Below the pieces are notes generated by a model. That model was not told the origin of the DNA. It saw only the letters and a list, made by a program, of their open reading frames with translations, and did not search any database. A program made the position numbers and the translations under genes. Positions 1-64,000 of a DNA stretch of 64,000 nt are shown here, one piece after another. The DNA is from Mesorhizobium sp. (GTDB taxonomy: Bacteria; Pseudomonadota; Alphaproteobacteria; Rhizobiales; Rhizobiaceae), in assembly GCF_017306585.1 (NCBI RefSeq), contig NZ_JAFKIC010000113.1:16317-80316 (forward strand), read 5' to 3'. How positions within the stretch are numbered: the first letter of the stretch is position 1; each line of letters opens with the position of its first letter.

Positions 1-1016
1 CGTGCGATGTCCGCGGTCTTTTCGCCAGCCACCACCAGTTCGAACACGCGCTGTTCCGCCGGCGTCAGTTCGTAGAGCAGGCGCATGGCGTCGGCCGGCA
101 TTTCCAGCGGCGCGGCGGCATCGCCGATGAACACGGCGACGGCCGCGCGGCGGTCGAGCCCGCCGCGCAGCGAGCGGTTTTCGAGCGGCATCACCTGCAC
201 GGCGAGCGCCGTGCCGTCGCGCGACTTCGCGGCGATGCCGATGCCGCGCCGGCCGAGTTCCTGCTCGGCGTGCGCCGCCGCCTGCACCGCGGCTTGCAGC
301 CGGTTCGGCACGAGTTCGCGCGCCAGCGTGAGCTTGCCGCGCACCGACGATATCGGATCGCCATTGGCCAGCATGGCGCGGGCGGCGGAATTGGCATGCA
401 CGATCGCCATGTCCTGGGCGACCAGCACAACGGCCGAGCGCGTCGCGTCGAGCGCGGCCTCGAAGGTGGTGGCGGCCGACGTCGCGACGTCGAGGATCCG
501 GCTGATGGTGACGGCGCGGCGCAGATGCGGCGCCAGCAGGCGCAGGCCCTCCATCTCGCGCTCGGTCAGCGGCGGGGCGGATTCGTGGCGGCCAAGCCCG
601 AGATTGCCGACCATCGTGCGGTCCCGCGCCAGTATGATGCCGATCTGGTCGACGAGGCCGAGCGGCCGCACCCATTCCTCGTAGAAACGGTTTCCATTCC
701 AGATCTCGGGGCCGGTGACCGTCGACTGGAGGACCGGCTCCTCCAGCGGGAATTCGGCCATCCGGGCCAAACCGCCCCAAAGCTGGATGACGTCGTCATT
801 ATAGGCGCTCATCCCGGCGAGGTATCCGTCGGGAATGTTGGTGGTCACCTGTACCACCCCGGTGCCGGTTGGCAACGCGATCACAGAGAGGGCGCCCAGA
901 TGGAAGCCGAAATGGCTCCGCATGTCGTCGAGCGCCTTCTGCCAGAGATCGGGTTCGATGACGGCGTCATAGAATGTGCCGATCATGCCGGCGAGTTCGG
1001 AAAATTCATCTGTCAA
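1..1016 (-). CDS. LuxR-family transcriptional regulator with PAS-like sensor region (3' end outside window)
   Basis: This gene reads leftwards off the window edge, so only about 338 codons are visible. I chose a TTG start at 1016-1014 because GGGGGAG lies just upstream; the first in-frame ATG is codon 11. The visible part holds a sensor-like N-terminal region and a PAS-like stretch (about residues 185-310). The last visible residues, LTPAEQRVFELVVAGEKTADIA with its break at the edge, match the first half of a LuxR-type helix-turn-helix (LTPxExxVLxLxAxGxxxxEIA). It is therefore probably a ligand- or signal-responsive DNA-binding regulator acting in the cytoplasm. The ligand cannot be told. Its target may be the divergent adhesin gene that follows, but that is only a guess from position. 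Confidence 0.75.
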   Translation of the reverse strand, partial: MTDEFSELAGMIGTFYDAVIEPDLWQKALDDMRSHFGFHLGALSVIALPTGTGVVQVTTNIPDGYLAGMSAYNDDVIQLWGGLARMAEFPLEEPVLQSTVTGPEIWNGNRFYEEWVRPLGLVDQIGIILARDRTMVGNLGLGRHESAPPLTEREMEGLRLLAPHLRRAVTISRILDVATSAATTFEAALDATRSAVVLVAQDMAIVHANSAARAMLANGDPISSVRGKLTLARELVPNRLQAAVQAAAHAEQELGRRGIGIAAKSRDGTALAVQVMPLENRSLRGGLDRRAAVAVFIGDAAAPLEMPADAMRLLYELTPAEQRVFELVVAGEKTADIA

Positions 1017-1239
1017 GATCTGCTCTCCCCCGAAAGCGCCAACTCATGGAAATACAGCATAGTGCGGGTGTCTTGGCTAGGTTGCTTAATCAAGCCATCG
1101 AGTTAATCGCGCGGGCGCCGGCGATAGATTGAAACAAACGTCGCCGTATCCACCAGTTGGTGGATGCCGTCACCGAATGCCGTCGCTAGCTTCTTGCCGA
1201 ATTGCGAATCTTGCGTTCGATCGGGCGGGGGCTTTACGG

Positions 1240-2403
1240 ATGGGAAATTGGTGCGGCAGGACGGGTGATCTTTTGTCGGGTGGCGGCCTGGGTCGGTCTG
1301 GCCTGGTGGGGCTTGTCCGGCCGGGTGGGCTCGCCAGAGTCTCGACGATCGTGTTCGGCATGGCCATGTGTTCGACGACGTGGGCCTTCGCCGATGATTG
1401 CGGCGACGGGTCGGGCCTGGACGGCGCGTATGCCTGCGGTTCGGGCGCCATCGCCAGCGACAGCCCGGCCAACAGCGCATTCGGCAACAATGCCTTTGCC
1501 TTTAGCGACGGCGGCAACACCGCGGTCGGGGCGGCTTCGACTGCCGGCATTGGTGCCAACAACACGGCTCTCGGCTACAATGCGGCAGCATATGGCAATG
1601 GCGCCACCGCAATCGGACAAGGTGCCAATGCCACCTTTGACGGGTCCACCGCTTTGGGCCAAGGCGTTGCCACCACGCGAGCAAACCAGGTTGCCATCGG
1701 CACCGGCCAGTCGACCTACACGCTGGCCGGCCTTCCCTCGGCCGCCAGCACCAGCGCCCAGTCCGGCACCACCTACATCGTAACGACAGACAGCGCGGGC
1801 AATCTGGCGGCCTCGACATTCGACCTGGCCACGCTGTCGGCCCTGCCCGCGGCGGTGGCGCAGAACAGTTCCGATATCACCGCCCTGCAAGGCACGGTTA
1901 GCGGCCACACAACCGAGTTGGCCGACCATGAAACGCGCATCACCAACAATGAGAGCGACATTGCGCAGCACACCACCCAGATCGCGTCGCTCGACACGCG
2001 CGTGACCACCAACACCACCGACATTGCGACCAATACCGGCAACATAGCCATCAACACAGCCAACATCGCCACAAACACGGCCAACATCGCCACGAATACC
2101 ACCAACATCGCGTTGCTAGATGGCCGGGTCGGAAGCCTGGAGAGCGGGCTCAACGCCGTGAACGGCCGGATCGACAAGGCGTTTGAGGGAACCGCCATGG
2201 CGCTGGCGATGGCCGGCAGCGGCCTTCCCGGCGACAAGAACTACGCCGTCTCGCTCAACTGGGGCACGTTCCAGGGCGAGAACGCCTTCGCCGGCAGCGC
2301 GCAGGCCCGCATCAGCGAGAATGTCATCCTGAGCGGCGGCATCGGCGTGGGCGCCAGCAATCACACCGTTGGCGGCCGCGCCGGCGTCACCGTCGCCTGG
2401 TAG
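1240..2403 (+). CDS. small YadA-like trimeric autotransporter adhesin
   Basis: The protein has the head-stalk-anchor plan of type Vc secretion. After a long N-terminal extension comes a signal peptide (hydrophobic VSTIVFGMAMCSTTWAFA, then DD). A head of degenerate 14-residue SAFGNNA/TALGYNA/TAIGQGA repeats follows. The stalk carries short TANIATN-type repeats (about residues 255-300), consistent with a trimeric coiled coil. The C-terminal 75 or so residues resemble a YadA anchor, ending in the aromatic residue W expected of outer-membrane barrels. I chose the ATG at 1240 (387 aa) because it has a G-rich ribosome site; the frame stays open upstream to 1129. Expected role: trimeric surface adhesin. 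It is short for the family, with one small head and a brief stalk. Confidence 0.8.
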   Translation: MGNWCGRTGDLLSGGGLGRSGLVGLVRPGGLARVSTIVFGMAMCSTTWAFADDCGDGSGLDGAYACGSGAIASDSPANSAFGNNAFAFSDGGNTAVGAASTAGIGANNTALGYNAAAYGNGATAIGQGANATFDGSTALGQGVATTRANQVAIGTGQSTYTLAGLPSAASTSAQSGTTYIVTTDSAGNLAASTFDLATLSALPAAVAQNSSDITALQGTVSGHTTELADHETRITNNESDIAQHTTQIASLDTRVTTNTTDIATNTGNIAINTANIATNTANIATNTTNIALLDGRVGSLESGLNAVNGRIDKAFEGTAMALAMAGSGLPGDKNYAVSLNWGTFQGENAFAGSAQARISENVILSGGIGVGASNHTVGGRAGVTVAW

Positions 2404-2428
2404 CTGCGGCGCCAACGAGATACGCGGC

Positions 2429-3058
2429 ATGCGATCCAGTCAGCGAACCGCCCTGTATCGGGTCTGGCGGCGAGGGGCAGTCGTCGCGGGGTGGCTCGCG
2501 CTCGCCACCCTTGCCAGCCCGCTTGCACCGCCGGCGCTGGCGCAGGCCAGGACGTCCGACAAGGGGCAGGCCAAGCCGGCGCAGATCGACCGCAACGCCG
2601 TGCTGATCCTGACACGCAGCACGCTGCTGGCGCTCGACCATGCCAACAAGACCGGCAATTACACGGTGCTGCGCGATCTCGGCTCGCCGAATTTCCAGGC
2701 CAACAGCGCCGCGCAACTCGGCGAGATCTTCGCCGCCCAGCGCAAGCAGGCGCTCGATTTCAGCGCCATAGCGGTGCTGGAGCCGCAACTCACCCTCTTG
2801 CCGCAGATCGAGCCGGGCGGCATGCTGCATATGGCGGGGTTCTTTCCCTCGGCGCCGATGCAGATCGATTTCGAGCTTCTGTTCGAGCCGGTGGACCGGC
2901 AATGGAAGATCTTCGGCGTGTCGGTCAACCTCACGCCCGGCGGTCCGCAAGCCCCGGACAAGCCCGCGGGCGACCGGCCCAAACCGGCGCCGGCCGCGGC
3001 GCCACCAGAGGCGCCATCGATTTCGGTCGGCAAGAAACCCAAGCCGTCCAAGCCCTGA
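2429..3058 (+). CDS. exported protein of unknown function downstream of the adhesin
   Basis: This is a 209-aa protein with an N-terminal signal peptide (basic MRSSQRTALYRVWRR, hydrophobic core, cleavage probably after ALAQA). A compact alpha/beta-looking middle part follows, with conserved-looking segments ALDHANKTGNYTVLRDLGSP and a C-terminal region ending in LFEPVDRQWKIFGVSVNL. The tail is rich in Pro, Lys and Ala. It starts 25 bp after the adhesin stop, so the two are probably co-transcribed. A role in adhesin passage or periplasmic quality control is possible but rests only on position. I do not recognise the family. The frame is open further upstream, but the ATG at 2429 gives a proper signal peptide. 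Confidence 0.65.
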   Translation: MRSSQRTALYRVWRRGAVVAGWLALATLASPLAPPALAQARTSDKGQAKPAQIDRNAVLILTRSTLLALDHANKTGNYTVLRDLGSPNFQANSAAQLGEIFAAQRKQALDFSAIAVLEPQLTLLPQIEPGGMLHMAGFFPSAPMQIDFELLFEPVDRQWKIFGVSVNLTPGGPQAPDKPAGDRPKPAPAAAPPEAPSISVGKKPKPSKP

Positions 3059-3457
3059 TATCCAGGCTTCGGGCTGGACCCGCAAGGTCAGGGATCATCG
3101 CCTTGCGTCTGCAACGGGCCAGCCGGGGCGATGAAGCGCAAGGTCGCCCCAAGGGAGCGCAACGGAACGGACCGATCTTGCCAGGGCGGGCATGTCGGCC
3201 ATTGCGGCCGGCGCGGCTTGCTGTATGGTTTGGCGAACGCCAGCTTGCCCGGCATCGAACCGCCCCGGTTTGCTTGTAGGACCAAGGTCTTGGGTGATGG
3301 TGTGCAAAGGTCCTGCCGGCCACGTTCGGTTCCGGCAATGTCCATTGGACGTTCCCTTATTTTAGTCAATTGAGATATACGGATGGGGGCGCGTTGGGTG
3401 AGGCGCGAGCGGGTAGGGCGCAGCTTCGATGGTCCCTGCGTCGCCGTCGATAACCGG
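3059..3457. other. gene-free stretch, nothing recognised
   Basis: About 400 bp downstream of the exported protein. Short open frames exist on both strands, but their translations are compositionally biased and lack ribosome sites. No repeat of the local palindromic family and no clear hairpin was seen. Confidence 0.4.
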
Positions 3458-3574
3458 CTACCAGCCCATCCATTCACGGGTGCGCCAAGCCAGACCCGCA
3501 AAGGGCGCCATAAGCACAATCACCACGAACATCAGCGTGAAGGGATGCTTGGTCACGGAGGGTCTGGGAGCCAT
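3458..3574 (-). CDS. possible 38-aa single-pass membrane protein
   Basis: The short frame begins MAPRPSVTKHPFTLM, continues with a strongly hydrophobic segment (FVVIVLMAPFAGLAW) and ends TREWMGW. It has one predicted transmembrane helix with a basic N-terminal side. An AAGGA motif lies about 11 bp before the ATG. The frame is open further upstream, but only this part looks like protein. Function unknown. It may be a small inner-membrane peptide or a chance frame. Confidence 0.35.
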   Translation of the reverse strand: MAPRPSVTKHPFTLMFVVIVLMAPFAGLAWRTREWMGW

Positions 3575-3776
3575 AATGGTCTTCGTCCTTGCTGAAATCC
3601 ATTTGCCTGAAGGCTGCTTGCCTGTGGACAATGCCTCCGGGATCACGCCGACAACGTCGCCTGACGCACATGGTTGCATCGTCAGCCGACATCAATTCGC
3701 GACACCGGAACCGGGCGTCGGGCCCGGCGTTGTTGCCCCGTGAACGGCGAGGCTGCCACCTCCGCCGTCATGTTTG

Positions 3777-3811
3777 AAGGTTCGTCCTGCTCCCGGCAGG
3801 ACGAACCTTTT
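3777..3811 (+). terminator. intrinsic terminator-like hairpin, plus orientation
   Basis: A 14-bp perfect stem (AAGGTTCGTCCTGC with its complement) with a 5-nt loop is followed by a short T run. It points rightwards, but no confident plus-strand gene lies directly upstream, so the transcript it ends is unclear. Confidence 0.55.
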
Positions 3812-3888
3812 CGGTGCCTCGCAAAGGCGTGAAAACGAGCGCCCTGGCTGTATGTAGATTTACGTCCGACCATGCCGCCAGAATGAGA

Positions 3889-3926
3889 AAAAGCCCGCCG
3901 TGGCATTGCGGCCATGACGGGCTTTT
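3889..3926 (-). terminator. terminator of the GST gene
   Basis: AAAAGCCCG and CGGGCTTTT arms enclose an inner TGGC/GCCA stem. The hairpin lies about 20 bp beyond the stop codon of the leftward GST gene and gives a T-rich end on the minus strand. It could work in both directions. Confidence 0.6.
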
Positions 3927-3946
3927 CCGTGGTTGGTCGCGAAAGC

Positions 3947-4816
3947 CTATTCGGCGGCGGCCAGCTTGTCCTGCGTCTTCGTCTCGAAATCGCTGGCGTC
4001 GTGGCGTTCGTGCAACTGCATGGCCGGCTCGCCGAAGGCGCGGTTGACCATGCGGCCGCGCTTGACCGCCGGGCGCTCGTCGATGGCCTTGGCCCAGCGC
4101 TGGACATGCTTGTATTCCTGCACCGACAGGAACTCGGCGGAATCATTGTACATGCGGCCGAGCGCCAGCCCGCCATACCAGGGCCACACCGCCATGTCGG
4201 CGATCGAATAGTCCTTGCCGCCGAGATAGTCCGTTTCGGCCAGCCGGCGGTCGAGCACGTCCATCTGGCGCTTTACCTCCATCGAGAAGCGGTCGATGGC
4301 GTATTCGAATTTTTCCGGCGCATAGGCGTAGAAATGGCCGAAGCCGCCGCCGAGATAGGGGGCTGAGCCCATCTGCCAGAACAGCCAGGACAGCACTTCG
4401 GCGCGCGCCGGCTGTTCGGTGGGCAGGAAGGCGCCGAATTTCTCGGCCAGATAGACCAGGATCGAGCCGGATTCGAAGATGCGCACCGGCGTCTTGCCAC
4501 TGCGGTCCATCAAGGCGGGGATCTTGGAGTTGGGATTGACCTCGACGAAGCCGCTGCCGAACTGGTCGCCATCGTTGATGCGGATGATCCAGGCGTCGTA
4601 TTCCGCGCCCTTGTGGCCAAGCGCCAGCAGTTCCTCCAGCATCACCGTCACCTTGACGCCGTTGGGCGTCGCCAGCGAATAGAGCTGCAGCGGGTGCTTG
4701 CCGACGGGCAGTTCCTTCTCGTGCGTCGGCCCGGCGATCGGCCGGTTGATGCTGGCGAAAGCGCCGCCGCTCGGCTTGTTCCAGGTCCATACTTTCGGCG
4801 GGGTGTAGTCGGTCAT
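3947..4816 (-). CDS. yghU: glutathione S-transferase family protein, YghU type
   Basis: The 289-aa protein starts MTDYTPPKVWTWNKPSGG. This start has a GAGG ribosome site, although the frame is open 23 codons further up. An N-terminal thioredoxin-like domain (LYSLATPNGVKVTVMLEEL, then NPNSKIPALMD and FESGSILVYLAEKFG) is followed by an all-helical C-terminal domain (LGGKDYSIADMAVWPWYGG). The long N-terminal extension before the GST fold, the NPNSKIPAL segment and the overall length fit YghU/YfcG-like GSTs. Those enzymes use glutathione and have disulfide-reductase or organic peroxidase activity in the cytoplasm. It is transcribed alone and ends at the hairpin just downstream. Confidence 0.85.
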   Translation of the reverse strand: MTDYTPPKVWTWNKPSGGAFASINRPIAGPTHEKELPVGKHPLQLYSLATPNGVKVTVMLEELLALGHKGAEYDAWIIRINDGDQFGSGFVEVNPNSKIPALMDRSGKTPVRIFESGSILVYLAEKFGAFLPTEQPARAEVLSWLFWQMGSAPYLGGGFGHFYAYAPEKFEYAIDRFSMEVKRQMDVLDRRLAETDYLGGKDYSIADMAVWPWYGGLALGRMYNDSAEFLSVQEYKHVQRWAKAIDERPAVKRGRMVNRAFGEPAMQLHERHDASDFETKTQDKLAAAE

Positions 4817-4910
4817 GTCGGGCCTCGGGTGGTGGGAAGGATGGGTTTCCGACCTAAACCTAGGGCCGTAGATGAAGAAGTTCAACTTGCGTTGAACTAT
4901 TGGTAGCGGT

Positions 4911-5098
4911 TGCGCTGCCCCTCATTGCCCTGCCGGGCATTTCTCCCCGTATAGTGACGGGGAGAAAGACGCTGTGTCAGGCGATTTCGCCAATCACCGG
5001 CGTCGCAAGAAAAAGGCGCCGAGGTTGGGGCCAGCTTCCTTCTCCCCGTCACTATACGGGGAGAAGGTGCCGGCAGGCGGATGAGGGGCGGCGCGGCC
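4911..5098. repeat. paired palindromic intergenic repeat (CTCCCCGT..ACGGGGAG subtype)
   Basis: Two inverted copies of a roughly 45-bp unit (CCCTGCCGGGCAT then TCTCCCCGTATAGTGACGGG) flank a central spacer holding a GCGATTTCGCCAATCACC core. The same structure occurs at 38481-38661. Related outer arms and the same core occur in the GGGGGAGAT subtype elsewhere in the window. The layout is like rhizobial intergenic mosaic elements. Confidence 0.75.
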
Positions 5099-5187
5099 CT
5101 TCGCGATTGGACTGCTGCTTGCCCTTGCGCCATCCTCTCCAAGGCATACCTATAAGGCAAAGCATTCGCATTCGCAGGACAAGCAGC

Positions 5188-6093
5188 ATGACCGTCAATC
5201 CCAATCCGCGCTCCGTCGTCGCCGTGCGGGCCACCATTCCCGAAGACGCCTTCACCGCCGGCGCGCTGGGCACGCTCAGGGAAGGCAGCGGCGTCGTCAT
5301 CCGCGACGACGGGCTGGTGCTGACCATCGGCTATCTCATCACCGAGGCGGACGAGGTGTGGCTGACCGCGCATGATGGCCGGGTTATCCCCGCGCACGCG
5401 CTGGCCTATGACCAGGAATCGGGCTTCGGGCTGGTCCAGGCGCTGGCGCCGACCGGCCTGCCGGCGGTGGCGCTGGGCGATGCCGGCAAGGCCAGGATCG
5501 GCGATCAGGTCGTGCTCGCCGACGGCATCGGCAGGGCGGTCGAGGCCAAGATCGTCACCAAGCAGGAGTTCGCCGGTTATTGGGAGTATCTGCTCGACGA
5601 GGCGATCTTCATCGCCCCGGCGCATCCGTCCTGGGGCGGGGCGCCGCTGTTCAATGCCGACGGCGCGCTGATCGGCATCGGCTCGCTGCGCCTGCAGATG
5701 AGCCGCGCCGGCGAGGTCGCCGACATCAACATGATCGTACCGATCGACCTGTTGCCGCCGATCCTCGACGATCTCCTCACGCGCGGCCGGGTGGCCAAGC
5801 CGCCGCGCCCGTGGCTCGGCGCGCTCTCGGCCGAAAGCGACGGCAAGGTGGTGGTGATGAGCGTGACCGAGGGCGGCCCGGCCGCCAAGGCCGGGTTGCG
5901 CGAGGGCGATGTCATCTCCGAGGTGCGCGACGGCGCGGTCGACGGGCTCGCTGATTTCTACCGCAAGCTGTGGGAAAGCGGTTCGGCCGGCGCCGAAATC
6001 CCGATGCGGGTGGTGCGCGACGGCCGCGAGACCTGGCTGCGCGTCAAATCCGCTGATCGCGGCAGTTTCTTGAAGAAGCCGCAGCTGCAGTAG
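5188..6093 (+). CDS. HtrA/DegP-like protein with PDZ domain and degenerate protease site
   Basis: This 301-aa protein has a trypsin-like S1C fold region (about residues 20-185) followed by a PDZ domain (about 200-290; PWLGALSAES, then GPAAKAGLREGDVISEVRDG). All three catalytic positions look lost. The His motif TNNHVV reads TIGYLI, the Asp motif DLAVL reads GFGLV, and the GNSGGPL loop reads PSWGGAPLF. No signal peptide is visible, so it is probably cytoplasmic. It is best called a pseudoprotease, possibly a peptide-binding or scaffolding protein. The start at 5188 has only a weak AGGAC site; the frame is open upstream through a repeat element. A LysR gene follows 18 bp later on the same strand. 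Confidence 0.75.
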   Translation: MTVNPNPRSVVAVRATIPEDAFTAGALGTLREGSGVVIRDDGLVLTIGYLITEADEVWLTAHDGRVIPAHALAYDQESGFGLVQALAPTGLPAVALGDAGKARIGDQVVLADGIGRAVEAKIVTKQEFAGYWEYLLDEAIFIAPAHPSWGGAPLFNADGALIGIGSLRLQMSRAGEVADINMIVPIDLLPPILDDLLTRGRVAKPPRPWLGALSAESDGKVVVMSVTEGGPAAKAGLREGDVISEVRDGAVDGLADFYRKLWESGSAGAEIPMRVVRDGRETWLRVKSADRGSFLKKPQLQ

Positions 6094-6111
6094 CCTGACG
6101 TCGGCCGGGCC

Positions 6112-7080
6112 ATGCACCCCAGATTGCTGCGCACCTTCCTTGCCGTGGCGCGCAGCCGCAACATCACGCGCGCCGCCGAGGCGGTGCATCTCGCGCAATC
6201 CAGCGTCAGCGACCAGGTCCAGGCGCTGGAGGCCGAACTGGGCGCCGCGCTATTCACCCGTTCGAAGTCCGGGCTCGAGCTGACGCCGGCAGGGTTGGCG
6301 CTGAAGCCGATCGCAGAGAACCTGCTGCGGCTTGATGGCGAGGCGCGCGCCGCGGTGCAGGCGGCGTCCGGCACAAGCGGCGGCGAGGTTGCCATCGGCG
6401 CGCTGGAGACCATTGCCTCATCTCGGCTGGCGCCCTGGCTGCCGGGGTTTCAGGCCCGCCACCCCGACATTACCGTGCGCATGAAAGTGGCCGACAGCGG
6501 CACCCTGCTGCGCCAGCTGGAGGACGGCGAGATCGATGCCGCCTTCTGCTTTGACCGCCGTGACGGCGCAAAATCCGCCGCCAGCGAACGCCTGGCTACG
6601 CGCACGATCGGCAACGAACCGCTGGTGCTGGTCTCGGCTCCCGCGCAGGAGACGGCGCCACGCGACCTCGCGGCGCTTGCCGGGCTGCGCTTCGTGGCGA
6701 CCGAGCCCGGATGCGTCTACCGGCATATGTTGGACGCTGCTTTCGCCGGCGCGGGCGTGGCGACGCCGGACCTTGCGGCCGAAGTCGGCAGCATCGGCGC
6801 CATTGCGCGGCTGGTGGCGGCCGGGGCAGGGCTTGGACTGGTGCCGAAGCTTGCCGTGGGCGGCGCGCTGGCACGCGGCGAACTCGCCGAACTGCCCTGG
6901 CCCGGCGAGATGCCGACGGCGCTGCTGGTGATGATCTGGCGGCGGCGGCGCGTCCAGACGCCGGCGCTGCGCCAGTTGCTCGCCGCCATGCGCGCCGTGC
7001 CGGTGGCGCAACGCCCCGAAGCCGCTTCAGGCGATGAATCGTCAGGCCGCCGCAAGCTGTTGTTCGCGCAGGAATCCTGA
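6112..7080 (+). CDS. LysR-family transcriptional regulator
   Basis: 322 aa. The N-terminal winged helix-turn-helix is clear (LLRTFLAVARSRNITRAAEA, then LAQSSVSDQVQALEAELGA, about residues 4-63). A periplasmic-binding-protein-like effector domain follows (about 90-290), including GEVAIGALETIASSRLAPWL and AAGAGLGLVPKLAV. It lies 18 bp behind the HtrA-like gene and ends 10 bp from the convergent SDR gene. LysR proteins usually act on a divergent neighbour, but here there is none directly upstream, so the target is not obvious. The effector is unknown. Confidence 0.9.
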   Translation: MHPRLLRTFLAVARSRNITRAAEAVHLAQSSVSDQVQALEAELGAALFTRSKSGLELTPAGLALKPIAENLLRLDGEARAAVQAASGTSGGEVAIGALETIASSRLAPWLPGFQARHPDITVRMKVADSGTLLRQLEDGEIDAAFCFDRRDGAKSAASERLATRTIGNEPLVLVSAPAQETAPRDLAALAGLRFVATEPGCVYRHMLDAAFAGAGVATPDLAAEVGSIGAIARLVAAGAGLGLVPKLAVGGALARGELAELPWPGEMPTALLVMIWRRRRVQTPALRQLLAAMRAVPVAQRPEAASGDESSGRRKLLFAQES

Positions 7081-7090
7081 CGGCCTCCGG

Positions 7091-7819
7091 CTAGACCAGC
7101 CGGTGCCCGCCTTCGACATGCAGCGTCGTGCCCGTGGTGAATCCATTGCCGATGAGGAAGGCAATGGCGTCGGCGATGTCGTCGGGCTGACCGACCCGGC
7201 CGACCGGCAGCCGCCCGGCCATCGCGGCCAGGGTCTCCGCTTTCCTGTCGCCGGCAACCTGGGCCCAGATTTCGGTGTCGACCCAGCCGAGCGAAACGGC
7301 GTTGACGCGGATCGGCGCCAGTTCGACGGCAAGCGCGCGCACCAGCCCTTCGAGCGCGGCATTGACGGCGGCGACGACCGAGCCGCGCGCAGCCGGCCGA
7401 TAGGCGGCGATGCCGGAAACGAAGGTCATCGAGCCGCTCGCGGCCAATCGTGGCGCGCCATGCTTGGCCAGAAGCAGCGGACCGAAGAGCTTGCTGTCGA
7501 CCACGCGCTGCGCCGCCTTCAGGTCGAGGTCCGGCAGCAGCCTGTAGGCGCCCTCTATGTCGGCGGCCGTGCTGACGATGTGATCCAGCCCGCCGATCCC
7601 GGCGAACAGCGCCGCGACCTCGTCCTCCCGCGCGATGTCGGCGACGGTGACTTCCAGGCAGGCGGGATTGCCCAGCGCCTTGCGCGCCTGCTGCAACCTG
7701 TCCTCGCTGCGCCCGGCGATGATGACCGAGGCGCTGGCTTCCACGCAACGCCGGGCGAGTGCCAGGCCCATGCCGGAGCCGCCGCCGAGGATCAGGATCT
7801 TCTGGTTCGAAATGCTCAT
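7091..7819 (-). CDS. SDR-fold oxidoreductase-like protein lacking the catalytic Tyr/Lys
   Basis: 242 aa with an N-terminal nucleotide-binding motif ILGGGSGMGLALA (GxxxGxG) and the SDR C-terminal glycine-rich end (GFTTGTTLHVEGGHRLV). The active-site stretch has the Ser (FVSG), but where YxxxK should follow 13 residues later the sequence reads GSVVAAVNAALEG. Both the catalytic Tyr and Lys are therefore absent. The rest of the fold (RVNAVSLGWVDTE, then VGRVGQPDDIADAIAFL) is intact, so the gene is not decayed. It may bind NAD(P) without classical SDR chemistry. It starts alone upstream and is convergent with the LysR gene. Confidence 0.8.
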   Translation of the reverse strand: MSISNQKILILGGGSGMGLALARRCVEASASVIIAGRSEDRLQQARKALGNPACLEVTVADIAREDEVAALFAGIGGLDHIVSTAADIEGAYRLLPDLDLKAAQRVVDSKLFGPLLLAKHGAPRLAASGSMTFVSGIAAYRPAARGSVVAAVNAALEGLVRALAVELAPIRVNAVSLGWVDTEIWAQVAGDRKAETLAAMAGRLPVGRVGQPDDIADAIAFLIGNGFTTGTTLHVEGGHRLV

Positions 7820-7961
7820 ATGTCTCTGCCTTTGTTTTGAAGGGACAAGGGCAGGGAATTGGCAGGCCGACGCGGCGAGGGGAAACGGAAGAAACCGATA
7901 GTGTCATCGGAGATGCCGATGGTGTGGGACGCGGCCGGAAGCCTGGCCAGGTCGAGCTTGA

Positions 7962-8120
7962 GCGCCCCCCTCTGTCCTGCCGGACATCTCCCCCACATGG
8001 GGGGAGATTGGCAGCTTGGGCGCCCGCGCGTTTTGAAATCCGCTGACGATTGGCGAAGGCCTGGACGAGACTAATCTCCCCCCTCGTGGGGGAGATGTCC
8101 GGCAGGACAGAGGGGGGCGC
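7962..8120. repeat. paired palindromic intergenic repeat (GGGGGAGAT subtype)
   Basis: Left arm GCGCCCCCCTCTGTCCTGCC, then a CATCTCCCCC hairpin. The right arm is its inverted copy ending in GACAGAGGGGGGCGC. The spacer holds the conserved TGACGATTGGCGAAGGCC core. It lies between two leftward genes. Confidence 0.8.
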
Positions 8121-8142
8121 GAAGGAGCGCCTGCCTGCGTTC

Positions 8143-8487
8143 TTAATCCCGCTCGGCGCTCGCGAACACCACTAGGTTCCCGTCGGGATCACGCATGCGC
8201 ATGATCCAGAAATCGTCGGCTTTCTCGATCGGTCCGGGTTCGAGTCCGGCGTCCACCAGCCGCCGCCGCTCCGGCGCCAGCGGCAGCACGCCGAGCGTCA
8301 GCGTCGAGGTGCCGGCTTTCTCCTTGTCCTCGAACAACTGAATCTCGGCGCTGTCGGTGAATTGCCATTCGGCCAGTCCGGGCATCGGCCGGCGCAGCGG
8401 CGGCTTGCCAAAAAGCTTTTCGTACCAGCCAATGCTGGCTTCGAGGTCGGAGCAACTGACATGGGCGAAAATGGTTTCGATTGCCAT
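8143..8487 (-). CDS. VOC/glyoxalase-fold protein
   Basis: 114 aa starting MAIETIFAHVSCSDLEASIGW with a strong GGAGG site 7 bp upstream; longer in-frame starts are unlikely. The betaalphabetabetabeta pattern and the ending MRDPDGNLVVFAS are typical of the vicinal oxygen chelate superfamily. That superfamily includes glyoxalases, dioxygenases and antibiotic-binding proteins. FAHVSCSDLEASIGWYEKLF is the usual first module, and the MRDPDGN segment normally carries a metal-binding residue nearby. No substrate can be assigned. It stands divergent from the YdeI-like gene with about 190 bp between. Confidence 0.8.
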   Translation of the reverse strand: MAIETIFAHVSCSDLEASIGWYEKLFGKPPLRRPMPGLAEWQFTDSAEIQLFEDKEKAGTSTLTLGVLPLAPERRRLVDAGLEPGPIEKADDFWIMRMRDPDGNLVVFASAERD

Positions 8488-8680
8488 TGGAGACCTCCAC
8501 TGGACGGTGCACTCTTGCCGCAACGCAGCACTAGGTGGCACGTTCCGGTGCTTCCTGGCAGCGCGCTCCATTGCTGGCGAAAACTGACAGTGGATCATGC
8601 CATGATGCGGAATCGCATGATAACGGAGGCAAGATGTCAGTGACGCCAGAGATAACAGCACCGAACAGGGAGGTCTCCTG

Positions 8681-9280
8681 ATGGCGCCGGTCAAGGTCGA
8701 TCCGGACAAGGTCCGCGAATTCCCGGATTCGGCGAGTTTTCATGCCTGGCTCGCTGGGCACCACGCCACGGAAACCGAAGTGTGGATCAAGGTGCACAAG
8801 GTAGGCTCAGGGCTGAAGTCGATCACGCCCAAGGAGGCGATCGACGTGGTGCTGTGCTTCGGCTGGATCGACGCGGTGCGCAAGGGGCTGGACGACAAGA
8901 GCTTCCTGCAGCGCTACACGCCGCGCGGCAGGAAGAGCATCTGGAGCAAGATCAACATCGACAATGTCGCGCGGCTGGTGGAGGAGGGCCGCATGACCGC
9001 CCATGGGCTGAAGGAGGTCGATGCCGCCAAGGCGGATGGTCGCTGGGCGCGCGCCTATGCCAGCGGCAAGGAGATGAAGATCCCCGACGATTTGCAGGCG
9101 GCGATCGACGCCGAGCCGGCGGCGAAGGCGATGCTGGAAACGCTCAGCGCGCAAAACCGCTTCTCGCTCGCCTTCCGCACACACAACATGAAGACCGAGG
9201 CGGGACGCAAGAAGAAGATCGAGACCTTCGTCGCCATGCTGAAGCGCGGCGAGACGATCTATCCGCAGGGTAAGAAATAG
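8681..9280 (+). CDS. YdeI/OmpD-associated-family protein
   Basis: 199 aa with a good GGAGGT site. The segments FPDSASFHAWLAGHHATETEVWI, then SITPKEAIDVVLCFGWIDAVRKGLDDKSFLQRYTPR, then SIWSKINIDNVARLVEEGRM follow the YdeI family pattern throughout. The family is cytoplasmic, has been linked to bacteriocin or antimicrobial peptide tolerance, and has no firm biochemical role. The length is normal for the family. The C-terminal half includes the Lys/Arg-rich end expected (EAGRKKKIETFVAMLKRGE). It is transcribed alone. Confidence 0.85.
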   Translation: MAPVKVDPDKVREFPDSASFHAWLAGHHATETEVWIKVHKVGSGLKSITPKEAIDVVLCFGWIDAVRKGLDDKSFLQRYTPRGRKSIWSKINIDNVARLVEEGRMTAHGLKEVDAAKADGRWARAYASGKEMKIPDDLQAAIDAEPAAKAMLETLSAQNRFSLAFRTHNMKTEAGRKKKIETFVAMLKRGETIYPQGKK

Positions 9281-9353
9281 GTTTTCAGGCTGCCCGTGAG
9301 GCGGTTCGCGGCTTGAATCGCCAGATCGCTTCAAGCAGCTGTTTTCGAACAAG

Positions 9354-9389
9354 AAAAAGCCGCCCCGCTTTCGCGGATGGCGGCCTTTT
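9354..9389 (-). terminator. terminator of the His-rich protein operon
   Basis: AAAAAGCCGCC and GGCGGCCTTTT arms with an inner CCGC/GCGG stem lie about 45 bp beyond the stop of the leftward His-rich gene. The structure is U-tailed in both directions. Confidence 0.65.
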
Positions 9390-9435
9390 CCCGGGAGGAA
9401 GTCAGAAGAGGGAGGAAGTCAGAAGTAGGTGGATA

Positions 9436-9810
9436 TCAAGCGGCCTTGGCGGGCTTCTTGTGGGTGTGCTTGTGGTGATGCTTCTTGGCGACGTGCCGGT
9501 GGCCGTGCTTCTTGCCCATGTGATGACGGTGGCCGTGCTTGTGCATATGCCTGTGGTGCTTCCTGTGGTGGCGGTGATGCTTCCGGTGATGCTTGTGCGC
9601 GGCCTTGACCGGTGCCTTCGCCGCGTCCGCGGCAGCGGGAGCCGCCGGAGCGGTCGTGGTGGCAGGAGCAGTCGTGGTGGCCGGAGCGGTCGTCGTCGCC
9701 GGAGCGGTCGTCGTGGTGGTGGTCGAGTCCGCATAGGCGGTGCCGACAACAGGCATTGCCAGACCGAGAGCGATGGCCAGGCCGAGCGCGGAGAGGATGG
9801 GCTTGTTCAT
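9436..9810 (-). CDS. exported Thr/Ala/Pro- and His/Lys-rich low-complexity protein
   Basis: 124 aa. A clear signal peptide (MNKPILSALGLAIALGLAM, cleavage near AYA-DS) is followed by four tandem TTTAPA units (about residues 30-58). A short Ala/Pro linker comes next, then a basic tail with dozens of His and Lys residues (HKHHRKHHRHHRKHH type, about 70-120). The tail could bind metals or nucleic acid and is plainly disordered. It begins 28 bp after the upstream exported-protein gene, so the two form an operon ending at the hairpin downstream. No family is recognised with confidence. A periplasmic metal buffer is the simplest guess. Confidence 0.7.
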   Translation of the reverse strand: MNKPILSALGLAIALGLAMPVVGTAYADSTTTTTTAPATTTAPATTTAPATTTAPAAPAAADAAKAPVKAAHKHHRKHHRHHRKHHRHMHKHGHRHHMGKKHGHRHVAKKHHHKHTHKKPAKAA

Positions 9811-9838
9811 GATAGGCTTTCCTTGTTGAGGGTTGCTG

Positions 9839-10150
9839 TCACTGGTCGAGATCTACCGGCGTCACGCCGAGGAGTTTCAGGGCGTTGGCGTAGGTGCGGA
9901 TGCCTTGCGCCTGCTTGCGCTCGGCGCAGAACCGGCTCGCCTTGTCCTGGAGTTCCGTTGCCTCTGCGATCTGGCTCGCACTGGCCCCGGGTTTGGCCCT
10001 GGTCTGGATGGCTCCGTCGAGTTGAAGACCGAGCCGGCTGCAGTATTCGCTCCGGGTGACCGCCGCTTCCGCGTCCGACTGCGCGACCGCCAGCATGGCG
10101 AGCGAAATGCCTGCGAGGGCACCCATCCATCCGGTCGAACGTCGTTGCAT
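9839..10150 (-). CDS. small exported protein with a Cys pair
   Basis: About 103 aa starting MQRRSTGWMGALAG; an ATG four codons earlier (10162) is possible and the GGGA site does not decide. The signal peptide ends near DAEA-AVTR. The mature protein is helical with two cysteines (SEYCSRLG and SRFCAERK) that may form a disulfide. It ends TYANALKLLGVTPVDLDQ. It is first in a two-gene unit with the His-rich protein and lies directly behind the 76-bp regulatory-like block at 10203-10278. Function unknown. Confidence 0.65.
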   Translation of the reverse strand: MQRRSTGWMGALAGISLAMLAVAQSDAEAAVTRSEYCSRLGLQLDGAIQTRAKPGASASQIAEATELQDKASRFCAERKQAQGIRTYANALKLLGVTPVDLDQ

Positions 10151-10202
10151 TGTCGGGACCATCCCTTTGCGTTTTGTGGCCGCTGCTGTTTGGCTGCCAT
10201 GG

Positions 10203-10278
10203 GGATGGTTATGACAGGCGATTTTTTCGCCAGTTTTTCCCGGATGTTGAATCTTGTTTCTGGATTGTGTCTGAGAGC
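10203..10278 (-). promoter_or_regulatory. 76-bp conserved upstream block with 11-bp-period direct repeats (copy 1)
   Basis: On the minus strand it carries CAGACACAA-TC-CAGAAACAA about 110-120 bp before the small exported-protein gene, then AAAAACTGGCGAA and a CATAAC hexamer. It aligns without gaps to 44232-44307 (58 of 76 identical by eye). Direct repeats with an 11-bp period are the usual operator layout of OmpR/PhoB-family regulators. Confidence 0.5.
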
Positions 10279-10282
10279 TGCC

Positions 10283-10438
10283 TCTTCCTTCTCCCCTTGT
10301 GGGATAAGGTGGCCTCGCGAAGCGAGGTCGGATGAGGGGTGTTCCAGGGAACGCCAACGTCTCACTTCGCTGGAACACCCCTCATCCGTCTCGGCGCTAT
10401 CGCGCCGATCCACCTTCTCCCTCAAGGGGAGAAGGAAG
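10283..10438. repeat. paired palindromic intergenic repeat (GGTGGCCTCGCGAAGCGAGG subtype)
   Basis: Outer arms CTTCCTTCTCCCCTTG and CAAGGGGAGAAGGAAG enclose inverted GGATGAGGGGTGTTCCAG units with small GCGA/TCGC hairpins. Similar elements occur at 25773-25977 and 48478-48625. Confidence 0.7.
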
Positions 10439-10540
10439 AGCGCCGCGTCCGCTGCGGCGCTTCTGCCTCTTCCCCCGGCACCGTCCTTCGCGTAAGGCCC
10501 CGGGGAAATCCTCCCAAGTTTCAATTCCCCTGGACTGCAC

Positions 10541-12163
10541 ATGATCAGACTGGAAAACATCGGCAAGCAGAACGGCCGTCAGCTTGTCTTCATCGAGGCG
10601 TCGGCCGCCTTGCAGAAGGGTGAGAAGGTCGGCCTTGTCGGTCCCAACGGCGCCGGCAAGACGACGCTGTTTCGCATGATCACCGGGCAGGAACTGCCCG
10701 ATGAAGGCCAGGTGCAGGTCGATCGCGGCGTCACCATCGGCTATTTCAGCCAGGATGTCGGCGACATGGCGGGCCATAGCGCCGTCGCCGAGGTGATGAA
10801 CGGCGCCGGGCCGGTCAGCGAGGTGGCGGCCGAGATGGCGGAACTGGAAGCCGCCATGGCCGACCCCGACCAGGCCGACCGCATGGACGAGATCATCGAG
10901 AAGTATGGCGAGGCGCAGCACCGTTTCGAGGAACTCGACGGCTATGCGCTCGACGGCCGCGCCCGCGAGGTGCTCGATGGTCTGGGTTTTTCGCAAGAGA
11001 TGATGGACGGCGATGTCGGCAAGCTGTCCGGCGGCTGGAAGATGCGTGTGGCGCTGGCCCGCATCCTTCTGATGCGGCCCGACGTGATGCTGCTCGACGA
11101 ACCGTCCAACCATCTCGACCTCGAAAGCCTGATCTGGCTGGAGCAGTTCCTGAAGGGCTATGACGGCGCTTTGCTGATGACCTCGCACGACCGCGAATTC
11201 ATGAACCGCATCGTCAACAAGATCGTCGAGATCGACGCCGGCTCGCTCACCGCCTATTCCGGCAATTACGAATTCTACCAGCAGCAGCGCGCCATCGCCG
11301 ACAAGCAGCAGCAGGCGCAGTTCGAGCGCCAGCAGGCGATGCTGGCCAAGGAGATCGCCTTCATCGAGCGCTTCAAGGCGCGCGCTTCCCATGCCGCGCA
11401 GGTGCAGAGCCGGGTGAAGAAGCTCGACAAGATCGACCGCGTCGAGCCGCCCAAGCGCCGCCAGGTGGTGAATTTCGAGTTCCAGCCGGCGCCGCGCTGC
11501 GGCGAGGACGTCGTGACCCTGAAGAACGTGCACAAGGCCTATGGCAGCCGCACCATCTATGAAGGGCTGGACTTCCAGGTCCGCCGGCGCGAGCGCTGGT
11601 GCATCATGGGCGTCAACGGCGCCGGCAAGTCGACGCTGCTGAAGCTGGTGGCCGGCGCTTCAGACCCCGACACCGGCACGGTGGCGCGGGGGCCGAGCGT
11701 GAAGATGGGCTATTTCGCCCAGCACGCCATGGAACTGCTGGAGGGCGAGCGCACCGTGTTCCAGACGCTCGAGGACAATTTCCCGCAGGCAGGGCAGGCG
11801 CCGCTCAGGGCGCTCGCCGGCTGCTTCGGCTTTTCCGGCGACGAGATCGAAAAGAAATGCCGGGTGCTGTCGGGCGGCGAGAAGGCGCGGCTGGTGATGG
11901 CGCTGATGCTGTTCGACCCGCCCAATCTTCTGGTACTCGACGAGCCGACCAACCATCTCGACATCGCAACCAAGCAGATGCTGATCGAGGCGCTGTCGCA
12001 ATATGAGGGCACGATGCTGTTCGTCTCGCACGACCGGCATTTTCTCGCCGCGCTGTCGAACCGCGTTCTGGAACTGACGCCCGAAGGCATCCACACCTAT
12101 GGCGGCGGCTATACCGAATATGTCGAGCGCACCGGGCACGAGGCGCCGGGGCTGCGCAGTTAA
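10541..12163 (+). CDS. ABC-F family ATPase (ribosome-associated, YbiT/Uup-like)
   Basis: 540 aa with two tandem ABC ATPase domains and no membrane segment. Domain 1 has Walker A GPNGAGKT (about residue 34), signature LSGGWK and Walker B LLLDEPSNHLD. Domain 2 has GVNGAGKS, LSGGEK and LVLDEPTNHLD. The charged linker between them (about 245-310, rich in Gln/Lys/Arg) matches the ABC-F P-site tRNA-interaction motif region. ABC-F proteins bind the ribosomal E site and relieve stalling, or protect against antibiotics. The length and absence of a C-terminal coiled coil fit YbiT-like members better than Uup. It appears to be transcribed alone and faces the exported-protein gene downstream. Confidence 0.9.
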   Translation: MIRLENIGKQNGRQLVFIEASAALQKGEKVGLVGPNGAGKTTLFRMITGQELPDEGQVQVDRGVTIGYFSQDVGDMAGHSAVAEVMNGAGPVSEVAAEMAELEAAMADPDQADRMDEIIEKYGEAQHRFEELDGYALDGRAREVLDGLGFSQEMMDGDVGKLSGGWKMRVALARILLMRPDVMLLDEPSNHLDLESLIWLEQFLKGYDGALLMTSHDREFMNRIVNKIVEIDAGSLTAYSGNYEFYQQQRAIADKQQQAQFERQQAMLAKEIAFIERFKARASHAAQVQSRVKKLDKIDRVEPPKRRQVVNFEFQPAPRCGEDVVTLKNVHKAYGSRTIYEGLDFQVRRRERWCIMGVNGAGKSTLLKLVAGASDPDTGTVARGPSVKMGYFAQHAMELLEGERTVFQTLEDNFPQAGQAPLRALAGCFGFSGDEIEKKCRVLSGGEKARLVMALMLFDPPNLLVLDEPTNHLDIATKQMLIEALSQYEGTMLFVSHDRHFLAALSNRVLELTPEGIHTYGGGYTEYVERTGHEAPGLRS

Positions 12164-12182
12164 GCTTTCGGGACTATGGCAC

Positions 12183-12216
12183 GAAGCGCGCCGCATGATT
12201 TTCGGCGACGCGCTTC
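12183..12216. terminator. possible bidirectional hairpin between convergent genes
   Basis: GAAGCGCG and CGCGCTTC arms with inner CCG/CGG pairing lie between the ABC-F stop and the stop of the leftward exported protein. It has no strong T tract, so it is only a candidate. Confidence 0.35.
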
Positions 12217-12228
12217 AGTGTGTTGTCG

Positions 12229-12669
12229 CTATCTCAGTGAGATGGCCAAGCCGCTGAGATCGGCGTTGACCTGCAGCCCCACCTGCTTGCCGGTGAGTTC
12301 GAGCTGGGCGCCCCTGTCGTTGGTCATCACGATCACCTGCGCGCCCTTGCCGAGCGCGCCGCCGCCGCCGGCCGCGCCGTAGACGCCGGTCACGTCGCGC
12401 ACGTTGCGGATGTGGCGCACAGTGCCCCGGTAATAGGTCTTGGAAACGCCGAAGGCGAGGCCGCCCGAGACGCCGCCGATCGAGATCGGATAGGTCTTGC
12501 CGCGGAAGGTGAACGTGCCATCGCCGCCGGAGCCGCCGACGAAGAACGCCGCCTTGTAGACGGAAAAGCGGATCGTGCCGCTGTCGGCATGCGCGGCGCT
12601 GGCAAAGCCGAGACTGGCGGTGGCGATTGCGGCAACCGCGAGGGAACGAAATCCGGTCGAAAGATTCAT
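12229..12669 (-). CDS. conserved-looking exported glycine-rich protein
   Basis: 146 aa starting MNLSTGFRSLAVAAIATASLG with an AGGAG site. The signal peptide is cleaved near AHA-DSG. The mature part begins SGTIRFSVYKAAFFVGGSGG and continues with FTFRGKTYPISIGGVSGGLAFGVSKTYYRG and VYGAAGGGGALGKG. It ends VGLQVNADLSGLAISLR, a beta-strand pattern. This suggests a small periplasmic beta-rich domain, perhaps lipid- or surface-associated. I do not recognise a named family with confidence. It is convergent with the ABC-F gene and divergent from the lipoprotein gene. Confidence 0.7.
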   Translation of the reverse strand: MNLSTGFRSLAVAAIATASLGFASAAHADSGTIRFSVYKAAFFVGGSGGDGTFTFRGKTYPISIGGVSGGLAFGVSKTYYRGTVRHIRNVRDVTGVYGAAGGGGALGKGAQVIVMTNDRGAQLELTGKQVGLQVNADLSGLAISLR

Positions 12670-12895
12670 GGTGAGAGCTCCTGGAGAGTCGCCGCCTTGC
12701 CCGTCGGCCAAGATGTCAGCGTCGCATTGAAGTTTCAACTGAACAGTCTCGCCCGCCATTTGGTTCCAAGGCCCGGGGCCTGAATCTGGCGGGAAAGGCC
12801 AGCGCGAAGCAGGGTGGGGCGGTTTCATGGCGGCCGACTGCTTGTGGCAGGAGGAATTCCCTGTACTCTCGGAAATGGCTGGCAAGGGCTTCGGG

Positions 12896-13258
12896 ATGAG
12901 AATTGCACTGGAAATTGCAATGTCCGCACTGGCGGCGGCATTGGCCGGATGCGCGACCTCTCCGGTCGACTATGGAGCGTCGCTTTCGGCGCAGGACCCC
13001 AAATGGGCATCGCCGCAATGCCTTCAGGCCCGCAAGGCGGCCGCGGACTACGCGGCGCGCGAACAGACGCACCCCGGCTGGGAATTCGCGGCGCTCGGCC
13101 CATACGGGCTGGGCATCATCGCCGCCACCAAGGAGGCCGAGCAGAAGCAGCGCAGGCTCCACGCCCGTGACGTGCATCTGCAGTGCTCGAGCCTGCCGCT
13201 GCCGAAGGAGTTGCAGGGCGATATGAGTCCGGCGGGCGAGAAGGCGAAATATCCGTAG
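12896..13258 (+). CDS. small lipoprotein
   Basis: 120 aa starting MRIALEIAMSALAAALAGC with AAGGG upstream. A lipobox LAGC (Cys about residue 19) ends the signal peptide, and the next residue (Ala) suggests outer-membrane sorting if Lol rules apply. The mature chain has Cys residues in PQCLQARKAAADYA and LQCSSLPLPKE that could pair. It also carries a hydrophobic-looking ALGPYGLGIIAATKEAEQKQ segment. No family is recognised. It is divergent from the exported glycine-rich protein. Confidence 0.7.
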   Translation: MRIALEIAMSALAAALAGCATSPVDYGASLSAQDPKWASPQCLQARKAAADYAAREQTHPGWEFAALGPYGLGIIAATKEAEQKQRRLHARDVHLQCSSLPLPKELQGDMSPAGEKAKYP

Positions 13259-13362
13259 TAATCCCTCTTCATGGCTGCAGGTTTGCCGCCGCTTATCTCA
13301 TGTCTCGGATGTTACCGCCGCCGATGGGCGCCGTCACAACAAAGGCAGTCCGTGTCGAGGCA

Positions 13363-13704
13363 CTAGCGTCGAGGTATGTTCGTCTTGGTGAAGACCGCTT
13401 CTGCTTTATCAGCTTCACTGGATGTCTCTACAATTTCGTAGGCCGACGACGACACTGAATGAGCGGGCGGCAGCACCAGAGGCGGGAAGATCTGATTAAT
13501 TCTATTTATGACCCATGCCACAGCAGACATCGCCGCCACGTGGCCTACGATGCACACGAGCAGGATTTTCGGCCCTTCAGTGCGCTCGATCCAATGCGCT
13601 ATTCTCAACCATACCGGTGCAATTGCGAAGCCTGCAAAGAACAAACAGTAAAGAAGGACGAGGGTAATCCTCGATACCCGGTAGACGCGCGAGTTGTTGG
13701 TCAT
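13363..13704 (-). CDS. small two-pass membrane protein, unknown function
   Basis: 113 aa with a basic N-terminus (MTNNSRVYRVSR). It has two hydrophobic helices (ITLVLLYCLFFAGFAIAPVW and ILLVCIVGHVAAMSAVAWVI) and a polar C-terminal tail. Base composition is visibly less GC-rich than the neighbours, which suggests recent acquisition or weak selection. No good ribosome site is visible. It stands alone. Confidence 0.5.
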   Translation of the reverse strand: MTNNSRVYRVSRITLVLLYCLFFAGFAIAPVWLRIAHWIERTEGPKILLVCIVGHVAAMSAVAWVINRINQIFPPLVLPPAHSVSSSAYEIVETSSEADKAEAVFTKTNIPRR

Positions 13705-13946
13705 GTGGGAATTGTGATTGGTCGATATTTAGAATCCCTAAAACAGTGAGGTTGGAATTGACCTATCCATCTGAGGTATTACCGATAATCCTTTAGCGAG
13801 TGTGCCTAGCAGTCAGCTTAGGCCGTTGGATCGGCTTAACCCCATCGACATCGGCGGACGGAACGGCTTGCTCACGCACATCGGGTTGCCGGTAGCGACG
13901 TTAATCAGTCCGAGGCGGTGGACGCGTGTTTATGTCAGCAGCCCTT

Positions 13947-13971
13947 GGAACGGAAACGCAGCGGCGAAGTT
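13947..13971 (+). promoter_or_regulatory. candidate general-stress (EcfG/RpoE2-type) promoter
   Basis: GGAAC, an 18-bp spacer and TT match the GGAAC-N18/19-TT pattern of rhizobial EcfG promoters. It lies 34 bp before the 56-aa frame at 14005, so the leader would be short. Confidence 0.4.
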
Positions 13972-14004
13972 CTTAGCGTCAGGACAAGCGAAGGGACATC
14001 GCAC

Positions 14005-14175
14005 ATGCTGACCGCCGTTCGAGCCATGATTGGCCAGGCCCGCACCACCGCCGCCAAGAGCGAGCCGGAAGCACCGGCAATCCGACCGCTGCCGATCTCC
14101 AGGGAAATCGATACCCTGACAGCGATCCGGCTGATCGATATGGCCGGTCTGGGCGCCTGGTCGCAGGACCGTTGA
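14005..14175 (+). CDS. possible 56-aa stress-induced small protein
   Basis: The frame begins MLTAVRAMIGQARTTAAKS and ends RLIDMAGLGAWSQDR. A GAAGGG site lies 9 bp before the ATG. The GGAAC-N18-TT promoter candidate is just upstream, which supports expression. The protein is soluble with no recognised domain. A longer in-frame start at 13918 would overlap the promoter and is unlikely. Confidence 0.45.
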   Translation: MLTAVRAMIGQARTTAAKSEPEAPAIRPLPISREIDTLTAIRLIDMAGLGAWSQDR

Positions 14176-14200
14176 CCGGTTTGGATCTTACGGCTCGAGC

Positions 14201-14842
14201 TCACGAGGGCGAGTTGACCGCGAATTGCGCGGCGAACGCCCTGGCATAGGCGGGCCGGGCTTCTCCGCGCGCCACATAGGCCGCGAGGTTCGGATACTCA
14301 TCCAGTATGCCCGACATTCTCAGGCGAAGCAGCACCGAGACCATCAATAGGTCGCCCGCGCTGAACGCACCGTCCAGCCATTCGGCAGCGCCGAGGTAAG
14401 CCGAGAGCTGGGCCATGCGGGCGCGAACGCGGTCCTTCACCAGGGGCAGGCGCTCCGCGCTCCAGGGCTTGTCGGCTTCGAATATTCTTGCCGTCGTCAA
14501 GTCGAGGATCGGCGGCTCGATGGTGTTGACCGCGGCGAACATCCAGCTGATCGCGCGGGCGCGGGCGTCGCTATCCCCGGGCAGCAGGCCCGCATGCCGC
14601 TCGGCCAGATGAAGGACGATCGAGCCGGTCTCGAACAGGCAGAGCGAACCCTCCTCATAGGTGGGAATCTGGCCGAACGGGTGGATGGCCAGATGATCCG
14701 GCGCCTTCATTGCGGCGGAGGAAAGGTAACGAACCTCATAAGCTTGCCCCACTTCCTCCAGCGCCCAGCGAACGCGCGTATCGCGCGCCAGTCCGCGACC
14801 CTGGTCGGGAGATCGGTCGAAGGCTGTGATGGTGGGCATCAT
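14201..14842 (-). CDS. glutathione S-transferase family protein
   Basis: 213 aa starting MMPTITAFDRSPDQGRG. The N-terminal thioredoxin-like domain shows RVRWALEEVGQAYEVRYL, HPFGQIPTYEEG (cis-Pro) and the FETGSIVLHLAER glutathione-binding segment. The C-terminal helical domain has the GAFSAGDLLMVSVLLRLRM helix. The order fits a cytosolic GST of about normal length. Its neighbour upstream on the same strand, the FAD monooxygenase, lies beyond a repeat element, so co-transcription is doubtful. Substrate unknown. Confidence 0.85.
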   Translation of the reverse strand: MMPTITAFDRSPDQGRGLARDTRVRWALEEVGQAYEVRYLSSAAMKAPDHLAIHPFGQIPTYEEGSLCLFETGSIVLHLAERHAGLLPGDSDARARAISWMFAAVNTIEPPILDLTTARIFEADKPWSAERLPLVKDRVRARMAQLSAYLGAAEWLDGAFSAGDLLMVSVLLRLRMSGILDEYPNLAAYVARGEARPAYARAFAAQFAVNSPS

Positions 14843-14946
14843 GCGCTGGGCTCCGGTTGGTTGGTTCGATACACAAAGGACGAACGGCGCCAGCGGTTCC
14901 CGACAGGAGGCTTCGTTTTTTCCAGGGAGTGGCGACGGTGAAGCTG

Positions 14947-15140
14947 CCAATCTCCCCCCTTGAGGGGGAGATGTCCGACAGGACAGAGGGGGGCGCTGTC
15001 CCGCCGTCCTTCTCCATTGGCCACCTATGGCTGCGTGCGTCCTTCGAATGTCCCGGCAAGGAAAGATGGCATTGAGAGGCTGGCATTCCTTCGCGCCCCC
15101 CTCTGGCCTGCCGGCCATCTCCCCCACGAGGGGGGAGATC
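14947..15140. repeat. paired palindromic intergenic repeat, everted arrangement
   Basis: The AATCTCCCCCCTTGAGGGGG hairpin half with GGACAGAGGGGGGCGC comes first and the GCGCCCCCCTCTGGCCTGCC half second. The two halves thus point away from each other, opposite to the pair at 7962-8120. Confidence 0.75.
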
Positions 15141-15159
15141 GAACGTCACCGTGTTCGCT

Positions 15160-16677
15160 CTATTGGGGCTCGCCAAACCATCGTGATGCGGCCTGGGCGG
15201 CTTCCTCCGGATCAGGCTCGGCATCGCTGGCCCACGCGACCACGCCGTCGGGGCGCACCAGCAGGGCGGTCAGGCCGAGCCGTTCGCTGGCGTCGCCGGC
15301 GACATAGGTGATCCTGCCCGGCCAGCGCTCGGCAAGCGCCTGAAGCGGGGCGCCCGCGCCGAAATCCAGCAGCAGGCCGTGTCCGGACCGCATGAGTTCG
15401 CCGAGCCTCGTGCCGTCGGCCAGCGCGAAATCGGGCGCGCTGCGGCCGACGAGGTCGTGGCCGCCGCCGAGATCGTAGCGCAGTTCGACGCCCCAGACGC
15501 GGCCGGCGAAATAGGTCGCGCCGTCGCGCGTGGCGATGAGATCGCGGATGATGGCTTCGAGCGCGCGCGAACTGGGGCTCGGCCGCATCAGCGCGACCTG
15601 CGCCCGCGACCAGTCGAGCACCTGCGCCGCCACCGGATGCCGCTCGGCGAAATAGCTGTCGAGCAGGCCGGCCGGCGCGTGGCGGGGTGTGGTCGGGGCG
15701 GGCTTCCAGCCGGGGTTCATGGCGTCGCCGAGGCCGAGGTTGAGCCCCTGGCCGCCAAGCGGCGAGTGGATGTGCGCGGCGTCACCGGCAAGCAGCACGC
15801 GGCCCCGGCGGTAGGTTGTGGCGAGATAGGCGCGGTCCGTCCAGGTGGTGGCGAGTTTCAGCGCCGTCAGCGTGACGTCGGTGCCGGAGACGCGGCGCAG
15901 AACCTGCTGCACATGTTCCAACGTGATCGGCTGGCTGCGGTGGAAGGCGCCGCCGTCGAAATCGACCATGCCGATGGTGCCGGGCCGGGCAAAGGTATAC
16001 ATGCCCGCCGCCGTGTAGTGGCGGCCGAGGCTGAGCTTGTCCGGATCGGCCAGCTCGACTTCGACGGAATAGCCGGTGAATTCGGCATCGGTGCCGGTGA
16101 ATCCAAAGCCGCCAAGCTTGCGCACCGTGCTGCGGCCGCCATCGCAGCCGACCAGCCAGCGCGCGCCAAACGTCTCGCCGCCGGCGCGGACGGTCACGTC
16201 CTCGCCGGACTGGGTGAAACCCTCGACGCCGAGGCCGCGCCTGATCTCGACGCCCATCGCGCTCGCGCGGGCGGCGAGCATGGCTTCGAGCTCTTCCATC
16301 TCGACGGCCAGATTGGTGATGGCGGGTCCGGGAAGGCGATGGGGCCATTTCGAGGTGTCGACCACGTCGAGATAGAACTGGATGCCGGCGAAATGGCCGC
16401 CCGGGCGGCGCTGCTGCTGGCTCCAGTGCGCGCCGCCGTCCTTGCCCGGCGCCGCCGCGATCTCGCTGAGCAGGTTGCGGCGATGGAAGGCTTCGATGGT
16501 GGGCACTGACAGGCCGCGCATGCCGAAGGGCAGCCGCTTCAGGGGAGAGCGCGGATCCGGCGCTTGTTCCAGCACCAGGACGGAGATGCCCGCAAGGCGC
16601 AGCTCGCAGGCGAGGAAGAGACCGACCGGGCCGGCGCCGGCAATGATGACATTATGGGAAATCGGATGGCTTTGCAT
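15160..16677 (-). CDS. FAD-dependent aromatic-ring monooxygenase
   Basis: 505 aa with an AGGAG site. The N-terminal dinucleotide-binding motif is IIAGAGPVGLFLACELRLAG (GxGxxG). The DG motif region reads ARWLVGCDGGRSTVRK, and the second FAD motif is GDAAHIHSPLGGQGLNLGLG. This is the PheA/TetX/pentachlorophenol-hydroxylase class of single-component flavoprotein hydroxylases, which use NAD(P)H and O2. The C-terminal 120 or so residues form the thioredoxin-like tail common in the class (LLDFGAGAPLQALAERWPGR). After the second FAD motif the usual NLAWKLA reads NPGWKPAP, an odd proline-rich variant. Substrate unknown. Confidence 0.85.
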   Translation of the reverse strand: MQSHPISHNVIIAGAGPVGLFLACELRLAGISVLVLEQAPDPRSPLKRLPFGMRGLSVPTIEAFHRRNLLSEIAAAPGKDGGAHWSQQQRRPGGHFAGIQFYLDVVDTSKWPHRLPGPAITNLAVEMEELEAMLAARASAMGVEIRRGLGVEGFTQSGEDVTVRAGGETFGARWLVGCDGGRSTVRKLGGFGFTGTDAEFTGYSVEVELADPDKLSLGRHYTAAGMYTFARPGTIGMVDFDGGAFHRSQPITLEHVQQVLRRVSGTDVTLTALKLATTWTDRAYLATTYRRGRVLLAGDAAHIHSPLGGQGLNLGLGDAMNPGWKPAPTTPRHAPAGLLDSYFAERHPVAAQVLDWSRAQVALMRPSPSSRALEAIIRDLIATRDGATYFAGRVWGVELRYDLGGGHDLVGRSAPDFALADGTRLGELMRSGHGLLLDFGAGAPLQALAERWPGRITYVAGDASERLGLTALLVRPDGVVAWASDAEPDPEEAAQAASRWFGEPQ

Positions 16678-16904
16678 GAACTACTCCTGTGGCCGATGTT
16701 CGACCGGAGCGTTCCTCGCCTTGAGAGCCACGGACGAACCATTGAACGCTTCCTGAGCGTCCGATGTTCGTCGCGGGGATCTCTGCACGAAGCCAAAGAC
16801 CAGAGCTTTCGTTACCGAAAGGAGTTGGGCTTACCAAACCAACCCTGCCTTTTCCGACAGAGGCCATATAAGGGTATGGCGATTGGCGCGCAACAGGGGG
16901 CACG

Positions 16905-17588
16905 ATGATTTTCTGGATAGCGGGCGTGGCCGGACTGGCGGTCGCCTATCTCCTCGGCTCCATTCCGACCGGCTATCTCTTGGGGAGACTGCTGAAGGGG
17001 ATCGACATACGCGAGCATGGCTCGAGGTCCACGGGTGCGACCAATGTGCTGCGAACCCTGGGCAAATGGCCGGCCTTGGCCGTGCTGCTGGTCGATGTGC
17101 TGAAAGGGGCCGCGGCGATCGTATTCGCCCGCTGGTTCTATGCGCTGCCCGCACCGCCGGCAGGGCTCGATCCGCAAGGCGTGGTGCCGTGGGCCGTCTG
17201 TCTTGCCGGGCTTGCCGTGCTCTTAGGTCATGGCCGTTCGGTCTGGCTGAACTTCACCGGCGGCAAGTCGGCGGCGACGGGGCTCGGCGTGCTGCTCGCC
17301 ATGTCCTGGCCGATCGGTCTCGGCGCGGCAGTGGTCTTCTGCGCCGTGCTGGCCATTTCCAGGATCGTGTCGCTAAGCTCGATGCTGGCGGCGTCGACCG
17401 CGATCGTGCTGGTCTGCGCCCTGGATCAGCCTCTGGCCTACCGGCTGCTGGTGATCGCCGGCGGGCTCTATGTCATCGCGCGGCATCGCGCCAATATCGG
17501 GCGGCTCCTGGCTGGAACCGAGCCGCGTGTCGGGCAAGGCAGTCCGCGGTCGGCGTCCGGAGGCGAGGGGACGTTTCCGAATGGCTAG
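16905..17588 (+). CDS. plsY: PlsY-like glycerol-3-phosphate acyltransferase
   Basis: 227 aa integral membrane protein with about five hydrophobic segments. Motif 1 is YLLGSIPTGYLLGRLLKGID. Motif 2, usually GSGNIGATN, reads GSRSTGATNVLRTLG. Motif 3 is LGHGRSVWLNFTGGKSAATG. PlsY transfers acyl groups from acyl phosphate to glycerol 3-phosphate in the inner membrane. The GSxSTGATN form is like that of cyanobacterial-type members and not the usual proteobacterial one, and the C-terminus is extended. It may therefore be a second, acquired plsY. The last 8 bp overlap the AraC-type gene, so the two are coupled. Confidence 0.8.
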   Translation: MIFWIAGVAGLAVAYLLGSIPTGYLLGRLLKGIDIREHGSRSTGATNVLRTLGKWPALAVLLVDVLKGAAAIVFARWFYALPAPPAGLDPQGVVPWAVCLAGLAVLLGHGRSVWLNFTGGKSAATGLGVLLAMSWPIGLGAAVVFCAVLAISRIVSLSSMLAASTAIVLVCALDQPLAYRLLVIAGGLYVIARHRANIGRLLAGTEPRVGQGSPRSASGGEGTFPNG

Positions 17589-18555
17589 GCGGTTTGCGTT
17601 TCTCCTGGTTCGCGACTTCACGCTGTCGCCGCTGTCGCTGTTCATCGACACGCTGCGGCTGGCGGGCGACGAGGGCGACCGCAGCCGGCGCATCGAGTTC
17701 GACTGGGAGATCGTCGGCGAGCGCGGCCTGCCGATCCGGGCCAGCTGCGGCGTCGAACTGCTGCCGACCAAAGGCATCGGCAATCCCGAGGATTTCGACA
17801 ACATCGTCGTGGTCGGAGGGCTGCTCGACACCAACCGCGCCTTGAGTTCCGACAAGGAGGCGTTCCTGCTGCGCGCCGCCGAGAAGGGCGTGCCGCTGAC
17901 GGCGCTGTGCACGGGCAGCTTCGTGCTGGCGCGCTACGGCCTGCTCGACGGTTACGCCGCCGCCGTCAGCTGGTTCCACATCAAGGATTTCCGCGCCGAG
18001 TTTCCCGACGTGAACGCCCATGCCGACAGCCTCTTTTCGGTCGACCGTGGCCGCGCGACCTGCGCCGGCGGCACGGGTGCCGCCGACCTTGCCGGCTATT
18101 TCGTGTCGCAGTTCATCGGCCAGAAGGCGGCGGAGAAGGCCGCCAAGATCCTGGTGCTCGACCGCATCAGGAGCAGCCGCGACGTGCAGCCGGTCGGCGA
18201 CCTCTTCCCGGCGGCGTCGAGCCGCGCGGTCAAGCGCGCTCTGTTGCTGATGGAGAGCAATTTGCAGGAGACGCTGTCGGTGGCCGAGATCGCCAGCCGG
18301 CTGAACTCGTCGCGCCGCCAGCTCGAACGCCTGTTCGGGGCCGAACTCGGCATCGGCCCGATGGCGGCCTACCTGGCGCTCAGGGTGCATCACGCGAAGT
18401 CGCTGCTGGAAGGCAGCGACCTGCCGGTCGGCGACATCGCCTATCGCTGCGGCTTCACCAATGCCGGGCATTTCAGCCGGGTGTTTCGCCAGCAGACCGG
18501 CATCACGCCGACGCATTTGCGGCATCCGAACCGGATGGTGGCGGGAGGCAGGTGA
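17581..18555 (+). CDS. GlxA-type AraC regulator (DJ-1/PfpI + HTH)
   Basis: 324 aa starting MARRFAFLLVRDFTLSPLSLF at 17581, inside the end of plsY (8-bp overlap) with an AGGGGA site. The N-terminal DJ-1/PfpI-like domain (about 1-190) has the nucleophile-elbow-like ALCTGSFVLARYGLLDG. The C-terminal AraC domain (about 215-315) has two HTH units (LSVAEIASRLNSSRRQLERLF and LPVGDIAYRCGFTNAGHFSRVFRQQ). Relatives control amino-acid, choline-related and carnitine catabolism. The linkage to plsY hints at membrane-lipid or precursor metabolism, but that is only a guess. Confidence 0.85.
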   Translation: MARRFAFLLVRDFTLSPLSLFIDTLRLAGDEGDRSRRIEFDWEIVGERGLPIRASCGVELLPTKGIGNPEDFDNIVVVGGLLDTNRALSSDKEAFLLRAAEKGVPLTALCTGSFVLARYGLLDGYAAAVSWFHIKDFRAEFPDVNAHADSLFSVDRGRATCAGGTGAADLAGYFVSQFIGQKAAEKAAKILVLDRIRSSRDVQPVGDLFPAASSRAVKRALLLMESNLQETLSVAEIASRLNSSRRQLERLFGAELGIGPMAAYLALRVHHAKSLLEGSDLPVGDIAYRCGFTNAGHFSRVFRQQTGITPTHLRHPNRMVAGGR

Positions 18556-18608
18556 AGGTTTCAACGGGTAGGGGGCGCGCAGCCGACACGATGATACGCT
18601 GGCGCGAG

Positions 18609-18768
18609 GCACCCCTCTCTGCCCTGCCGGGCATCTCCCCCTCAAGGGGGGAGATTGGCTGTCTCGTTCGCCGCACCTCCCTTGCAGCGTTGGTGATTAG
18701 CGAAGCCCACGACGAGAATAATCTCCCCCCTTGAGGGGGAGATGTCCGGCAGGACAGAGGGGGGCGCT
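18609..18768. repeat. paired palindromic intergenic repeat (GGGGGAGAT subtype)
   Basis: Left half CACCCCTCTCTGCCCTGCCG and right half ending GACAGAGGGGGGCGCTG are inverted copies around a spacer containing GTTGGTGATTAGCGAAGCCC. The remaining 200 bp to the next gene show nothing recognisable. Confidence 0.75.
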
Positions 18769-18970
18769 GTCCCGCCGGCCTCGCCGAGATGGCATCACTT
18801 CGCTCAGCAGCGCGAGGCCGGTCTGCAGGGCTTCCAGGTTCCCGCGCGTCGCCTGGTCCGGCACGCAAGCCCCACAAAGCTGCGGATAGCGCGGCTGGCC
18901 TCATCAACAGATGTGACTGTCGCTCCCGTCGGGTCTACCTATCCCTCGGCAACGGTGGGAGATTCGGAAA

Positions 18971-19216
18971 TTGGATAGCGTCGACAGGCTGGAGGCGTTG
19001 ATCGCGGAGGGCGGGCCGGATGCCGCCGCGCAGGCGCGCGCCTTGCTGGAGGGCGTCAAGAGCGCCTCGCGGCTCGGCTTCGACGCGGTCGAGGAATTCC
19101 TGATCGAGCTGATGACGCTGGCCTTCGCGGTCGAGGCCGGGCTGGAAGGTTTTCAGGATTCGGCGCGCCGCCTTGCGCGCATGCGGCTCTACCGGTTGAA
19201 GCTCCTGCTGGCCTGA
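18971..19216 (+). CDS. small hypothetical protein (81 aa)
   Basis: The frame starts at a TTG (18971) with GGGAG about 10 bp upstream, and reads MDSVDRLEALIAEGGPDAAA at its N-terminus. It is helical, acidic in the middle (FDAVEEFLIELMTLAFAVEAG) and basic at the end (RRLARMRLYRLKLLLA). No domain or signal peptide is recognised. The regular amphipathic pattern and clean ribosome site support a real gene. It is convergent with the ABC-transporter operon. Confidence 0.5.
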   Translation: MDSVDRLEALIAEGGPDAAAQARALLEGVKSASRLGFDAVEEFLIELMTLAFAVEAGLEGFQDSARRLARMRLYRLKLLLA

Positions 19217-19249
19217 GCTGCGGGCGGAAAGCCGGTCAGCGCACTCCCT

Positions 19250-20407
19250 TCACGATATACGCTGCCCGCCTTCATCCAGCAGCACGCAGCCTTCGGGATC
19301 GAAGCCGACCTCGATAGCCTCGCCTTCGCGGAAGACGCGGCCGCTGATCGGCGTGTTGGCGCGGATGGTCATGCCGCCGCCTATGTCGATCTCGTAAATG
19401 GCGCTGCCGCCGAGATAGGACGCCGAGACGACGCGGCCCGACAGTCTGTTGGCGCCCGCCGCGCCGACCGACAGTTTCTGCGGCCGCACCACGACCGTGA
19501 CCTTGCCGCCTTGCGCCAGCGGCTTTGGCGCAACGACATTGACCGTCTGGCCGGCGGCCAGCGTCACCGCCGTCGGCCCGCTGGACCTGCTCACCGTGCC
19601 GGCCAGCATGTTGGCCTTGCCGAGGAAGTCGGCGACGAAGGCGGTGGCCGGTGTCTCGTAAACCTCCTGCGGGGTACCGATCTGCTCCACCCGTCCGGCG
19701 TTCATCACCACGATGCGGTCGGACATCGAAAGCGCTTCTTCCTGGTCGTGAGTGACGAAGATGGCGGTGATGCCGGTCTCCTTCTGGATCTTCTTGATCT
19801 CGACGCGCATCTCCTCGCGCATATTGGCGTCGAGCGCCGACAGCGGCTCGTCGAGCAACAGCACCTGCGGCTCGAAGACGATGGCCCGCGCCAGCGCGAT
19901 GCGCTGTTGCTGGCCGCCCGACAGCTGCGAGGGCAGCTTCTTTTCGGTGCCCGGCAACCGCACCATCTCCAGCGCCTTGCCGACCCTGCGCACGATCTCG
20001 GGCTTGGGCACGTTGCGGTATTTCAGGCCGAAGGCGACATTGTCGAATACGTTCTTGTGCGGAAACAGCGCGTAGCTCTGGAAGACCAGGCCGATGTTGC
20101 GCTTGTAGATCGGCACGTCGTCGACGCGGCGCCCGTCGATCATGATCTGGCCGCCGGAAATATCGACCAGGCCCGCTATGGAGCGCAGGATCGTCGTCTT
20201 GCCGCAGCCGGAGGGCCCGAGCAGGGTGACGAAGCTGCCCTTGCGGATCGACAGCGAGAAATCGCGCACGGCGACGAACTTGCCATAGGCGATGTCGATG
20301 TCGCGGAACTCGACAGCCGGGCTGTCCGTCCCGGCGGCCGCGCCCGCTATGGTCGCCCCGGCCGAGGCCGGCCGGGGGCTGGATATCGTGTCCTGGCTGT
20401 CAGGCAC
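19250..20407 (-). CDS. potA-like: ABC transporter ATP-binding subunit, polyamine type
   Basis: 385 aa. Walker A GPSGCGKT (about residue 63), Q-loop VFQSYALFPH, signature LSGGQQQR and Walker B VLLLDEPLSALD are followed by the H-loop THDQEEAL. The C-terminal 120 or so residues form the TOBE/OB regulatory domain of the PotA/UgpC/MalK group. It is the last gene of a four-gene operon and overlaps the binding-protein gene by 8 bp. It would energise uptake of polyamines or related cations. The first 30 residues form a Pro/Ala-rich extension before the domain. Confidence 0.9.
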   Translation of the reverse strand: MPDSQDTISSPRPASAGATIAGAAAGTDSPAVEFRDIDIAYGKFVAVRDFSLSIRKGSFVTLLGPSGCGKTTILRSIAGLVDISGGQIMIDGRRVDDVPIYKRNIGLVFQSYALFPHKNVFDNVAFGLKYRNVPKPEIVRRVGKALEMVRLPGTEKKLPSQLSGGQQQRIALARAIVFEPQVLLLDEPLSALDANMREEMRVEIKKIQKETGITAIFVTHDQEEALSMSDRIVVMNAGRVEQIGTPQEVYETPATAFVADFLGKANMLAGTVSRSSGPTAVTLAAGQTVNVVAPKPLAQGGKVTVVVRPQKLSVGAAGANRLSGRVVSASYLGGSAIYEIDIGGGMTIRANTPISGRVFREGEAIEVGFDPEGCVLLDEGGQRIS

Positions 20408-21542
20408 CTTTCGAGATCCTGTTCCACTGCTTGGTCCAGGCGTCCTCGTTGGTCGCCCAGTAGACCGGATCGGCGAAGGTCAGCGACTTCATGGTGCCGG
20501 TCTTGTCGAAGGCCGGCAGCTTCTCGATCTTCTCGGTCAGCTTGACCTTGGTCGGATCGAGCGAGGGCGGATAGCTCTGGCCCTCGGCGACGGCGATCGA
20601 GGTCGCGGGGTCGAGCATGAAGTTGATCAGCTCCTCGCACTCGGCCATCGGCGAGCCCTTCAGGATCAGCATGTCCTCCATCCAGGCATAGGAGCCGGCC
20701 GGATCGAGATAGCCGATCGGCTGGCCCTGGTCCTGCAGGGCGGCGACGCGGCCCGACCAGGCGTCGGTCACGACGATCTCGCCCTTGGAGAGCAGATCCA
20801 TCAGTTCGGCGCCGGAACTCCAGAACTTCTTGGCGAGGTCGCGGGTCTCGCGCACCTTGGCCCAGATCGTGTCCATGTCCTTGATGTTGTTGGGGTCCTG
20901 GCCGGTGGCCAGCGCCGCGTACCAGACGCGCGTGGTCATGTCGTCATAGCCGCCGACCTTGCCGGCATATTTCTTGTCGAGCAGGAGGGCTGCGCCCTTT
21001 TCCTTGGCCTCTTCCGGCGAGATCACCTTGGTGTTGTAGGCGATGCCCGTCGTGCCGTAGTCGTAGGGCACGGCCGACAGCTTCGGCGTCAGCTTGCGGA
21101 ACGGCTCGATCATCGGCTGCAGCACATTCACCATGTTGGGAATGTTGGCCTCGTTGATCTCCGAGGTCAGGCCGCCATTGACGTATTTGATGTAGTAGTT
21201 GACGCCGGACGAGTGGATGACCTGGTAGTCGCCGGGCTTGGCGGTCTTGATCTTGGTGATGATCTCGTCCTCGTCGCCGAACGTGCCCTGGACAACCTTG
21301 ATCTTGGTCTTGGCCGTGTAGGGCTGGAAGGCGTATTTGTCGATCGCGTCCTGCACCGTGCCGCCCCAGCCGTCGAAGCGGACCTGCTCCACCGCGGCCA
21401 TCGCCTGGCGCATCCAGGGCATGTCGAGGCCGGCTGCGGCTGCGGCGGCAGCGGTCAGCGTCAGGAACGTGCGGCGACTGAGATCGCCATTGGCATATCG
21501 GTCGTGCAGCCTTTCCAGCCGCTTGGTCGTTGTCAGTTTCAT
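20400..21542 (-). CDS. potD-like: periplasmic polyamine-type solute-binding protein
   Basis: 380 aa. A twin-arginine-like signal (NGDLSRRTFLTLTAAAAAAA) directs export. The mature protein opens VEQVRFDGWGGTVQDAIDKY and has the type II periplasmic-binding fold expected of PotD/PotF relatives. The gene overlaps its upstream permease (4 bp) and its downstream ATPase (8 bp), so it is translated with them. The ligand could be putrescine, spermidine or another cationic amine; sequence alone cannot decide. Confidence 0.85.
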   Translation of the reverse strand: MKLTTTKRLERLHDRYANGDLSRRTFLTLTAAAAAAAGLDMPWMRQAMAAVEQVRFDGWGGTVQDAIDKYAFQPYTAKTKIKVVQGTFGDEDEIITKIKTAKPGDYQVIHSSGVNYYIKYVNGGLTSEINEANIPNMVNVLQPMIEPFRKLTPKLSAVPYDYGTTGIAYNTKVISPEEAKEKGAALLLDKKYAGKVGGYDDMTTRVWYAALATGQDPNNIKDMDTIWAKVRETRDLAKKFWSSGAELMDLLSKGEIVVTDAWSGRVAALQDQGQPIGYLDPAGSYAWMEDMLILKGSPMAECEELINFMLDPATSIAVAEGQSYPPSLDPTKVKLTEKIEKLPAFDKTGTMKSLTFADPVYWATNEDAWTKQWNRISKGA

Positions 21543-22420
21543 CGTGCTTCCTCCGTTGGTTGGCCGCGTCTTTTCAATCGGGTCAGGCTTTGCAGGATCA
21601 GGCCGCCGACGAGCGGGATGCCGACGGTCACCAGTATCATCACGGTGCCGAGCGCGTTGATCTCCGGGCTGATCGAAATCTTGAGCATGGACAGGATCTG
21701 GGTGGGCATGGTCTCGACGCCCGCCGGCCGCCAGAACAGGCTGGCCGAGGTGTTGTCGAAGGAGATGGTGAAGGCGAGCAGGGCGCCGCCGACCACCGCC
21801 GGGACGAGCAGCGGCAGCGTGATCTCGCGGAAGGAGGAGAAGCGCGAGGCGCCGAGCGAAAGGGCCGCCTCCTCATAGACGCGCCTGATGCCGGCCATGC
21901 GCGCCTGCGTGATCAGCACGACATAGGGCACGGCGAGCAGGATATGGCCGAGAACCAGCAGCAGCATGGTGCGCGGCTGGTCGATGGACTTGATCAGCAC
22001 CAGAAGCCCGACGCCGAGGATGGTTTCCGGCACCAGCGCGGGCAGGATCACCAGCGTGCTCAGCGCCTGTTTGCCGGGGAAGTCGAAGCGCACCAGCGCG
22101 AACGCCGTCACCACGCCAACCGCCGTGGTGACCATGGCTGTGACCAGCGCGATCCACAGCGAGGTGCGGAAGGCGGCAAGCACGGCATCATTGGCCATCA
22201 GCTTGTAGTACCATTGCAGCGAGAAGCCCGTCATCGGGAAGCCGCCGAACATGGAGGCGTTGAACGACAGGATGACCGTCGCCACGATCGGCGCGAACAT
22301 GAAGATGTAGACGCAGACGGTGATGAAACCGGTCAGCCGCCAGGCCCATCTGCCTTCTTCCCTGCGTCTTGTCTTCATGCGCCCGATCCCATCGTCCACC
22401 TTGATCCGGTCATCCGCCAA
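21539..22420 (-). CDS. potC-like: ABC transporter permease, polyamine type
   Basis: 293 aa with six hydrophobic segments. The EAA loop is EEAALSLGASRFSSFREITL, placed between the fourth and fifth segments as in binding-protein-dependent permeases. The N-terminus is polar (about 25 residues). It overlaps the first permease by 11 bp and the binding protein by 4 bp. Together with the first permease it should form the inner-membrane channel. Confidence 0.88.
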   Translation of the reverse strand: MADDRIKVDDGIGRMKTRRREEGRWAWRLTGFITVCVYIFMFAPIVATVILSFNASMFGGFPMTGFSLQWYYKLMANDAVLAAFRTSLWIALVTAMVTTAVGVVTAFALVRFDFPGKQALSTLVILPALVPETILGVGLLVLIKSIDQPRTMLLLVLGHILLAVPYVVLITQARMAGIRRVYEEAALSLGASRFSSFREITLPLLVPAVVGGALLAFTISFDNTSASLFWRPAGVETMPTQILSMLKISISPEINALGTVMILVTVGIPLVGGLILQSLTRLKRRGQPTEEAR

Positions 22421-23288
22421 GCCCCTTCACGATCTGCGACATGCCCATGTAGCGGGTGTAGACGGCGGCGAAGAAGCCGAGCACGACGAACAGCACGATG
22501 GACAGGGTCGCGCCCATCGGCCAGTTCAGCTCGCCCATGATGGTGTCGTAGATCAGATTGCCGAACAGCGCGTCGCGGCCGGAGCCGAGCAATTGCGGCG
22601 TGACATAACTGCCGGCGGCCAGCACGAAGCACAGCAGCAGGCCCGCCGCGAGGCCGGGCAGGGACAGAGGCAGCGTCACTTCGCGGAACGCCTGCGCGCT
22701 GGTGCAGCCCATGGAGCGCGCCGCCGAGATCAGCGTACGGTCGATGCCCTCGAGGCTGACATAGACGTTGAGGATCATGTAGGGCATCAGGAAGTGCAGC
22801 ATGCCGAGGATGACCGCGCCTTCATTGTAGAGCATCGGCAAGGGATCGTTGATGATGCCGAGCTTGATGAGCGCGACGTTGATGACGCCCTGTTCGCCCA
22901 GGATGTTGATCCAGGAAAAGGTGCGGATGGTGAAGCTGATCCAGAACGGCACGATGAGCAGCAGAAGCAGCAGCCATTTGTGCCTGAAGGTCGTCGCCCA
23001 GATGAAATAGGCGGGGAAATAGCCGAGCACGCCGCACAGCAGCGCGGTGATCGCGCCGACCCTGAGCGTCTTCAAGAGGAAGCCGGAATAATAGCTGTCG
23101 GTGAAGAACTCATGCCAGTTCGCCGTCGTCAGCGCGCTGGTTTCGACACCGGCGGTGACGAAGGTGAAGAAGGTATAGGCGGCCATCACGGCGATCGGCA
23201 GCACCAGGAAGAAGATCAGGAGCAGCAGCACCGGCGCGACCAGCATCCAGGCCAGCCGTGGATCATACAATGTCCATCGTCGTTTCAT
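22410..23288 (-). CDS. potB-like: ABC transporter permease, polyamine type (first gene of operon)
   Basis: 292 aa starting MKRRWTLYDPRLAWMLVAP; a longer frame to 23360 lacks a better site. It has six or so membrane helices and an EAA loop AARSMGCTSAQAFREVTLPL. The large periplasmic loop between helices 1 and 2 (FVTAGVETSALTTANWHEFF) is usual for PotB. This opens the operon, so the promoter should lie in the roughly 200 bp upstream. I saw no obvious operator there. Confidence 0.88.
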   Translation of the reverse strand: MKRRWTLYDPRLAWMLVAPVLLLLIFFLVLPIAVMAAYTFFTFVTAGVETSALTTANWHEFFTDSYYSGFLLKTLRVGAITALLCGVLGYFPAYFIWATTFRHKWLLLLLLIVPFWISFTIRTFSWINILGEQGVINVALIKLGIINDPLPMLYNEGAVILGMLHFLMPYMILNVYVSLEGIDRTLISAARSMGCTSAQAFREVTLPLSLPGLAAGLLLCFVLAAGSYVTPQLLGSGRDALFGNLIYDTIMGELNWPMGATLSIVLFVVLGFFAAVYTRYMGMSQIVKGLGG

Positions 23289-23485
23289 GACCACCCGGTG
23301 CGCCTTCTTTGAAGCGCCTGTTTTGTTCCCGGGGCCAAGATTGGGTGATTGGAGGCCCAATGTCTACAGCGGGCGATTAAGCCAGCGGAAATCGGCGCCA
23401 CAGCGACTGCCTCGAAGCTCAAACGCCGTCGCGATCGCGCACGACATTTCATTGCTGCCCGGCAAGGTCGCCGGCAAATCGCTTC

Positions 23486-23656
23486 TCAGCTACCCCTTGC
23501 CTGTCCCTTCAGCAGCCGCGCCTCACGCACGAGCGAACACCAGTTCAGGCCAAGCAGATAGATCAGTTCGAGGGCGTCCGCCTCGCTGATGCCGGTCTCG
23601 TCGACCAATCGCTTGACGACGTCGTCGAGTGTTTCGTTCCTGCCGTCGTGTTCCAT
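23486..23656 (-). CDS. 56-aa small protein with helical UBA-like pattern
   Basis: The protein opens MEHDGRNETLDDVVKRLVDE and contains EADALELIYLLGLNWCSLVREARLL. The ribosome site AAGGGGGAAG lies 5-8 bp before the ATG and is one of the strongest in the window. The two amphipathic helices and one Trp-Cys pair suggest a small regulatory or adaptor protein. It lies between htpG and the ABC operon, all on the minus strand. No family is recognised, but the coding pattern is convincing. Confidence 0.65.
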   Translation of the reverse strand: MEHDGRNETLDDVVKRLVDETGISEADALELIYLLGLNWCSLVREARLLKGQARGS

Positions 23657-23726
23657 CGAACTTCCCCCTTGGGAAGCTCAACGACTAACAAATGTTAATG
23701 TTCCCGCTCGACGTGCGGTGCGCGGC

Positions 23727-25613
23727 TCAGCCTTTCGGCAGGCCGCGCGCGATCAGCCGCGCGAGGCGCTCCGAGAAGGCCCTGGCGTCCGCCGGCTTGT
23801 CGCCGTCGAGCACGCGGGCCTCGTCGTAGAGCAGGTGGGCCGCGTCGTCCTTGAAGGCCTGCTCGTCGTCGCCGAGCCTGGCCAGGGCGAGCACGCGTTC
23901 ATGGCGCGGGTTGATTTCGAGGATCGGTTTGGCCGCCTGGTCGAGGCGGCCGGCGGCGTTCATCAGCCGCTCGAACTGCCGGTCCGGTCCGTGCTCGGGC
24001 GCGACAAGGCAGACCGCGCTTTCGGTCAGCCGGTCGGAGGCCTTCACGTCGGAGACGGCGTCGCCAAGGGCGGCCTTGACGAAGGCGAGGAAGCCGTCGA
24101 CCTCGGGCGCCGCCGCCGTCTCGGTCTTCTTCTCGGCGTCGAGCAGCGGGATTTCGGAAAGCTCGGCCACGCCCTGCGTCACCGACTTGAACGGCTTGCC
24201 GTCGAAATCAGGCGCCATCGTCACCCAGAAGCTGTCGACCGGATCGGTGAGCAGCAGCACCTCGATGCCGCGCGCCCTGAAGCCTTCGAGCTGCGGCGAG
24301 GCTTCGAGCCGGGCGCGGTCGTCGCCTGCCATGAAGAAGATCGCCTTCTGGCCTTCCTTCATCGCGGCGACATAGTCGGTGAGGCCGCGCCAGCCGTCGC
24401 CGGACGCGGTCGAGCGGAAGCGGGCGAGCTTCAGCAATTGCTCGCGCCGCTCGTAATCCTCGTAGAGCCCTTCCTTGAGGACGACGCCGAAATTGTCCCA
24501 GATCTTCGCATAGGTCTCGGCGTCGTTCTCGGCCAGCTTGGCGAGGTCGCCGAGCACGCGGTTGGTCAGGCCCTTGCGGATCGAGGCCAGCAGCGGGCTT
24601 TCCTGGATCATTTCGCGCGAGACGTTGAGCGGCAGGTCGGCGGAATCGACCAGGCCGCGCACGAAGCGCAGATAGCGCGGCAGAAGCTCGGCGTCGTCGG
24701 TGATGAAGACGCGGCGCACATAGAGCTTCATGCGGCCCTTGCGGTCCTGGTCGAACAGGTCGAACGGGCGCGATCCCGGCACGAAGGCCAGCACGGAATA
24801 TTCCTGCCGCCCCTCGGCACGGAAATGGATGGTGGCGGCCGGCTCGTCATACTGGCCCGACAGGCCACGGTAGAAGTCGGTGTATTCCTCGGGCTTGATC
24901 TCGCTTTTCGGCCGCACCCAGAGCGCGGTGCCGTCGGCGATGTCGCGCGCCTCGGCGCCTGGCTTCTCGACCAGCGTGATCGGCACCGGAACATGGCCCG
25001 ACTGCGACTTGGCCAGGCCTTCGAGCCGGTATGGCGTGGTGTAGGAGGCGGCGTCCTCCATCAGGTGCAGCACGACGCGGGTGCCGCGTGCGGGGGCGGC
25101 TTCGAGCGGGGTAGGGGCGATCTCGTAGGAGCCCTTGCCGTCGGACGACCAGCGCCAGGCCTCGTCGCTTCCGGCGAGCCGGCTGATGACGTCGACATGG
25201 TCGGCCACCATGAAGGCGGAATAGAAGCCGACGCCGAACTGGCCGATGAGCTGCGTGTCCTCGCTGCCCGAGCCGACGCGCTCGATGAAGGCGCGGGTGC
25301 CGGAGCGGGCGATGGTGCCCAGCGCCTCGGCCATGTCGTCGCGGCTCATGCCGATGCCGTTGTCCTCGACGGTGATCCGCCTGTTGTCGGCATCGGCCGC
25401 AATGGTGATGCGGGGCTTGGGATCGTCGCCCAGCAGTTCGGGGCGGCTGACGGCTTCGAAGCGCAATTTCTCGCAGGCATCGGCGGCGTTGGAAATCAGC
25501 TCGCGCAGGAAGACGTCCTTATCGGAATAGACCGAATGCACCATCATGTGCAGCAGGCGCGAAACATCCGCCTCGAACGCCCTGGTTTCCGTCGCTTTCG
25601 TATCAGTCGTCAT
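23727..25613 (-). CDS. htpG: HtpG, Hsp90-family chaperone
   Basis: 628 aa starting MTTDTKATETRAFEADVSRLL (frame is open 21 codons further upstream). The N-terminal GHKL ATPase has SVYSDKDVFLRELISNAADAC, VEDNGIGMSRDDM and GQFGVGFYSAFMVAD, the Hsp90 signature boxes. The middle domain includes GVVDSADLPLNVSREMIQ-like residues (GLVDSADLPLNVSREMIQES). The C-terminal dimerisation part is present. It is an ATP-dependent cytosolic chaperone of normal length. A heat-shock promoter was not clear in the upstream 80 bp. Confidence 0.95.
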   Translation of the reverse strand: MTTDTKATETRAFEADVSRLLHMMVHSVYSDKDVFLRELISNAADACEKLRFEAVSRPELLGDDPKPRITIAADADNRRITVEDNGIGMSRDDMAEALGTIARSGTRAFIERVGSGSEDTQLIGQFGVGFYSAFMVADHVDVISRLAGSDEAWRWSSDGKGSYEIAPTPLEAAPARGTRVVLHLMEDAASYTTPYRLEGLAKSQSGHVPVPITLVEKPGAEARDIADGTALWVRPKSEIKPEEYTDFYRGLSGQYDEPAATIHFRAEGRQEYSVLAFVPGSRPFDLFDQDRKGRMKLYVRRVFITDDAELLPRYLRFVRGLVDSADLPLNVSREMIQESPLLASIRKGLTNRVLGDLAKLAENDAETYAKIWDNFGVVLKEGLYEDYERREQLLKLARFRSTASGDGWRGLTDYVAAMKEGQKAIFFMAGDDRARLEASPQLEGFRARGIEVLLLTDPVDSFWVTMAPDFDGKPFKSVTQGVAELSEIPLLDAEKKTETAAAPEVDGFLAFVKAALGDAVSDVKASDRLTESAVCLVAPEHGPDRQFERLMNAAGRLDQAAKPILEINPRHERVLALARLGDDEQAFKDDAAHLLYDEARVLDGDKPADARAFSERLARLIARGLPKG

Positions 25614-25772
25614 CAAGCTCTTCCCACGCTGTTCATCCGCCCGCCGCGCTAGGCGCGATCCGGGTCCGAGGTTCAACAGTTTTCAGTTGCGATGCGGCCG
25701 GGTGAGGGGCCGCGCGACCGGCAATATCGTGATGCGATGCGAAGGCGACAAGGGGGCGACCTCTCAAGACAT

Positions 25773-25977
25773 GGGTTCCTCGCCCCCGCGAAGCGGGGGA
25801 GAGGTGGCCGCGAAGCGGTCGGAGAGGGGGTAGCGCCGACGGTTGGAAACTTCCTACGGAAGCTACGCACTGCCGCGCTTGATTCTCAGTCGGCTATGGC
25901 ATCCCGCAGGGCGTCCCCCGCTCCGTCTCGGCTTCGCCGAGCCACCTCTCCCCCACTTCCGTGGGGGCGAGGAACCC
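25773..25977. repeat. paired palindromic intergenic repeat (GAGGTGGCCGCGAAGCGGTCGG subtype)
   Basis: The outer arms GGGTTCCTCGCCCCCGCG and CGTGGGGGCGAGGAACCC enclose GAGAGGTGG/CCACCTCTC units. It fills the 313-bp gap between the exported protein gene and htpG. Confidence 0.7.
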
Positions 25978-25990
25978 TGGCTGGATTACC

Positions 25991-26875
25991 CTACTTCCCC
26001 GCCATCTGGTCGGCGAGCGTCTGCGCCTGGGTGAGCAAGGCGGAGTATTCCGAACTGCCCGGCAGTTTCTTGCCCATGCAGGCGCGGAAGTCGTTGTCGC
26101 CCTTGGCCCAGGCGGCGTTGGCGGCATCGGAGCCGCCTTCGTCGCTCTCGTCGGTGGCCTGCTTGGTGAGCTTCTGGGCGGCGGTGTCGGCGGCGGTCCA
26201 CACAGCGTCGCAGGCGGCGATCTTCGGGATGGCGGGGCTCGCCGGCGCCTCGGCGATTAGGACGCTGTTGCCCTTGACCACCGTGACGACAACCTCCTGG
26301 TCGTAGTTCGGCCCGATATCCTGCGCCCAGCCGCCCAGGCGCGCGATCGCCATGTCGGCGCCTTCGGGCTTCTTCAGCGGAAAATCGAGCGTGGCGGTGA
26401 AGGCGGCGTCGCTGCCGATGGCCTGGGTGTAGAAGGCGTCGAGTTTCAGCGCCGCGTCGAAACTGGTCGGCAGTTTGAGGTCGGCGTCCGTCTCGGCCGC
26501 GCGCGACTTCAGCCAGCGGTCGACCAGTCCGCGCGTCGAGGCCACGATGCTGGGGCCGTCATCCGTGCCATGGCGCAATCCGTCCAGCATGCCGAAGCCG
26601 ACATCGGACGAACTCAGGCTTTCGATGTTGATCGTGCCGGCGGCGGGGAAACCCTTGACCGTGAAGGGACCGAGAAGATCGGAAAGGCGCTTTTCCAAGT
26701 CGGCGCGGGCCTTTTCATTGGCCGCATCCAGCGTTTCCACGGGATTGTTGGCGCTTTCCATCGCCGCGATCGAGGCGATCGCCTTGTCGCGCGCCGCGAT
26801 ATAGTCGTCCTCGGGCGACGCCGCCAAAGCCGTGCCGCTCGCCAGCGCGAACAGAAGCGTCCAGACCAGCCGCAT
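25991..26875 (-). CDS. exported protein of unknown function
   Basis: 294 aa with a signal peptide (MRLVWTLLFALASGTALA, then ASPED). The mature chain is mixed alpha/beta and acidic. It has a Cys pair (IAACDAVWTAAD and FRACMGKK) that may pair in the periplasm. The central part repeats VKGFPAAGTINIESL and FTATLDFPLKKPEGADMAIA, typical of soluble periplasmic domains. No family is recognised. A perfect TTAA-N7-TTAA site lies 90 bp upstream and could serve this gene or the divergent small protein. Confidence 0.7.
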   Translation of the reverse strand: MRLVWTLLFALASGTALAASPEDDYIAARDKAIASIAAMESANNPVETLDAANEKARADLEKRLSDLLGPFTVKGFPAAGTINIESLSSSDVGFGMLDGLRHGTDDGPSIVASTRGLVDRWLKSRAAETDADLKLPTSFDAALKLDAFYTQAIGSDAAFTATLDFPLKKPEGADMAIARLGGWAQDIGPNYDQEVVVTVVKGNSVLIAEAPASPAIPKIAACDAVWTAADTAAQKLTKQATDESDEGGSDAANAAWAKGDNDFRACMGKKLPGSSEYSALLTQAQTLADQMAGK

Positions 26876-26964
26876 GACAGACCCTTTCCTTGTCGTGATT
26901 CACAGGCCAGCCAGCCATCGGGCAGCTTTGCGGCGATTGCGCGGCAAGGGGGCGGGCCTGTGCA

Positions 26965-26979
26965 TTAACCATCAATTAA
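26965..26979. promoter_or_regulatory. CtrA-type box (TTAA-N7-TTAA)
   Basis: TTAACCATCAATTAA matches the full CtrA consensus, with 7 bp between the half sites. It lies in the divergent gap between the exported protein (start 26875) and the 92-aa protein (start 27123). Confidence 0.5.
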
Positions 26980-27122
26980 CTATCCGTTCGCCTTTGAATC
27001 AAATCCGAGGGATAGTGTTGGTGTCCGGGCGGGACGGCCCGGCGAGACCAGAAAAAACAAGCGACGGACCACCGTCGGCCTGCGGGGAGGCGTCATCATC
27101 CTTGTCGATGAGGAGCGCCGGA

Positions 27123-27401
27123 ATGAAGATCGAAGACGCGGTTATGCAAGCGACGGCCGGGGCGAGCACGCTGGCGTCATGCCTCGGCCAGCCGGTAATT
27201 GCCTACCATGTGACGGCAATCATGCGCGAGGCGGACCTTGGGCACGCCAGGCAGATGCAACTCGCCCTGATGCGGCGCAGCGTGGAGGCGCTGGTCGATG
27301 ACGGGCTGGAGGATGACGCCGCGATGCGTTTTGCCTCGCAGTTCCAGGGGCGGGTCGATCTGACATGGCAGATGCTGCATGCCAACGGCACGGCCCACTG
27401 A
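27123..27401 (+). CDS. 92-aa hypothetical protein downstream of a CtrA-type box
   Basis: The frame opens MKIEDAVMQATAGASTLASC with a GAGGAG site 8 bp upstream. It continues GQPVIAYHVTAIMREADLGH and LALMRRSVEALVDDGLEDDA. It is helical and soluble with no signal peptide or named domain. A perfect TTAA-N7-TTAA element 144 bp upstream suggests cell-cycle control. A longer in-frame start at 26832 would run across that site and is unlikely. Confidence 0.6.
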   Translation: MKIEDAVMQATAGASTLASCLGQPVIAYHVTAIMREADLGHARQMQLALMRRSVEALVDDGLEDDAAMRFASQFQGRVDLTWQMLHANGTAH

Positions 27402-27505
27402 GTTCTCCCAGGGCGGGCGCATTCTTCGAAGAGCTCGATATCCGGGAAGAGCCGCGCGGGTGAAGTGCGATCCAGAATTAATCGAGTCGGGGCCCCGAGA
27501 CCCGG

Positions 27506-29164
27506 CTAGCCCTTCCGCTTCTCCACCTCGGCCTTGCGCAGCAGGAAGCGCTGGATCTTGCCGCTCGGGGTCTTCGGCAATTCGCTGACGAAATCGATCT
27601 CGCGCGGATAGGAATGGGCCGAGAGCCGCTTGCGGACGTGCCGCGCCAGTTCCTCGGCCAGTTCCGGGCTGCCCTTGAAGGAAGGCGCCAGGATGACGAA
27701 GGCCTTGACGATCTCGGTGCGCTGCGGGTCGGGCACGCCGACGACCGCGGCCTCGTTGACGGCGGGGTGTTCGATGAGCGCGCTTTCGACGTCGAACGGG
27801 CCGATCCGATAACCGGATGATGTGATGACGTCGTCGGCGCGGCCGATGAAGGAGACCGAGCCGTCGGGCTCGTATTCGACCGTGTCGCCGGTGCGATAGT
27901 AGCCGCCCTCGATCGCCGGCGTGTCGGCCTGGTGATAGCCGTCGAACCAGCGCAGCGGCGACCTGGCGATGTCGACGGCAAGCACGCCGGGCTGGTTGGG
28001 GCCGAGCTCGTTGCCGGCTTCGTCCAGCACCACGACGCGGTAGCCCGGCATGGCGAAGCCCGCCGAGCCGGTGCGCACCGTGTGCGCCAGTCCATGGTGA
28101 TTGTTGACCATCATGCCGTTTTCGGTCTGGCCATAATGGTCATGGATGGGCGCGGCGAGATGGGCGTCGAACCAGCGGATGACTTCGGGGTTGAGAGGCT
28201 CGCCGGCGCTGCTCACCACGCGCAGGCGGCCCTTGACGGCAGCGGCCGCCTCAGGGCCTTCCGCCAGCAGCAGGCGGAAGGCGGTGGGCGAGCCGGCAAG
28301 GCTGGTGACGCCGAGCCGCTCGATGAGATCATAGGTGCTTCTGGCGGTGAAGGGGCCTTCGTTGAAGGTCGTGGCGATGCCGAGCAGCAGCGGCCCGGTG
28401 ATGCCGTAGTAGAGCCCGTAGGCCCAGCCAGGATCGGCGATGTTCCAGAAGATATCGTCGCGGCGCAGCCCGATCGCGTCGCGCATATAGGCGCCGAAGG
28501 CAAGCAGCGCGCGCAATGGCACCGGCACGCCCTTGGGCAGGCCCGTGGTGCCCGAGGTCGACATCATCATGAACAGGTCGTGGCCCCTGCGCATCACCGG
28601 CGCGCAGTCGGGCGAAGCAGCGGCCAGCGCTGCACGGAAATCGATGTCGCCGCCGGCCAGCGTGTCGCCGGCGCCGAGGATCGTGGCGACCGGCGGATGG
28701 CTGGCGATCTCGTCGAGCTTGCCGCGATTGGCCGGATTGGTGACCACCAGCTTCGCGCCGGAGTAACCTAGCCGGTGCTCGATGGCCTTGGGGCCGAAGG
28801 CGGTGAACAGCGGCTGGTAGACGGCGCCGATGCGCCATGTGCCGAGGATCAGCCCCACCAGTTCGGGAATGCGTGGCAAAAGGCCCGCCACGACATCGCC
28901 GGGGCCGACGCCCTTCGCCTTGAGCAGGTTGGCGACGCGGCCCGACATGGCGTCGAGGTCCTCGAACGTGAATTCCCTGAGGTCGCCTGTCGCCGAGATC
29001 GCGCGCAGCGCCAGCCGGTTCTCTCCGGTGTGGCGGGCGCAGCATTCGACATAGGCGTTGATGCCGGTCGCCGGATCGCCCTCCAGCCTGGCGATCTCGT
29101 CCTCGATGCGAAAGCGCGCGGCGGCGTCGTCATAGCGCGGCAGGCCGGCGTCTGTCGTGGTCAT
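27506..29164 (-). CDS. AMP-dependent acyl-CoA synthetase
   Basis: 552 aa. The P-loop-like adenylation motif is MMMSTSGTTGLPKGVPVP, and the aromatic/ATP motif is DHYGQTENGMMVNNHHG. The YRTGDTVEYEPDGSVSFIGR and VITSSGYRIGPFDVESAL hinge segments follow. The end has the catalytic Lys of PKTPSGKIQRF. The order fits ANL-superfamily carboxylate-CoA ligases, near the acetyl/propionyl/medium-chain group (for example AcsA-like or Sa-type synthetases). Reaction: carboxylate + ATP + CoA to acyl-CoA + AMP + PPi. The LysR gene on the same strand lies just upstream (100 bp), but co-transcription is uncertain. Substrate unknown. Confidence 0.88.
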   Translation of the reverse strand: MTTTDAGLPRYDDAAARFRIEDEIARLEGDPATGINAYVECCARHTGENRLALRAISATGDLREFTFEDLDAMSGRVANLLKAKGVGPGDVVAGLLPRIPELVGLILGTWRIGAVYQPLFTAFGPKAIEHRLGYSGAKLVVTNPANRGKLDEIASHPPVATILGAGDTLAGGDIDFRAALAAASPDCAPVMRRGHDLFMMMSTSGTTGLPKGVPVPLRALLAFGAYMRDAIGLRRDDIFWNIADPGWAYGLYYGITGPLLLGIATTFNEGPFTARSTYDLIERLGVTSLAGSPTAFRLLLAEGPEAAAAVKGRLRVVSSAGEPLNPEVIRWFDAHLAAPIHDHYGQTENGMMVNNHHGLAHTVRTGSAGFAMPGYRVVVLDEAGNELGPNQPGVLAVDIARSPLRWFDGYHQADTPAIEGGYYRTGDTVEYEPDGSVSFIGRADDVITSSGYRIGPFDVESALIEHPAVNEAAVVGVPDPQRTEIVKAFVILAPSFKGSPELAEELARHVRKRLSAHSYPREIDFVSELPKTPSGKIQRFLLRKAEVEKRKG

Positions 29165-29264
29165 GGCAATCCTCCCTGGCGGTGCGCCATCTCCCCATGG
29201 CGCGCTGTCGGACGGACAATGACATCAGAAGGCGGCGATGGGCAACGCGGGGACCGTGACGAGC

Positions 29265-30158
29265 CTAAAGGTTCGCCTCGGCGAAGATGCGCGCGGCCCA
29301 GTCGAGGAAGACGCGCAGGCGTGGCGAGAGCTGCCGGTTTTGCGGGTAGAGCGCCGACAGCGGCGTCGGCGAGGGCGGATAATCGGCCAGCACCTCGACC
29401 AGCATGCCCTGGGCAAGATCCTTCTCGAAGCGGTAGCGCGGCGCCTGGATGAGGCCGAGGCCGAGCCGGGCAAGATCGGCGGCGGTGTCTGAATTGTTGG
29501 CGGCGACCCGGCCGGGCAGCCTGACCTCGCGGGTCTTGCCGGCGACGGTGAATTCGAAAGGCAGCACCTCGCCGGTGCGCGAGGAGACGAAGCCGATCGC
29601 CTGGTGGCCGTCCAGCGCATCGGGGGAGGCGGGCATGCCGTGGCGCGCGAGATAGGCTGGGCTGGCGCAGGTCATCTCGCGGATAAGGCCGAGGCGGCGC
29701 ATGATCATGCCGGAATCCGGCGGCTCGCCGACGCGGATGACGCAATCGACGCCTTCGCGCACGAGGTCGACCAGTCGGTCGCTCTGGCCGATCTGCAGGT
29801 CGATGCGCGGGTAGCGCTCGAGGAATTGCGGCAGGCGCGGCAACAGGAAGGTGCGGGTGAGCAGCGTGCTGGCGTCGATGCGCAGCAGGCCGAAGGGCTC
29901 GGCGTCGCGGAAGGCGGCTTCGGCATCCTCTATCTCGGCCAGGATCGACAGGCAGCGCCGGTAATAGGCCTCGCCGTCCTGCGTGGCGTTCACCTGCCGT
30001 GTCGTGCGCTCCAGCAGCCGCGCGCCGAGATGTTCCTCCAGCCGCCGCACCGCCTCCGTCGCGGTCGAGCGGGGCAGGCCGAGATCGGCGGCGGCAGCGG
30101 TGAAGCTGCGCCGCTCCAGCACGCGCACGAAGAGCCGCATCGTGTCCAGACGGTCCAT
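29265..30158 (-). CDS. LysR-family transcriptional regulator
   Basis: 297 aa. The N-terminal HTH is clear (MRLFVRVLERRSFTAAAADL, then LPRSTATEAVRRLEEHLGAR). The effector domain follows with PEFF-type landmarks (LLRIDASTLLTRTFLLPRL, then GMIMRRLGLIREM). It is divergent from the SDR genes at 30262, with a 103-bp shared promoter region that should hold its operator. By the usual LysR layout it likely controls those SDR genes. The inducer is unknown. Confidence 0.9.
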   Translation of the reverse strand: MDRLDTMRLFVRVLERRSFTAAAADLGLPRSTATEAVRRLEEHLGARLLERTTRQVNATQDGEAYYRRCLSILAEIEDAEAAFRDAEPFGLLRIDASTLLTRTFLLPRLPQFLERYPRIDLQIGQSDRLVDLVREGVDCVIRVGEPPDSGMIMRRLGLIREMTCASPAYLARHGMPASPDALDGHQAIGFVSSRTGEVLPFEFTVAGKTREVRLPGRVAANNSDTAADLARLGLGLIQAPRYRFEKDLAQGMLVEVLADYPPSPTPLSALYPQNRQLSPRLRVFLDWAARIFAEANL

Positions 30159-30261
30159 GGCCTTTGTTCGCAGTTTCCGAATAGTGATGTCAAGATAAGG
30201 CTGATTATCCGGGAAATTATATCGCCTATCTCAGCGTCACCAACAACGCGGAGAGACTTCC

Positions 30262-31020
30262 ATGACATCTCATGAAACAAATACGGACACCCAAACCAGA
30301 ACGGCGATCGTGACCGGCGCTTCAAAAGGCATCGGCGCGGCGATCGCCCAGCGGCTCGCCCGCGACGGCATTGCCGTCGTCGTCAACTATGCGCGCGGCC
30401 GCGCCGAGGCCGAAGCACTCGTCCAGGCCATCGAAGCCAAGGGCGGCAAGGCGATCGCCGTGCAGGCCGATATCGCCGATCCCGCAGGCATGGCCACGCT
30501 GTTTAATGCCGGCGAAAAGGCGTTCGGCGGCGTCGACATCCTCGTCAACAATGCCGGCGTCATGAAGCTGTCGCCGCTGGCCGAGACCGACGACGCCGCC
30601 TTCGACAATCAGGTGGCGATCAATCTCGGCGGCGTCTTCCGCGGCATGCGGGAGGCCGCGCGCCGGCTTCGCGAGGGCGGCCGCATCGTCAATTTCTCCT
30701 CCAGCGTCGTCGGCCTCTACCAGCCGGGCTACGGCGTCTATGCCGCCACCAAGGCGGCCGTCGAGGCGATGACGCACATCCTGGCCAAGGAGCTCGGCCC
30801 GCGCCGCGTCACCGTCAATGCGGTGGCGCCCGGACCGATCGAAACGGCGCTGTTCACCGACGGCAAGAGCGCGGCGCAGATCGAGGCGATCTCCAGAATG
30901 ATCCCGCTCGGCAGGCTCGGCCAGCCCGACGATATTGCCGGCGTGGTCTCGTTCCTGGCCGGCCCGGACAGTTTCTGGGTCAACGGGCAAATCATCCGCG
31001 CCAATGGCGGCGTGATCTGA
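30262..31020 (+). CDS. SDR-family oxidoreductase (FabG-like)
   Basis: 252 aa. The N-terminal cofactor motif is VTGASKGIGAAIAQRL (GxxxGxG), followed by NNAG (VNNAGVMKL). The active site is intact: Ser in NFSSSVV, then YAATKAAVEAM (Tyr/Lys). It ends in the FabG-like GPDSFWVNGQIIRANGGVI. It reduces a keto or oxidises a hydroxy substrate with NAD(P). It is first in a set of three rightward genes, divergent from the LysR regulator, and is followed at 11 bp by a second, frameshifted SDR. Confidence 0.9.
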   Translation: MTSHETNTDTQTRTAIVTGASKGIGAAIAQRLARDGIAVVVNYARGRAEAEALVQAIEAKGGKAIAVQADIADPAGMATLFNAGEKAFGGVDILVNNAGVMKLSPLAETDDAAFDNQVAINLGGVFRGMREAARRLREGGRIVNFSSSVVGLYQPGYGVYAATKAAVEAMTHILAKELGPRRVTVNAVAPGPIETALFTDGKSAAQIEAISRMIPLGRLGQPDDIAGVVSFLAGPDSFWVNGQIIRANGGVI

Positions 31021-31031
31021 AGGAGGCCGAC

Positions 31032-31926
31032 ATGCAGCAGACAATCCTGATCACCGGCGCCTCCAGCGGCTTCGGCGCGATGACCGCGCGGGCGCTCGCC
31101 CGGGCCGGCCACACCGTCTATGCCTCGATGCGCGATCCCAAGGCGCGCGGCGGCGTCGCCGCCAGCGAGATGGAGGCGTTGGCCCGCAACGAGGGCCTGG
31201 CGCTGAGGCCGATCGCCCTCGACGTCACCTCCGACGCGTCGGCCGAGGCGGCGGTGGCCCATATCGTCGGCGAGGCGGGCCGGCTCGACGTGCTGATCCA
31301 CAATGCCGGGCATATGGGCTTCGGCCCGACGGAGGCATTCTCGCCCGAACAGCTGGCGCAACTCTACGACGTCAATGTCGTCGGCACGCAGCGCGTCAAC
31401 CGCGCGGCGCTGCCGCATATGCGGTCCCTCGGCCGCGCCCAGATGATCTGGGTCGGCTCCAGCAGCACGCGCGGCGGCACGCCGCCATTCCTGGCGGCCT
31501 ATTTCGCGGCCAAGGCCGGCATGGACGCGCTGGCGCAGAGCTATGCGCTGGAACTCGCCCGCTTCGGCATCGAGACGACGATCGTGGTGCCCGGCGCCTT
31601 CACCAAAGGGCACGGAGCATTTCCACCACGCGGCCCAGCCGGCGGACGCGGCGCGCGCCGGGCTCTACTGGGCCGGTCCCTATGCCGGCGTCGACCAGCA
31701 GGTGCTGAAGGGGCTGGCGGCACTGGAACCGGGGGATGCCGATCCGGCTGATGTCGCGGCGGCGATCGTCGACCTCGTGGCGATGCCGCATGGCAGCCGC
31801 CCGCTGCGCGTCCATGTCGACCCCTCGCAGGACGGCGCCGAGATCGTCAACGGTGTCGCCGACCGCGTGCGGGCGCAGCTCATCGAGCGGATCGGCCTTG
31901 CCGACCTGCTGCACCCCAAAGCCTGA
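31032..31926 (+). pseudogene. SDR-family oxidoreductase with a one-base frameshift
   Basis: The first frame (31032 to about 31607) reads as an SDR: ILITGASSGFGAMTARAL, IHNAGHMGFG, then YFAAKAGMDALAQSYA. It then enters a meaningless Arg/Gly-rich tail. The natural continuation (TEHFHHAAQPADAARAGLYW, then VADRVRAQLIERIGLADLLHP) is in the next frame up to 31926. The join fits one extra G in AAAGGG at 31608-31610; AAAGG would restore GAFTKGTEHF. Either the gene is inactivated or this is a base-calling error in a homopolymer. The YxxxK position reads YFAAK, which is normal. It lies 11 bp behind the first SDR. Confidence 0.85.
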
Positions 31927-31953
31927 AACCAAACACAAGACAAGGAAACGACC

Positions 31954-32166
31954 ATGCCATTCGCCAACATCAAGATGCCGCAGGCGGCCCTCTCCAAAGC
32001 GCAGAAGGAAGACCTCATCCACCGCACCACGGCCATGTTCGTCGACTTCTTCGGCGAAGGCGTGCGGCCTTACACGATGGTGCTTGTCGAGGAGGTGGCC
32101 GATGGCGGCTATGGCCGCGCCGACGAGGTTTTCATCGTGCCGGAGGCCTATCGAGCCAGGGAGTAG
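31954..32166 (+). CDS. 4-oxalocrotonate-tautomerase-like protein
   Basis: 70 aa. After Met removal the N-terminus would be Pro (MPFANIKMPQAALSKAQKED), the catalytic base of the tautomerase superfamily. The helix and following YTMVLVEEVADGGYGRADEV fit a 4-OT-like subunit. Such proteins assemble into hexamers and isomerise keto-enol dicarboxylates or related compounds. It follows the frameshifted SDR on the same strand, so the three genes probably form a small catabolic unit under the LysR gene. Confidence 0.8.
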   Translation: MPFANIKMPQAALSKAQKEDLIHRTTAMFVDFFGEGVRPYTMVLVEEVADGGYGRADEVFIVPEAYRARE

Positions 32167-32739
32167 CTCGAGGAATGGCGGCGGCGCCGGAGCGAGGCGC
32201 CGCACTTCTTCGCGCATAGTCGTCATATGACGACTGGCCGGTATCGCCGCCAGCGTTCACTCTGCATGCCGGTATCCATGCTTGCCGCATGTCTGGTCCC
32301 GAAAACCGATGCCCCCTTTGGGCGACATGCAAGAGCGGCGGGGGCCGGGTGGGCGCCACGGGCTGCCCACCCGTCTCGGCTGCCCGGCGGCGACGCGCTA
32401 CCTGAGGCATTTGCGCAACAGATTGGCGGTAAATTCCCGGTGGCGGCATCACGGCGCGATGATGGTCGGCCATGGTGTCGGGACGCTATCACCGTGAAAA
32501 ACATGATTAAAACAGTCATCTATTAAAGCGAAGCGCGCCACGCTCGGGAAAATCATTCTAACCCTTTGCCATTGCGACAGAATTTCAGAAGCCATAGGGG
32601 ATGGATATCAGCGGCTTGCGTGGTGACAGCATGGAGCCGGCCCACGGTTCGCAGTCCCAATGGTCCGTCGTCCTTTCCATTTCCTGTCGGCGCGCTGTCC
32701 CGGCCCATCCTTGTCGGGCAAAGATCCCGGACGCGCCGC
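32167..32739. other. gene-poor stretch with palindrome and fecI upstream region
   Basis: About 570 bp with no credible gene. It holds a short palindromic element (32287-32330, outer GCATGTC/GACATGC arms around GGTCCCGAAAACCG) that resembles a common rhizobial intergenic palindrome. It also holds the iron-operator candidate at 32504-32518 and an AT-richer run before the sigma-factor gene. Open frames here are composition artefacts. Confidence 0.5.
32504..32518. promoter_or_regulatory. candidate iron-responsive operator (TGA-N9-TCA)
   Basis: TGATTAAAACAGTCA fits the IRO-type TGA-N9-TCA pattern bound by RirA in rhizobia. It lies about 220 bp before the sigma-factor gene of an iron-uptake unit. 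The core pattern is short, so chance occurrence cannot be excluded. Confidence 0.4.
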
Positions 32740-33246
32740 GTGAGGTGGGACCTGCACGGCCTGTTCGTGCGTCATGCGCGCGAGATCGACCGGTTCCTGC
32801 GCCGCCGTGGCCACACGCCGGAAACCGCGGCCGACCTGACCCAGGATACGTTCGTGCGGATGATGGCGGCGGCCCCGGGCAGGGCGGAGGAAAACCCGCG
32901 CGCCTATCTGTGGCGCGTCGCGCGCAACCTCTCGATCGATCTGAGACGGCGCGAGCGCGTCGTCGAGCACGTGCATCTGGCCGACGAGGCGTTCCAGCGC
33001 ATCGCCGACGGCGCGCCTTCGCCCGAAACCGTCGTCTATGACCGGCAGCGGCTGGCGATCGTGGAGAAGGCTCTGCTGGAACTGCCCGCGCGCACCCGCA
33101 GCGCCTTCGAGATGCACAGGATGGGCGAGAAGACGATGAGCGAGGTCGCCGTCGAACTCGGCCTGTCGACATCGCGGACCTGGACGCTGATCCGCCGTGC
33201 CTACCAGCACCTGCGCGCACGTCTCAACGAGGATGAAGCGTCATGA
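32740..33246 (+). CDS. fecI-like: FecI-like ECF sigma factor
   Basis: I chose the GTG at 32740 (168 aa), which gives the usual FecI length. The frame is open to 32566 but the upstream part does not look like protein. Sigma region 2 is seen in FVRHAREIDRFLRRRGHTPETAADLTQDTFVRM and YLWRVARNLSIDLRRRERV. Region 4 is in VEKALLELPARTRSAFEMHRM and MSEVAVELGLSTSRTWTLIRRA. It should direct transcription of the receptor downstream when released by FecR. The stop is followed 97 bp later by fecR. Confidence 0.85.
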   Translation: MRWDLHGLFVRHAREIDRFLRRRGHTPETAADLTQDTFVRMMAAAPGRAEENPRAYLWRVARNLSIDLRRRERVVEHVHLADEAFQRIADGAPSPETVVYDRQRLAIVEKALLELPARTRSAFEMHRMGEKTMSEVAVELGLSTSRTWTLIRRAYQHLRARLNEDEAS

Positions 33247-33343
33247 ACCGCGCGCGCAATTCACGCCGTGGCAGGAAATCGGCGCCGTCCGTTCGTTTCA
33301 GTCGGTACCGGACCATCTCGGCTCCGGCACCAGGGGCGCCAGC

Positions 33344-34294
33344 ATGACCGGGGACGAAAACGACGAAGACAGGCTTTTCGAGGAAGCGGCCGACCTTGCC
33401 ATCCGGCTGCAGAACGAGCCGGCCAGCCCGGTCGCCCACGAGCTTGTCCAGCAATGGCGCGCGCGCGGCCCGGCCCATGAGGCGGCCTGGGCGGAAGTCG
33501 CCGAAATCCGCGGCATGGCCGGGAAGGTGTTCCAGGATCGGCGCGACGCCGCGGCCGGGGAGGGCATGTCACGGCGCAAGGTCATCCTGACGGGCCTTGC
33601 CGGCTTCGCCGCGCTCGGCGCGGGCGCGATCTACGGGCCGGACCTGCTTCTGCGCCTCAGGGCCGACCAGGTGACCACGACGGCCGAGTTGCGCAAGGTC
33701 ACGCTCGCCGACGGCAGCGTCGTCACGCTCGGCCCCGACAGCGCCATGCGAAGCACCTTCACGCCTGCCTTCAGGCATGTGGAACTGCTGGCCGGCATGG
33801 CCTTCTTCGAGGTCGCGCCCGATGCCGCGCGGCCTTTCCGGGTCGAGGTCGAAACCCTGACCGCGACGGCCCTCGGCACCGCCTTCGATGTCAGCCGCGA
33901 CGCCGGATCCCTGACGGTGTCGGTCGCGCATGGGCTGGTCGAGGTGGCGATGCCGGAATCGCCGCTGGCGCAGGCGCAGCGTCTTGCCGAGGGCGACTGG
34001 CTGGCGCTCGATGACGGCGAGATCGAACTGGGAAAGCGCGACGCCAGCCAGATCGCGGCATGGCGCGACGGATTTATCGTCGCCGACCGCGAAACGGTAT
34101 CGTCGGTCGTGGCCAGGATCGCGCGCTGGAAATCCGGCCGCGTCGTCATCGCCGATGCCGGCCTCGGCGCGGGACGCATCAGCGGCGTCTTCGACCTCAC
34201 CGATCCGCTCGCCGCGCTCGAAGCGGTCGTCCAGCCCTATCAGGGCAAGGTGCGGCGGATATCGCCCTGGCTGACCGTCATTTCATCGATCTGA
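33344..34294 (+). CDS. fecR-like: FecR-like anti-sigma/sigma regulator
   Basis: 316 aa starting MTGDENDEDRLFEEAADLAI with AGGGG upstream; the ATG at 33233 would overlap fecI but gives an odd N-terminus. The N-terminal cytoplasmic sigma-binding part (EEAADLAIRLQNEPAS, AHEAAWAEVAEI) precedes one membrane helix (VILTGLAGFAALGAGAIYG, about residue 80-98). The periplasmic FecR domain follows (LADGSVVTLGPDSAMR, then FFEVAPDAARPFRVEV). In this family it relays receptor occupancy to the sigma factor. The last few codons and stop lie in a tandem duplication. Confidence 0.85.
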   Translation: MTGDENDEDRLFEEAADLAIRLQNEPASPVAHELVQQWRARGPAHEAAWAEVAEIRGMAGKVFQDRRDAAAGEGMSRRKVILTGLAGFAALGAGAIYGPDLLLRLRADQVTTTAELRKVTLADGSVVTLGPDSAMRSTFTPAFRHVELLAGMAFFEVAPDAARPFRVEVETLTATALGTAFDVSRDAGSLTVSVAHGLVEVAMPESPLAQAQRLAEGDWLALDDGEIELGKRDASQIAAWRDGFIVADRETVSSVVARIARWKSGRVVIADAGLGAGRISGVFDLTDPLAALEAVVQPYQGKVRRISPWLTVISSI

Positions 34295-34329
34295 AAAAAT
34301 ACGGGTCATCGATCTGAAAAAAATGCGGG
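34283..34329. repeat. short tandem duplication at the fecR stop codon
   Basis: TCATCGATCTGAAAAAATAC begins a 23-bp unit repeated once almost exactly (34283-34305 and 34306-34329). The first copy contains the fecR stop. It looks like a slippage event and leaves the protein unchanged. Confidence 0.7.
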
Positions 34330-34438
34330 ACAGGGGGAGAAAATCCCGAACCCCTGTTCGTTTCACGAGACAGGGATGCCGTCAGCCGCTGCCAACAGGT
34401 CCTCCCTCCCACAAAAATCAAAACGGAGCGGCTGAGCC

Positions 34439-37141
34439 ATGGGGCTGGGGCAAAAGAGATATGGAACAGGAACATTCGGCGCGCGGCTGCTGACAGCGGC
34501 GCTGCTGTCGTCGGCGGCCGTTACCGCCACGGTGATCGGGCAGGGGCCGGCGCACGGGCAATCCGCGCAACAGACGGCCTTCAACATTCCCGCCGGGCCG
34601 CTGCCGGGCGCGCTGGCAAGCTTCGGCAGGCAGGCCAGGCTGCAGGTCACCTATCTGCCGCAGATCGCGGCGGGCAAGCGCTCGCCGGGTGTTTCCGGGG
34701 CCGCGACGCCCGGCGCGGCGCTGGCACGGATACTCCAGGGCACCGGCCTGACCTATGCCTTCACCGGGGCCGGCACGGTGACGATCAGCGACCGCGTCGC
34801 CGCCGCGCACGCGCCCGGCGTGGCCGGCGGGGACGGCACGACGCTCGATCAGATCAGCGTCATCGCCGGCGGCGGCAATCCGGCCGACGAGCCCTACAAG
34901 ACGGCGGCGCCCACCTCATACATTTCCGGCGAAACCATCGAGCGGTTCCGCGGCTCCAGTCCGGCCGACATCTTTCGCGGCACGCCCGGCGTGATGTCGG
35001 GCGAGGCGCGCAACGGCGCCGGCTCCATCGACGTCAACGTGCGCGGCATGCAGGGCATGGGCCGCGTCAACGTCACCGTCGACGGCGCCGAGAATTCGCT
35101 GCAGGTCTACCAGGGCTATCAGGGCATCTCGAACCGGTCCTATGTCGATCCCGACCTTCTGGGCGGCGTCGACATCACCAAGGGTTCGGACGCCGCCTCC
35201 TACGGCATCGCCGGCACCGTGGCCATGCGCACGCTGAACGCCTCCGACATCGTGGACGAAGGCAAGCGTTTCGGCCTGCGGCTCAAGGGCGGCTTCGGCA
35301 CCAACACATCCAGCCCGGTCGCCGGCGCCACCTCCGGCTACGCGATTTCGAACGATTGGGGGGGCTGGCCGACCGTCAAGGAAGCCGCCACCGGCCTGAA
35401 CCGCCCTTCATTCCTCACGCCGACCAGCGGCTCGGGCAGCGTTGTCGCGGCCGTGCAGGAGGAGGACTTCGACCTCATCGCCGGCTACGCCTACCGCAAG
35501 CAGGGCAATTATCACGCCGGCAAATATGGTCCGGTGGCCAATCCGGTGCATCTGGGCCCGACCCCGTTCTGTTATAGTAACGGCACATGCGTGCCTTCCT
35601 TTGACTACAAGGACTATGTCGAGAATGCCGGCCTCGCCAACTACCGCGCCGGCGAGGAGGTGCTGAACACACAGCTCGAAACCCAGTCCTGGATCGCCAA
35701 GGGCACGTGGCGTTTCGGTGATGGCCAGAGCCTGGAGTTCGGCTATACGGGTTTTCGCAGCGAGGCCGGCGACAAGCTGGCCTCGGCGCTCGCAAGCGTT
35801 GCCTCGCCGGCGACGCAGGCGGCGCAGACGAGCGGCACCAGGCTCGATACCGGTACGCTGCGCTATCGTCTCAATCCGGAGGACAACGACCTCCTGAATC
35901 TCAGCGCGAATTTATGGATGACCAACCTTCAACTGCGCAATCCCGCGCGCAATGCCTATGGGAACAGGCCAGTGTGGCTTTCAAAGGATTTTCGGCCGGG
36001 TTCCAACACGATCATGTGGGGCGGAGAGATTTCCAACAAGTCGAAATTCGTCACCGACTATGGGCAGCTCGACTTCACCTACGGGATGACCTACCGGAAG
36101 GAGGACACGAACCCCAGCGCATACACCGAGGAGATCGAGGGCTGGCTCAACCTGCGCGATGCCGAGCGGCAGGAAGCCGCGGGTTATATCAAGACGGCAT
36201 ACAAGCCGGTGGACTGGCTGACGCTGAACGCCGGCCTGCGTTACTCCCAGTTCTGGCTGCATGATCGGCGCAAGACGGCAAACAGCCCCTTCCAGCTCAA
36301 CACCAAGCCAGATCGCAACGATGGTGGGATGAGCCCCTCGATCGGCGTCACGGTCGAGCCGTTCGACGGCACGCAGTTCTACGTCAACTACTCCAATGCG
36401 CTGCGCTTCCCGAGCACGTTCGAGTCCGTGTCGGCCTTCACCATCATCCCCAATCCCAACCTCGGCCCCGAACGGTCCAGCAACTGGGAACTGGGCATGA
36501 ACTTCCACCGCAACGGTCTGCTGAGCGAGACGGATGCGGGCATGGTCAAGTTCGGCTACTTCAACTGGGATGTGAAGAACTATATCGCGCGCGCGTATCG
36601 CTCCTTCCAGGGTGATGGCTACGTCTGGCAAGGGATGCAGGTCTACAATATCGACCGCGCCCGGTTCTCGGGGCTGGAGTTCTCCGGCCGCTACGAGACG
36701 GGCGGTTTCACCGCCGACCTCGCGGCGAACTACTATCTCGACGTGGAATTCTGCCAGCTGAACAGCGCGTGCGACGCCAAGTCCATGTATGGCGACTACG
36801 CCACCAACCAGGTGCCGCCGAAATATTCGGTCGACCTGACGCTGACGCAGAAGTTCATCGAGGACAAGCTGACGCTGGGCGGCCGGGTGTCCTATATCGG
36901 GCCGCGCGCCATCGGCCACGGCCAGGTGACCACACAAGGGCTCGGCCAGTTCATCTCGCAGGTGAAGTGGGACCCCTACACGCTGGTCGACGTCTTCGCC
37001 GACTACAAGCTGACCGAGAACCTGACCGCGACCGCGCGCATCGAGAACCTGTTCGACCGCTACTATGTCGACCCGCTCGGCCTGGTGACGGAGCCAGGGC
37101 CGGGACGCACGTTCTACGGGTCGCTGACGGCGAAGTTCTAA
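34439..37141 (+). CDS. TonB-dependent receptor with N-terminal signalling domain (FecA/HasR type)
   Basis: 900 aa. A signal peptide (hydrophobic LLTAALLSSAAVTATVIG) is followed by a secretin/TonB short N-terminal domain (FNIPAGPLPGALASFGRQARL through LAYAFTGAG-like, about 45-115). A TonB-box-like DQISVIAGG then leads to the plug (about 140-260; YISGETIERFRG, VRGMQGMGRVNVTVDGAE). The barrel has NPNLGPERSSNWELG and a final FYGSLTAKF. With FecI and FecR genes in front it is a transducing outer-membrane receptor. Its barrel resembles haem or hemophore receptors more than citrate receptors, but the ligand is unproven. Confidence 0.85.
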   Translation: MGLGQKRYGTGTFGARLLTAALLSSAAVTATVIGQGPAHGQSAQQTAFNIPAGPLPGALASFGRQARLQVTYLPQIAAGKRSPGVSGAATPGAALARILQGTGLTYAFTGAGTVTISDRVAAAHAPGVAGGDGTTLDQISVIAGGGNPADEPYKTAAPTSYISGETIERFRGSSPADIFRGTPGVMSGEARNGAGSIDVNVRGMQGMGRVNVTVDGAENSLQVYQGYQGISNRSYVDPDLLGGVDITKGSDAASYGIAGTVAMRTLNASDIVDEGKRFGLRLKGGFGTNTSSPVAGATSGYAISNDWGGWPTVKEAATGLNRPSFLTPTSGSGSVVAAVQEEDFDLIAGYAYRKQGNYHAGKYGPVANPVHLGPTPFCYSNGTCVPSFDYKDYVENAGLANYRAGEEVLNTQLETQSWIAKGTWRFGDGQSLEFGYTGFRSEAGDKLASALASVASPATQAAQTSGTRLDTGTLRYRLNPEDNDLLNLSANLWMTNLQLRNPARNAYGNRPVWLSKDFRPGSNTIMWGGEISNKSKFVTDYGQLDFTYGMTYRKEDTNPSAYTEEIEGWLNLRDAERQEAAGYIKTAYKPVDWLTLNAGLRYSQFWLHDRRKTANSPFQLNTKPDRNDGGMSPSIGVTVEPFDGTQFYVNYSNALRFPSTFESVSAFTIIPNPNLGPERSSNWELGMNFHRNGLLSETDAGMVKFGYFNWDVKNYIARAYRSFQGDGYVWQGMQVYNIDRARFSGLEFSGRYETGGFTADLAANYYLDVEFCQLNSACDAKSMYGDYATNQVPPKYSVDLTLTQKFIEDKLTLGGRVSYIGPRAIGHGQVTTQGLGQFISQVKWDPYTLVDVFADYKLTENLTATARIENLFDRYYVDPLGLVTEPGPGRTFYGSLTAKF

Positions 37142-37156
37142 GGCGCGGCGGGGGGC

Positions 37157-37203
37157 ACGTATCTGGAGACGTTTGGCAGGACAGAGGGGGGCGCCGTAGA
37201 GTA
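37157..37203. repeat. solo remnant of the palindromic intergenic repeat
   Basis: One half only, ending GGCAGGACAGAGGGGGGCGCCG, with its hairpin mate missing. It lies between the receptor gene and the aminomutase gene. Confidence 0.55.
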
Positions 37204-37290
37204 GCGGCGGGTGCAATTGGCTTCGCGCCGCTGTTGACCCGTCAGGCCATCCAGCCGATAGGTCCCGGCAAAACAGCCGCCGAGACTTCC

Positions 37291-38424
37291 ATGACGACAA
37301 TCCTCCACGACGAAACCGACGCCGCCTGGCAGGACGATGTCCGCCAGGGCGTGCGCCATGTGCGCGATCTCGAACGCCTGCCGCTGTCGGCGGCGGAGCG
37401 AGGCGCCGCGCAGCAAGCCGCCGCCAACCACAAGGTGCGCGCGCCAAAGGCCTATCTCGACCTCATCGACTGGAACGATCCGGCCGATCCGATCCGGGCG
37501 CAGGTCATCCCTTCGCCCGAAGAACTCGACGAGGCCGAGGGCGAACTCGACGATCCGATCGGCGACCATGCGTTCAGCCCGGTGCCGCGCCTGACGCATC
37601 GCCATGCCGACCGGGTGCTGTTGTTCCCGACCTATCAATGCGCGGTCTATTGTCGGTTCTGCTTCCGCAAGGAATCGCTGACTTCGATCGGGCGCGGCTA
37701 TACGCGCGCGGCGCTGGAGCCGGCGCTCGACTATATCGCGGCGCATCCCGAGATCCGCGAGGTGATCCTGACCGGCGGCGATCCGCTGTCGCTGCCGGAT
37801 GCGGCACTCACCGAAATCCGCGCCCGCATCGAGGCCATCGCCCATGTGCGGCTGCTGCGCATCCACACCCGCGTGCCGGTGGCGCTGCCGTCGCGCGTCA
37901 CGCCGGGGCTGGTCGAGGCGCTGCAGGGGAGGCTGATGGTGACGGTCGTCACCCATTTCAACCATGCACGCGAGATCACCGATGCGACCGAAGCGGCCTG
38001 CGCCATGCTGCGGCGGGCGGGCTTCGTGCTGCTCAACCAGACTGTGCTGCTGAAAGGTGTCAACGACAGCGTCGAGGCGCTGGAAGAGCTGTGCCGCGAA
38101 CTGATGTACCGGCTCGGTGTTAAACCCTATTACCTCCACCACGGCGATCTGGCGCGCGGCATGGCGCACCGGCGCACCACGATCGCGCAGGGCCAGGCGC
38201 TGGTGGAGGTGCTGCGGGCGCGGCTCTCGGGCATCTGCAACCCGGTCTATGTCATCGACCTGCCCCAGGGCGGCGGCAAGGTGCCGCTCGGGCCATGCCA
38301 TGTCGAGGCGCATGAGGGCGCCAACTGGCGCCTGCGCGGGCTGGACGGGAAGGTGAGGGAATATACCGAGGTGGTTGGCGAACTGGACGAAGGCGGTTCG
38401 AGGAAGTCGGCCGCCGGCTTGTGA
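37291..38424 (+). CDS. lysine 2,3-aminomutase-like radical SAM enzyme
   Basis: 377 aa starting MTTILHDETDAAWQDDVRQG; the open frame upstream runs through the receptor gene in another frame and is not used. The radical SAM cluster motif is CAVYCRFC (CxxxCxxC), followed by FRKES, so the carboxylate-binding Arg after the cluster is kept. PLP Lys is in DLPQGGGKVPLG. The two Asp residues that hold the lysine side-chain amine (HHGDLARG and YVIDLPQGG) are also kept. It should make L-beta-lysine from L-lysine, or act as the EpmB-type modifier of elongation factor P. No epmA or efp lies nearby. It is convergent with the NRPS-like operon, with one repeat element between. Confidence 0.8.
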   Translation: MTTILHDETDAAWQDDVRQGVRHVRDLERLPLSAAERGAAQQAAANHKVRAPKAYLDLIDWNDPADPIRAQVIPSPEELDEAEGELDDPIGDHAFSPVPRLTHRHADRVLLFPTYQCAVYCRFCFRKESLTSIGRGYTRAALEPALDYIAAHPEIREVILTGGDPLSLPDAALTEIRARIEAIAHVRLLRIHTRVPVALPSRVTPGLVEALQGRLMVTVVTHFNHAREITDATEAACAMLRRAGFVLLNQTVLLKGVNDSVEALEELCRELMYRLGVKPYYLHHGDLARGMAHRRTTIAQGQALVEVLRARLSGICNPVYVIDLPQGGGKVPLGPCHVEAHEGANWRLRGLDGKVREYTEVVGELDEGGSRKSAAGL

Positions 38425-38480
38425 GGTAGGGCTGCTTCAACTGGTGTAAGCCGTGGCGACTGTTGACAGTGGCCAATGTC

Positions 38481-38661
38481 GGCGCCGCCCCTCACTGTCC
38501 TGCCGGACATCTCTCCCCGTGTAGTGACGGGGAGAGAGGACTGGTTGCAACGCCTGCCCATTCTTTCAAGGTTGACGGTTGGCGAAATCAGCGATGACAG
38601 CGCCCCTCTCCCCGTCGCTATACGGGGAGAGGATGCCGGCAGGCAGGTGAGGGGCAGCGCC
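38481..38661. repeat. paired palindromic intergenic repeat (CTCCCCGT..ACGGGGAG subtype)
   Basis: Same build as 4911-5098: CCTGCCGGACATCTCTCCCC to the left, its inverted copy to the right, and a central TTGACGGTTGGCGAAATCAG. It separates the aminomutase gene from the convergent PPTase gene. Confidence 0.75.
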
Positions 38662-38687
38662 AACGTCGAGGATTACGGCGTCGGACC

Positions 38688-39341
38688 CTAAGCCTCATCA
38701 CCGCCGATAAACGCCAACACCACGATGCGCGGATCCACGCACCAGGTCAGCCTCGCGCTCCGTCCCGTCCTCGTCGTCGCGTGGCCCGCGCCGAGATCGA
38801 CGGCGATATCCTCGTAGCCCAGCACCCGATGATCGAGCGGATAGGCGGCCTTGTAGACGGCTTCCTTGGCGGCGAAGAGCAAGCGGCCGGCAAGCCGTTC
38901 CTCGACCGCGCCGATCCGGTCGGCCGGCGTCGCGACGAGCGGCAGCAAGTCGTCGGGCAGGGGCAGCGCCGGCTCGACATCGATGCCGAGCGAGCCGACA
39001 TCGCCGATGGCGGCAACCGCGGCAACGGCCATGTCGTCGTCATGGGCGAGCGAGCCCGTCATACCCTCCGGCCAGGCGGGAGCGCCGGAGGGCGTACGCA
39101 AAACGGCGAAGCCGTCGAAGCCGGCATCCGCCAGCAGCCGGTGCGCGAGAAAGCGCGCCGCACCGCTGGCGCGGCGCATGGTGGGCTGGCGGGCGGGCAT
39201 CGAGCGCGCTTCGTCGGGCAACAGATGCGCCTCATCGCCTTCGCGGATCAGTCTGCATCCGGTGCGCACGTGAGCGGGCGCCATGGCGGCCATCGCGCGG
39301 GCGAGGGCGATCTCCCCGGTTGCGAGGATGGCTGTTGTCAT
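38688..39341 (-). CDS. 4'-phosphopantetheinyl transferase (Sfp/EntD type)
   Basis: 217 aa. The Mg2+/CoA motif is LGIDVEP, and the second motif is LLFAAKEAVYKAAYP, both diagnostic of PPTases for carrier proteins. The fold start (GCRLIREGDEAHLLPDEARS) is typical of EntD-like enzymes. It transfers 4'-phosphopantetheine from CoA to the Ser of a thiolation domain. It is the last gene of the NRPS-like operon (4-bp overlap with the GNAT), so its natural substrate is very likely the thiolation domain of the NRPS-like protein. Confidence 0.88.
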   Translation of the reverse strand: MTTAILATGEIALARAMAAMAPAHVRTGCRLIREGDEAHLLPDEARSMPARQPTMRRASGAARFLAHRLLADAGFDGFAVLRTPSGAPAWPEGMTGSLAHDDDMAVAAVAAIGDVGSLGIDVEPALPLPDDLLPLVATPADRIGAVEERLAGRLLFAAKEAVYKAAYPLDHRVLGYEDIAVDLGAGHATTRTGRSARLTWCVDPRIVVLAFIGGDEA

Positions 39342-39820
39342 GGCTTTTCGGCCGCTGTGCCCAGCACCAGATCGGCGATCATTTCGCCATCCTCGTCGAG
39401 CCCTTCTTCCACGAAACCGGCGGCGCGGTAGAGTTGCCGCGCAGCCTCGTTCTCCGGTTCATAGCAGATCGAGACGTGGCTGACGTGGCCGAGCCCGCGG
39501 ATTTCGTCCAGCACGGCCCGCAGCGCCGCCTTGCCGTAGCCTCGTCCCTGCCGGGCGCGGTCGATCATGAAGCGATAGATGCGTGCTTCGTCATCGTCTT
39601 CGGCGGCATCGTACATCAGGAAACCGACGACCTCTTCGCCGGCCATGATGACGCGCGGCCGGGCATCTTCATCGGACCTGGCTTCACGAAGGGAATCCGC
39701 ATTGCCGGCGACGAAGTCCGCCTGCTCCGGGGCGACGCGCAGGGCGGTGACCTTGGCCCGGTTGGCCCTGGTCACGGGCGCCAGGTGGACGCCCGCGGCG
39801 CCGCGCGGGCCGTCCGTCAA
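39338..39820 (-). CDS. GNAT-family N-acetyltransferase
   Basis: 160 aa. The acetyl-CoA loop is RQGRGYGKAALRAVLDEI (Q/RxxGxG/A). The segment YRFMIDRARQG precedes it and AARQLYRAAGFVEEG closes the fold. This matches small GNATs such as SpeG/BltD or amino-acid acetyltransferases. It is fully embedded in the NRPS-like operon with 4-bp overlaps on both sides. It may acetylate the amine of the monomer or product, or protect the producer. The acceptor is unknown. Confidence 0.85.
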   Translation of the reverse strand: MTDGPRGAAGVHLAPVTRANRAKVTALRVAPEQADFVAGNADSLREARSDEDARPRVIMAGEEVVGFLMYDAAEDDDEARIYRFMIDRARQGRGYGKAALRAVLDEIRGLGHVSHVSICYEPENEAARQLYRAAGFVEEGLDEDGEMIADLVLGTAAEKP

Positions 39821-42800
39821 GACGCCACGGCCCCGGCGCCCTCACTGACCGGCTCGACGAAGCGGTGCAGCTTGGCCGGGTTGCCGCGCCAGATCGTGTT
39901 GGGCTCCAGCACCTCGCCCTTCATCACGAAGGCGTCGGCATCGACCATCGATCCATCGCCCATCACCACGCCGTAGTGGACAAAGGCCGAAGGCCCGAGC
40001 GTGCAGCCCTTGCCGATGCGGATGTAATCCGACTTGAAGGCGCCTTCTTCCAGCGAGTGGGCCTGGATGACGCATCCCTCGTTGAGCGTGGCGTCGTCGC
40101 CGATCTCGACCAGCGAGCGCTCGGTCAGGTTGGCGCCGCCGTCATAGACGCGCTTGCCCACCTTGACGCCCAGCAGGCGCAGGATCATCGGCCGGAACGG
40201 CGTGCCGGCGAAGAGGCGCACAATGGGCGAATCCGCGAGCTTCCAGTGGCGCTCGTGGCGCCAGAAGGTGGCATCGTAGATCGTCGTGATGCGCGGCTTC
40301 AGCCTGCGGAAGCCGAGGCTCGCCCGCTCGACGAAGATGTAGAACGGGATGGTGATCGCCGAGGTCAGCAGCACCGCCACGAAGAGAGCGATCTCCGCCC
40401 ATTCCGTATAGTAGTTCAGCGCGCGGTCCCAGATCGCCAGCGTGGCGAACAGCATCACCCATTGCGTGGCCAGGAACAGCAGGATCGTCACCAGATTGTG
40501 CAGGTTCTTCAGCGGAATCCGGTTGCGGCGGTCACTCTCGCCGACGCCGGCGATGAGCTCCTTGTCGCGGTTGACCATGCGCGGAATCTCGAAAGCGGGC
40601 GAACCCAGCAGGCCGACATTCTCGCGCACCGGGCCGTCGATCGGCACCATCACCTTGGTGCCGAGCAGGACGTTGTCGCCCGTGCGCCCATCCGGCGGAT
40701 AATAGATGTTGTTGCCGAGATAGTTGCGTTCGCCGATGCGGGTCTGCTCGAGACGGAATGCCGAGGCGGATTTGTGCATGTTGATCATGAACAGGCCGTC
40801 CGACACCATGGTCTGGGTGCCGATCTCGCACAGAAGCGGGTTCTCGTGCTGCTGGTTGGAGCCGAAGTTCGAACCGGTCTGCACCACCTTGTTGAGGTTC
40901 CAGCCGATGGCGCGCATGTAGTGGACGATGGCCGAGCTGTCGCCGAACACGAGGCCCAGCACGCGCGAATTGCTCGAAAACTCCGCGACGCTCTGCAGCC
41001 AGTAGCGGAAGCCGTAAAGCGTGTAGGTGCGGCCGGGCTTCAGGATCAGGCTGAACAGGCGCGGCACCACCGTGGCGGCAAGGAAGGCGATGGCGACGTA
41101 GCCGAATACGGTCACCGTCGTGCCGATGGCGACGAGGCCGATCGTCTCCTGATAGTCGTCGCCGACATTTTCCCAATAGGAGTGGAACAGAAGCGGCAGC
41201 GGCGTGACGATGGCGAACAGGCCGATGAGTTGCACGGCCTCGTAGAGGAAGCGGCGGATGCGCGGCGGATTGACGTTGCGCACCTTGCAATAGTCCGCCG
41301 TGGTCGGCACCGCAGGCGATCCATGCCAGTGCTCGCCGTCGGGAATGCTCTGCCCGCGCTGCAGCGAGGACGAATGGCCGAGCTGGCCGCCATCGCCGAT
41401 CGCCGTGTCGATGTCGAGCGTGGAGCCGACGCCGACGAAGGCATCGTTGCCGATGGTGAGCCGTCCGGTCTGAATATAGCCGGCCTGGGCGCGGAAGCCC
41501 AGGATCATCGATTCCTTGCGCAGGATGGTACGGTCGCCGATCGAGATCAGATCCGTGCAGACGGGCACGGATTTGGATTCGATGACGGCATTGTGGCCGA
41601 GCTTGGTGCCGAGCAGCCTGAGATAGATGCTGTAGAGCGGGCTGCCGCGGAACAGCACGACGGGCGCGGTGCGGATCAGGGTCTTGACGACCCAGAAGCG
41701 GTAGTAGCGAAGGCCCCAGATCGGGAAGGTTTCCGCTTTCCAGCGGCCGACAAGCACCCATTTGGCGAGGACCGCGAAGCCGGTCATGCCGAAGAAAACG
41801 CCGGCCGACAGCACCACGCACCTGAGATAGAGGCTCAGCGGATCGTCGAGCGCGTCATAGACCCAGTTGAGGCCGCGATTGATCGCCCAGAGCGACACGT
41901 AGCTGTAGAGCGCGTAGAACAAAAGCTGGGCGGCGCCGCAGCTCCAATAGGCGAAGTTGGACGCCTGGCGGGTCGGGACGCGCTCGGTGGTGGCGATCGT
42001 CATCTCCTCCGCCACGCCCAGATGCTTGGCCAGGCGCGCCACGGTCGGATAGAGGTAGATGTCGCGCATCGACGTCGTGGCCCACTCCTTCCTGGTGCGC
42101 ACGCGGGCGCAGAAGTGAGCCATCAGCAGCGAATTGGCGCCGAGATCGTCGAAGAAATTGTCCTCGACCGAGACGGTCTCGAATTTCAGCACCTCGGCCA
42201 GCGCCTCGGCCAGGAAGCGCTCGTCGTCATTGCCGGGCGCCACCATGGCGCGGTCGGCCGAGAGCCGCACGCTGGTCGGCTTCGGCAGGCGACGGGTGTC
42301 GACCTTGTTGGAGACCGTCATCGGGATCGCCGGCAGTTCCTCCAGGTAGGAGGGCACCATGTAGTCGGGCAGGCGCTGCTTCATCACCTGCGCGAGATCG
42401 GCGCGCCGGATCGGCGGCTGGCCGGCCTTGGCCGCGTAATAGGCGACGAGCTCGACGCGGCCGGGCTCGATTTCCCAGGTGGTGACGGCGGCCTGCGCGA
42501 TTTCGGGCTGGTCGAGCAGCACCGCCTCGATCTCGCCGAGCTCGATGCGATAGCCGCGGATCTTCACCTGGGTGTCGATGCGCCCGTTATACTCGATCTC
42601 GCCGGCATCGTTGATGCGGCCGAGGTCGCCGGTCCGGTAGATGCGCTTCGAGGGGTTGTTGGGCAGGCCGATGAAGTCGGCGATGAATTTCTGCTCCGTC
42701 AGGTCGGCCCGGTTGAGATAGCCGACCGCGAGCCCGATGCCGGCAATGCCGATCTCGCCCAGTTCGCCCGGTGCGGCCAGTTGCGGCTTCTCCGGGTCGA

Positions 42801-43983
42801 GGATGGCGATGGAGTAGGTCGGCAGCGGCGCGCCGATGGTCACCGGCCGGTCGGGCGTCAGCTCGCCCATCGTCGCCGTGACGGTCGCCTCTGTCGGGCC
42901 ATAGGTGTTCAGGATCTTGCGGCCGGGCTTCGACCAGCGCACCACGAGATTGTGCGGGCAGGCCTCGCCGCCCACCAGCAGGGTGCGCAGGCCGGGCACC
43001 TCGCTGGTGATGGACGACAAAAGCGTCGGGCTGCAGGCCATGCAGGTGATGTCGTGCAGACGCAGGAAATCGGCCAGTTCCTCGCCGACCAGAGGCATCT
43101 GGCCCGGCGCCGGGACGACGGTCGCGCCGGCCACGAAGGGCACCCAGATCTCCTCGGAGGAAAAGTCGAAGGCGATGGTCATGCCCTGGTAGACGCGATC
43201 GCCCGGCTTGTAGCCGTAGGACGCTGCCGCGACATGGATGAAGTTGATGAAGCTGCGGTGCGTGACGGCCACGCCCTTCGGCCTGCCGGTCGTGCCCGAG
43301 GTGTAGAGGATGTAGCAGGTCTCGTCGGCCGGGGCGGACGCCTTGGCCGGCTTCAGCGGGGCGTCGGACTGCGCCGAGATCTCGGCAGCGGCGCTGTCGA
43401 TGAGGATATGGGGGACGGTCAGCTCGCCGGCGCGGGAGGCATAGGTGGCGATGGTGACGATCAGGCTGACGCCGGCATCCTCGATGATGAGGGTCATGCG
43501 CTCCTGCGGAAACGCGGTGGCAAGCGGCACGAAAGCGGCGCCGGCCTTCATCACCGCGAGGAGCGCGATATAGGTGTCGGCCGAACGGTCGAGGATGAGT
43601 CCGACCCGGTGGCCGGGCTTGACGCCGCGCTTGACCAGCAGGCGGGCGAACTGGTTGGCGCGCCGGTTGAGCTCGGAGTAGGTCCAGCTACGGCCTTCGG
43701 AAATCACGGCCGGCAGGTCGGCGAAGGTCTCGGCCAGATGATCGAAGACCTGGTCCAGCCGCTCGCCGGGTTGCGTCTGCCGGGGGAAATCCGCGCCGGT
43801 CAGGATCTGGGGGTGCTCGGCCAGGGAACGCTGGGCGCTCCTCATCAGCGCATCGACGGCCACCCGCTCGGATTTCGCCCGCCCGGATTTGGCCAAGCCG
43901 GTTTCGGCCAGGCCTGTCCCTGGCTCCCCGTCGGTGCGGGCCATGTCCCTGTCAAGTGCGGCAATATCTAGACCGTGATCCAT
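39817..43983 (-). CDS. Pls/PosA-type non-ribosomal peptide synthetase (poly-amino-acid synthetase-like)
   Basis: 1388 aa from the ATG at 43983 (42 more codons are open upstream). Order: an adenylation domain (about 75-575; A3 YTSGTTGRPKG at 228, FDFSSEEIW at 272, NTYGPTEATV at 359, YRTGDL at 449, A10 Lys in SNKVD near 560), then a thiolation domain (LGANS, Ser about 618). Six membrane helices (about 678-702, 718-746, 912-937, 948-980, 1162-1185, 1195-1220) separate three soluble domains with hexapeptide-repeat character (about 750-905, 985-1155, 1225-1385). This is the plan of epsilon-poly-lysine-type synthetases, which build homopolymers at the membrane without a separate condensation domain. 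By hand alignment to GrsA the pocket code is about D-F-E-A-L-G-T-V-T-K. The operon continues with GNAT and PPTase genes. Confidence 0.88.
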   Translation of the reverse strand: MDHGLDIAALDRDMARTDGEPGTGLAETGLAKSGRAKSERVAVDALMRSAQRSLAEHPQILTGADFPRQTQPGERLDQVFDHLAETFADLPAVISEGRSWTYSELNRRANQFARLLVKRGVKPGHRVGLILDRSADTYIALLAVMKAGAAFVPLATAFPQERMTLIIEDAGVSLIVTIATYASRAGELTVPHILIDSAAAEISAQSDAPLKPAKASAPADETCYILYTSGTTGRPKGVAVTHRSFINFIHVAAASYGYKPGDRVYQGMTIAFDFSSEEIWVPFVAGATVVPAPGQMPLVGEELADFLRLHDITCMACSPTLLSSITSEVPGLRTLLVGGEACPHNLVVRWSKPGRKILNTYGPTEATVTATMGELTPDRPVTIGAPLPTYSIAILDPEKPQLAAPGELGEIGIAGIGLAVGYLNRADLTEQKFIADFIGLPNNPSKRIYRTGDLGRINDAGEIEYNGRIDTQVKIRGYRIELGEIEAVLLDQPEIAQAAVTTWEIEPGRVELVAYYAAKAGQPPIRRADLAQVMKQRLPDYMVPSYLEELPAIPMTVSNKVDTRRLPKPTSVRLSADRAMVAPGNDDERFLAEALAEVLKFETVSVEDNFFDDLGANSLLMAHFCARVRTRKEWATTSMRDIYLYPTVARLAKHLGVAEEMTIATTERVPTRQASNFAYWSCGAAQLLFYALYSYVSLWAINRGLNWVYDALDDPLSLYLRCVVLSAGVFFGMTGFAVLAKWVLVGRWKAETFPIWGLRYYRFWVVKTLIRTAPVVLFRGSPLYSIYLRLLGTKLGHNAVIESKSVPVCTDLISIGDRTILRKESMILGFRAQAGYIQTGRLTIGNDAFVGVGSTLDIDTAIGDGGQLGHSSSLQRGQSIPDGEHWHGSPAVPTTADYCKVRNVNPPRIRRFLYEAVQLIGLFAIVTPLPLLFHSYWENVGDDYQETIGLVAIGTTVTVFGYVAIAFLAATVVPRLFSLILKPGRTYTLYGFRYWLQSVAEFSSNSRVLGLVFGDSSAIVHYMRAIGWNLNKVVQTGSNFGSNQQHENPLLCEIGTQTMVSDGLFMINMHKSASAFRLEQTRIGERNYLGNNIYYPPDGRTGDNVLLGTKVMVPIDGPVRENVGLLGSPAFEIPRMVNRDKELIAGVGESDRRNRIPLKNLHNLVTILLFLATQWVMLFATLAIWDRALNYYTEWAEIALFVAVLLTSAITIPFYIFVERASLGFRRLKPRITTIYDATFWRHERHWKLADSPIVRLFAGTPFRPMILRLLGVKVGKRVYDGGANLTERSLVEIGDDATLNEGCVIQAHSLEEGAFKSDYIRIGKGCTLGPSAFVHYGVVMGDGSMVDADAFVMKGEVLEPNTIWRGNPAKLHRFVEPVSEGAGAVAS

Positions 43984-44231
43984 TTTCCAAACTTTCTCGT
44001 CCTGGCGAAGCCGTGACAGTCGACGATGCCGCTTGAGCAGGCATTGTCGGCTGCGCCGCCGCTGCAATCTGACCCTGGTCGATGGAGGCGGGATGACCGA
44101 AGCTTCCAAAACGGAAGCCCCTCAATCCCTGCCGGCGGTGATTGACCGCCAGGCCTCGTCCCTTTTTGGCGGGCCGCTATCCTAAAATCCGTTCGAGTGT
44201 TTTTATATTTCCTGCAATCAACCCTGTTCGC

Positions 44232-44307
44232 ACATGGTTATGCCATACGATCCTTTCGCCAGTTTTTCTGAACTGTTGCGATTTGTTTCTGGATTGTTTC
44301 TGAGCGC
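44232..44307 (-). promoter_or_regulatory. 76-bp conserved upstream block with 11-bp-period direct repeats (copy 2)
   Basis: On the minus strand CAGAAACAA-TC-CAGAAACAA is a perfect direct repeat. It is followed by AAAAACTGGCGAAA and CATAACCAT, about 250-320 bp before the NRPS-like start. It aligns without gaps to 10203-10278. The rest of the roughly 450-bp gap between the MORN gene and the NRPS-like gene shows no credible gene. Confidence 0.5.
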
Positions 44308-44430
44308 ACTTTTTGGGCGCCTGTTTCGCTCTTTTTTGGGGATTGCGAAGCTAATCCCGGTACTCCTTCGTACCCGGCCCGGCGCTACAGGGCCGAAGAG
44401 CAGGCTCGCGGCCGGCCCGTCATGCAATCG

Positions 44431-46245
44431 CTACCTGCAAATATTGTACTGGATACCTGGATCACATTTGCGGCTTAGGTCGAAGTAATCAAATTTATAC
44501 GGACGCGGCCTGAACCAAAGCAATTCCAGTGGCTTGCTCTGCCGCTCGCTGCCGTCAGCGAATTTCGCCCTGACGCGGAATTTGTGAATGGAGGAGCGGT
44601 CGGCATGGAATTTGAATCGGCTGGTTTGCTGCGCGATGTCGCGGTTGCCGCGAACAGGTACGTCGATGCTATAGTTCTTTCGGTTATACGGTAGGTGAAT
44701 GTCCTGATAGCGAGCCGCCTCCGGTGAGCCTTCAGAGCCGGAGCCGCATTCAGCGACGGGTTCAGGCACCTCCAGCGCGGCGATGGAAACTGGGACGGTA
44801 AAGGCCTGTTCTTCCGTATGGATTTTATCGTCGGCGTCTTTCCACTTGTATTTCATCTTGCCTACGAGGTTGGTCAGCATCAAGCCTTCAAGTCTGTAGA
44901 TAGACTTTGCTATCGCGCCCAGTTCTATCGAGGCCAGGAATTGACGCGAGCACTCTTCGAGCCCGTCGATGGACGCGCATTTGAAATGGCGCGTCTGTAA
45001 AGTGCCTACGTCCGCACCGGCCTGCCTGATTGAGGTCAATACGTCGATACTCTCCGAAGAATCGAAATCTTCGAGACCCTTGATGTCGAAAAAGGTCGAT
45101 GAATAACCTCGCTCGTCGGAAAAAGCGAAATGGAATTCCGGCTCCAGAACTTGGCCCCACCCTTGGTTCAATATCATGAATCGTGGGCTGAACCCTTCGC
45201 AGCCGATATCCGCGAAAAGTGATAACATTGGTTTATTGAACGGTTCACTTTCCGTGAAATCCAGAGACATACTGGATATTCTGCCTTTTTTACCTTTGTC
45301 AGACGCTAGGTCGACCTTTAAAAAGGCATAATAGTCATCCCATTCTATTTCGCCAAACGTATGATCTTCTATTTCTATATTGCTGTCGCCATTCCAGAAA
45401 TTCATAAGGGCGCTTGATCTCGGATAGAACTGAACGTTATCAGCCAAATTTAGTGTTTCGTATTGAAGCAATGGACTGGATATCAGGTTGATGCGCTCAT
45501 CTATCGCCGCCGAGATGGAGAACCCGGCCGCCTGTCCCGACCTGGTTCCGGCTTTCAGAAGACCGCCCACCCGGGCATCGGCGAAGAGATCGGGGCGCCT
45601 GCCTTCGACTTCGCGTCCGCCCCGCCAGACGGATCGGTAGGTCGTGCCGCCGGGAAGCTGCGTCGTTCCCGTCCCGTCGCGGACGCCGTCGCGAAATGTG
45701 CCGATGAAGATCTCGCCATTCGTCGAGACATAGCGGGCCGGCCCGTCGGCCACGCCATGCCGCATCTGGCCTTGATAGCGGTTGCCGGCCTCATCCACCC
45801 ACAGGACCGACCCCTCCGGGGCGCCATCCAGCCATTCGCCGTCGAGATACTCGCCCGTGCGCAATTCCAGCCGGCCATGTCCCTCCGGCTTGCCCCCGAC
45901 GAGCGAGCCGACATAGGTGGCGAAGACCGTTCCCGGATCGTAGGAGGGCGAGCCGCCGACGCGCCATTGCAGGCGCCCATGCCCGGAAGGCAGCCCGTCG
46001 GGCGACAGGCCGCCATCGGCCAGCAGCGGGTCCGGTTCCCAGATGAAATCCAGGCCTTTTTCGGGCGAGGGGTCCCAGACGCGCACGGTCTTTCGCGAGA
46101 CCGAACGGGTGGCGGCATCATAGATCGTCTGGACGCGGCTCTCCCACGCCGGATGGGGTGACGGATGGAGATAGTCACCGCCGGCGGCATCGATCGTTGC
46201 CGCCAGCACCGCGAGCGCGGCCAACGAAGCTCGTCTTGCAATCAT
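44431..46245 (-). CDS. exported MORN-repeat protein with an unrelated C-terminal half
   Basis: 604 aa with a signal peptide (MIARRASLAALAVLAATIDA). Residues about 85-215 hold MORN-type repeats (GHGRLQW, YVGSLVGGKPEGHGRLEL, YLDGEWLDGAPEGSV, YQGQMRHGVADGPARYV, FIGTFRDGVRDGTG). Such repeats form a beta scaffold at membranes or with protein partners. The C-terminal 350 or so residues have no recognised domain and several Cys residues. The DNA for this part (about 44431-45480) is clearly more AT-rich than the rest. The gene may be a fusion or partly acquired. It stands alone behind the NRPS-like region. Confidence 0.7.
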   Translation of the reverse strand: MIARRASLAALAVLAATIDAAGGDYLHPSPHPAWESRVQTIYDAATRSVSRKTVRVWDPSPEKGLDFIWEPDPLLADGGLSPDGLPSGHGRLQWRVGGSPSYDPGTVFATYVGSLVGGKPEGHGRLELRTGEYLDGEWLDGAPEGSVLWVDEAGNRYQGQMRHGVADGPARYVSTNGEIFIGTFRDGVRDGTGTTQLPGGTTYRSVWRGGREVEGRRPDLFADARVGGLLKAGTRSGQAAGFSISAAIDERINLISSPLLQYETLNLADNVQFYPRSSALMNFWNGDSNIEIEDHTFGEIEWDDYYAFLKVDLASDKGKKGRISSMSLDFTESEPFNKPMLSLFADIGCEGFSPRFMILNQGWGQVLEPEFHFAFSDERGYSSTFFDIKGLEDFDSSESIDVLTSIRQAGADVGTLQTRHFKCASIDGLEECSRQFLASIELGAIAKSIYRLEGLMLTNLVGKMKYKWKDADDKIHTEEQAFTVPVSIAALEVPEPVAECGSGSEGSPEAARYQDIHLPYNRKNYSIDVPVRGNRDIAQQTSRFKFHADRSSIHKFRVRAKFADGSERQSKPLELLWFRPRPYKFDYFDLSRKCDPGIQYNICR

Positions 46246-46461
46246 CTCTCAATCCCCACCCGGCGCTGATTGCTAGGCCATCGCCTTGCCGAGTCAAGAG
46301 TGCGGGTCGGGCCGACCGCGGGCCATCCAGCCACCGGCCCTCAATCTTTTTTCAGAAAAACTTTCGCCGCCCGGGAATAAAGCGCCAGGCCGGCGGGTCT
46401 TCACTGCAAGCGGGGCAATCCAGCGGCCCGCGACCCCTGAGAAGAAACAAGGATTATCACG

Positions 46462-46713
46462 ATGACCAAGCTCGCCCTCGGCGTGGCTGCGATGCTGCTC
46501 GCCTCGAGCTCCGCCTTCGCCGGCTCAGACCATTTCAATGCCGGTCCCGGAAGCCAGCCTGTCGCCAATGTCGACAGCACCGCCACCGCCTCGATCCCCT
46601 ACACCGTGGGCCACAAGAAGGTCGCCACCAGGCCGACCTCCAGCTCCAGCCCGGCGCCGGCCCAGTCTGGCGCGGATGATTTCGGCCCGCCCGTCCTGGG
46701 CATGGGAGGCTGA
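46462..46713 (+). CDS. small exported protein, unknown function
   Basis: 83 aa. The signal peptide MTKLALGVAAMLLASSSAFA ends at AFA-GS. The mature protein is short and Ser/Pro/Ala-rich (RPTSSSSPAPAQSGADDFGP), so probably disordered. The AAGGA site is about 9 bp before ATG. A GGAATAAA...GTC pattern about 90 bp upstream could be an ECF-type promoter, but I give it little weight. It stands 108 bp before the metallo-hydrolase gene. Confidence 0.6.
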   Translation: MTKLALGVAAMLLASSSAFAGSDHFNAGPGSQPVANVDSTATASIPYTVGHKKVATRPTSSSSPAPAQSGADDFGPPVLGMGG

Positions 46714-46821
46714 ATTCACGGGTTCGGGCTGCCCTCAAGGTCCCGACCAGGTCCGCGATCAGGGCGGAGGGCCTCGTGACAAGGTCCTCCGTCACCCCTT
46801 CACCACAACAGGAGAACGCTG

Positions 46822-47793
46822 ATGTTCAGCATGACACGCCGCACAGTGCTTGGAACCGCCGCCGCCGCTGCCGCCTTCGGGCTGGCCGGCAAGCTCGAAT
46901 TCACCCGACCGGCCTTCGCCCAGACGCCGGTGGAACCTGCCGTCGGCTTCTACAAATACACGGTCGGCGACATCGAGGTCACCGCCGTCTATGACGGCAT
47001 CTGGAGGAAGCCGCACGACCCGGCCTTTATCGCCAATGCTTCGGTCGACGACACCAAGGCAGCGCTCGCCAAGGCGGGGCTGACCACCGACTTCATGCCC
47101 ATTCCGCTCACCGTCGTGGTGCTGAAGATGGGCGGCCGGCTGATCATGATGGATGCCGGCTCGGGCGTCGGCCAGTGGCAGACCAACGCCACGCATCTGC
47201 CGGCCAACATGGCCGCCGCCGGCATCGACTACAAGGCGATCGACACCATCATGATCTCGCATTTCCACCCCGACCATGTCTGGGGCCTGATGGAGAAGGG
47301 CACCAACGCGCCGGTGTTTCCCAATGCCGAGCTGATCGTCAACGCCACGGAGTACAATTGGTGGACCGATCCCAGCCGGCTCGCGAAACTGCCCGAGGGC
47401 CGCAAGCCGGCGGGCAAGCGCATCGCCGAGAATTTCCCGAAATGGAAGAACTGGAAGCTGGTCGAGGACGGCGCGGAAGTGGCGCCCGGCATCCAGATCA
47501 TCGCCGCGCCGGGCCATACGCCGGGCCATTCGGTGTATCTCGCCAGCACCGGCAAGGAACAGTTCATGGTCTCGGCCGACACCATGTACGTGCCGGCGCT
47601 GCTGGCGCCGCATCCGGAGTGGCAAGGCAGCTACGACCAGGACGGGCCGACGGCGATAACCACCCGCCACAAGATCATCGACCGGGTGATCGCCGACAAC
47701 ATCCGCATTTCCGGCTCGCACTTCCCGTTCCCCGGCACCGGCGTCTTCGTGAAAGACGGCAATGCTTACGGCTTCACACCGGTTCAAGTTTGA
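46822..47793 (+). CDS. Tat-exported metallo-beta-lactamase-fold hydrolase
   Basis: 323 aa. A twin-arginine signal (SMTRRTVLGTAAAAAAFGLA) is followed by the MBL fold. The metal motif is ISHFHPDHVWGL (HxHxDH), with further His and Asp ligands in APGHTPGHSVYL and VSADTMYVPAL. The last His lies in SGSHFPFPG. The fold hydrolyses or oxidises thioesters, lactones, phosphodiesters or similar substrates; the true one is unknown. It is periplasmic. Its stop codon lies inside the start of the inverted-repeat element at 47792. Confidence 0.85.
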   Translation: MFSMTRRTVLGTAAAAAAFGLAGKLEFTRPAFAQTPVEPAVGFYKYTVGDIEVTAVYDGIWRKPHDPAFIANASVDDTKAALAKAGLTTDFMPIPLTVVVLKMGGRLIMMDAGSGVGQWQTNATHLPANMAAAGIDYKAIDTIMISHFHPDHVWGLMEKGTNAPVFPNAELIVNATEYNWWTDPSRLAKLPEGRKPAGKRIAENFPKWKNWKLVEDGAEVAPGIQIIAAPGHTPGHSVYLASTGKEQFMVSADTMYVPALLAPHPEWQGSYDQDGPTAITTRHKIIDRVIADNIRISGSHFPFPGTGVFVKDGNAYGFTPVQV

Positions 47794-47958
47794 GACCGTT
47801 TGGAAACTCTACTCTGGCGGCCATCTGAAGGCGTTTTCTGCGCTTCCCGTTCTACTGCGTCGCAGTAGAACTGAGCTCACGTACCCAAAAGTACGCTGCG
47901 CTCCGGTTCTCGAAACCACCATCATATGACTCGCCAGAGCGAATTTCGAAACGGTCTC
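47792..47958. repeat. 167-bp MITE-like inverted-repeat element
   Basis: GAGACCGTTT at the left end and AAACGGTCTC at the right end begin imperfect inverted arms of about 30 bp (left GAGACCGTTTGGAAA, right complement GAGACCGTTTCGAAA). Between them lie a perfect GTTCTACTGCG/CGCAGTAGAAC hairpin and a smaller CGTAC/GTACG hairpin. There is no coding sequence inside and no clear target duplication. The left end uses the last base of the hydrolase gene's stop region. Confidence 0.65.
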
Positions 47959-47992
47959 TCGACGCTAGCACTCAAACCAAGAGAGAAAGACA

Positions 47993-48472
47993 ATGAGACA
48001 GATTTTCATGGGCAGGAACGCCCTGTTCGGCCTGCTCGGCGCTATCGCCGTGCTGACGGTCGTGCCCGTCGCCACGATCATGCCGGCCTATGCGGTCGAC
48101 GACATCGAAGGCGCCGACGCGCCGGACCTCACCGCCGTCAAGGCCAAGATCGAGGCCAAGGACTACAAGGGCGCGCTGGCCGACCTGCGCGACCTCGCGC
48201 AGGACAACCAGCAGGCCGACGTCTACAACCTGCTTGGCTTCACGCTGCGCAAGACCGGCGATTTCCAGACCGCGCTGACCTACTACAACAAGGCGCTGGA
48301 GCTGAAGCCCGACCACAAGGCCGCCCGCGAATATCTGGGCGAGCTCTATGTCGAGACCGGCGACATGGCCAAGGCCAACGAACAGCTCGCCTCGCTGCAG
48401 AAACTGTGCCCCGCCGGCTGCGAGGAACTCGAGGATCTGCAGAAGGCCATCGCCACCAAGGTGACGAAGTAA
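47993..48472 (+). CDS. exported tetratricopeptide-repeat protein
   Basis: 159 aa. A signal-anchor-like N-terminus (LFGLLGAIAVLTVVPVATIM) precedes two or three TPR units (DYKGALADLRDLAQDNQQAD, NLLGFTLRKTGDFQTALTYY, KAAREYLGELYVETGDMAKA). A late Cys pair (KLCPAGCEELE) is typical of periplasmic TPR proteins. It may assist envelope protein assembly or multiprotein contacts. It follows the inverted-repeat element. Confidence 0.8.
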   Translation: MRQIFMGRNALFGLLGAIAVLTVVPVATIMPAYAVDDIEGADAPDLTAVKAKIEAKDYKGALADLRDLAQDNQQADVYNLLGFTLRKTGDFQTALTYYNKALELKPDHKAAREYLGELYVETGDMAKANEQLASLQKLCPAGCEELEDLQKAIATKVTK

Positions 48473-48477
48473 GGTTG

Positions 48478-48625
48478 CCCTCACCCGGATTGCCGAGACC
48501 GAATTGCGAAGGGCAATTCAGGGCAATCCGACCTCTCCCCGAGGGGAGAGGAGGGGAGCCGGCGCTGGGCATTCCTCTTCTCCCCGCCGGGGAGAAGGTG
48601 GCCGCGAAGCGGCCGGATGAGGGGG
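48478..48625. repeat. palindromic intergenic repeat (GGTGGCCGCGAAGCGGCCGG subtype)
   Basis: Inverted GGATTGCC/GGCAATCC and CTCTCCCC/GGGGAGAG arms and a GCCGCGAAGCGGC hairpin. It belongs to the family seen at 10283 and 25773. The remaining 190 bp before the DoxX gene shows nothing clear. Confidence 0.65.
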
Positions 48626-48813
48626 CTGGCGCTGACCTCTCCCCTCATGGGCCAAAGTTCCGGCGCTCGTGGCTGGCGCCCTATTGCCGGAGCCGGCACC
48701 TCTCCCTCAGACCGGCTCCGGCCTTTTCGAGAAACCGACATTGCAGCGCCCTTTGCGCGTGGCCCACGGGCCGCGTGGCGCCTTGCCTGCGACCAGAAAC
48801 TGGAGGCTGACCC

Positions 48814-49335
48814 ATGACACTGACCGAAATCGACGCGAAGCTCACCGGCCTCGCCACGAGATATCACATAGGGGATGTGACCCTGCTTGCCGGCCGCCTG
48901 CTCATGTCCTTCATCTTCCTGCACGAGGGCGTGACGCTGATCATCCATTTCGACGGCGCCGCCAAGGCGATGGCCGCGCAAGGCGTCGGCCTGCCGCTGT
49001 TTGTCGCCACCATCGCGTTGCAGCTCGGGGCAGGGCTCTCGGTGGCGGCGGGCGTGCTGACGCGGCTGGGCGCCATCGGCCTCGGCTTCTTCTGCCTGGC
49101 AACGGCCACGCTGTTCCACACCAACTTCGCCAGCCAGACCGAGCTTTTGAATTTCGAGAAGGATCTGGCCATCGCCGGCGGCATGTTCGTACTGGCCGTC
49201 GCCGGCGCGGGCCGGATTTCGCTGGATTGGCTGGTCATGGCCTATCTCCAGCAGCGCAAGCGCGACAAGGAAATGGTGGCGGCCTTGCTGGCGGTGGAGA
49301 ACCACATGACGGTTGATGTGAGGCTGCCGGTCTGA
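48814..49335 (+). CDS. DoxX-family membrane protein
   Basis: 173 aa with four hydrophobic helices: LLAGRLLMSFIFLHEGVTLI, VATIALQLGAGLSVAAGVL, LGAIGLGFFCLATATLFHT and DLAIAGGMFVLAVAGAG. This is the DoxX/DoxD plan (quinone- or oxidase-associated membrane proteins, also linked to redox stress). It has a cytoplasmic basic tail (LQQRKRDKEMVA). The family function is not settled. It is transcribed alone. Confidence 0.8.
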   Translation: MTLTEIDAKLTGLATRYHIGDVTLLAGRLLMSFIFLHEGVTLIIHFDGAAKAMAAQGVGLPLFVATIALQLGAGLSVAAGVLTRLGAIGLGFFCLATATLFHTNFASQTELLNFEKDLAIAGGMFVLAVAGAGRISLDWLVMAYLQQRKRDKEMVAALLAVENHMTVDVRLPV

Positions 49336-49357
49336 GGTCACGCGGGGCTTGCCCTGT

Positions 49358-49540
49358 CGGCGCTCCACGGCGCCCCCCTCTGTCCTGCCGGACATCTCCC
49401 CCACGAGGGGGGAGATTGGCTGCTTTGGCGCTGGCGCTCGTCTTGCAACGTTGAAAACTGGCGAAAGCCGAAGCGACATCGATCTCCCCCCAAGTGGGGG
49501 AGATGGCCGGCAGGCCAGAGGGGGGCGCCGTGGAGCGCTG
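49358..49540. repeat. paired palindromic intergenic repeat with long outer arms
   Basis: CGGCGCTCCACGGCGCCCCC begins the left arm. Its inverted copy (GGGGGCGCCGTGGAGCGCTG) closes the right. The spacer has GTTGAAAACTGGCGAAAGCC. The same outer CGGCGCTCCACGG extension occurs at 50024 and 58045. Confidence 0.8.
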
Positions 49541-49572
49541 CCTTCCGCACCCACCAATCACGCAGAATTTCC

Positions 49573-49597
49573 GGATCGTTCGCGGCGTCGCGACGTT
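49573..49597 (+). promoter_or_regulatory. candidate EcfG-type promoter (variant)
   Basis: GGATC, an 18-bp spacer and TT lie 28 bp before the DUF2934 gene. It is a one-base variant of GGAAC-N18-TT with the same spacing as the sites at 13947 and 50113. Confidence 0.35.
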
Positions 49598-49624
49598 CAT
49601 CCTCCTCACAAGGGAGAAATCGAC

Positions 49625-49948
49625 ATGAGCGACGACAGGAACAACAAAATCCGCGACCGCGCCTACGCGATCTGGCAGCGCGAAGGCGGGTTGCATGGCG
49701 ATCATGAGCGCCACTGGAACCAGGCGGAACTCGAAATTGACCGTGAGGCGGCGCTGCCGCTGACGGCGGACGATGCCTTGCCGCAAACGCGCGAAATTGC
49801 CAGCACCGACGTGCTGACGGTCGAGGACCTCGCCATGCGCACCGGCATATCGGGTGACCAGGCACAGGAGTTGATCGACCGCCTCGGCACCGACCGCGCC
49901 GCGATCGAGGATGCCGCCCGCGCACTGAAGTCCAGGCGCAAGCGCTGA
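49625..49948 (+). CDS. DUF2934/DUF3606 stress-type small protein
   Basis: 107 aa starting MSDDRNNKIRDRAYAIWQRE with AAGGGAG 7 bp upstream. The first 40 residues match DUF2934 (AYAIWQREGGLHGDHERHWN). The end resembles a DUF3606-like helix-turn-helix (TVEDLAMRTGISGDQAQELI, then LGTDRAAIEDAARALKSRR). Such proteins are usual members of the rhizobial general stress regulon. It ends at the hairpin at 49985. Confidence 0.8.
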   Translation: MSDDRNNKIRDRAYAIWQREGGLHGDHERHWNQAELEIDREAALPLTADDALPQTREIASTDVLTVEDLAMRTGISGDQAQELIDRLGTDRAAIEDAARALKSRRKR

Positions 49949-49984
49949 GCGCGAACTCGCCTTTTCAAACAAGGCGTTGGGATA

Positions 49985-50019
49985 GCCCGATGAGAAGATG
50001 ATTCATCGGGCGTCTTTTT
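49985..50019 (+). terminator. intrinsic terminator after the DUF2934 gene
   Basis: GCCCGATGA and TCATCGGGC form a 9-bp stem, followed by GTC and five T residues. It lies 36 bp after the gene's stop. Confidence 0.75.
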
Positions 50020-50023
50020 CAAG

Positions 50024-50105
50024 GCCGGCGCTCCACGGCGCCCCCTCTGTCCTGCCGGACATCTCCCCCACAAGGGGGGAGATTGGCGGCTTTGGCGCTG
50101 GCACT
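50024..50105. repeat. solo half of the palindromic intergenic repeat
   Basis: GCCGGCGCTCCACGGCGCCC then a CATCTCCCCC hairpin and ATTGGCGGCTTTGGCGCTGG. The mate half is missing; it sits directly before the stress-type promoter at 50113. Confidence 0.7.
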
Positions 50106-50112
50106 TTTCCGG

Positions 50113-50137
50113 GGAACCCTAACCCCTCTCGCAGGTT
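50113..50137 (+). promoter_or_regulatory. candidate general-stress (EcfG-type) promoter
   Basis: GGAAC-N18-TT (GGAAC at 50113-50117, TT at 50136-50137) lies 33 bp before the PRC-barrel gene. It matches the site at 13947 exactly in spacing. Confidence 0.45.
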
Positions 50138-50170
50138 CCTCCTGTCCAACCCCAACAGGAGATGCACCCC

Positions 50171-50455
50171 ATGGACCACAGCAACCACGTCAGGCTGACC
50201 GATACCGAACTGACCTCTGACGAACTGGAAGGCGCCACCATCTACGGCCCCGGCGACGAGAAGATCGGCTCGGTCGATCATCTGCACGGCAGCCAGGTCG
50301 TCATCGATGTCGGCGGGTTTCTCGGCATCGGCGCCAAGCCGGTGGCGGTCGCCGCCCGCGAACTCGACTTCATGCGCGACGAGGACGGCGACATCCATGC
50401 CGTGACCAGTTGGACCAAGGACCAGCTGAAAGCCATGCCCGAGCATCGGGACTGA
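50171..50455 (+). CDS. PRC-barrel domain protein
   Basis: 94 aa starting MDHSNHVRLTDTELTSDELE; I prefer this ATG to the one at 50162 because the AGGAG site is correctly spaced for it. The core GATIYGPGDEKIGSVDHLHG then VVIDVGGFLGIGAKPVAVAA is a PRC-barrel. This domain is used in photosynthetic reaction centres, ribosome maturation and many small stress proteins. It is probably part of the EcfG general stress regulon, given the promoter candidate. Cytoplasmic, function unknown. Confidence 0.8.
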   Translation: MDHSNHVRLTDTELTSDELEGATIYGPGDEKIGSVDHLHGSQVVIDVGGFLGIGAKPVAVAARELDFMRDEDGDIHAVTSWTKDQLKAMPEHRD

Positions 50456-50551
50456 TGCGGCAAAGCGAGAGCGGGCATTGCGCCCGCGATCGCCGGCACC
50501 AGGAGCAGGCCCGGCGGGAACCGGGCCTCTTCAGTTTCCAGGGAGAAGGCG

Positions 50552-50701
50552 ATGATCCGCAAACTCAAGGACGGCAAATACCGGCTCTACTCACGCAAGA
50601 AGGACGAGAAGACCGGGAAGAGGCGCAATCTCGGCACGTTCGACACGCGCGAAGCGGCGGAGAAGCATGAGCGGGAGGTTCAGTATTTCAAGCGGCATTG
50701 A
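50552..50701 (+). CDS. 49-aa basic small protein
   Basis: The frame opens MIRKLKDGKYRLYSRKKDEK and continues TGKRRNLGTFDTREAAEKHE. A GGGAGAAGG site lies 4-9 bp before the ATG. The end EREVQYFKRH is highly charged. This short form is common in rhizobia. The repeated Lys/Arg-Tyr pattern resembles the N-terminal AP2-like arm-binding piece of integrase-type proteins, although the rest is absent. Its function is unknown. Confidence 0.75.
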   Translation: MIRKLKDGKYRLYSRKKDEKTGKRRNLGTFDTREAAEKHEREVQYFKRH

Positions 50702-50730
50702 GAGGCCCTCTGCCGTGTCCGGCCCGTAGC

Positions 50731-51228
50731 TTATCCCTTGGCCGGTTCTTCGTAGATGCCGATGATGAGAAGCCATGCGCCCGAAATGAGGAAGGCGAAC
50801 AACACGATGGTTCCAAGGGCGGCGATGTAAAGGCCCGTGCTGTGTCCGAGAATGAGGAAAATCGCGCCTGTGACCTCCGCGAGGTAACACATCGTGCCGC
50901 CGGCGAGCCGGGGTGCGGTGAGCCCGATGGAACTCATCCCCGACATGATGGCGACGACATACCCTCTGACAAAGATGAACGTTGCCACGAGCCAGAGGAA
51001 AAACCATTCGAGGCCAAGCGCCGGAAGATATTGACCGCCCAGAAGCGCCAGGCTGCATGCCATGAAAATCGCGGAGAAGCCCGACAGCATGTTGATTGCC
51101 CGGTTCTTGTGCGTCGTGTTGCGGACGATGCGTTCGGGATTGATCGAGATCGCGACGAAGATCAACCCGGCAAGCCCCGCCGCGCCGCCGCCCACCATGA
51201 CGAAGAAATTGCTCCATTGATCCAACAT
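50731..51228 (-). CDS. multi-pass membrane protein, unknown function
   Basis: 165 aa with four or five hydrophobic helices, beginning NFFVMVGGGAAGLAGLIFVA and ending LFAFLISGAWLLIIGIYEE. The polar loop after helix 1 reads INPERIVRNTTHKNRAINML. No domain is recognised. It stands alone, convergent with the 49-aa gene. Confidence 0.7.
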   Translation of the reverse strand: MLDQWSNFFVMVGGGAAGLAGLIFVAISINPERIVRNTTHKNRAINMLSGFSAIFMACSLALLGGQYLPALGLEWFFLWLVATFIFVRGYVVAIMSGMSSIGLTAPRLAGGTMCYLAEVTGAIFLILGHSTGLYIAALGTIVLFAFLISGAWLLIIGIYEEPAKG

Positions 51229-51581
51229 GACTTGCCCCTCATGCCCGAGCTTCAGCCGGTTCGATGGAGGCGCAGGCTAGCATAGCTGCATTCTCGAACT
51301 CCACGGGATAGCGATCACGAGGGCGCCATCCGAGCGACGGGGCTTGGCTCCCGCCCATCATTGTTCAGCCGGCTTTGCGCACCATGCCCAAGTGGCCCAG
51401 CGCCGGAATCCAAGAAAACGGGCGCTTTCGTCCAAAACCGCCGCCGCACGATCGGAATAGTCTTCCCGATACCGATCGGTGCTAGCCAAGAACAGGCACA
51501 AAGCTATCAACCGGCATCGATCTCCTTTGGCTTCCGTCCGCTCCAGGGCGGCGCGGAAGCCGCAACCAATGGGAGACTTTT
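51229..51581. other. gene-free stretch before the NCS1 permease
   Basis: About 350 bp. No hairpin, repeat family member or clear operator was seen. The promoter of the permease-hyu operon should be here, possibly with a binding site for the AraC regulator at 56898. Confidence 0.4.
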
Positions 51582-52946
51582 GTGGCTGCAGCGGCTCGTT
51601 CCGATACCACGCAATCCGAGACTTCAGATTTTTCCATGCGGCCGGTGCCGGCCGACCAGCGCATGTCCCGGGGCGCCCTGACAATGGCCTGGTGGGCTGT
51701 GTCGAGCGCCGTTTTCTATTTCGTCGTCGCGGCGGCCCTCGCTCAAGGGTTCGGCGCCAAGAATGCAATCATCGGCATGCTTCTGTCGGTGGTCGTCTAC
51801 GCCGTCATCAACGCCGTCATCGCCCGCTACGCGATCAGGACCGGGCTGTCGGTCGGCCTGTTCTCGCGCATCCTGTTCGGCAATGCGGGCGCGGCGCTGG
51901 CAACGCTGATCTTCTTCGCCACCGCCATCTACTACGCGGTTTTCGAAGGGTCGGTCATCGCCGTCGGGATCAGCACGGTGTTCCCGCGCATCTCCTACGG
52001 ATGGGCGGCGCTCATCGTCGTGCTCTACAGCGTACCGCTGACCATGGGTTCGGTGCAGAACTGGCTTAACAAGCTCAATGGCGTGCTGCTTCCGCTCTAC
52101 CTGATCGGCCTCGTTGCGGCGGTGGTGATGGCGATCGCCGAATATGGCTATTCCAACGCCTGGATGTCGCTCGGCCCGGCAGGCGGCGCGCCGGCCGGCG
52201 GCTGGTGGGATTGCTTCGTCTACTTCATGGGCGTGTGGATCCTGATGATGTACACGTTCGACTATGCCCGTTTCGGCCGCGAGGAAGACGCGCGCTACCA
52301 TGCGCTGATCAATTTCGGCACGCCGTTCTACCTGATGGCGCTCATCGTCAATGGGCTGTTCGGCATCTTCCTGGTCGCCACGGTGCCGATGCAGGGCGCG
52401 CTGTCGGAAGTGTCGGTGCTGCTCGCGCTGCTGAAACTGATGGGCATTGCCGGCCTGCTGTTCGTCTGGGTGACCCAGACGCGCATCAACACGGCGAACT
52501 TCCATCTCGCCACCGTCAACATGGAGACCTTCTTCGGAGAGCTGTTCGGCGCCCGCGCACCAAAATGGGTGTGGGCCCTCGTCGTCGGGGCCGCCGTCTA
52601 CGCCCTCATGCTGGCCGACGTGTTTTCCTACCTGCTGCAGGCGCTCGCCTATCAGGGCATCTTCGTCGTGGCCTGGGTCGCGATCGCCCTGACGCACATC
52701 CTGTCGTCGCGCTATGAACGCATGTTCGGCACGACCCTGGAATATCGCAGCGACCGCGTGCCGACATTCAATCCGTGCGGGCTCGCCGCCTGGTTCGCGG
52801 GCGCCGGCGCCGGCCTCGTGCTGCAGCAGATGGGCGGGCTGACCGCGAGCTTCTCGGCTCCGGTGACGGCCATCGTGGCGGCCGGCCTCTATTACGGGCT
52901 GCTGACGCAGGCCCAGCCACACTGGTTCGTCAAGCGGGCGGCCTGA
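51582..52946 (+). CDS. NCS1-family nucleobase/hydantoin-type permease
   Basis: 454 aa starting at GTG (51582) with GGGAG 6 bp upstream. About twelve hydrophobic segments, including MAWWAVSSAVFYFVVAAALA, GNAGAALATLIFFATAIYYA and VWILMMYTFDYARFGREED. This is the nucleobase:cation symporter-1 family (CodB, PucI, Mhp1). Because hyuA and hyuB follow 44 bp later, its cargo is more likely a hydantoin, oxoproline or related cyclic amide than cytosine. Confidence 0.83.
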   Translation: MAAAARSDTTQSETSDFSMRPVPADQRMSRGALTMAWWAVSSAVFYFVVAAALAQGFGAKNAIIGMLLSVVVYAVINAVIARYAIRTGLSVGLFSRILFGNAGAALATLIFFATAIYYAVFEGSVIAVGISTVFPRISYGWAALIVVLYSVPLTMGSVQNWLNKLNGVLLPLYLIGLVAAVVMAIAEYGYSNAWMSLGPAGGAPAGGWWDCFVYFMGVWILMMYTFDYARFGREEDARYHALINFGTPFYLMALIVNGLFGIFLVATVPMQGALSEVSVLLALLKLMGIAGLLFVWVTQTRINTANFHLATVNMETFFGELFGARAPKWVWALVVGAAVYALMLADVFSYLLQALAYQGIFVVAWVAIALTHILSSRYERMFGTTLEYRSDRVPTFNPCGLAAWFAGAGAGLVLQQMGGLTASFSAPVTAIVAAGLYYGLLTQAQPHWFVKRAA

Positions 52947-52990
52947 GGCCGTCCGCTCCGCTTCATTCACTCAAGAACAGAGACAATACA

Positions 52991-55063
52991 ATGACTTATC
53001 GCATTTCCGTCGACACTGGCGGGACGTTCACCGACGTCGTGGTCAATGACGGCAACGGCAATTTCTCCATCGGCAAGTCGCTGACCACGCCCGACCGCAT
53101 CTTCGAGGGCATGCGCAATGCGATGGTCAATGTCGCGCAGGACATGTCGACCTCGCTCGAGGACCTTCTGGAGAACACCTCGCTGCTGATCTACGGCACG
53201 ACCCGGGCGACCAACGCCATCGTGACCAAGACGGTTGCCAAGACGGCGCTGCTCACCACGCAAGGGTTTCCCGACGTGCTGGTGCTGAAGGAGGGCGGAA
53301 AATTCAATCCGCATGATTTCTCGCAGGATTATCCGCATCCCTACCTGCCGCGCCGCCATACGTTCGAGATCGAGGAGCGGGTTGGCTCCGAGGGGCAGAT
53401 CATCATTCCGCTCAATATCGAGGAAGCAGGCCGCACGATCGGCAGGCTCGGCGAGCAGAATTTCGAGGCCATCGCGGTCTGCCTGCTGTGGTCGATCGCC
53501 GACCCCAGCCATGAGCTCCAGCTGGGCGCGCTGATCGAGGAGATGCTGCCCGGTGTTCCCTACACGCTGTCGCACCAGCTGATCTCGGTGGTTCGCGAAT
53601 ACCGCCGGGCGTCGGCGACGGCAATCGACGCCTCGCTGAAGCCGCTGATGCAGGCGCATCTTCGCGACCTCGAAGGCGATCTTCGCCTGGCCGGCTACCA
53701 GGGCGAGGTGCTGGTCAGCACGGCGGCGGGCGGCTGCAGCAGCATCGATGCGCTGATCGAGAAGCCGATCTACACGGTCGGATCGGGCCCGGCCATGGCG
53801 CCGATCGCCGCCAGGACCTATTCGGCCATGGAAGGCATGGGCGAGGACGTCATCGTCTGCGATACCGGCGGCACCACGTTCGACGTGGGCGTGGTGCGCG
53901 ACGGCCGCCTGACGTTCAGCCGCGACACCTGGCTAGGGCCGCGCTACACCGGCGACCTGCTCGGCATTTCCGCCGTCGACATGCGCTCGATCGGCGCGGG
54001 CGGCGGCTCGATCGCCTGGATCGACGATGGCGGCCTGATGCGTGTCGGGCCGATGTCGGCGGGCTCGGTGCCTGGACCGGCCTGCTACGGGCGCGGCGGC
54101 ACCAAACCAACCGTGTCCGACGCCGCGGTGGTGCTTGGATATTTCGACCCGGATTATTTTCTCGGCGGCCGCATGAAGCTCGATGTCGAGGCCGCGCGTC
54201 ATGCCGTCCACGGCGTCGCCTTGCAGATCGGCCTGACGATCGAGGAGACGGCGTTCCGGATCCTCGGCCTTGCCAGCGACCTCATGGTGCGCGCGATCGG
54301 TGACGTGACCATCAACGAAGGCGTCAATCCGCGCGAAAGCACGATCGTGGCGGGCGGCGGCGCCGCCGGCGTCAACATCATGCTGATCGCCAGGGAGCTT
54401 GGCTGCGGCAAGGTGATCCTGCCCGGCAGCGCCTCGGCGCTTTCCGCCGCTGGCATGCAGTTCGCCAACATCGTGGCCGAGGAGGCGCAAAGCCTGGTCA
54501 CGCTGTCCAACCGCTTCGACGCGGTACGCGTCAACGAGGTCTTCGACGAGCTCGAGAACAAGCTCGACGCGTTCCGCAGGAAGCTGCCGGGCCGCGGCGA
54601 CGCCTATGCCATCGAGCGCATCGGCGAGGCCCGCTATCTCGGCCAGATATGGGAACTCGACACGCCCTTGCCGATGGACCGGTTCTTCGGCGACGACGAC
54701 CTCGCCGCCTATGTCGGCGCCTTCCACGACGTACATGAGCGGGTGTTCGCGGTGCGTGATCCCAACAGCCCGATCGAGACCGTCAGCTGGAAGGCCCGGC
54801 TCAAGGTCGCGCTGTCCGAGCCGCCGGTTCCGGCTCCTTCCGTCGAATTCAGCGAGGTCAAGCCGGGCGCGGCGACGCGGCCCTGTTTCTTCGGCGGTAA
54901 GACGCCGCTCGAGGTTCCCATCTACAAGCCAGGCGACCTTGCGCCCGGCAGCCGCATCCAGGGACCGGCCATCATCGAGGAGACCACCACCACCCTGGTC
55001 GTCTATCCCGACATGGCCGTCTCGATCAGCGGCAACGGCAACTACCTGCTTGAAATCGCCTGA
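52991..55063 (+). CDS. hyuA: hydantoinase/oxoprolinase subunit A (HyuA-like)
   Basis: 690 aa starting MTYRISVDTGGTFTDVVVND (frame is open upstream). The N-terminal Hydant_A_N region has the phosphate-binding DTGGTFTD, and the ATPase-like second half has VIVCDTGGTTFDVGVVRDGR. The C-terminal part has GGGAAGVNIMLIARELG. HyuA with HyuB cleaves cyclic amides such as N-methylhydantoin or 5-oxoproline in an ATP-dependent way. The stop and the hyuB start are 28 bp apart. Confidence 0.88.
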   Translation: MTYRISVDTGGTFTDVVVNDGNGNFSIGKSLTTPDRIFEGMRNAMVNVAQDMSTSLEDLLENTSLLIYGTTRATNAIVTKTVAKTALLTTQGFPDVLVLKEGGKFNPHDFSQDYPHPYLPRRHTFEIEERVGSEGQIIIPLNIEEAGRTIGRLGEQNFEAIAVCLLWSIADPSHELQLGALIEEMLPGVPYTLSHQLISVVREYRRASATAIDASLKPLMQAHLRDLEGDLRLAGYQGEVLVSTAAGGCSSIDALIEKPIYTVGSGPAMAPIAARTYSAMEGMGEDVIVCDTGGTTFDVGVVRDGRLTFSRDTWLGPRYTGDLLGISAVDMRSIGAGGGSIAWIDDGGLMRVGPMSAGSVPGPACYGRGGTKPTVSDAAVVLGYFDPDYFLGGRMKLDVEAARHAVHGVALQIGLTIEETAFRILGLASDLMVRAIGDVTINEGVNPRESTIVAGGGAAGVNIMLIARELGCGKVILPGSASALSAAGMQFANIVAEEAQSLVTLSNRFDAVRVNEVFDELENKLDAFRRKLPGRGDAYAIERIGEARYLGQIWELDTPLPMDRFFGDDDLAAYVGAFHDVHERVFAVRDPNSPIETVSWKARLKVALSEPPVPAPSVEFSEVKPGAATRPCFFGGKTPLEVPIYKPGDLAPGSRIQGPAIIEETTTTLVVYPDMAVSISGNGNYLLEIA

Positions 55064-55091
55064 CACATCGCGCCCGCGAAGGACCCATATC

Positions 55092-56888
55092 ATGACCGAC
55101 ACGACAGAAGCCGATTTCGACCCCTATATGACCGCGATCATTTCCAACCGCATCGACGGCATCATCCGGGAAATGACCAACACCTTGCTGCGCGCCGCCC
55201 GCTCGGGCGTCATCAACGGCGCGCGCGACTTCAGCTGTTCGATCTGCACCGGCGACAACCGGCTGCTTGCCTCGGCCGAGGGCCTGCCGATCCACATCTT
55301 CGGCAGCCACATGCAGACGCAGGCGATGTGCGACTTCGCCGGCGACGAGCTCGCCGAAGGCGACTGCTACCTGCACAACGATCCCTATAGCGGCAACACG
55401 CATGCCGGCGACCACACCTATCTGGTGCCGGTGTTCATCGATGGCGAGCATCTTTTCACCGCTGTCGCCAAGGCGCACCAGGCCGATATCGGCAACGCCC
55501 TGCCCACGACCTACATGGCCGGTGCGAAGGACCAGTATGCCGAGGGCGCGCTGATCTTCCCGGCGGTGCGGATCCAGCGCAATCACGAGATGGTCGAGGA
55601 TGTCGTGCGCATGTGCCGTTCGCGCATCCGTGTGCCGGACCAGTGGTATGGCGATTTTCTCGCGGGCATCGGCGCGGCGCGCATCGCCGAACGGCGGCTG
55701 AAGGAGTTGTGCGCCAAATACGGCAAGGAGCAGATCAAGGCCTTCGTGCGCCACTGGTTCGCCTATTCGGAGCAGCGCATGATCCAGGCGATCCGCGCCC
55801 TGCCCAGGGTGACGCTGACGAATTCCGGCGCGCACGATCCGTTCGGCGATCTCCTGCCCGAGGGCATTCCGCTCAAGGTGACGATCGACATCGACCCGGA
55901 AAAGGCGCTCATCGAGCTCGACCTGACCGACAATGGCGACAATGTCGAATGCGGTTTCAACGAGAGCGAGGCGTGCACCTCGGCTTCGACCATCACGGGC
56001 ATATTCAACGCGCTGGATTCCTCGGTGCCGCGCAATTACGGATCGTTCAGCCGCATCAGGCTGAAACTGCGCGACGGCTGCGTGGCGGGACGGCCGAAAT
56101 TTCCGCACAGTTGCTCGGTCGCCACCACCAATGTCGCCGACCGGCTGGTCAACATCGTGCAATCGGCCTTTGCCGAGTTGGGAGAAGGCTGGGGCCTGGC
56201 CGAGGGCGGGCTCGGCATGGGCGCGGGCTGCGCCGTGGTGTCGGGCAAGGACCACCGCGCCGACAACGCGGCCTATGTCAACCAGCTCTTCCTGGCCAAT
56301 GCCGGCGGGCCGGGGTCGCCCAGCGCTGATGGCTGGATCACCTATGGCCTGCCTGTCGCGGCCGGGCTGATGTATCGCGACTCGGTCGAGATCGACGAAC
56401 TCAAGCATCCCATCGCCATCCGCTTCCTGCGCCTGATGGAGGGCACGGGCGGGGCCGGCAAATTCCGCGGCGCGCCGGCCATGGAAGTGGCCTATGGCCC
56501 GAAGGAACAGCCGATGGATGTCATCTGGCCCTGCGACGGCACCGTCTACCCGCCCAAGGGCGTGCGCGGCGGCGGCGACGGCTTCCGCTGCCGGCACTGG
56601 AAGGTGGGCGCCAACGGGCAGGAGGAGGAATTGCCCAACATCGCCGTGCTGAAGATCCGCAAGGACGAGTATGTCAGGGGCAACCAGGCCGGCGGCGGTG
56701 GCTACGGAAACCCGCTGGAGCGCGACCCCAGGCGCGTGCTGAGCGACGTGATCGAGCGCTACGAAACGCTGGAGCGCGCCAACGACATCTATGGCGTGGT
56801 GTTTTCCGGCAGCGATCCCGACACGATGGGCATCGACGAGGCCGCGACCGCGCGGCGGCGGGCGGAACTGAGGCGCGCGGCGGCCTGA
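55092..56888 (+). CDS. hyuB: hydantoinase/oxoprolinase subunit B (HyuB-like)
   Basis: 598 aa. Typical HyuB landmarks are DPYMTAIISNRIDGIIREMT at the start, AGDELAEGDCYLHNDPYSGN (with the HNDPY motif), AKAHQADIGN, and GGAGKFRGAPAMEV near the end. It forms the partner of HyuA. The gene ends 9 bp from the convergent AraC-type gene, so the operon is permease-hyuA-hyuB. The true substrate is unknown; the neighbouring permease gives the best hint. Confidence 0.88.
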   Translation: MTDTTEADFDPYMTAIISNRIDGIIREMTNTLLRAARSGVINGARDFSCSICTGDNRLLASAEGLPIHIFGSHMQTQAMCDFAGDELAEGDCYLHNDPYSGNTHAGDHTYLVPVFIDGEHLFTAVAKAHQADIGNALPTTYMAGAKDQYAEGALIFPAVRIQRNHEMVEDVVRMCRSRIRVPDQWYGDFLAGIGAARIAERRLKELCAKYGKEQIKAFVRHWFAYSEQRMIQAIRALPRVTLTNSGAHDPFGDLLPEGIPLKVTIDIDPEKALIELDLTDNGDNVECGFNESEACTSASTITGIFNALDSSVPRNYGSFSRIRLKLRDGCVAGRPKFPHSCSVATTNVADRLVNIVQSAFAELGEGWGLAEGGLGMGAGCAVVSGKDHRADNAAYVNQLFLANAGGPGSPSADGWITYGLPVAAGLMYRDSVEIDELKHPIAIRFLRLMEGTGGAGKFRGAPAMEVAYGPKEQPMDVIWPCDGTVYPPKGVRGGGDGFRCRHWKVGANGQEEELPNIAVLKIRKDEYVRGNQAGGGGYGNPLERDPRRVLSDVIERYETLERANDIYGVVFSGSDPDTMGIDEAATARRRAELRRAAA

Positions 56889-56897
56889 CGCCTCGGC

Positions 56898-57911
56898 TTA
56901 GAACCCGGCCGCGTGCAGCCGGCGGTACTCGCCGGGAGACATCGAGGTCTCCTGGCGAAAGACCCGGCTGAAATAGGCCGGGTCGACGAAGCCAGCCAGG
57001 TAGGAGATTTCCTGGAGGGATTTTCCCGCCAGGTTCCTGTTCCTGAGCAATTGCTGGGCCTGGATGACGCGGCGCTTGCGGATGGTCTCGGTCACCGTCT
57101 CGCCGCGCTCGGCGAAGATCTTCTGGATGTAGCGGGGCGACAGGCCGAGCCGCGCGGCGATCAGCGCGCTGCCGAGATCCGGGTCCGATATGTGTTCCTC
57201 GATGAAATGCAGGATGCGCTGCCGGTTGGCGAAGCGCACGGAACTCTCCTCCGTGGCCGCGCCGGCGGGCACGGTCAGCGCCAGCGCCAGCAGGTCGAAC
57301 AGCGTGTGGCGCAGGAATTTCGCTTCCGGCCCGCTCAGATGAGCCCCGTGCCGGGTGATCGAGCGCAGGAACTCATGGAACATCTGGACCAGCGGCTGTT
57401 CGCGCTGGCATTGCCGCGCGGTCATGTCGTCGATCCACGGCACCCGCTCGCGCAGCATGCCCGCCGGCAGGCGAACCGCGGTGATCAGCGTGCGGTCCGG
57501 CTGGCCATAGACATAGGGATCGCCGGTGCCGATGAAGGCGAGGTCGCCGGGGCGGACCTGACATTCGCGCGTCCGCTGGGTGAGGTAGAGGCTGTGCGAG
57601 CCGGTTATCGGCATCATGAAGAAATCATCGTCGCTGCGCCCGATATGGGCGGGGCGGCGGGTGACCGTCATCGGGTCGCTGTCCAGCACGCCGATGCGGA
57701 TTTCGGCGACATCGTGGACCGACAGGTGGCCGACGCTGAACGCGGTCGCGGGCGTGGAAAGGTCGAGCGGGTAATAATAATTGTTGAGCGCGTCGCGCCA
57801 GGCCGCCAGCCTCGACCCGACGCGGACGACCGAACTGATATCGACCTTGGTGACCGGCGCGGTGGCGCCATGTCCCGTCGTCTCGAAATCGAACCCGGCA
57901 CGGTCCTTCAT
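56898..57911 (-). CDS. AraC-family regulator, probable controller of the permease-hyu operon
   Basis: 337 aa. The N-terminal part resembles AraC_binding_2 sensors (RVGSRLAAWRDALNNYYYPL, then LYLTQRTRECQVRPGDLAFI). The C-terminal AraC domain has two HTH units (DLGSALIAARLGLSPRYIQK and LQEISYLAGFVDPAYFSRVF). It is convergent with the hyu operon and lies next to it, so control of that operon is likely though not shown. Confidence 0.85.
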   Translation of the reverse strand: MKDRAGFDFETTGHGATAPVTKVDISSVVRVGSRLAAWRDALNNYYYPLDLSTPATAFSVGHLSVHDVAEIRIGVLDSDPMTVTRRPAHIGRSDDDFFMMPITGSHSLYLTQRTRECQVRPGDLAFIGTGDPYVYGQPDRTLITAVRLPAGMLRERVPWIDDMTARQCQREQPLVQMFHEFLRSITRHGAHLSGPEAKFLRHTLFDLLALALTVPAGAATEESSVRFANRQRILHFIEEHISDPDLGSALIAARLGLSPRYIQKIFAERGETVTETIRKRRVIQAQQLLRNRNLAGKSLQEISYLAGFVDPAYFSRVFRQETSMSPGEYRRLHAAGF

Positions 57912-58044
57912 GATTTCTTCCCACCACCGCCTGTTTTCCAGGCAGATGCAACCAGTCGGCTAAACTAGCGACGCCGCCAGACACTGTAACGCAAATGTCG
58001 TGCCGTTCACACAGTTTTGCGGCTGCGTTTGGTGGGGGCAAGAC

Positions 58045-58227
58045 CGGCGCTCCACGGCGCCCCCCTCTGGCCTGCCGGCCATCTCCCCCACGAGGGGAGC
58101 TTGGCAGCTTCAGCGCCGGCGCTCGCCTATACTCTGTTGGAGATTGGCGAAGGCCGCGATGACAGCTGATCTCCCCCCTCGTGGGGGAGATGGCCGGCAG
58201 GCCAGAGGGGGCGCCGTGGAGCGCTCA
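58045..58227. repeat. paired palindromic intergenic repeat with long outer arms
   Basis: CCGGCGCTCCACGGCGCCCC to the left and its inverted copy to the right around ACTCTGTTGGAGATTGGCGA. One inner hairpin (CACGAGGGGAGCTTGGC) is partly eroded. Confidence 0.75.
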
Positions 58228-58334
58228 CCTTCACCCTTTCCCCGGAACCCCTTGCGGAACTTCGTGCAGCATTGTCACTGTCTGGCCACAGATATTAGCC
58301 GCGTCAGATCTTAACGGCGCTTACCCGCAAAATT

Positions 58335-58375
58335 AACCATTTGTTAACCATTAGCCCGGCACCCTTTAACCATTG
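58335..58375 (+). promoter_or_regulatory. CtrA-type boxes upstream of minC
   Basis: TTAACCATTTGTTAA (58335-58349) is a perfect TTAA-N7-TTAA site. A TTAACCAT starts at 58346 and another at 58368, 22 bp apart (two helical turns). These are CtrA half- or full-site forms, 20-60 bp before the minC start. minCD is a reported CtrA target in Sinorhizobium meliloti. Confidence 0.7.
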
Positions 58376-58394
58376 AGTAAGGAATCGACCGGCC

Positions 58395-59333
58395 GTGACC
58401 TTTGCCGCCCCCGTTGAGACCAAATCCATCCGATTTCGCGCTCGTTCCTTCGTCGCTTTCACGCTGACGCCGGAGGCGCCCATCACCGACTGGCTTGAGG
58501 GGCTCGACCACTGGATCGGCAATTCGCCGGGCTATTTCAACGGTCGGCCTGTGGTGCTCGATCTCAACGTTTTGAAGCCCGATGTGGCCGATATCGCCTT
58601 GCTGGTGGCCTCGCTCGCGGGGCGGGGCATCCGGGTCTACGCCATCGAACTCGAAGGCGCTTCGCTGGGGCTGGACCTGCCGCCGCTGCTGTCCAGCGCC
58701 AAGGAGGCGACGGCCGAGGGGCTGCTTGGCCGCGCGGCGCGCAAGGCGCGGGCGGAGGAACTGGAAGCGGCCGTTGCCGTGGAGCACGCCGTGCCGGCGG
58801 AGGCGCCCGTGGCGGTCTTGCCGGCAGCGGTTTCGGCCAACGCGGCTTTTCAGGACGACACGTCCCAGGATGCGACCGTCCACGAGCAAGAGGCGGACCC
58901 CGCGCTGGCGGGGCTGGAAGCGGTCAGGATCGAACCGGCCACGGCGGAATTCGCCAAAGCGGGATCGGGGCAGGGCGCTCTCCCCCAGTCAAGCGAACCG
59001 GCGGCCGGCACGCTGATGATCAAGACGCCGATCCGCTCGGGGCAGTCCGTGTTCCATCCTCATGGCGATGTCATCGTGCTGGGCTCGGTGGCGTCGGGCT
59101 CGGAGATCGTCGCGGGCGGCTCCATTCATGTCTACGGCACGCTGCGCGGCCGGGCGATCGCGGGTTCGGAAGGCAATATCTCGGCGCGCATCTTCTGCCG
59201 CAAGAACGAGGCGGAACTGCTGGCGGTCGACGGCTGGTACACGACGGCGGAAGAGATGGAAGGCGTGTCGCGCGGCAAGGCGGTGCAGGCCTTCCTCGAA
59301 AACGACGCGCTGTGCGTGATGCCGCTCGGCTGA
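58395..59333 (+). CDS. minC: septum site-determining protein MinC
   Basis: 312 aa from a GTG start with AAGGA upstream. The N-terminal MinC_N domain includes KSIRFRARSFVAFTLTPEAP and LVVLDLNVLK-like residues (RPVVLDLNVLKPDVADIALL). An unusually long acidic and Ala-rich linker (about 115-205) follows. The C-terminal beta-helix MinC_C has GQSVFHPHGDVIVLGSVASG and GGSIHVYGTLRGRAIAG. MinC blocks FtsZ assembly away from mid-cell, with MinD. First gene of minCDE under CtrA-type sites. Confidence 0.93.
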   Translation: MTFAAPVETKSIRFRARSFVAFTLTPEAPITDWLEGLDHWIGNSPGYFNGRPVVLDLNVLKPDVADIALLVASLAGRGIRVYAIELEGASLGLDLPPLLSSAKEATAEGLLGRAARKARAEELEAAVAVEHAVPAEAPVAVLPAAVSANAAFQDDTSQDATVHEQEADPALAGLEAVRIEPATAEFAKAGSGQGALPQSSEPAAGTLMIKTPIRSGQSVFHPHGDVIVLGSVASGSEIVAGGSIHVYGTLRGRAIAGSEGNISARIFCRKNEAELLAVDGWYTTAEEMEGVSRGKAVQAFLENDALCVMPLG

Positions 59334-59444
59334 GCGTCGGCGCAAGCTTCGGGCCGGCTTCGCGTGCGAGGATCGGCGGTTGAGACAGGATGCCGTGCCG
59401 GCACGGCAGGGCTAAAAGATAAAACGCCAACGGAGGCTGGATAT

Positions 59445-60260
59445 ATGGGCAAGGTAGTGGTGGTCACCTCGGGCAAGGGGGGCGTCGGAAAGACGACTTC
59501 GACGGCCGCGCTCGGCGCCGCCGTGGCCAAGACCGGCAAGAAGGTGGCGCTCGTCGATTTCGACGTCGGCCTCAGGAATCTCGACCTCATCATGGGCGCC
59601 GAGCGGCGCGTGGTGTTCGATCTCGTCAACGTCATCCAGGGCACGGCCAAGCTGTCGCAGGCGCTGATCCGCGACAAGCGGCTGGAGACGCTCTATCTGC
59701 TGCCCGCCTCGCAGACCCGCGACAAGGACGCGCTGACCGAAGAAGGCGTGGAGGAAGTCATCGGCCGCCTGCGCCAGGTGTTCGACTATGTGTTCTGCGA
59801 CAGCCCGGCCGGCATCGAGCGCGGCGCCCAGCTTGCCATGCGCTTCGCCGACGAGGCCGTCATCGTCACCAATCCGGAAGTGTCGTCGGTGCGCGATTCC
59901 GACCGCATCATCGGCCTGCTCGACGCCCGCACCATGCGCGCCGAACAGGGCGAGCATATCGCCAAGCACGTGCTGGTGACGCGTTACGACGCGGCGCGCG
60001 CGGCGCGCGGCGAGATGCTGTCGATCGACGACGTGCTGGAAATCCTGTCGGTGCCGCTCATCGGCATCATCCCGGAAAGCCAGGATGTGCTGCGCGCCTC
60101 CAATCTCGGCGCGCCGGTGACGCTGTCGGAGCCGATCAACGCCGCCGCCAAGGCCTATCTCGAAGCGGCGCGCAGGCTGGAAGGCGAAGACCTGCCGGTG
60201 GTCGTTCCCTTCGAGCGCAAGGGTTTTCTCGACCGGCTTCTCGGAAGGAGGGCGGCATGA
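59445..60260 (+). CDS. minD: septum site-determining ATPase MinD
   Basis: 271 aa starting [20 protein letters not shown], with the deviant Walker A (GKGGVGKTT) and a GGAGG site. Further landmarks are [29 protein letters not shown] (switch) and [16 protein letters not shown]. The C-terminal amphipathic helix ([13 protein letters not shown]) should bind the membrane. MinD recruits MinC and is released by MinE. It overlaps minE by 4 bp. Confidence 0.96.
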
Positions 60261-60529
60261 GCATTCTCGACCTCTTCAAGCGGCGCACCAGTGCGCCGGT
60301 GGCGCGCGAGCGGCTGCAGGTGCTGCTCGCCTATGAGCGCCGCAGCCGCGCCCAGCCCGACCTTGTCTCGATCCTGCGCGAGGAGATCATGGCCGTCATC
60401 GCCAAGCACGTGCAGATCGACCAGGACTATCTCCAGGTGTCGATGGACCGCGGCGAGACGATGTCGACGCTGGAGATCGACATCCAGATCCCCAACAAGA
60501 GCCCGGTGCCGCTCGCCATGGCGGGGTGA
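60257..60529 (+). CDS. minE: topological specificity factor MinE
   Basis: 90 aa starting [20 protein letters not shown] (basic membrane-binding start). The anti-MinCD helix/strand [20 protein letters not shown] and the C-terminal dimerisation domain [20 protein letters not shown] are present. It stimulates the MinD ATPase and drives oscillation or gradient formation. Last gene of the minCDE operon, with a 4-bp overlap. Confidence 0.95.
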
Positions 60530-60555
60530 GGCGAAGCAGGGGAAGGCCGCGATCC

Positions 60556-60583
60556 TTCGCGCCCCCCTCTGTCCTGCTGACCG
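60556..60583. repeat. truncated repeat remnant
   Basis: GCGCCCCCCTCTGTCCTGCT after minE matches the outer arm of the palindromic intergenic repeat; the hairpin part is missing. Confidence 0.5.
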
Positions 60584-60699
60584 TTATTTCTCAGCTCATC
60601 GTCCGAAATACCTCTCCAGCATCAGCCATCATTGACATCGGCCAAATTTAAGGTCTCACTAATGTTTGTAGCCTGCGATTACAGACATTGGGGGCAACA

Positions 60700-61023
60700 A
60701 TGCCGGACATCGGGAAAGCAGTGCAGGACCTGACCAAGGCCGCGCAGGACTATGGCGCGGCGCGGCAGGAAGAAGAAGCGGCACAGAAGGATGAAGACGC
60801 CGAACTGGCGGCGATGAAGGCCGCGAGCAAGGCGGTGATGCGCGCCAAGGGCAAGGAGGCGACCGCAGCCGCCGGCCGCGAGTTCCACCGTGTGGAAGCG
60901 CTGTGGCGAGCCGCCAACACAAGGCGCAAGAAAGCCACGCTGGCGCGCATGCTGGCGGAAAAGAAATTCCGCGAAAAGATGCGCAAGTTCAACGAGGCGA
61001 TGTGGGCGCTGATGTCGCCGTGA
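60700..61023 (+). CDS. small charged coiled-coil-like protein
   Basis: 107 aa starting MPDIGKAVQDLTKAAQDYGA with GGGGGC upstream. Nearly the whole chain is helical and charged (ARQEEEAAQKDEDAELAAMK, then KKATLARMLAEKKFREKMRK), suggesting a coiled coil. It is convergent with the histidine-kinase gene. No family is recognised. Confidence 0.55.
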   Translation: MPDIGKAVQDLTKAAQDYGAARQEEEAAQKDEDAELAAMKAASKAVMRAKGKEATAAAGREFHRVEALWRAANTRRKKATLARMLAEKKFREKMRKFNEAMWALMSP

Positions 61024-61060
61024 GGTAAGGGCGGCTGCCGCCCATGGCGGGCCGCCCCCA

Positions 61061-62302
61061 TCACACCGCCTTGAACACCACCGTCTGCGCCAGGCCGCCG
61101 CCGAAGCGGTTTTCCAGCGTCACCGTGCCGCCGTAGCGCTCGATGATTTCCTTGGCGATGGCGAGCCCCAGGCCCGCGCCGGGGATGGATTGCTGGCGGC
61201 CGGGGTCGACGCGGAAGAAGGGTTCGAAGGCCTTGTTGATGAGGTCGGGCGGGATCCCCGGGCCGATGTCGCAGATCGACAGCACGGCGCGCCGGTCGGC
61301 GGCGGTGAGCGAAATGGTGCAGGCCCGGCCGTGGGTGGCGGCGTTGACGATCAGGTTTCGCAGCGCCCGGCGCAGGCCGAGCGCGCCGGCGCGCACCGAG
61401 ACGGCGTCGAGGCGTTCGATGGAGACGTCGTGGCCGAGCGTGGCCATTTCGTCCGCTATGTCGCGCACCATCCTTTCCAGGTCGAGCGGCTCGACGGCGT
61501 CCTGGTTCACCTCCTCGCGCACCAGGCGGATGGCGCTGTCGGCGATGCGGTCGAGTTCGTCGAGATCGTGCAGCCACTTGTCGCGTTCCTCGTCGAGGAA
61601 TTCGGCGCGCAGCCGCATGCGCGTCATCGGTGTGCGCAGGTCGTGGCCGGCGGCGGCCACCAGCCGCATGCGGCTTTCCATCGACGTCTTCAGCCGCGAG
61701 GATAGCTGGTTCAGCGCATGCGCGGTCGCCTTGACCTCGGCCGAGCCGACCTCGGGCACCGCCGCCAGCACGCCGTCGGAGCCGATCTTGGAGACGGCGG
61801 CCTCCAGCATTTCCAGCGGCCGGATCAGCACCGAGGTGAAATAGACCGAGACGGCGGTGGCCCCGGCCACGATCAGCGAAATCCAGCCGGCCAGAACAAG
61901 CCATTCGCGCTTGGGCGGGGTGATCAGCGGCACTTCCACGATCACCCAGCGGCCGTCCGACAGGCGCGCCGAGGCGACCTGGCCGGGGCCGTCGGTCTTC
62001 TCGCTGACCATGGCCTCTACATCGAGGCCGCGCCCGCGCAATATGTCGTTGAGCATCGCGGTCTCGGCGCGGTCCAACCGGCCGCCGGCGGGATGGTCGC
62101 TGAGATGGACGGGCAGGCCGTCGGGGATTTCGCCGGGCAGCACGCGCAGCACCAGTTCCATCTGCTGGGCGACCCAGGGCACGGTCAGTTCCGGCGGCGG
62201 GCCGCCGCCGCGCACGCTGATGACGGCGGCGGTCGCCAAGCCGACGACGCCGACGATGGAGGCGACCAGCAGGACGATGAGGCGGCGGCGGAGCGAGTTC
62301 AC
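61061..62302 (-). CDS. EnvZ-like sensor histidine kinase
   Basis: 413 aa. Two membrane helices (LIVLLVASIVGVVGLATAAV and LVLAGWISLIVAGATAVSVY) frame a periplasmic sensor of about 100 residues, then a HAMP region. The H-box AAGHDLRTPMTRMRLRAEFL has the phosphorylated His at about residue 220, very like EnvZ. The N box is NLIVNAATHG, G1 is DIGPGIP and G2 is GAGLGLAIAKEI. It overlaps the response regulator stop by 4 bp and acts with it. The stimulus may be an envelope or acid/osmotic signal. Confidence 0.9.
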   Translation of the reverse strand: MNSLRRRLIVLLVASIVGVVGLATAAVISVRGGGPPPELTVPWVAQQMELVLRVLPGEIPDGLPVHLSDHPAGGRLDRAETAMLNDILRGRGLDVEAMVSEKTDGPGQVASARLSDGRWVIVEVPLITPPKREWLVLAGWISLIVAGATAVSVYFTSVLIRPLEMLEAAVSKIGSDGVLAAVPEVGSAEVKATAHALNQLSSRLKTSMESRMRLVAAAGHDLRTPMTRMRLRAEFLDEERDKWLHDLDELDRIADSAIRLVREEVNQDAVEPLDLERMVRDIADEMATLGHDVSIERLDAVSVRAGALGLRRALRNLIVNAATHGRACTISLTAADRRAVLSICDIGPGIPPDLINKAFEPFFRVDPGRQQSIPGAGLGLAIAKEIIERYGGTVTLENRFGGGLAQTVVFKAV

Positions 62303-63027
62303 GCCTCGATCTCCACGGTCTCGACGCGCGCGGTGAGCTGATAGCCGCCATTGCGCACCGTCTTGAACAGCGGCCCGTCGCCGGCCTCGGCGAATTTGCG
62401 GCGCAGCCGGCTCATCAGCACGTCGACGGAGCGTTCGAGCGGGTCGCGCTCGCGGCCCTGCGTGAGATCAAGCAACTGGTCGCGCGACAGCAGCCGGCCG
62501 GGGCGGTCGAGGAATACCTGCAAAAGGTCGAACTCGGCGCCGGTGAGGTCGACAAGCTCGCCTTGCGCGTCGATCACCTTGCGGGTGTCCGGCTCCAGCC
62601 GGTAGCTGGCGAAGCGATAGACGCGGGCGCGGGGCGGGGCGGGCGCATCCTCGGGCACGACACGCCTCAGCACGGCGCGGATGCGGGCGGTAAGCTCGCG
62701 CGGGTTGAACGGTTTGCCGAGATAGTCGTCGGCGCCGAGTTCCAGCCCGATGATGCGGTCGACATCTTCCTTCAGCGCCGTCAGCAGGATGACGGGGATA
62801 TGCGGCTTGCGGTCGCGCAGGCCGCGGCAGATGTCCAGCCCCGAGCCGTCCGGCAGCATGACGTCGAGCACCATCAGGTCGAACTGGCCTGTCGCCAGCT
62901 TCTGCTCGCATTCGCGCCGGTCGGCCGCGACGGAGACGCGAAACCCCTGGCCGTCGAGATAGCGGCCGAGAAGCGTGCGGATTTCGCGGTCGTCGTCGAC
63001 GACGAGGATATGGGGTTGTGACTGCAT
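62299..63027 (-). CDS. OmpR-family response regulator
   Basis: About 242 aa from ATG 63027; ATG 63051 is also possible and neither has a strong site. The receiver has DDD near residue 11, phospho-Asp in LMVLDVMLPDGSG and Lys in GADDYLGKPFNPREL. The C-terminal winged helix has TGAEFDLLQVFLDRPGRLLS and ERSVDVLMSRLRRK. It binds DNA as a head-to-tail dimer on direct repeats. It is transcribed with the kinase and diverges from the Spy-like gene, whose upstream region holds suitable direct repeats. Confidence 0.9.
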   Translation of the reverse strand: MQSQPHILVVDDDREIRTLLGRYLDGQGFRVSVAADRRECEQKLATGQFDLMVLDVMLPDGSGLDICRGLRDRKPHIPVILLTALKEDVDRIIGLELGADDYLGKPFNPRELTARIRAVLRRVVPEDAPAPPRARVYRFASYRLEPDTRKVIDAQGELVDLTGAEFDLLQVFLDRPGRLLSRDQLLDLTQGRERDPLERSVDVLMSRLRRKFAEAGDGPLFKTVRNGGYQLTARVETVEIEA

Positions 63028-63145
63028 GTTGGTGCCATTGCCCGTGATCATGGGGCCCGTAACCATAGGGGCTTGGCGGTGATTATAGGGAGAGCGCGGA
63101 CAAGCGGCATGGAAAATTGCAACGCAATGTTGCTGGCGGCCCGCT

Positions 63146-63191
63146 GGAAACATTCGGAAACAAATTGCCCTTTTGCGGAAACCTTCGGCAA
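63146..63191 (+). promoter_or_regulatory. two CpxR/OmpR-like direct-repeat boxes
   Basis: GGAAA-CATTC-GGAAA (63146-63160) and GGAAA-CCTTC-GGCAA (63177-63191) both keep a 5-bp gap, like the GTAAA-N5-GTAAA CpxR box. The boxes start 31 bp apart, about three helical turns. They sit between the divergent response-regulator and Spy-like genes. Confidence 0.45.
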
Positions 63192-63266
63192 CACGCCGAC
63201 GCGAAGCGGACAAACAGCCTTCCTATCCTCCTGGTCGTCCCAAGCATGGATGAAAGGAACCACATC

Positions 63267-63983
63267 ATGCGCAACAGACTTCTTGCGCTCGGCCTGTTTT
63301 CCCTCGCCGCCATCCACCCGGCACTTGCCGCGCAGCCCGATCCCGGCGGCGCGCCCGGCGAGGCGCCGCCCATGCCGCCAATGATGGCCATGCAGGGCGG
63401 TCCCGACCTCGGTCCCGGCCCGCACGGCCCGATGCCGCACGGTCCGAAAGGCTTTGGCCCGCAGGGCTTCGGGCCCGAAGGCTTCGGCCCCCGCCGCATG
63501 GGACCGCCGCCGGAATTCATGCTGGCCACGAGGCTGGCAGTGCTGGAGACGCGGGTCGGCATCCGCTCCGAACAGCTCGACGCCTGGCGCGACTACACCA
63601 GCGCGCTCCAGGCGGTGCTTGCGCCGTCGCACCATGATCGCGGCCCTGGCGGCACCGGTGGTCCTGGCGGGCCGGATGGCGGCCCTCAGGCGAAAGGCCC
63701 CGATGCGGGTCCGGACGCCAAGGCCGATCCCTTCGCCTTCCAGGAAAGGCTGGCCGACGATGTCACGGCCCGTGCGGCCTCGGCGGCCAAGCTGAAGGAC
63801 GCGATCGCCGAACTGCGCGCCAAGCTCTCGCCCGAACAGCTCGAAATCCTCGCTTCGGCGGAACGCCCTCACGGACCACCCCCCGGTCCCTGGGGCGGCC
63901 CGCCGGAAGATGCAGCCGGACCTGGAGGTCCGCCCGACCAGGGCGGACAGCTTCCGCCACCCCAGCCCGGGAATGGCTCATAA
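63267..63983 (+). CDS. Spy/CpxP-like periplasmic protein with Gly/Pro-rich linkers
   Basis: 238 aa starting MRNRLLALGLFSLAAIHPAL with AAAGGA upstream. After the signal peptide (cleavage near ALA-AQP) come a Gly/Pro/His-rich stretch (GPHGPMPHGPKGFGPQGFG) and a helical core. The core keeps a Spy-like LTxxQ arrangement: EQLDAWRDYTSALQAVL, then LSPEQLEILASAERP. The middle is interrupted by another Gly/Asp-rich linker. Spy/CpxP proteins shield unfolded periplasmic proteins or sense their load. The divergent OmpR/EnvZ-like pair with CpxR-like boxes suggests it is their target. Confidence 0.7.
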   Translation: MRNRLLALGLFSLAAIHPALAAQPDPGGAPGEAPPMPPMMAMQGGPDLGPGPHGPMPHGPKGFGPQGFGPEGFGPRRMGPPPEFMLATRLAVLETRVGIRSEQLDAWRDYTSALQAVLAPSHHDRGPGGTGGPGGPDGGPQAKGPDAGPDAKADPFAFQERLADDVTARAASAAKLKDAIAELRAKLSPEQLEILASAERPHGPPPGPWGGPPEDAAGPGGPPDQGGQLPPPQPGNGS

Positions 63984-64000
63984 CTCTGACCGGCTGCGCC

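Follow-up and report, generated by a model that had tools for sequence, protein, structure and literature searches.

A putative Pls/PosA-type cassette for a cationic oligomer of a short diamino acid in Mesorhizobium, faced by an aminomutase that most likely serves EF-P

Several non-ribosomal peptide synthetases (NRPSs) of the Pls/PosA family have been characterised. The Acinetobacter delta-poly-L-ornithine synthetase PosA is described as encoded by a single-gene operon (PMC10522769), and PddA and the PDAPs, which make poly-diaminobutyrate and poly-diaminopropionate, operate in pathways with dedicated monomer enzymes, namely a transaminase plus an aspartate kinase, or cysteine-synthase plus cyclodeaminase homologues (PMC8225329, PMC4668381). 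According to PMC10522769, PDAP and PDAB synthetases have Phe at position 2 of the adenylation pocket code, those for poly-Orn have Met and those for poly-Lys have Ala; the size of this residue is proposed to set chain length, with Phe denoting the diaminopropionate/diaminobutyrate type. The same source gives DGESISVVNK, with Gly at position 2, as the code of the epsilon-poly-L-beta-lysine enzyme (its ref. 10), a system whose discovery started from an aminomutase gene lying next to a Pls homologue. EpmB (YjeK), a KamA-family enzyme, acts in the beta-lysylation of EF-P and is described in PMC2821294 as devoid of the LAM C-terminal domain.

Here we report a Mesorhizobium locus, located in a stretch of 64,000 nucleotides (the window), that by its sequence is a member of this known family of cationic poly-amino-acid synthetases, for which an isopeptide homopolymer is predicted. 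We consider it probable that the locus is a self-contained three-gene cassette for a cationic oligomer of a short diamino acid, and that the facing aminomutase gene is a neighbour serving EF-P. The search for published accounts of a Mesorhizobium poly-amino-acid synthetase, which took in few subscription journals, returned none.

The synthetase gene (39817..43983, minus strand) encodes 1,388 amino acids from an ATG at 43983; a longer reading frame with a TTG start reaches 44109 (1,430 amino acids). Pfam matches AMP-binding, AMP-binding_C and PP-binding, and TIGR02353 ('Pls/PosA family NRPS') scores 924.2 bits against a cut-off of 423.1 over residues 724–1412 of the 1,430-residue frame. The adenylation domain (42304..43746) and the thiolation domain (42019..42216; PF00550, carrier serine in LGANSL) contain what we take to be motifs A3, A5, A7 and A8, as well as the carrier serine. 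The single A-T unit is followed by a C-terminal polymerisation region (39874..41940) with six membrane helices, arranged as three pairs in a hydropathy profile averaged over 25 aligned sequences including the window's, and with three related soluble segments (HHalign probabilities of 98 for C1-C3, 76 for C2-C3 and 34 for C1-C2). PosA possesses the same architecture. The first-pass annotation had proposed exactly this Pls-type plan, with the soluble parts as three hexapeptide-repeat domains; the plan and the three related segments are borne out, and matches to the Pfam Hexapep models are confined to the vicinity of the C-terminus (best stretch 1363–1393). An AlphaFold2 model of the C-terminal region has a mean pLDDT of 55 and is confident in only about its first third; with this low-confidence model Foldseek retrieved mostly hexapeptide acetyltransferases, with complex I subunits and gamma-carbonic anhydrases also among the matches; TM-scores to the query were low (0.07–0.16). 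The modelling suggests that the three segments are probably left-handed beta-helices.

In contrast to the single-gene operon of PosA, the synthetase gene is followed by genes for a GNAT N-acetyltransferase (39338..39820, minus strand; Pfam) and a PptT/Sfp-like phosphopantetheinyl transferase (PPTase; 38688..39341, minus strand; PF17837 and PF01648, with PptT-type structures as matches). Successive genes overlap by 4 bp, at 39817–39820 and 39338–39341. The solved structures nearest to the GNAT by sequence are spermine/spermidine acetyltransferases (PDB 9dsb, E 9e-16; 2fl4, E 2e-15). The first-pass annotation had seen an operon with its own PPTase and GNAT and had proposed to look for the gene set elsewhere: the PPTase adjoins the synthetase in 61 of 69 named loci, the GNAT in 57 and both in 55, spread over several genera, and because the two recur together this layout is not due to chance. 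In a search for monomer genes within 8 kb, with queries from 14 representative loci, no ORF family outside the cassette was encountered in more than 21 of the 69. The aminomutase adjoins the synthetase in 31, all of them Mesorhizobium. The synthetase itself is present in 81 of 146 sampled Mesorhizobium-group genomes, so that over half have an enzyme for a probably cationic oligomer. Should this oligomer be produced in the soil or at the root, it could have effects on competitors, fungi or biofilms.

The pocket code of the window enzyme is DFEALGTVTK (residues 272, 273, 276, 315, 335, 337, 359, 367, 368 and 559 of protein P0001). As a control, the same mapping yielded DMEHNGTVSK for an Acinetobacter PosA homologue, whose residues 217, 218, 221, 260, 280, 304, 312 and 313 are numbered as in PMC10522769. 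Among 70 sequences including the window's, 55 carry DFEALGTVTK, ten DFEAMGTVTK and one DFEALGTITK; two (L143, L144) gave no Pls-type code, and the comparison of relatives' codes leaves aside two with divergent or unusable codes (L140, L175) and the short or split synthetases L186, L187, L188 and L194. The Asp and Glu at positions 1 and 3, which mark a diamino-acid pocket, are kept, as in PosA, and argue against the neutral or acidic substrate that the first-pass annotation had named as fatal to its own reading. It had proposed a polymer or oligomer of 'lysine, beta-lysine or another diamino acid'; a lysine or beta-lysine product is not supported. Phe at position 2 (on the scheme published in PMC10522769) argues against lysine, and so against an epsilon-poly-L-lysine synthetase: it is neither the Ala of poly-lysine, the Met of poly-ornithine nor the Gly of poly-beta-lysine enzymes and fits the poly-diaminobutyrate/diaminopropionate type.

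PddA and the PDAPs share this Phe according to PMC10522769, a comparison confined to position 2; unlike in their pathways, no dedicated monomer enzyme was found in the window cassette. Closer relatives in Skermanella (two records, L173 and L180) and Crossiella (L142) are 48–50% identical to the window enzyme over the whole protein and share DFE at positions 1–3 of their code DFECLSVVTK, but have C, S and V at positions 4, 6 and 7 where the window has A, G and T. They lie behind a diaminobutyrate transaminase gene, and the two Skermanella enzymes have no GNAT or PPTase named alongside in an incomplete gene table. Phe at position 2 is not always accompanied by such a gene, since none is annotated within 7 kb of a Paenarthrobacter enzyme (DFECLSVVTK) or within 6 kb of the enzymes of two Rhodococcus plasmids (DFEYLGTVTK). 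In the window's genome no diaminobutyrate transaminase exceeds the cut-off (the best match, a GABA transaminase, has 261 bits vs 401.6), and neither does an SbnB-type diaminopropionate enzyme (best 133.6 vs 326.9). This counts against diaminobutyrate as the monomer, and ornithine, as a primary metabolite, gains as a candidate; on our reading the product would be an oligomer built from a short diamino acid, either diaminobutyrate or ornithine.

In the mechanism we propose, the PPTase would arm the carrier domain and the substrate of the adenylation domain would be a diamino acid with a short chain, 2,4-diaminobutyrate most likely and failing that ornithine. In the membrane-embedded C-terminal region the thioester-bound units would be linked via their side-chain amines to give a cationic oligomer with isopeptide bonds, and the GNAT would probably acetylate an amine of the product or the monomer, as a cap or for self-protection. 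A more specific version, which we offer tentatively, is that the Hyphomicrobiales cassette yields a product not described before, namely an acetylated oligomer whose building block is a short diamino acid or one new to this family, and does so with no dedicated monomer gene; its pocket class, DFE-A-L/M-GTVT, would be distinct both from the codes of the characterised synthetases compared here and from the DLED class reported earlier for rhizobia.

Somewhat unlikely, as a special case of the favoured reading, is that the cassette makes delta-poly-L-ornithine like PosA, with the Phe tolerated. Ornithine needs no dedicated gene and the cassette has none; the G-T-V-T half of the window code (positions 6–9, cf. 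GTVS in PosA) is closer to PosA than to DFECLSVVTK, with Thr at position 7 in common; and a Sphingomonas plasmid encodes a synthetase with the PosA-like code DMEHNGTVTK together with PPTase and GNAT genes, the products of which gave no BLAST match to those of the window at E 1. Set against this is position 2, Met in PosA and here the Phe of the diaminopropionate/diaminobutyrate type (PMC10522769). PosA and the window enzyme are 29% identical.

The KamA-family radical SAM aminomutase gene (37291..38424, plus strand) lies tail to tail with the PPTase gene, 263 bp separating the gene ends. Aligned with PDB 2A5H, the protein keeps CxxxCxxC, Arg134, Asp293, Asp330 and Lys337, whose numbering and roles we assume as for that structure, in agreement with the cluster, PLP-lysine and lysine-binding residues reported earlier. 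The match stops at 369 of the 416 residues of 2A5H, and LAM_C covers 56 of 127 positions. TIGR03822 (AblA_like_2) is the best model at 358.8 bits (cut-off 396.25) and the EpmB model scores 272.2 bits (cut-off 369.3); because both are below cut-off we call the protein EpmB-like, not EpmB.

The distribution of KamA follows that of epmA (genX). Among 247 family genomes 68 have both, one has KamA only, eight genX only and 170 neither; in 57 of the 68 the two lie within 2.5 kb. All 15 genomes of this set with both synthetase and KamA also have genX, and KamA is without a match in six of the 21 synthetase-bearing ones. In the Mesorhizobium group KamA occurs in 77 of 81 genomes with the synthetase and in 52 of 65 without it, and 13 genomes have epmA without KamA. 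In ten synthetase-free genomes examined, KamA lies without the cassette. This largely matches the outcome against which the first-pass annotation had staked its claim, an EF-P modifier co-occurring with epmA/efp and not with the NRPS, yet there is also a positive association between synthetase and KamA (p 2e-5 in the family and 0.008 in the genus, neither corrected for kinship). The claimed synthetase–aminomutase link is not supported, KamA tracking epmA and being separable from the NRPS, and we rejected the aminomutase as a partner of the synthetase: G149 and G108, which have the window's exact code, gave no KamA match. A dedicated aminomutase inherited with the synthetase is at odds with these counts, even though the aminomutase gene lies next to the main synthetase type of Mesorhizobium in 45 of the 53 places where that type occurs. 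Most likely the aminomutase is a neighbour, not a member of the cassette, and would supply beta-lysine for EF-P together with EpmA.

An alternative that we judge unlikely is that the enzyme does not serve EF-P but fills a role particular to Mesorhizobium, for instance in lysine catabolism or in the production of free beta-lysine. Four Mesorhizobium copies score 357–370 bits with TIGR03822 vs 510–564 in five epmA-linked copies; the Mesorhizobium form is 42–51% identical to that of other genera of its family, sits on a long branch (in a tree of 45 of the 69 KamA rows plus three others, whose group 'otherEpmAlinked' includes L056 and L069, with epmA on another contig) and is not beside epmA. But the protein is the single KamA match of its genome, in which epmA and an efp lie about 190 bp apart and the two EF-Ps are both of the Lys34 type, with PGKG; TIGR03822 is still its best model; and KamA and epmA are jointly absent from G274, G289, G305 and G339, among which G274 keeps the synthetase in one frame and G339 has it split over two. 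With EpmB, the protein shares the KamA family, the active-site residues and the co-occurrence with epmA and a PGKG EF-P. Paracoccus relatives of the aminomutase are 51–53% identical to it; around the two that were examined, 3 kb of flanking sequence contains no gene annotated as epmA.

That the aminomutase makes beta-lysine which the synthetase polymerises or takes as a cap is highly improbable, for all the adjacency, the association, the conserved lysine-binding residues and the actinobacterial precedent (PMC10522769, which also removes, for the family at large, the novelty earlier claimed for an aminomutase-linked product), given the unlike codes DFEALGTVTK and DGESISVVNK, KamA beside the second Mesorhizobium synthetase type at 0 of 29 places, and the occurrence of each gene without the other. 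Gene adjacency alone would probably have given the wrong monomer for the window cassette. In Rhizobium NLR16a, efp, epmA and an aminomutase gene are located side by side.

The window forms part of contig C88 (genome size 7.09 Mb). Its minus strand carries an NRPS gene of the Pls/PosA family (39817-43983), which encodes one adenylation (A) and one T domain according to Pfam and is followed by the genes of a GNAT (39338-39820) and of a PPTase (38688-39341), with 4-bp overlaps at both junctions; a KamA-family gene, the aminomutase (37291-38424), faces them on the plus strand, its end lying 263 bp from that of the PPTase gene. The first-pass annotation had proposed a Pls-type synthetase with its own GNAT and PPTase, and this holds: the terminal region of the NRPS scores 924.2 bits against TIGR02353 (cut-off 423.1), and both neighbours adjoin the NRPS in 55 of 69 loci from named genomes, a few of whose contigs stop close to it (GNAT homologue 57/69, PPTase homologue 61/69). 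Hydropathy averaged over 25 aligned sequences places three pairs of membrane helices, six in all, in the synthetase, and its three soluble segments are mutually related by HHalign, clearly for C1/C3 and weakly for C1/C2. An AlphaFold2 model of the terminal region, confident over roughly its first third only, retrieves mostly hexapeptide acetyltransferases with Foldseek, a predicted likeness that agrees with the model described in PMC10522769.

Loci lacking the GNAT include two of Rhizobium lusitanum, two more of Rhizobium, Pleomorphomonas and one Shinella plasmid, while the PPTase is missing from two Phyllobacterium loci; with queries taken from 14 representative loci, no ORF family beyond the cassette was found in more than 21/69 loci. 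The solved structures closest by sequence to the window GNAT, at E 9e-16 and 2e-15, belong to spermine/spermidine acetyltransferases; this points to a primary amine acceptor, and we infer a role in capping or self-protection. On a Sphingomonas plasmid (L183:5968-11083), PPTase and GNAT genes come after a synthetase that resembles PosA (code DMEHNGTVTK); as neither of these two genes has a BLAST match at E 1 to its counterpart in the window, the three-gene set may have more than one origin. The window synthetase is 95% identical to that of Mesorhizobium comanense, which has two copies (L076 and L090): one with GNAT, PPTase and aminomutase, the other with no member of this set within 8 kb.

The code positions of the window A domain were mapped from GrsA and read DFEALGTVTK. 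The same mapping on an Acinetobacter PosA homologue returns DMEHNGTVSK, with residue numbers identical to those in PMC10522769. Among 70 sequences, 55 share the window code, 11 differ at one position and four are distant relatives. According to PMC10522769, position 2 is Ala in lysine, Met in ornithine and Phe in diaminopropionate/diaminobutyrate enzymes, and the poly-beta-lysine enzyme has DGESISVVNK. Diaminobutyrate ranks first among the monomer candidates that remain, and ornithine second. Two Skermanella plasmids have ectB directly ahead of a synthetase with DFECLSVVTK, and a Crossiella locus with this code has a Dat-like gene there (371.9 bits, cut-off 401.6, from a shortened stretch of the gene); no annotated transaminase lies near the synthetase in Paenarthrobacter (DFECLSVVTK) or two Rhodococcus plasmids (DFEYLGTVTK). 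In the window genome no Dat match passes the cut-off (best 261 against 401.6 bits, a GABA transaminase), and none for SbnB does (133.6 against 326.9 bits). Lysine and beta-lysine, proposed earlier as monomers, are disfavoured by Phe at position 2 and by the distance of DFEALGTVTK from DGESISVVNK.

The synthetase is a member of the known Pls/PosA family, as NCBI annotation already calls such genes, with a DFEA pocket that has no monomer assigned. PMC10522769 already noted rhizobial members, whose code is D L E D I G T V T/V/I K, and the DLED-type synthetase of Rhizobium CCGE532 is 28% identical to that of the window. The literature searched, with the parts of that paper that were covered, gave no description of a DFEA-type synthetase accompanied by GNAT and PPTase.

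The aminomutase probably works as EpmB, judging from gene distribution; we claim no EpmB membership, because Mesorhizobium KamA is just 42-51% identical to KamA of other family genera, scores below both the TIGR03822 and EpmB model cut-offs, and falls on one long branch that takes in every Mesorhizobium row, with or without NRPS, in a tree of 48 rows. Among 247 family genomes, genX/epmA exceeds cut-off in 68/69 with KamA over cut-off against 8/178 without, and the two matches lie at most 2.5 kb apart in 57 of the 68 with both. The window genome has a single KamA match and two efp genes, one about 190 bp from epmA, and both EF-P proteins have a PGKG loop. Eight family genomes (G030, G067, G129, G151, G156, G195, G213, G221) have epmA but no KamA over cut-off, leaving EpmA with no recognisable EpmB. 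In the genus set, KamA and epmA (E 1e-80) are jointly absent from G274, G289, G305 and G339, of which G274 has the NRPS in one frame and G339 over two (L157, which may be broken or hold a sequencing error); three further genomes, drafts of 290-940 contigs, lack epmA alone, and 13 lack KamA alone.

The first-pass annotation had instead proposed the aminomutase as a partner of the NRPS. The two are positively associated in the family set (p 2e-5, kinship ignored) and, at a KamA threshold of E 1e-40, among the 146 genus genomes (synthetase 81, KamA 129; both 77, synthetase without KamA 4, KamA without synthetase 52, neither 13; Fisher p 0.008, kinship ignored). KamA lies within 10 kb of 45/53 synthetase places scoring at least 896 bits and of 0/29 scoring at most 862, some of the misses being contig breaks in drafts, but in G297 and G372 (one contig each) and G384 (two contigs) a distance of 0.27 to 2.6 Mb separates the two genes. 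Of the 69 named loci, 31, all titled Mesorhizobium, have the aminomutase in the flanking sequence retrieved (up to 8 kb). The proposed link is nevertheless not upheld, since KamA tracks epmA, occurs in those 52 genus genomes without NRPS, and has no match in 6/21 NRPS-bearing family genomes, two of which (G149 and G108, matched to loci L139 and L102) carry the window's exact code; genX is present in 15/15 family genomes with NRPS and KamA. Ten NRPS-free genomes were inspected: their KamA shares 81-86% identity with that of the window, and no homologue of the cassette's GNAT, PPTase or Pls-type NRPS was found in the 17-kb stretch around it, apart from AMP-binding proteins of only 24-25% identity in three of them. 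BA14K, beta-lactamase-fold and AMP-binding genes neighbour KamA in some of these ten.

Directly before the aminomutase, on the same (plus) strand, lie genes for an ECF sigma factor, a FecR-type anti-sigma factor and a heme/hemoglobin-type TonB receptor (32566-37141; receptor TIGR01785, 336 bits); among the 69 named loci, L078 is the only one whose retrieved flank shows a homologue of each. Upstream of the synthetase is a MORN-repeat protein (44431-46245), with a homologue in the flank of 3/69 named loci (L076, L078, L079). An MBL-fold protein (46822-47793) has an AidB-type AHL lactonase as its nearest model (157 bits, cut-off 360). This gene and a TPR gene recur together in 19/69 loci; in L097 and L126 they separate the aminomutase from the synthetase cassette.
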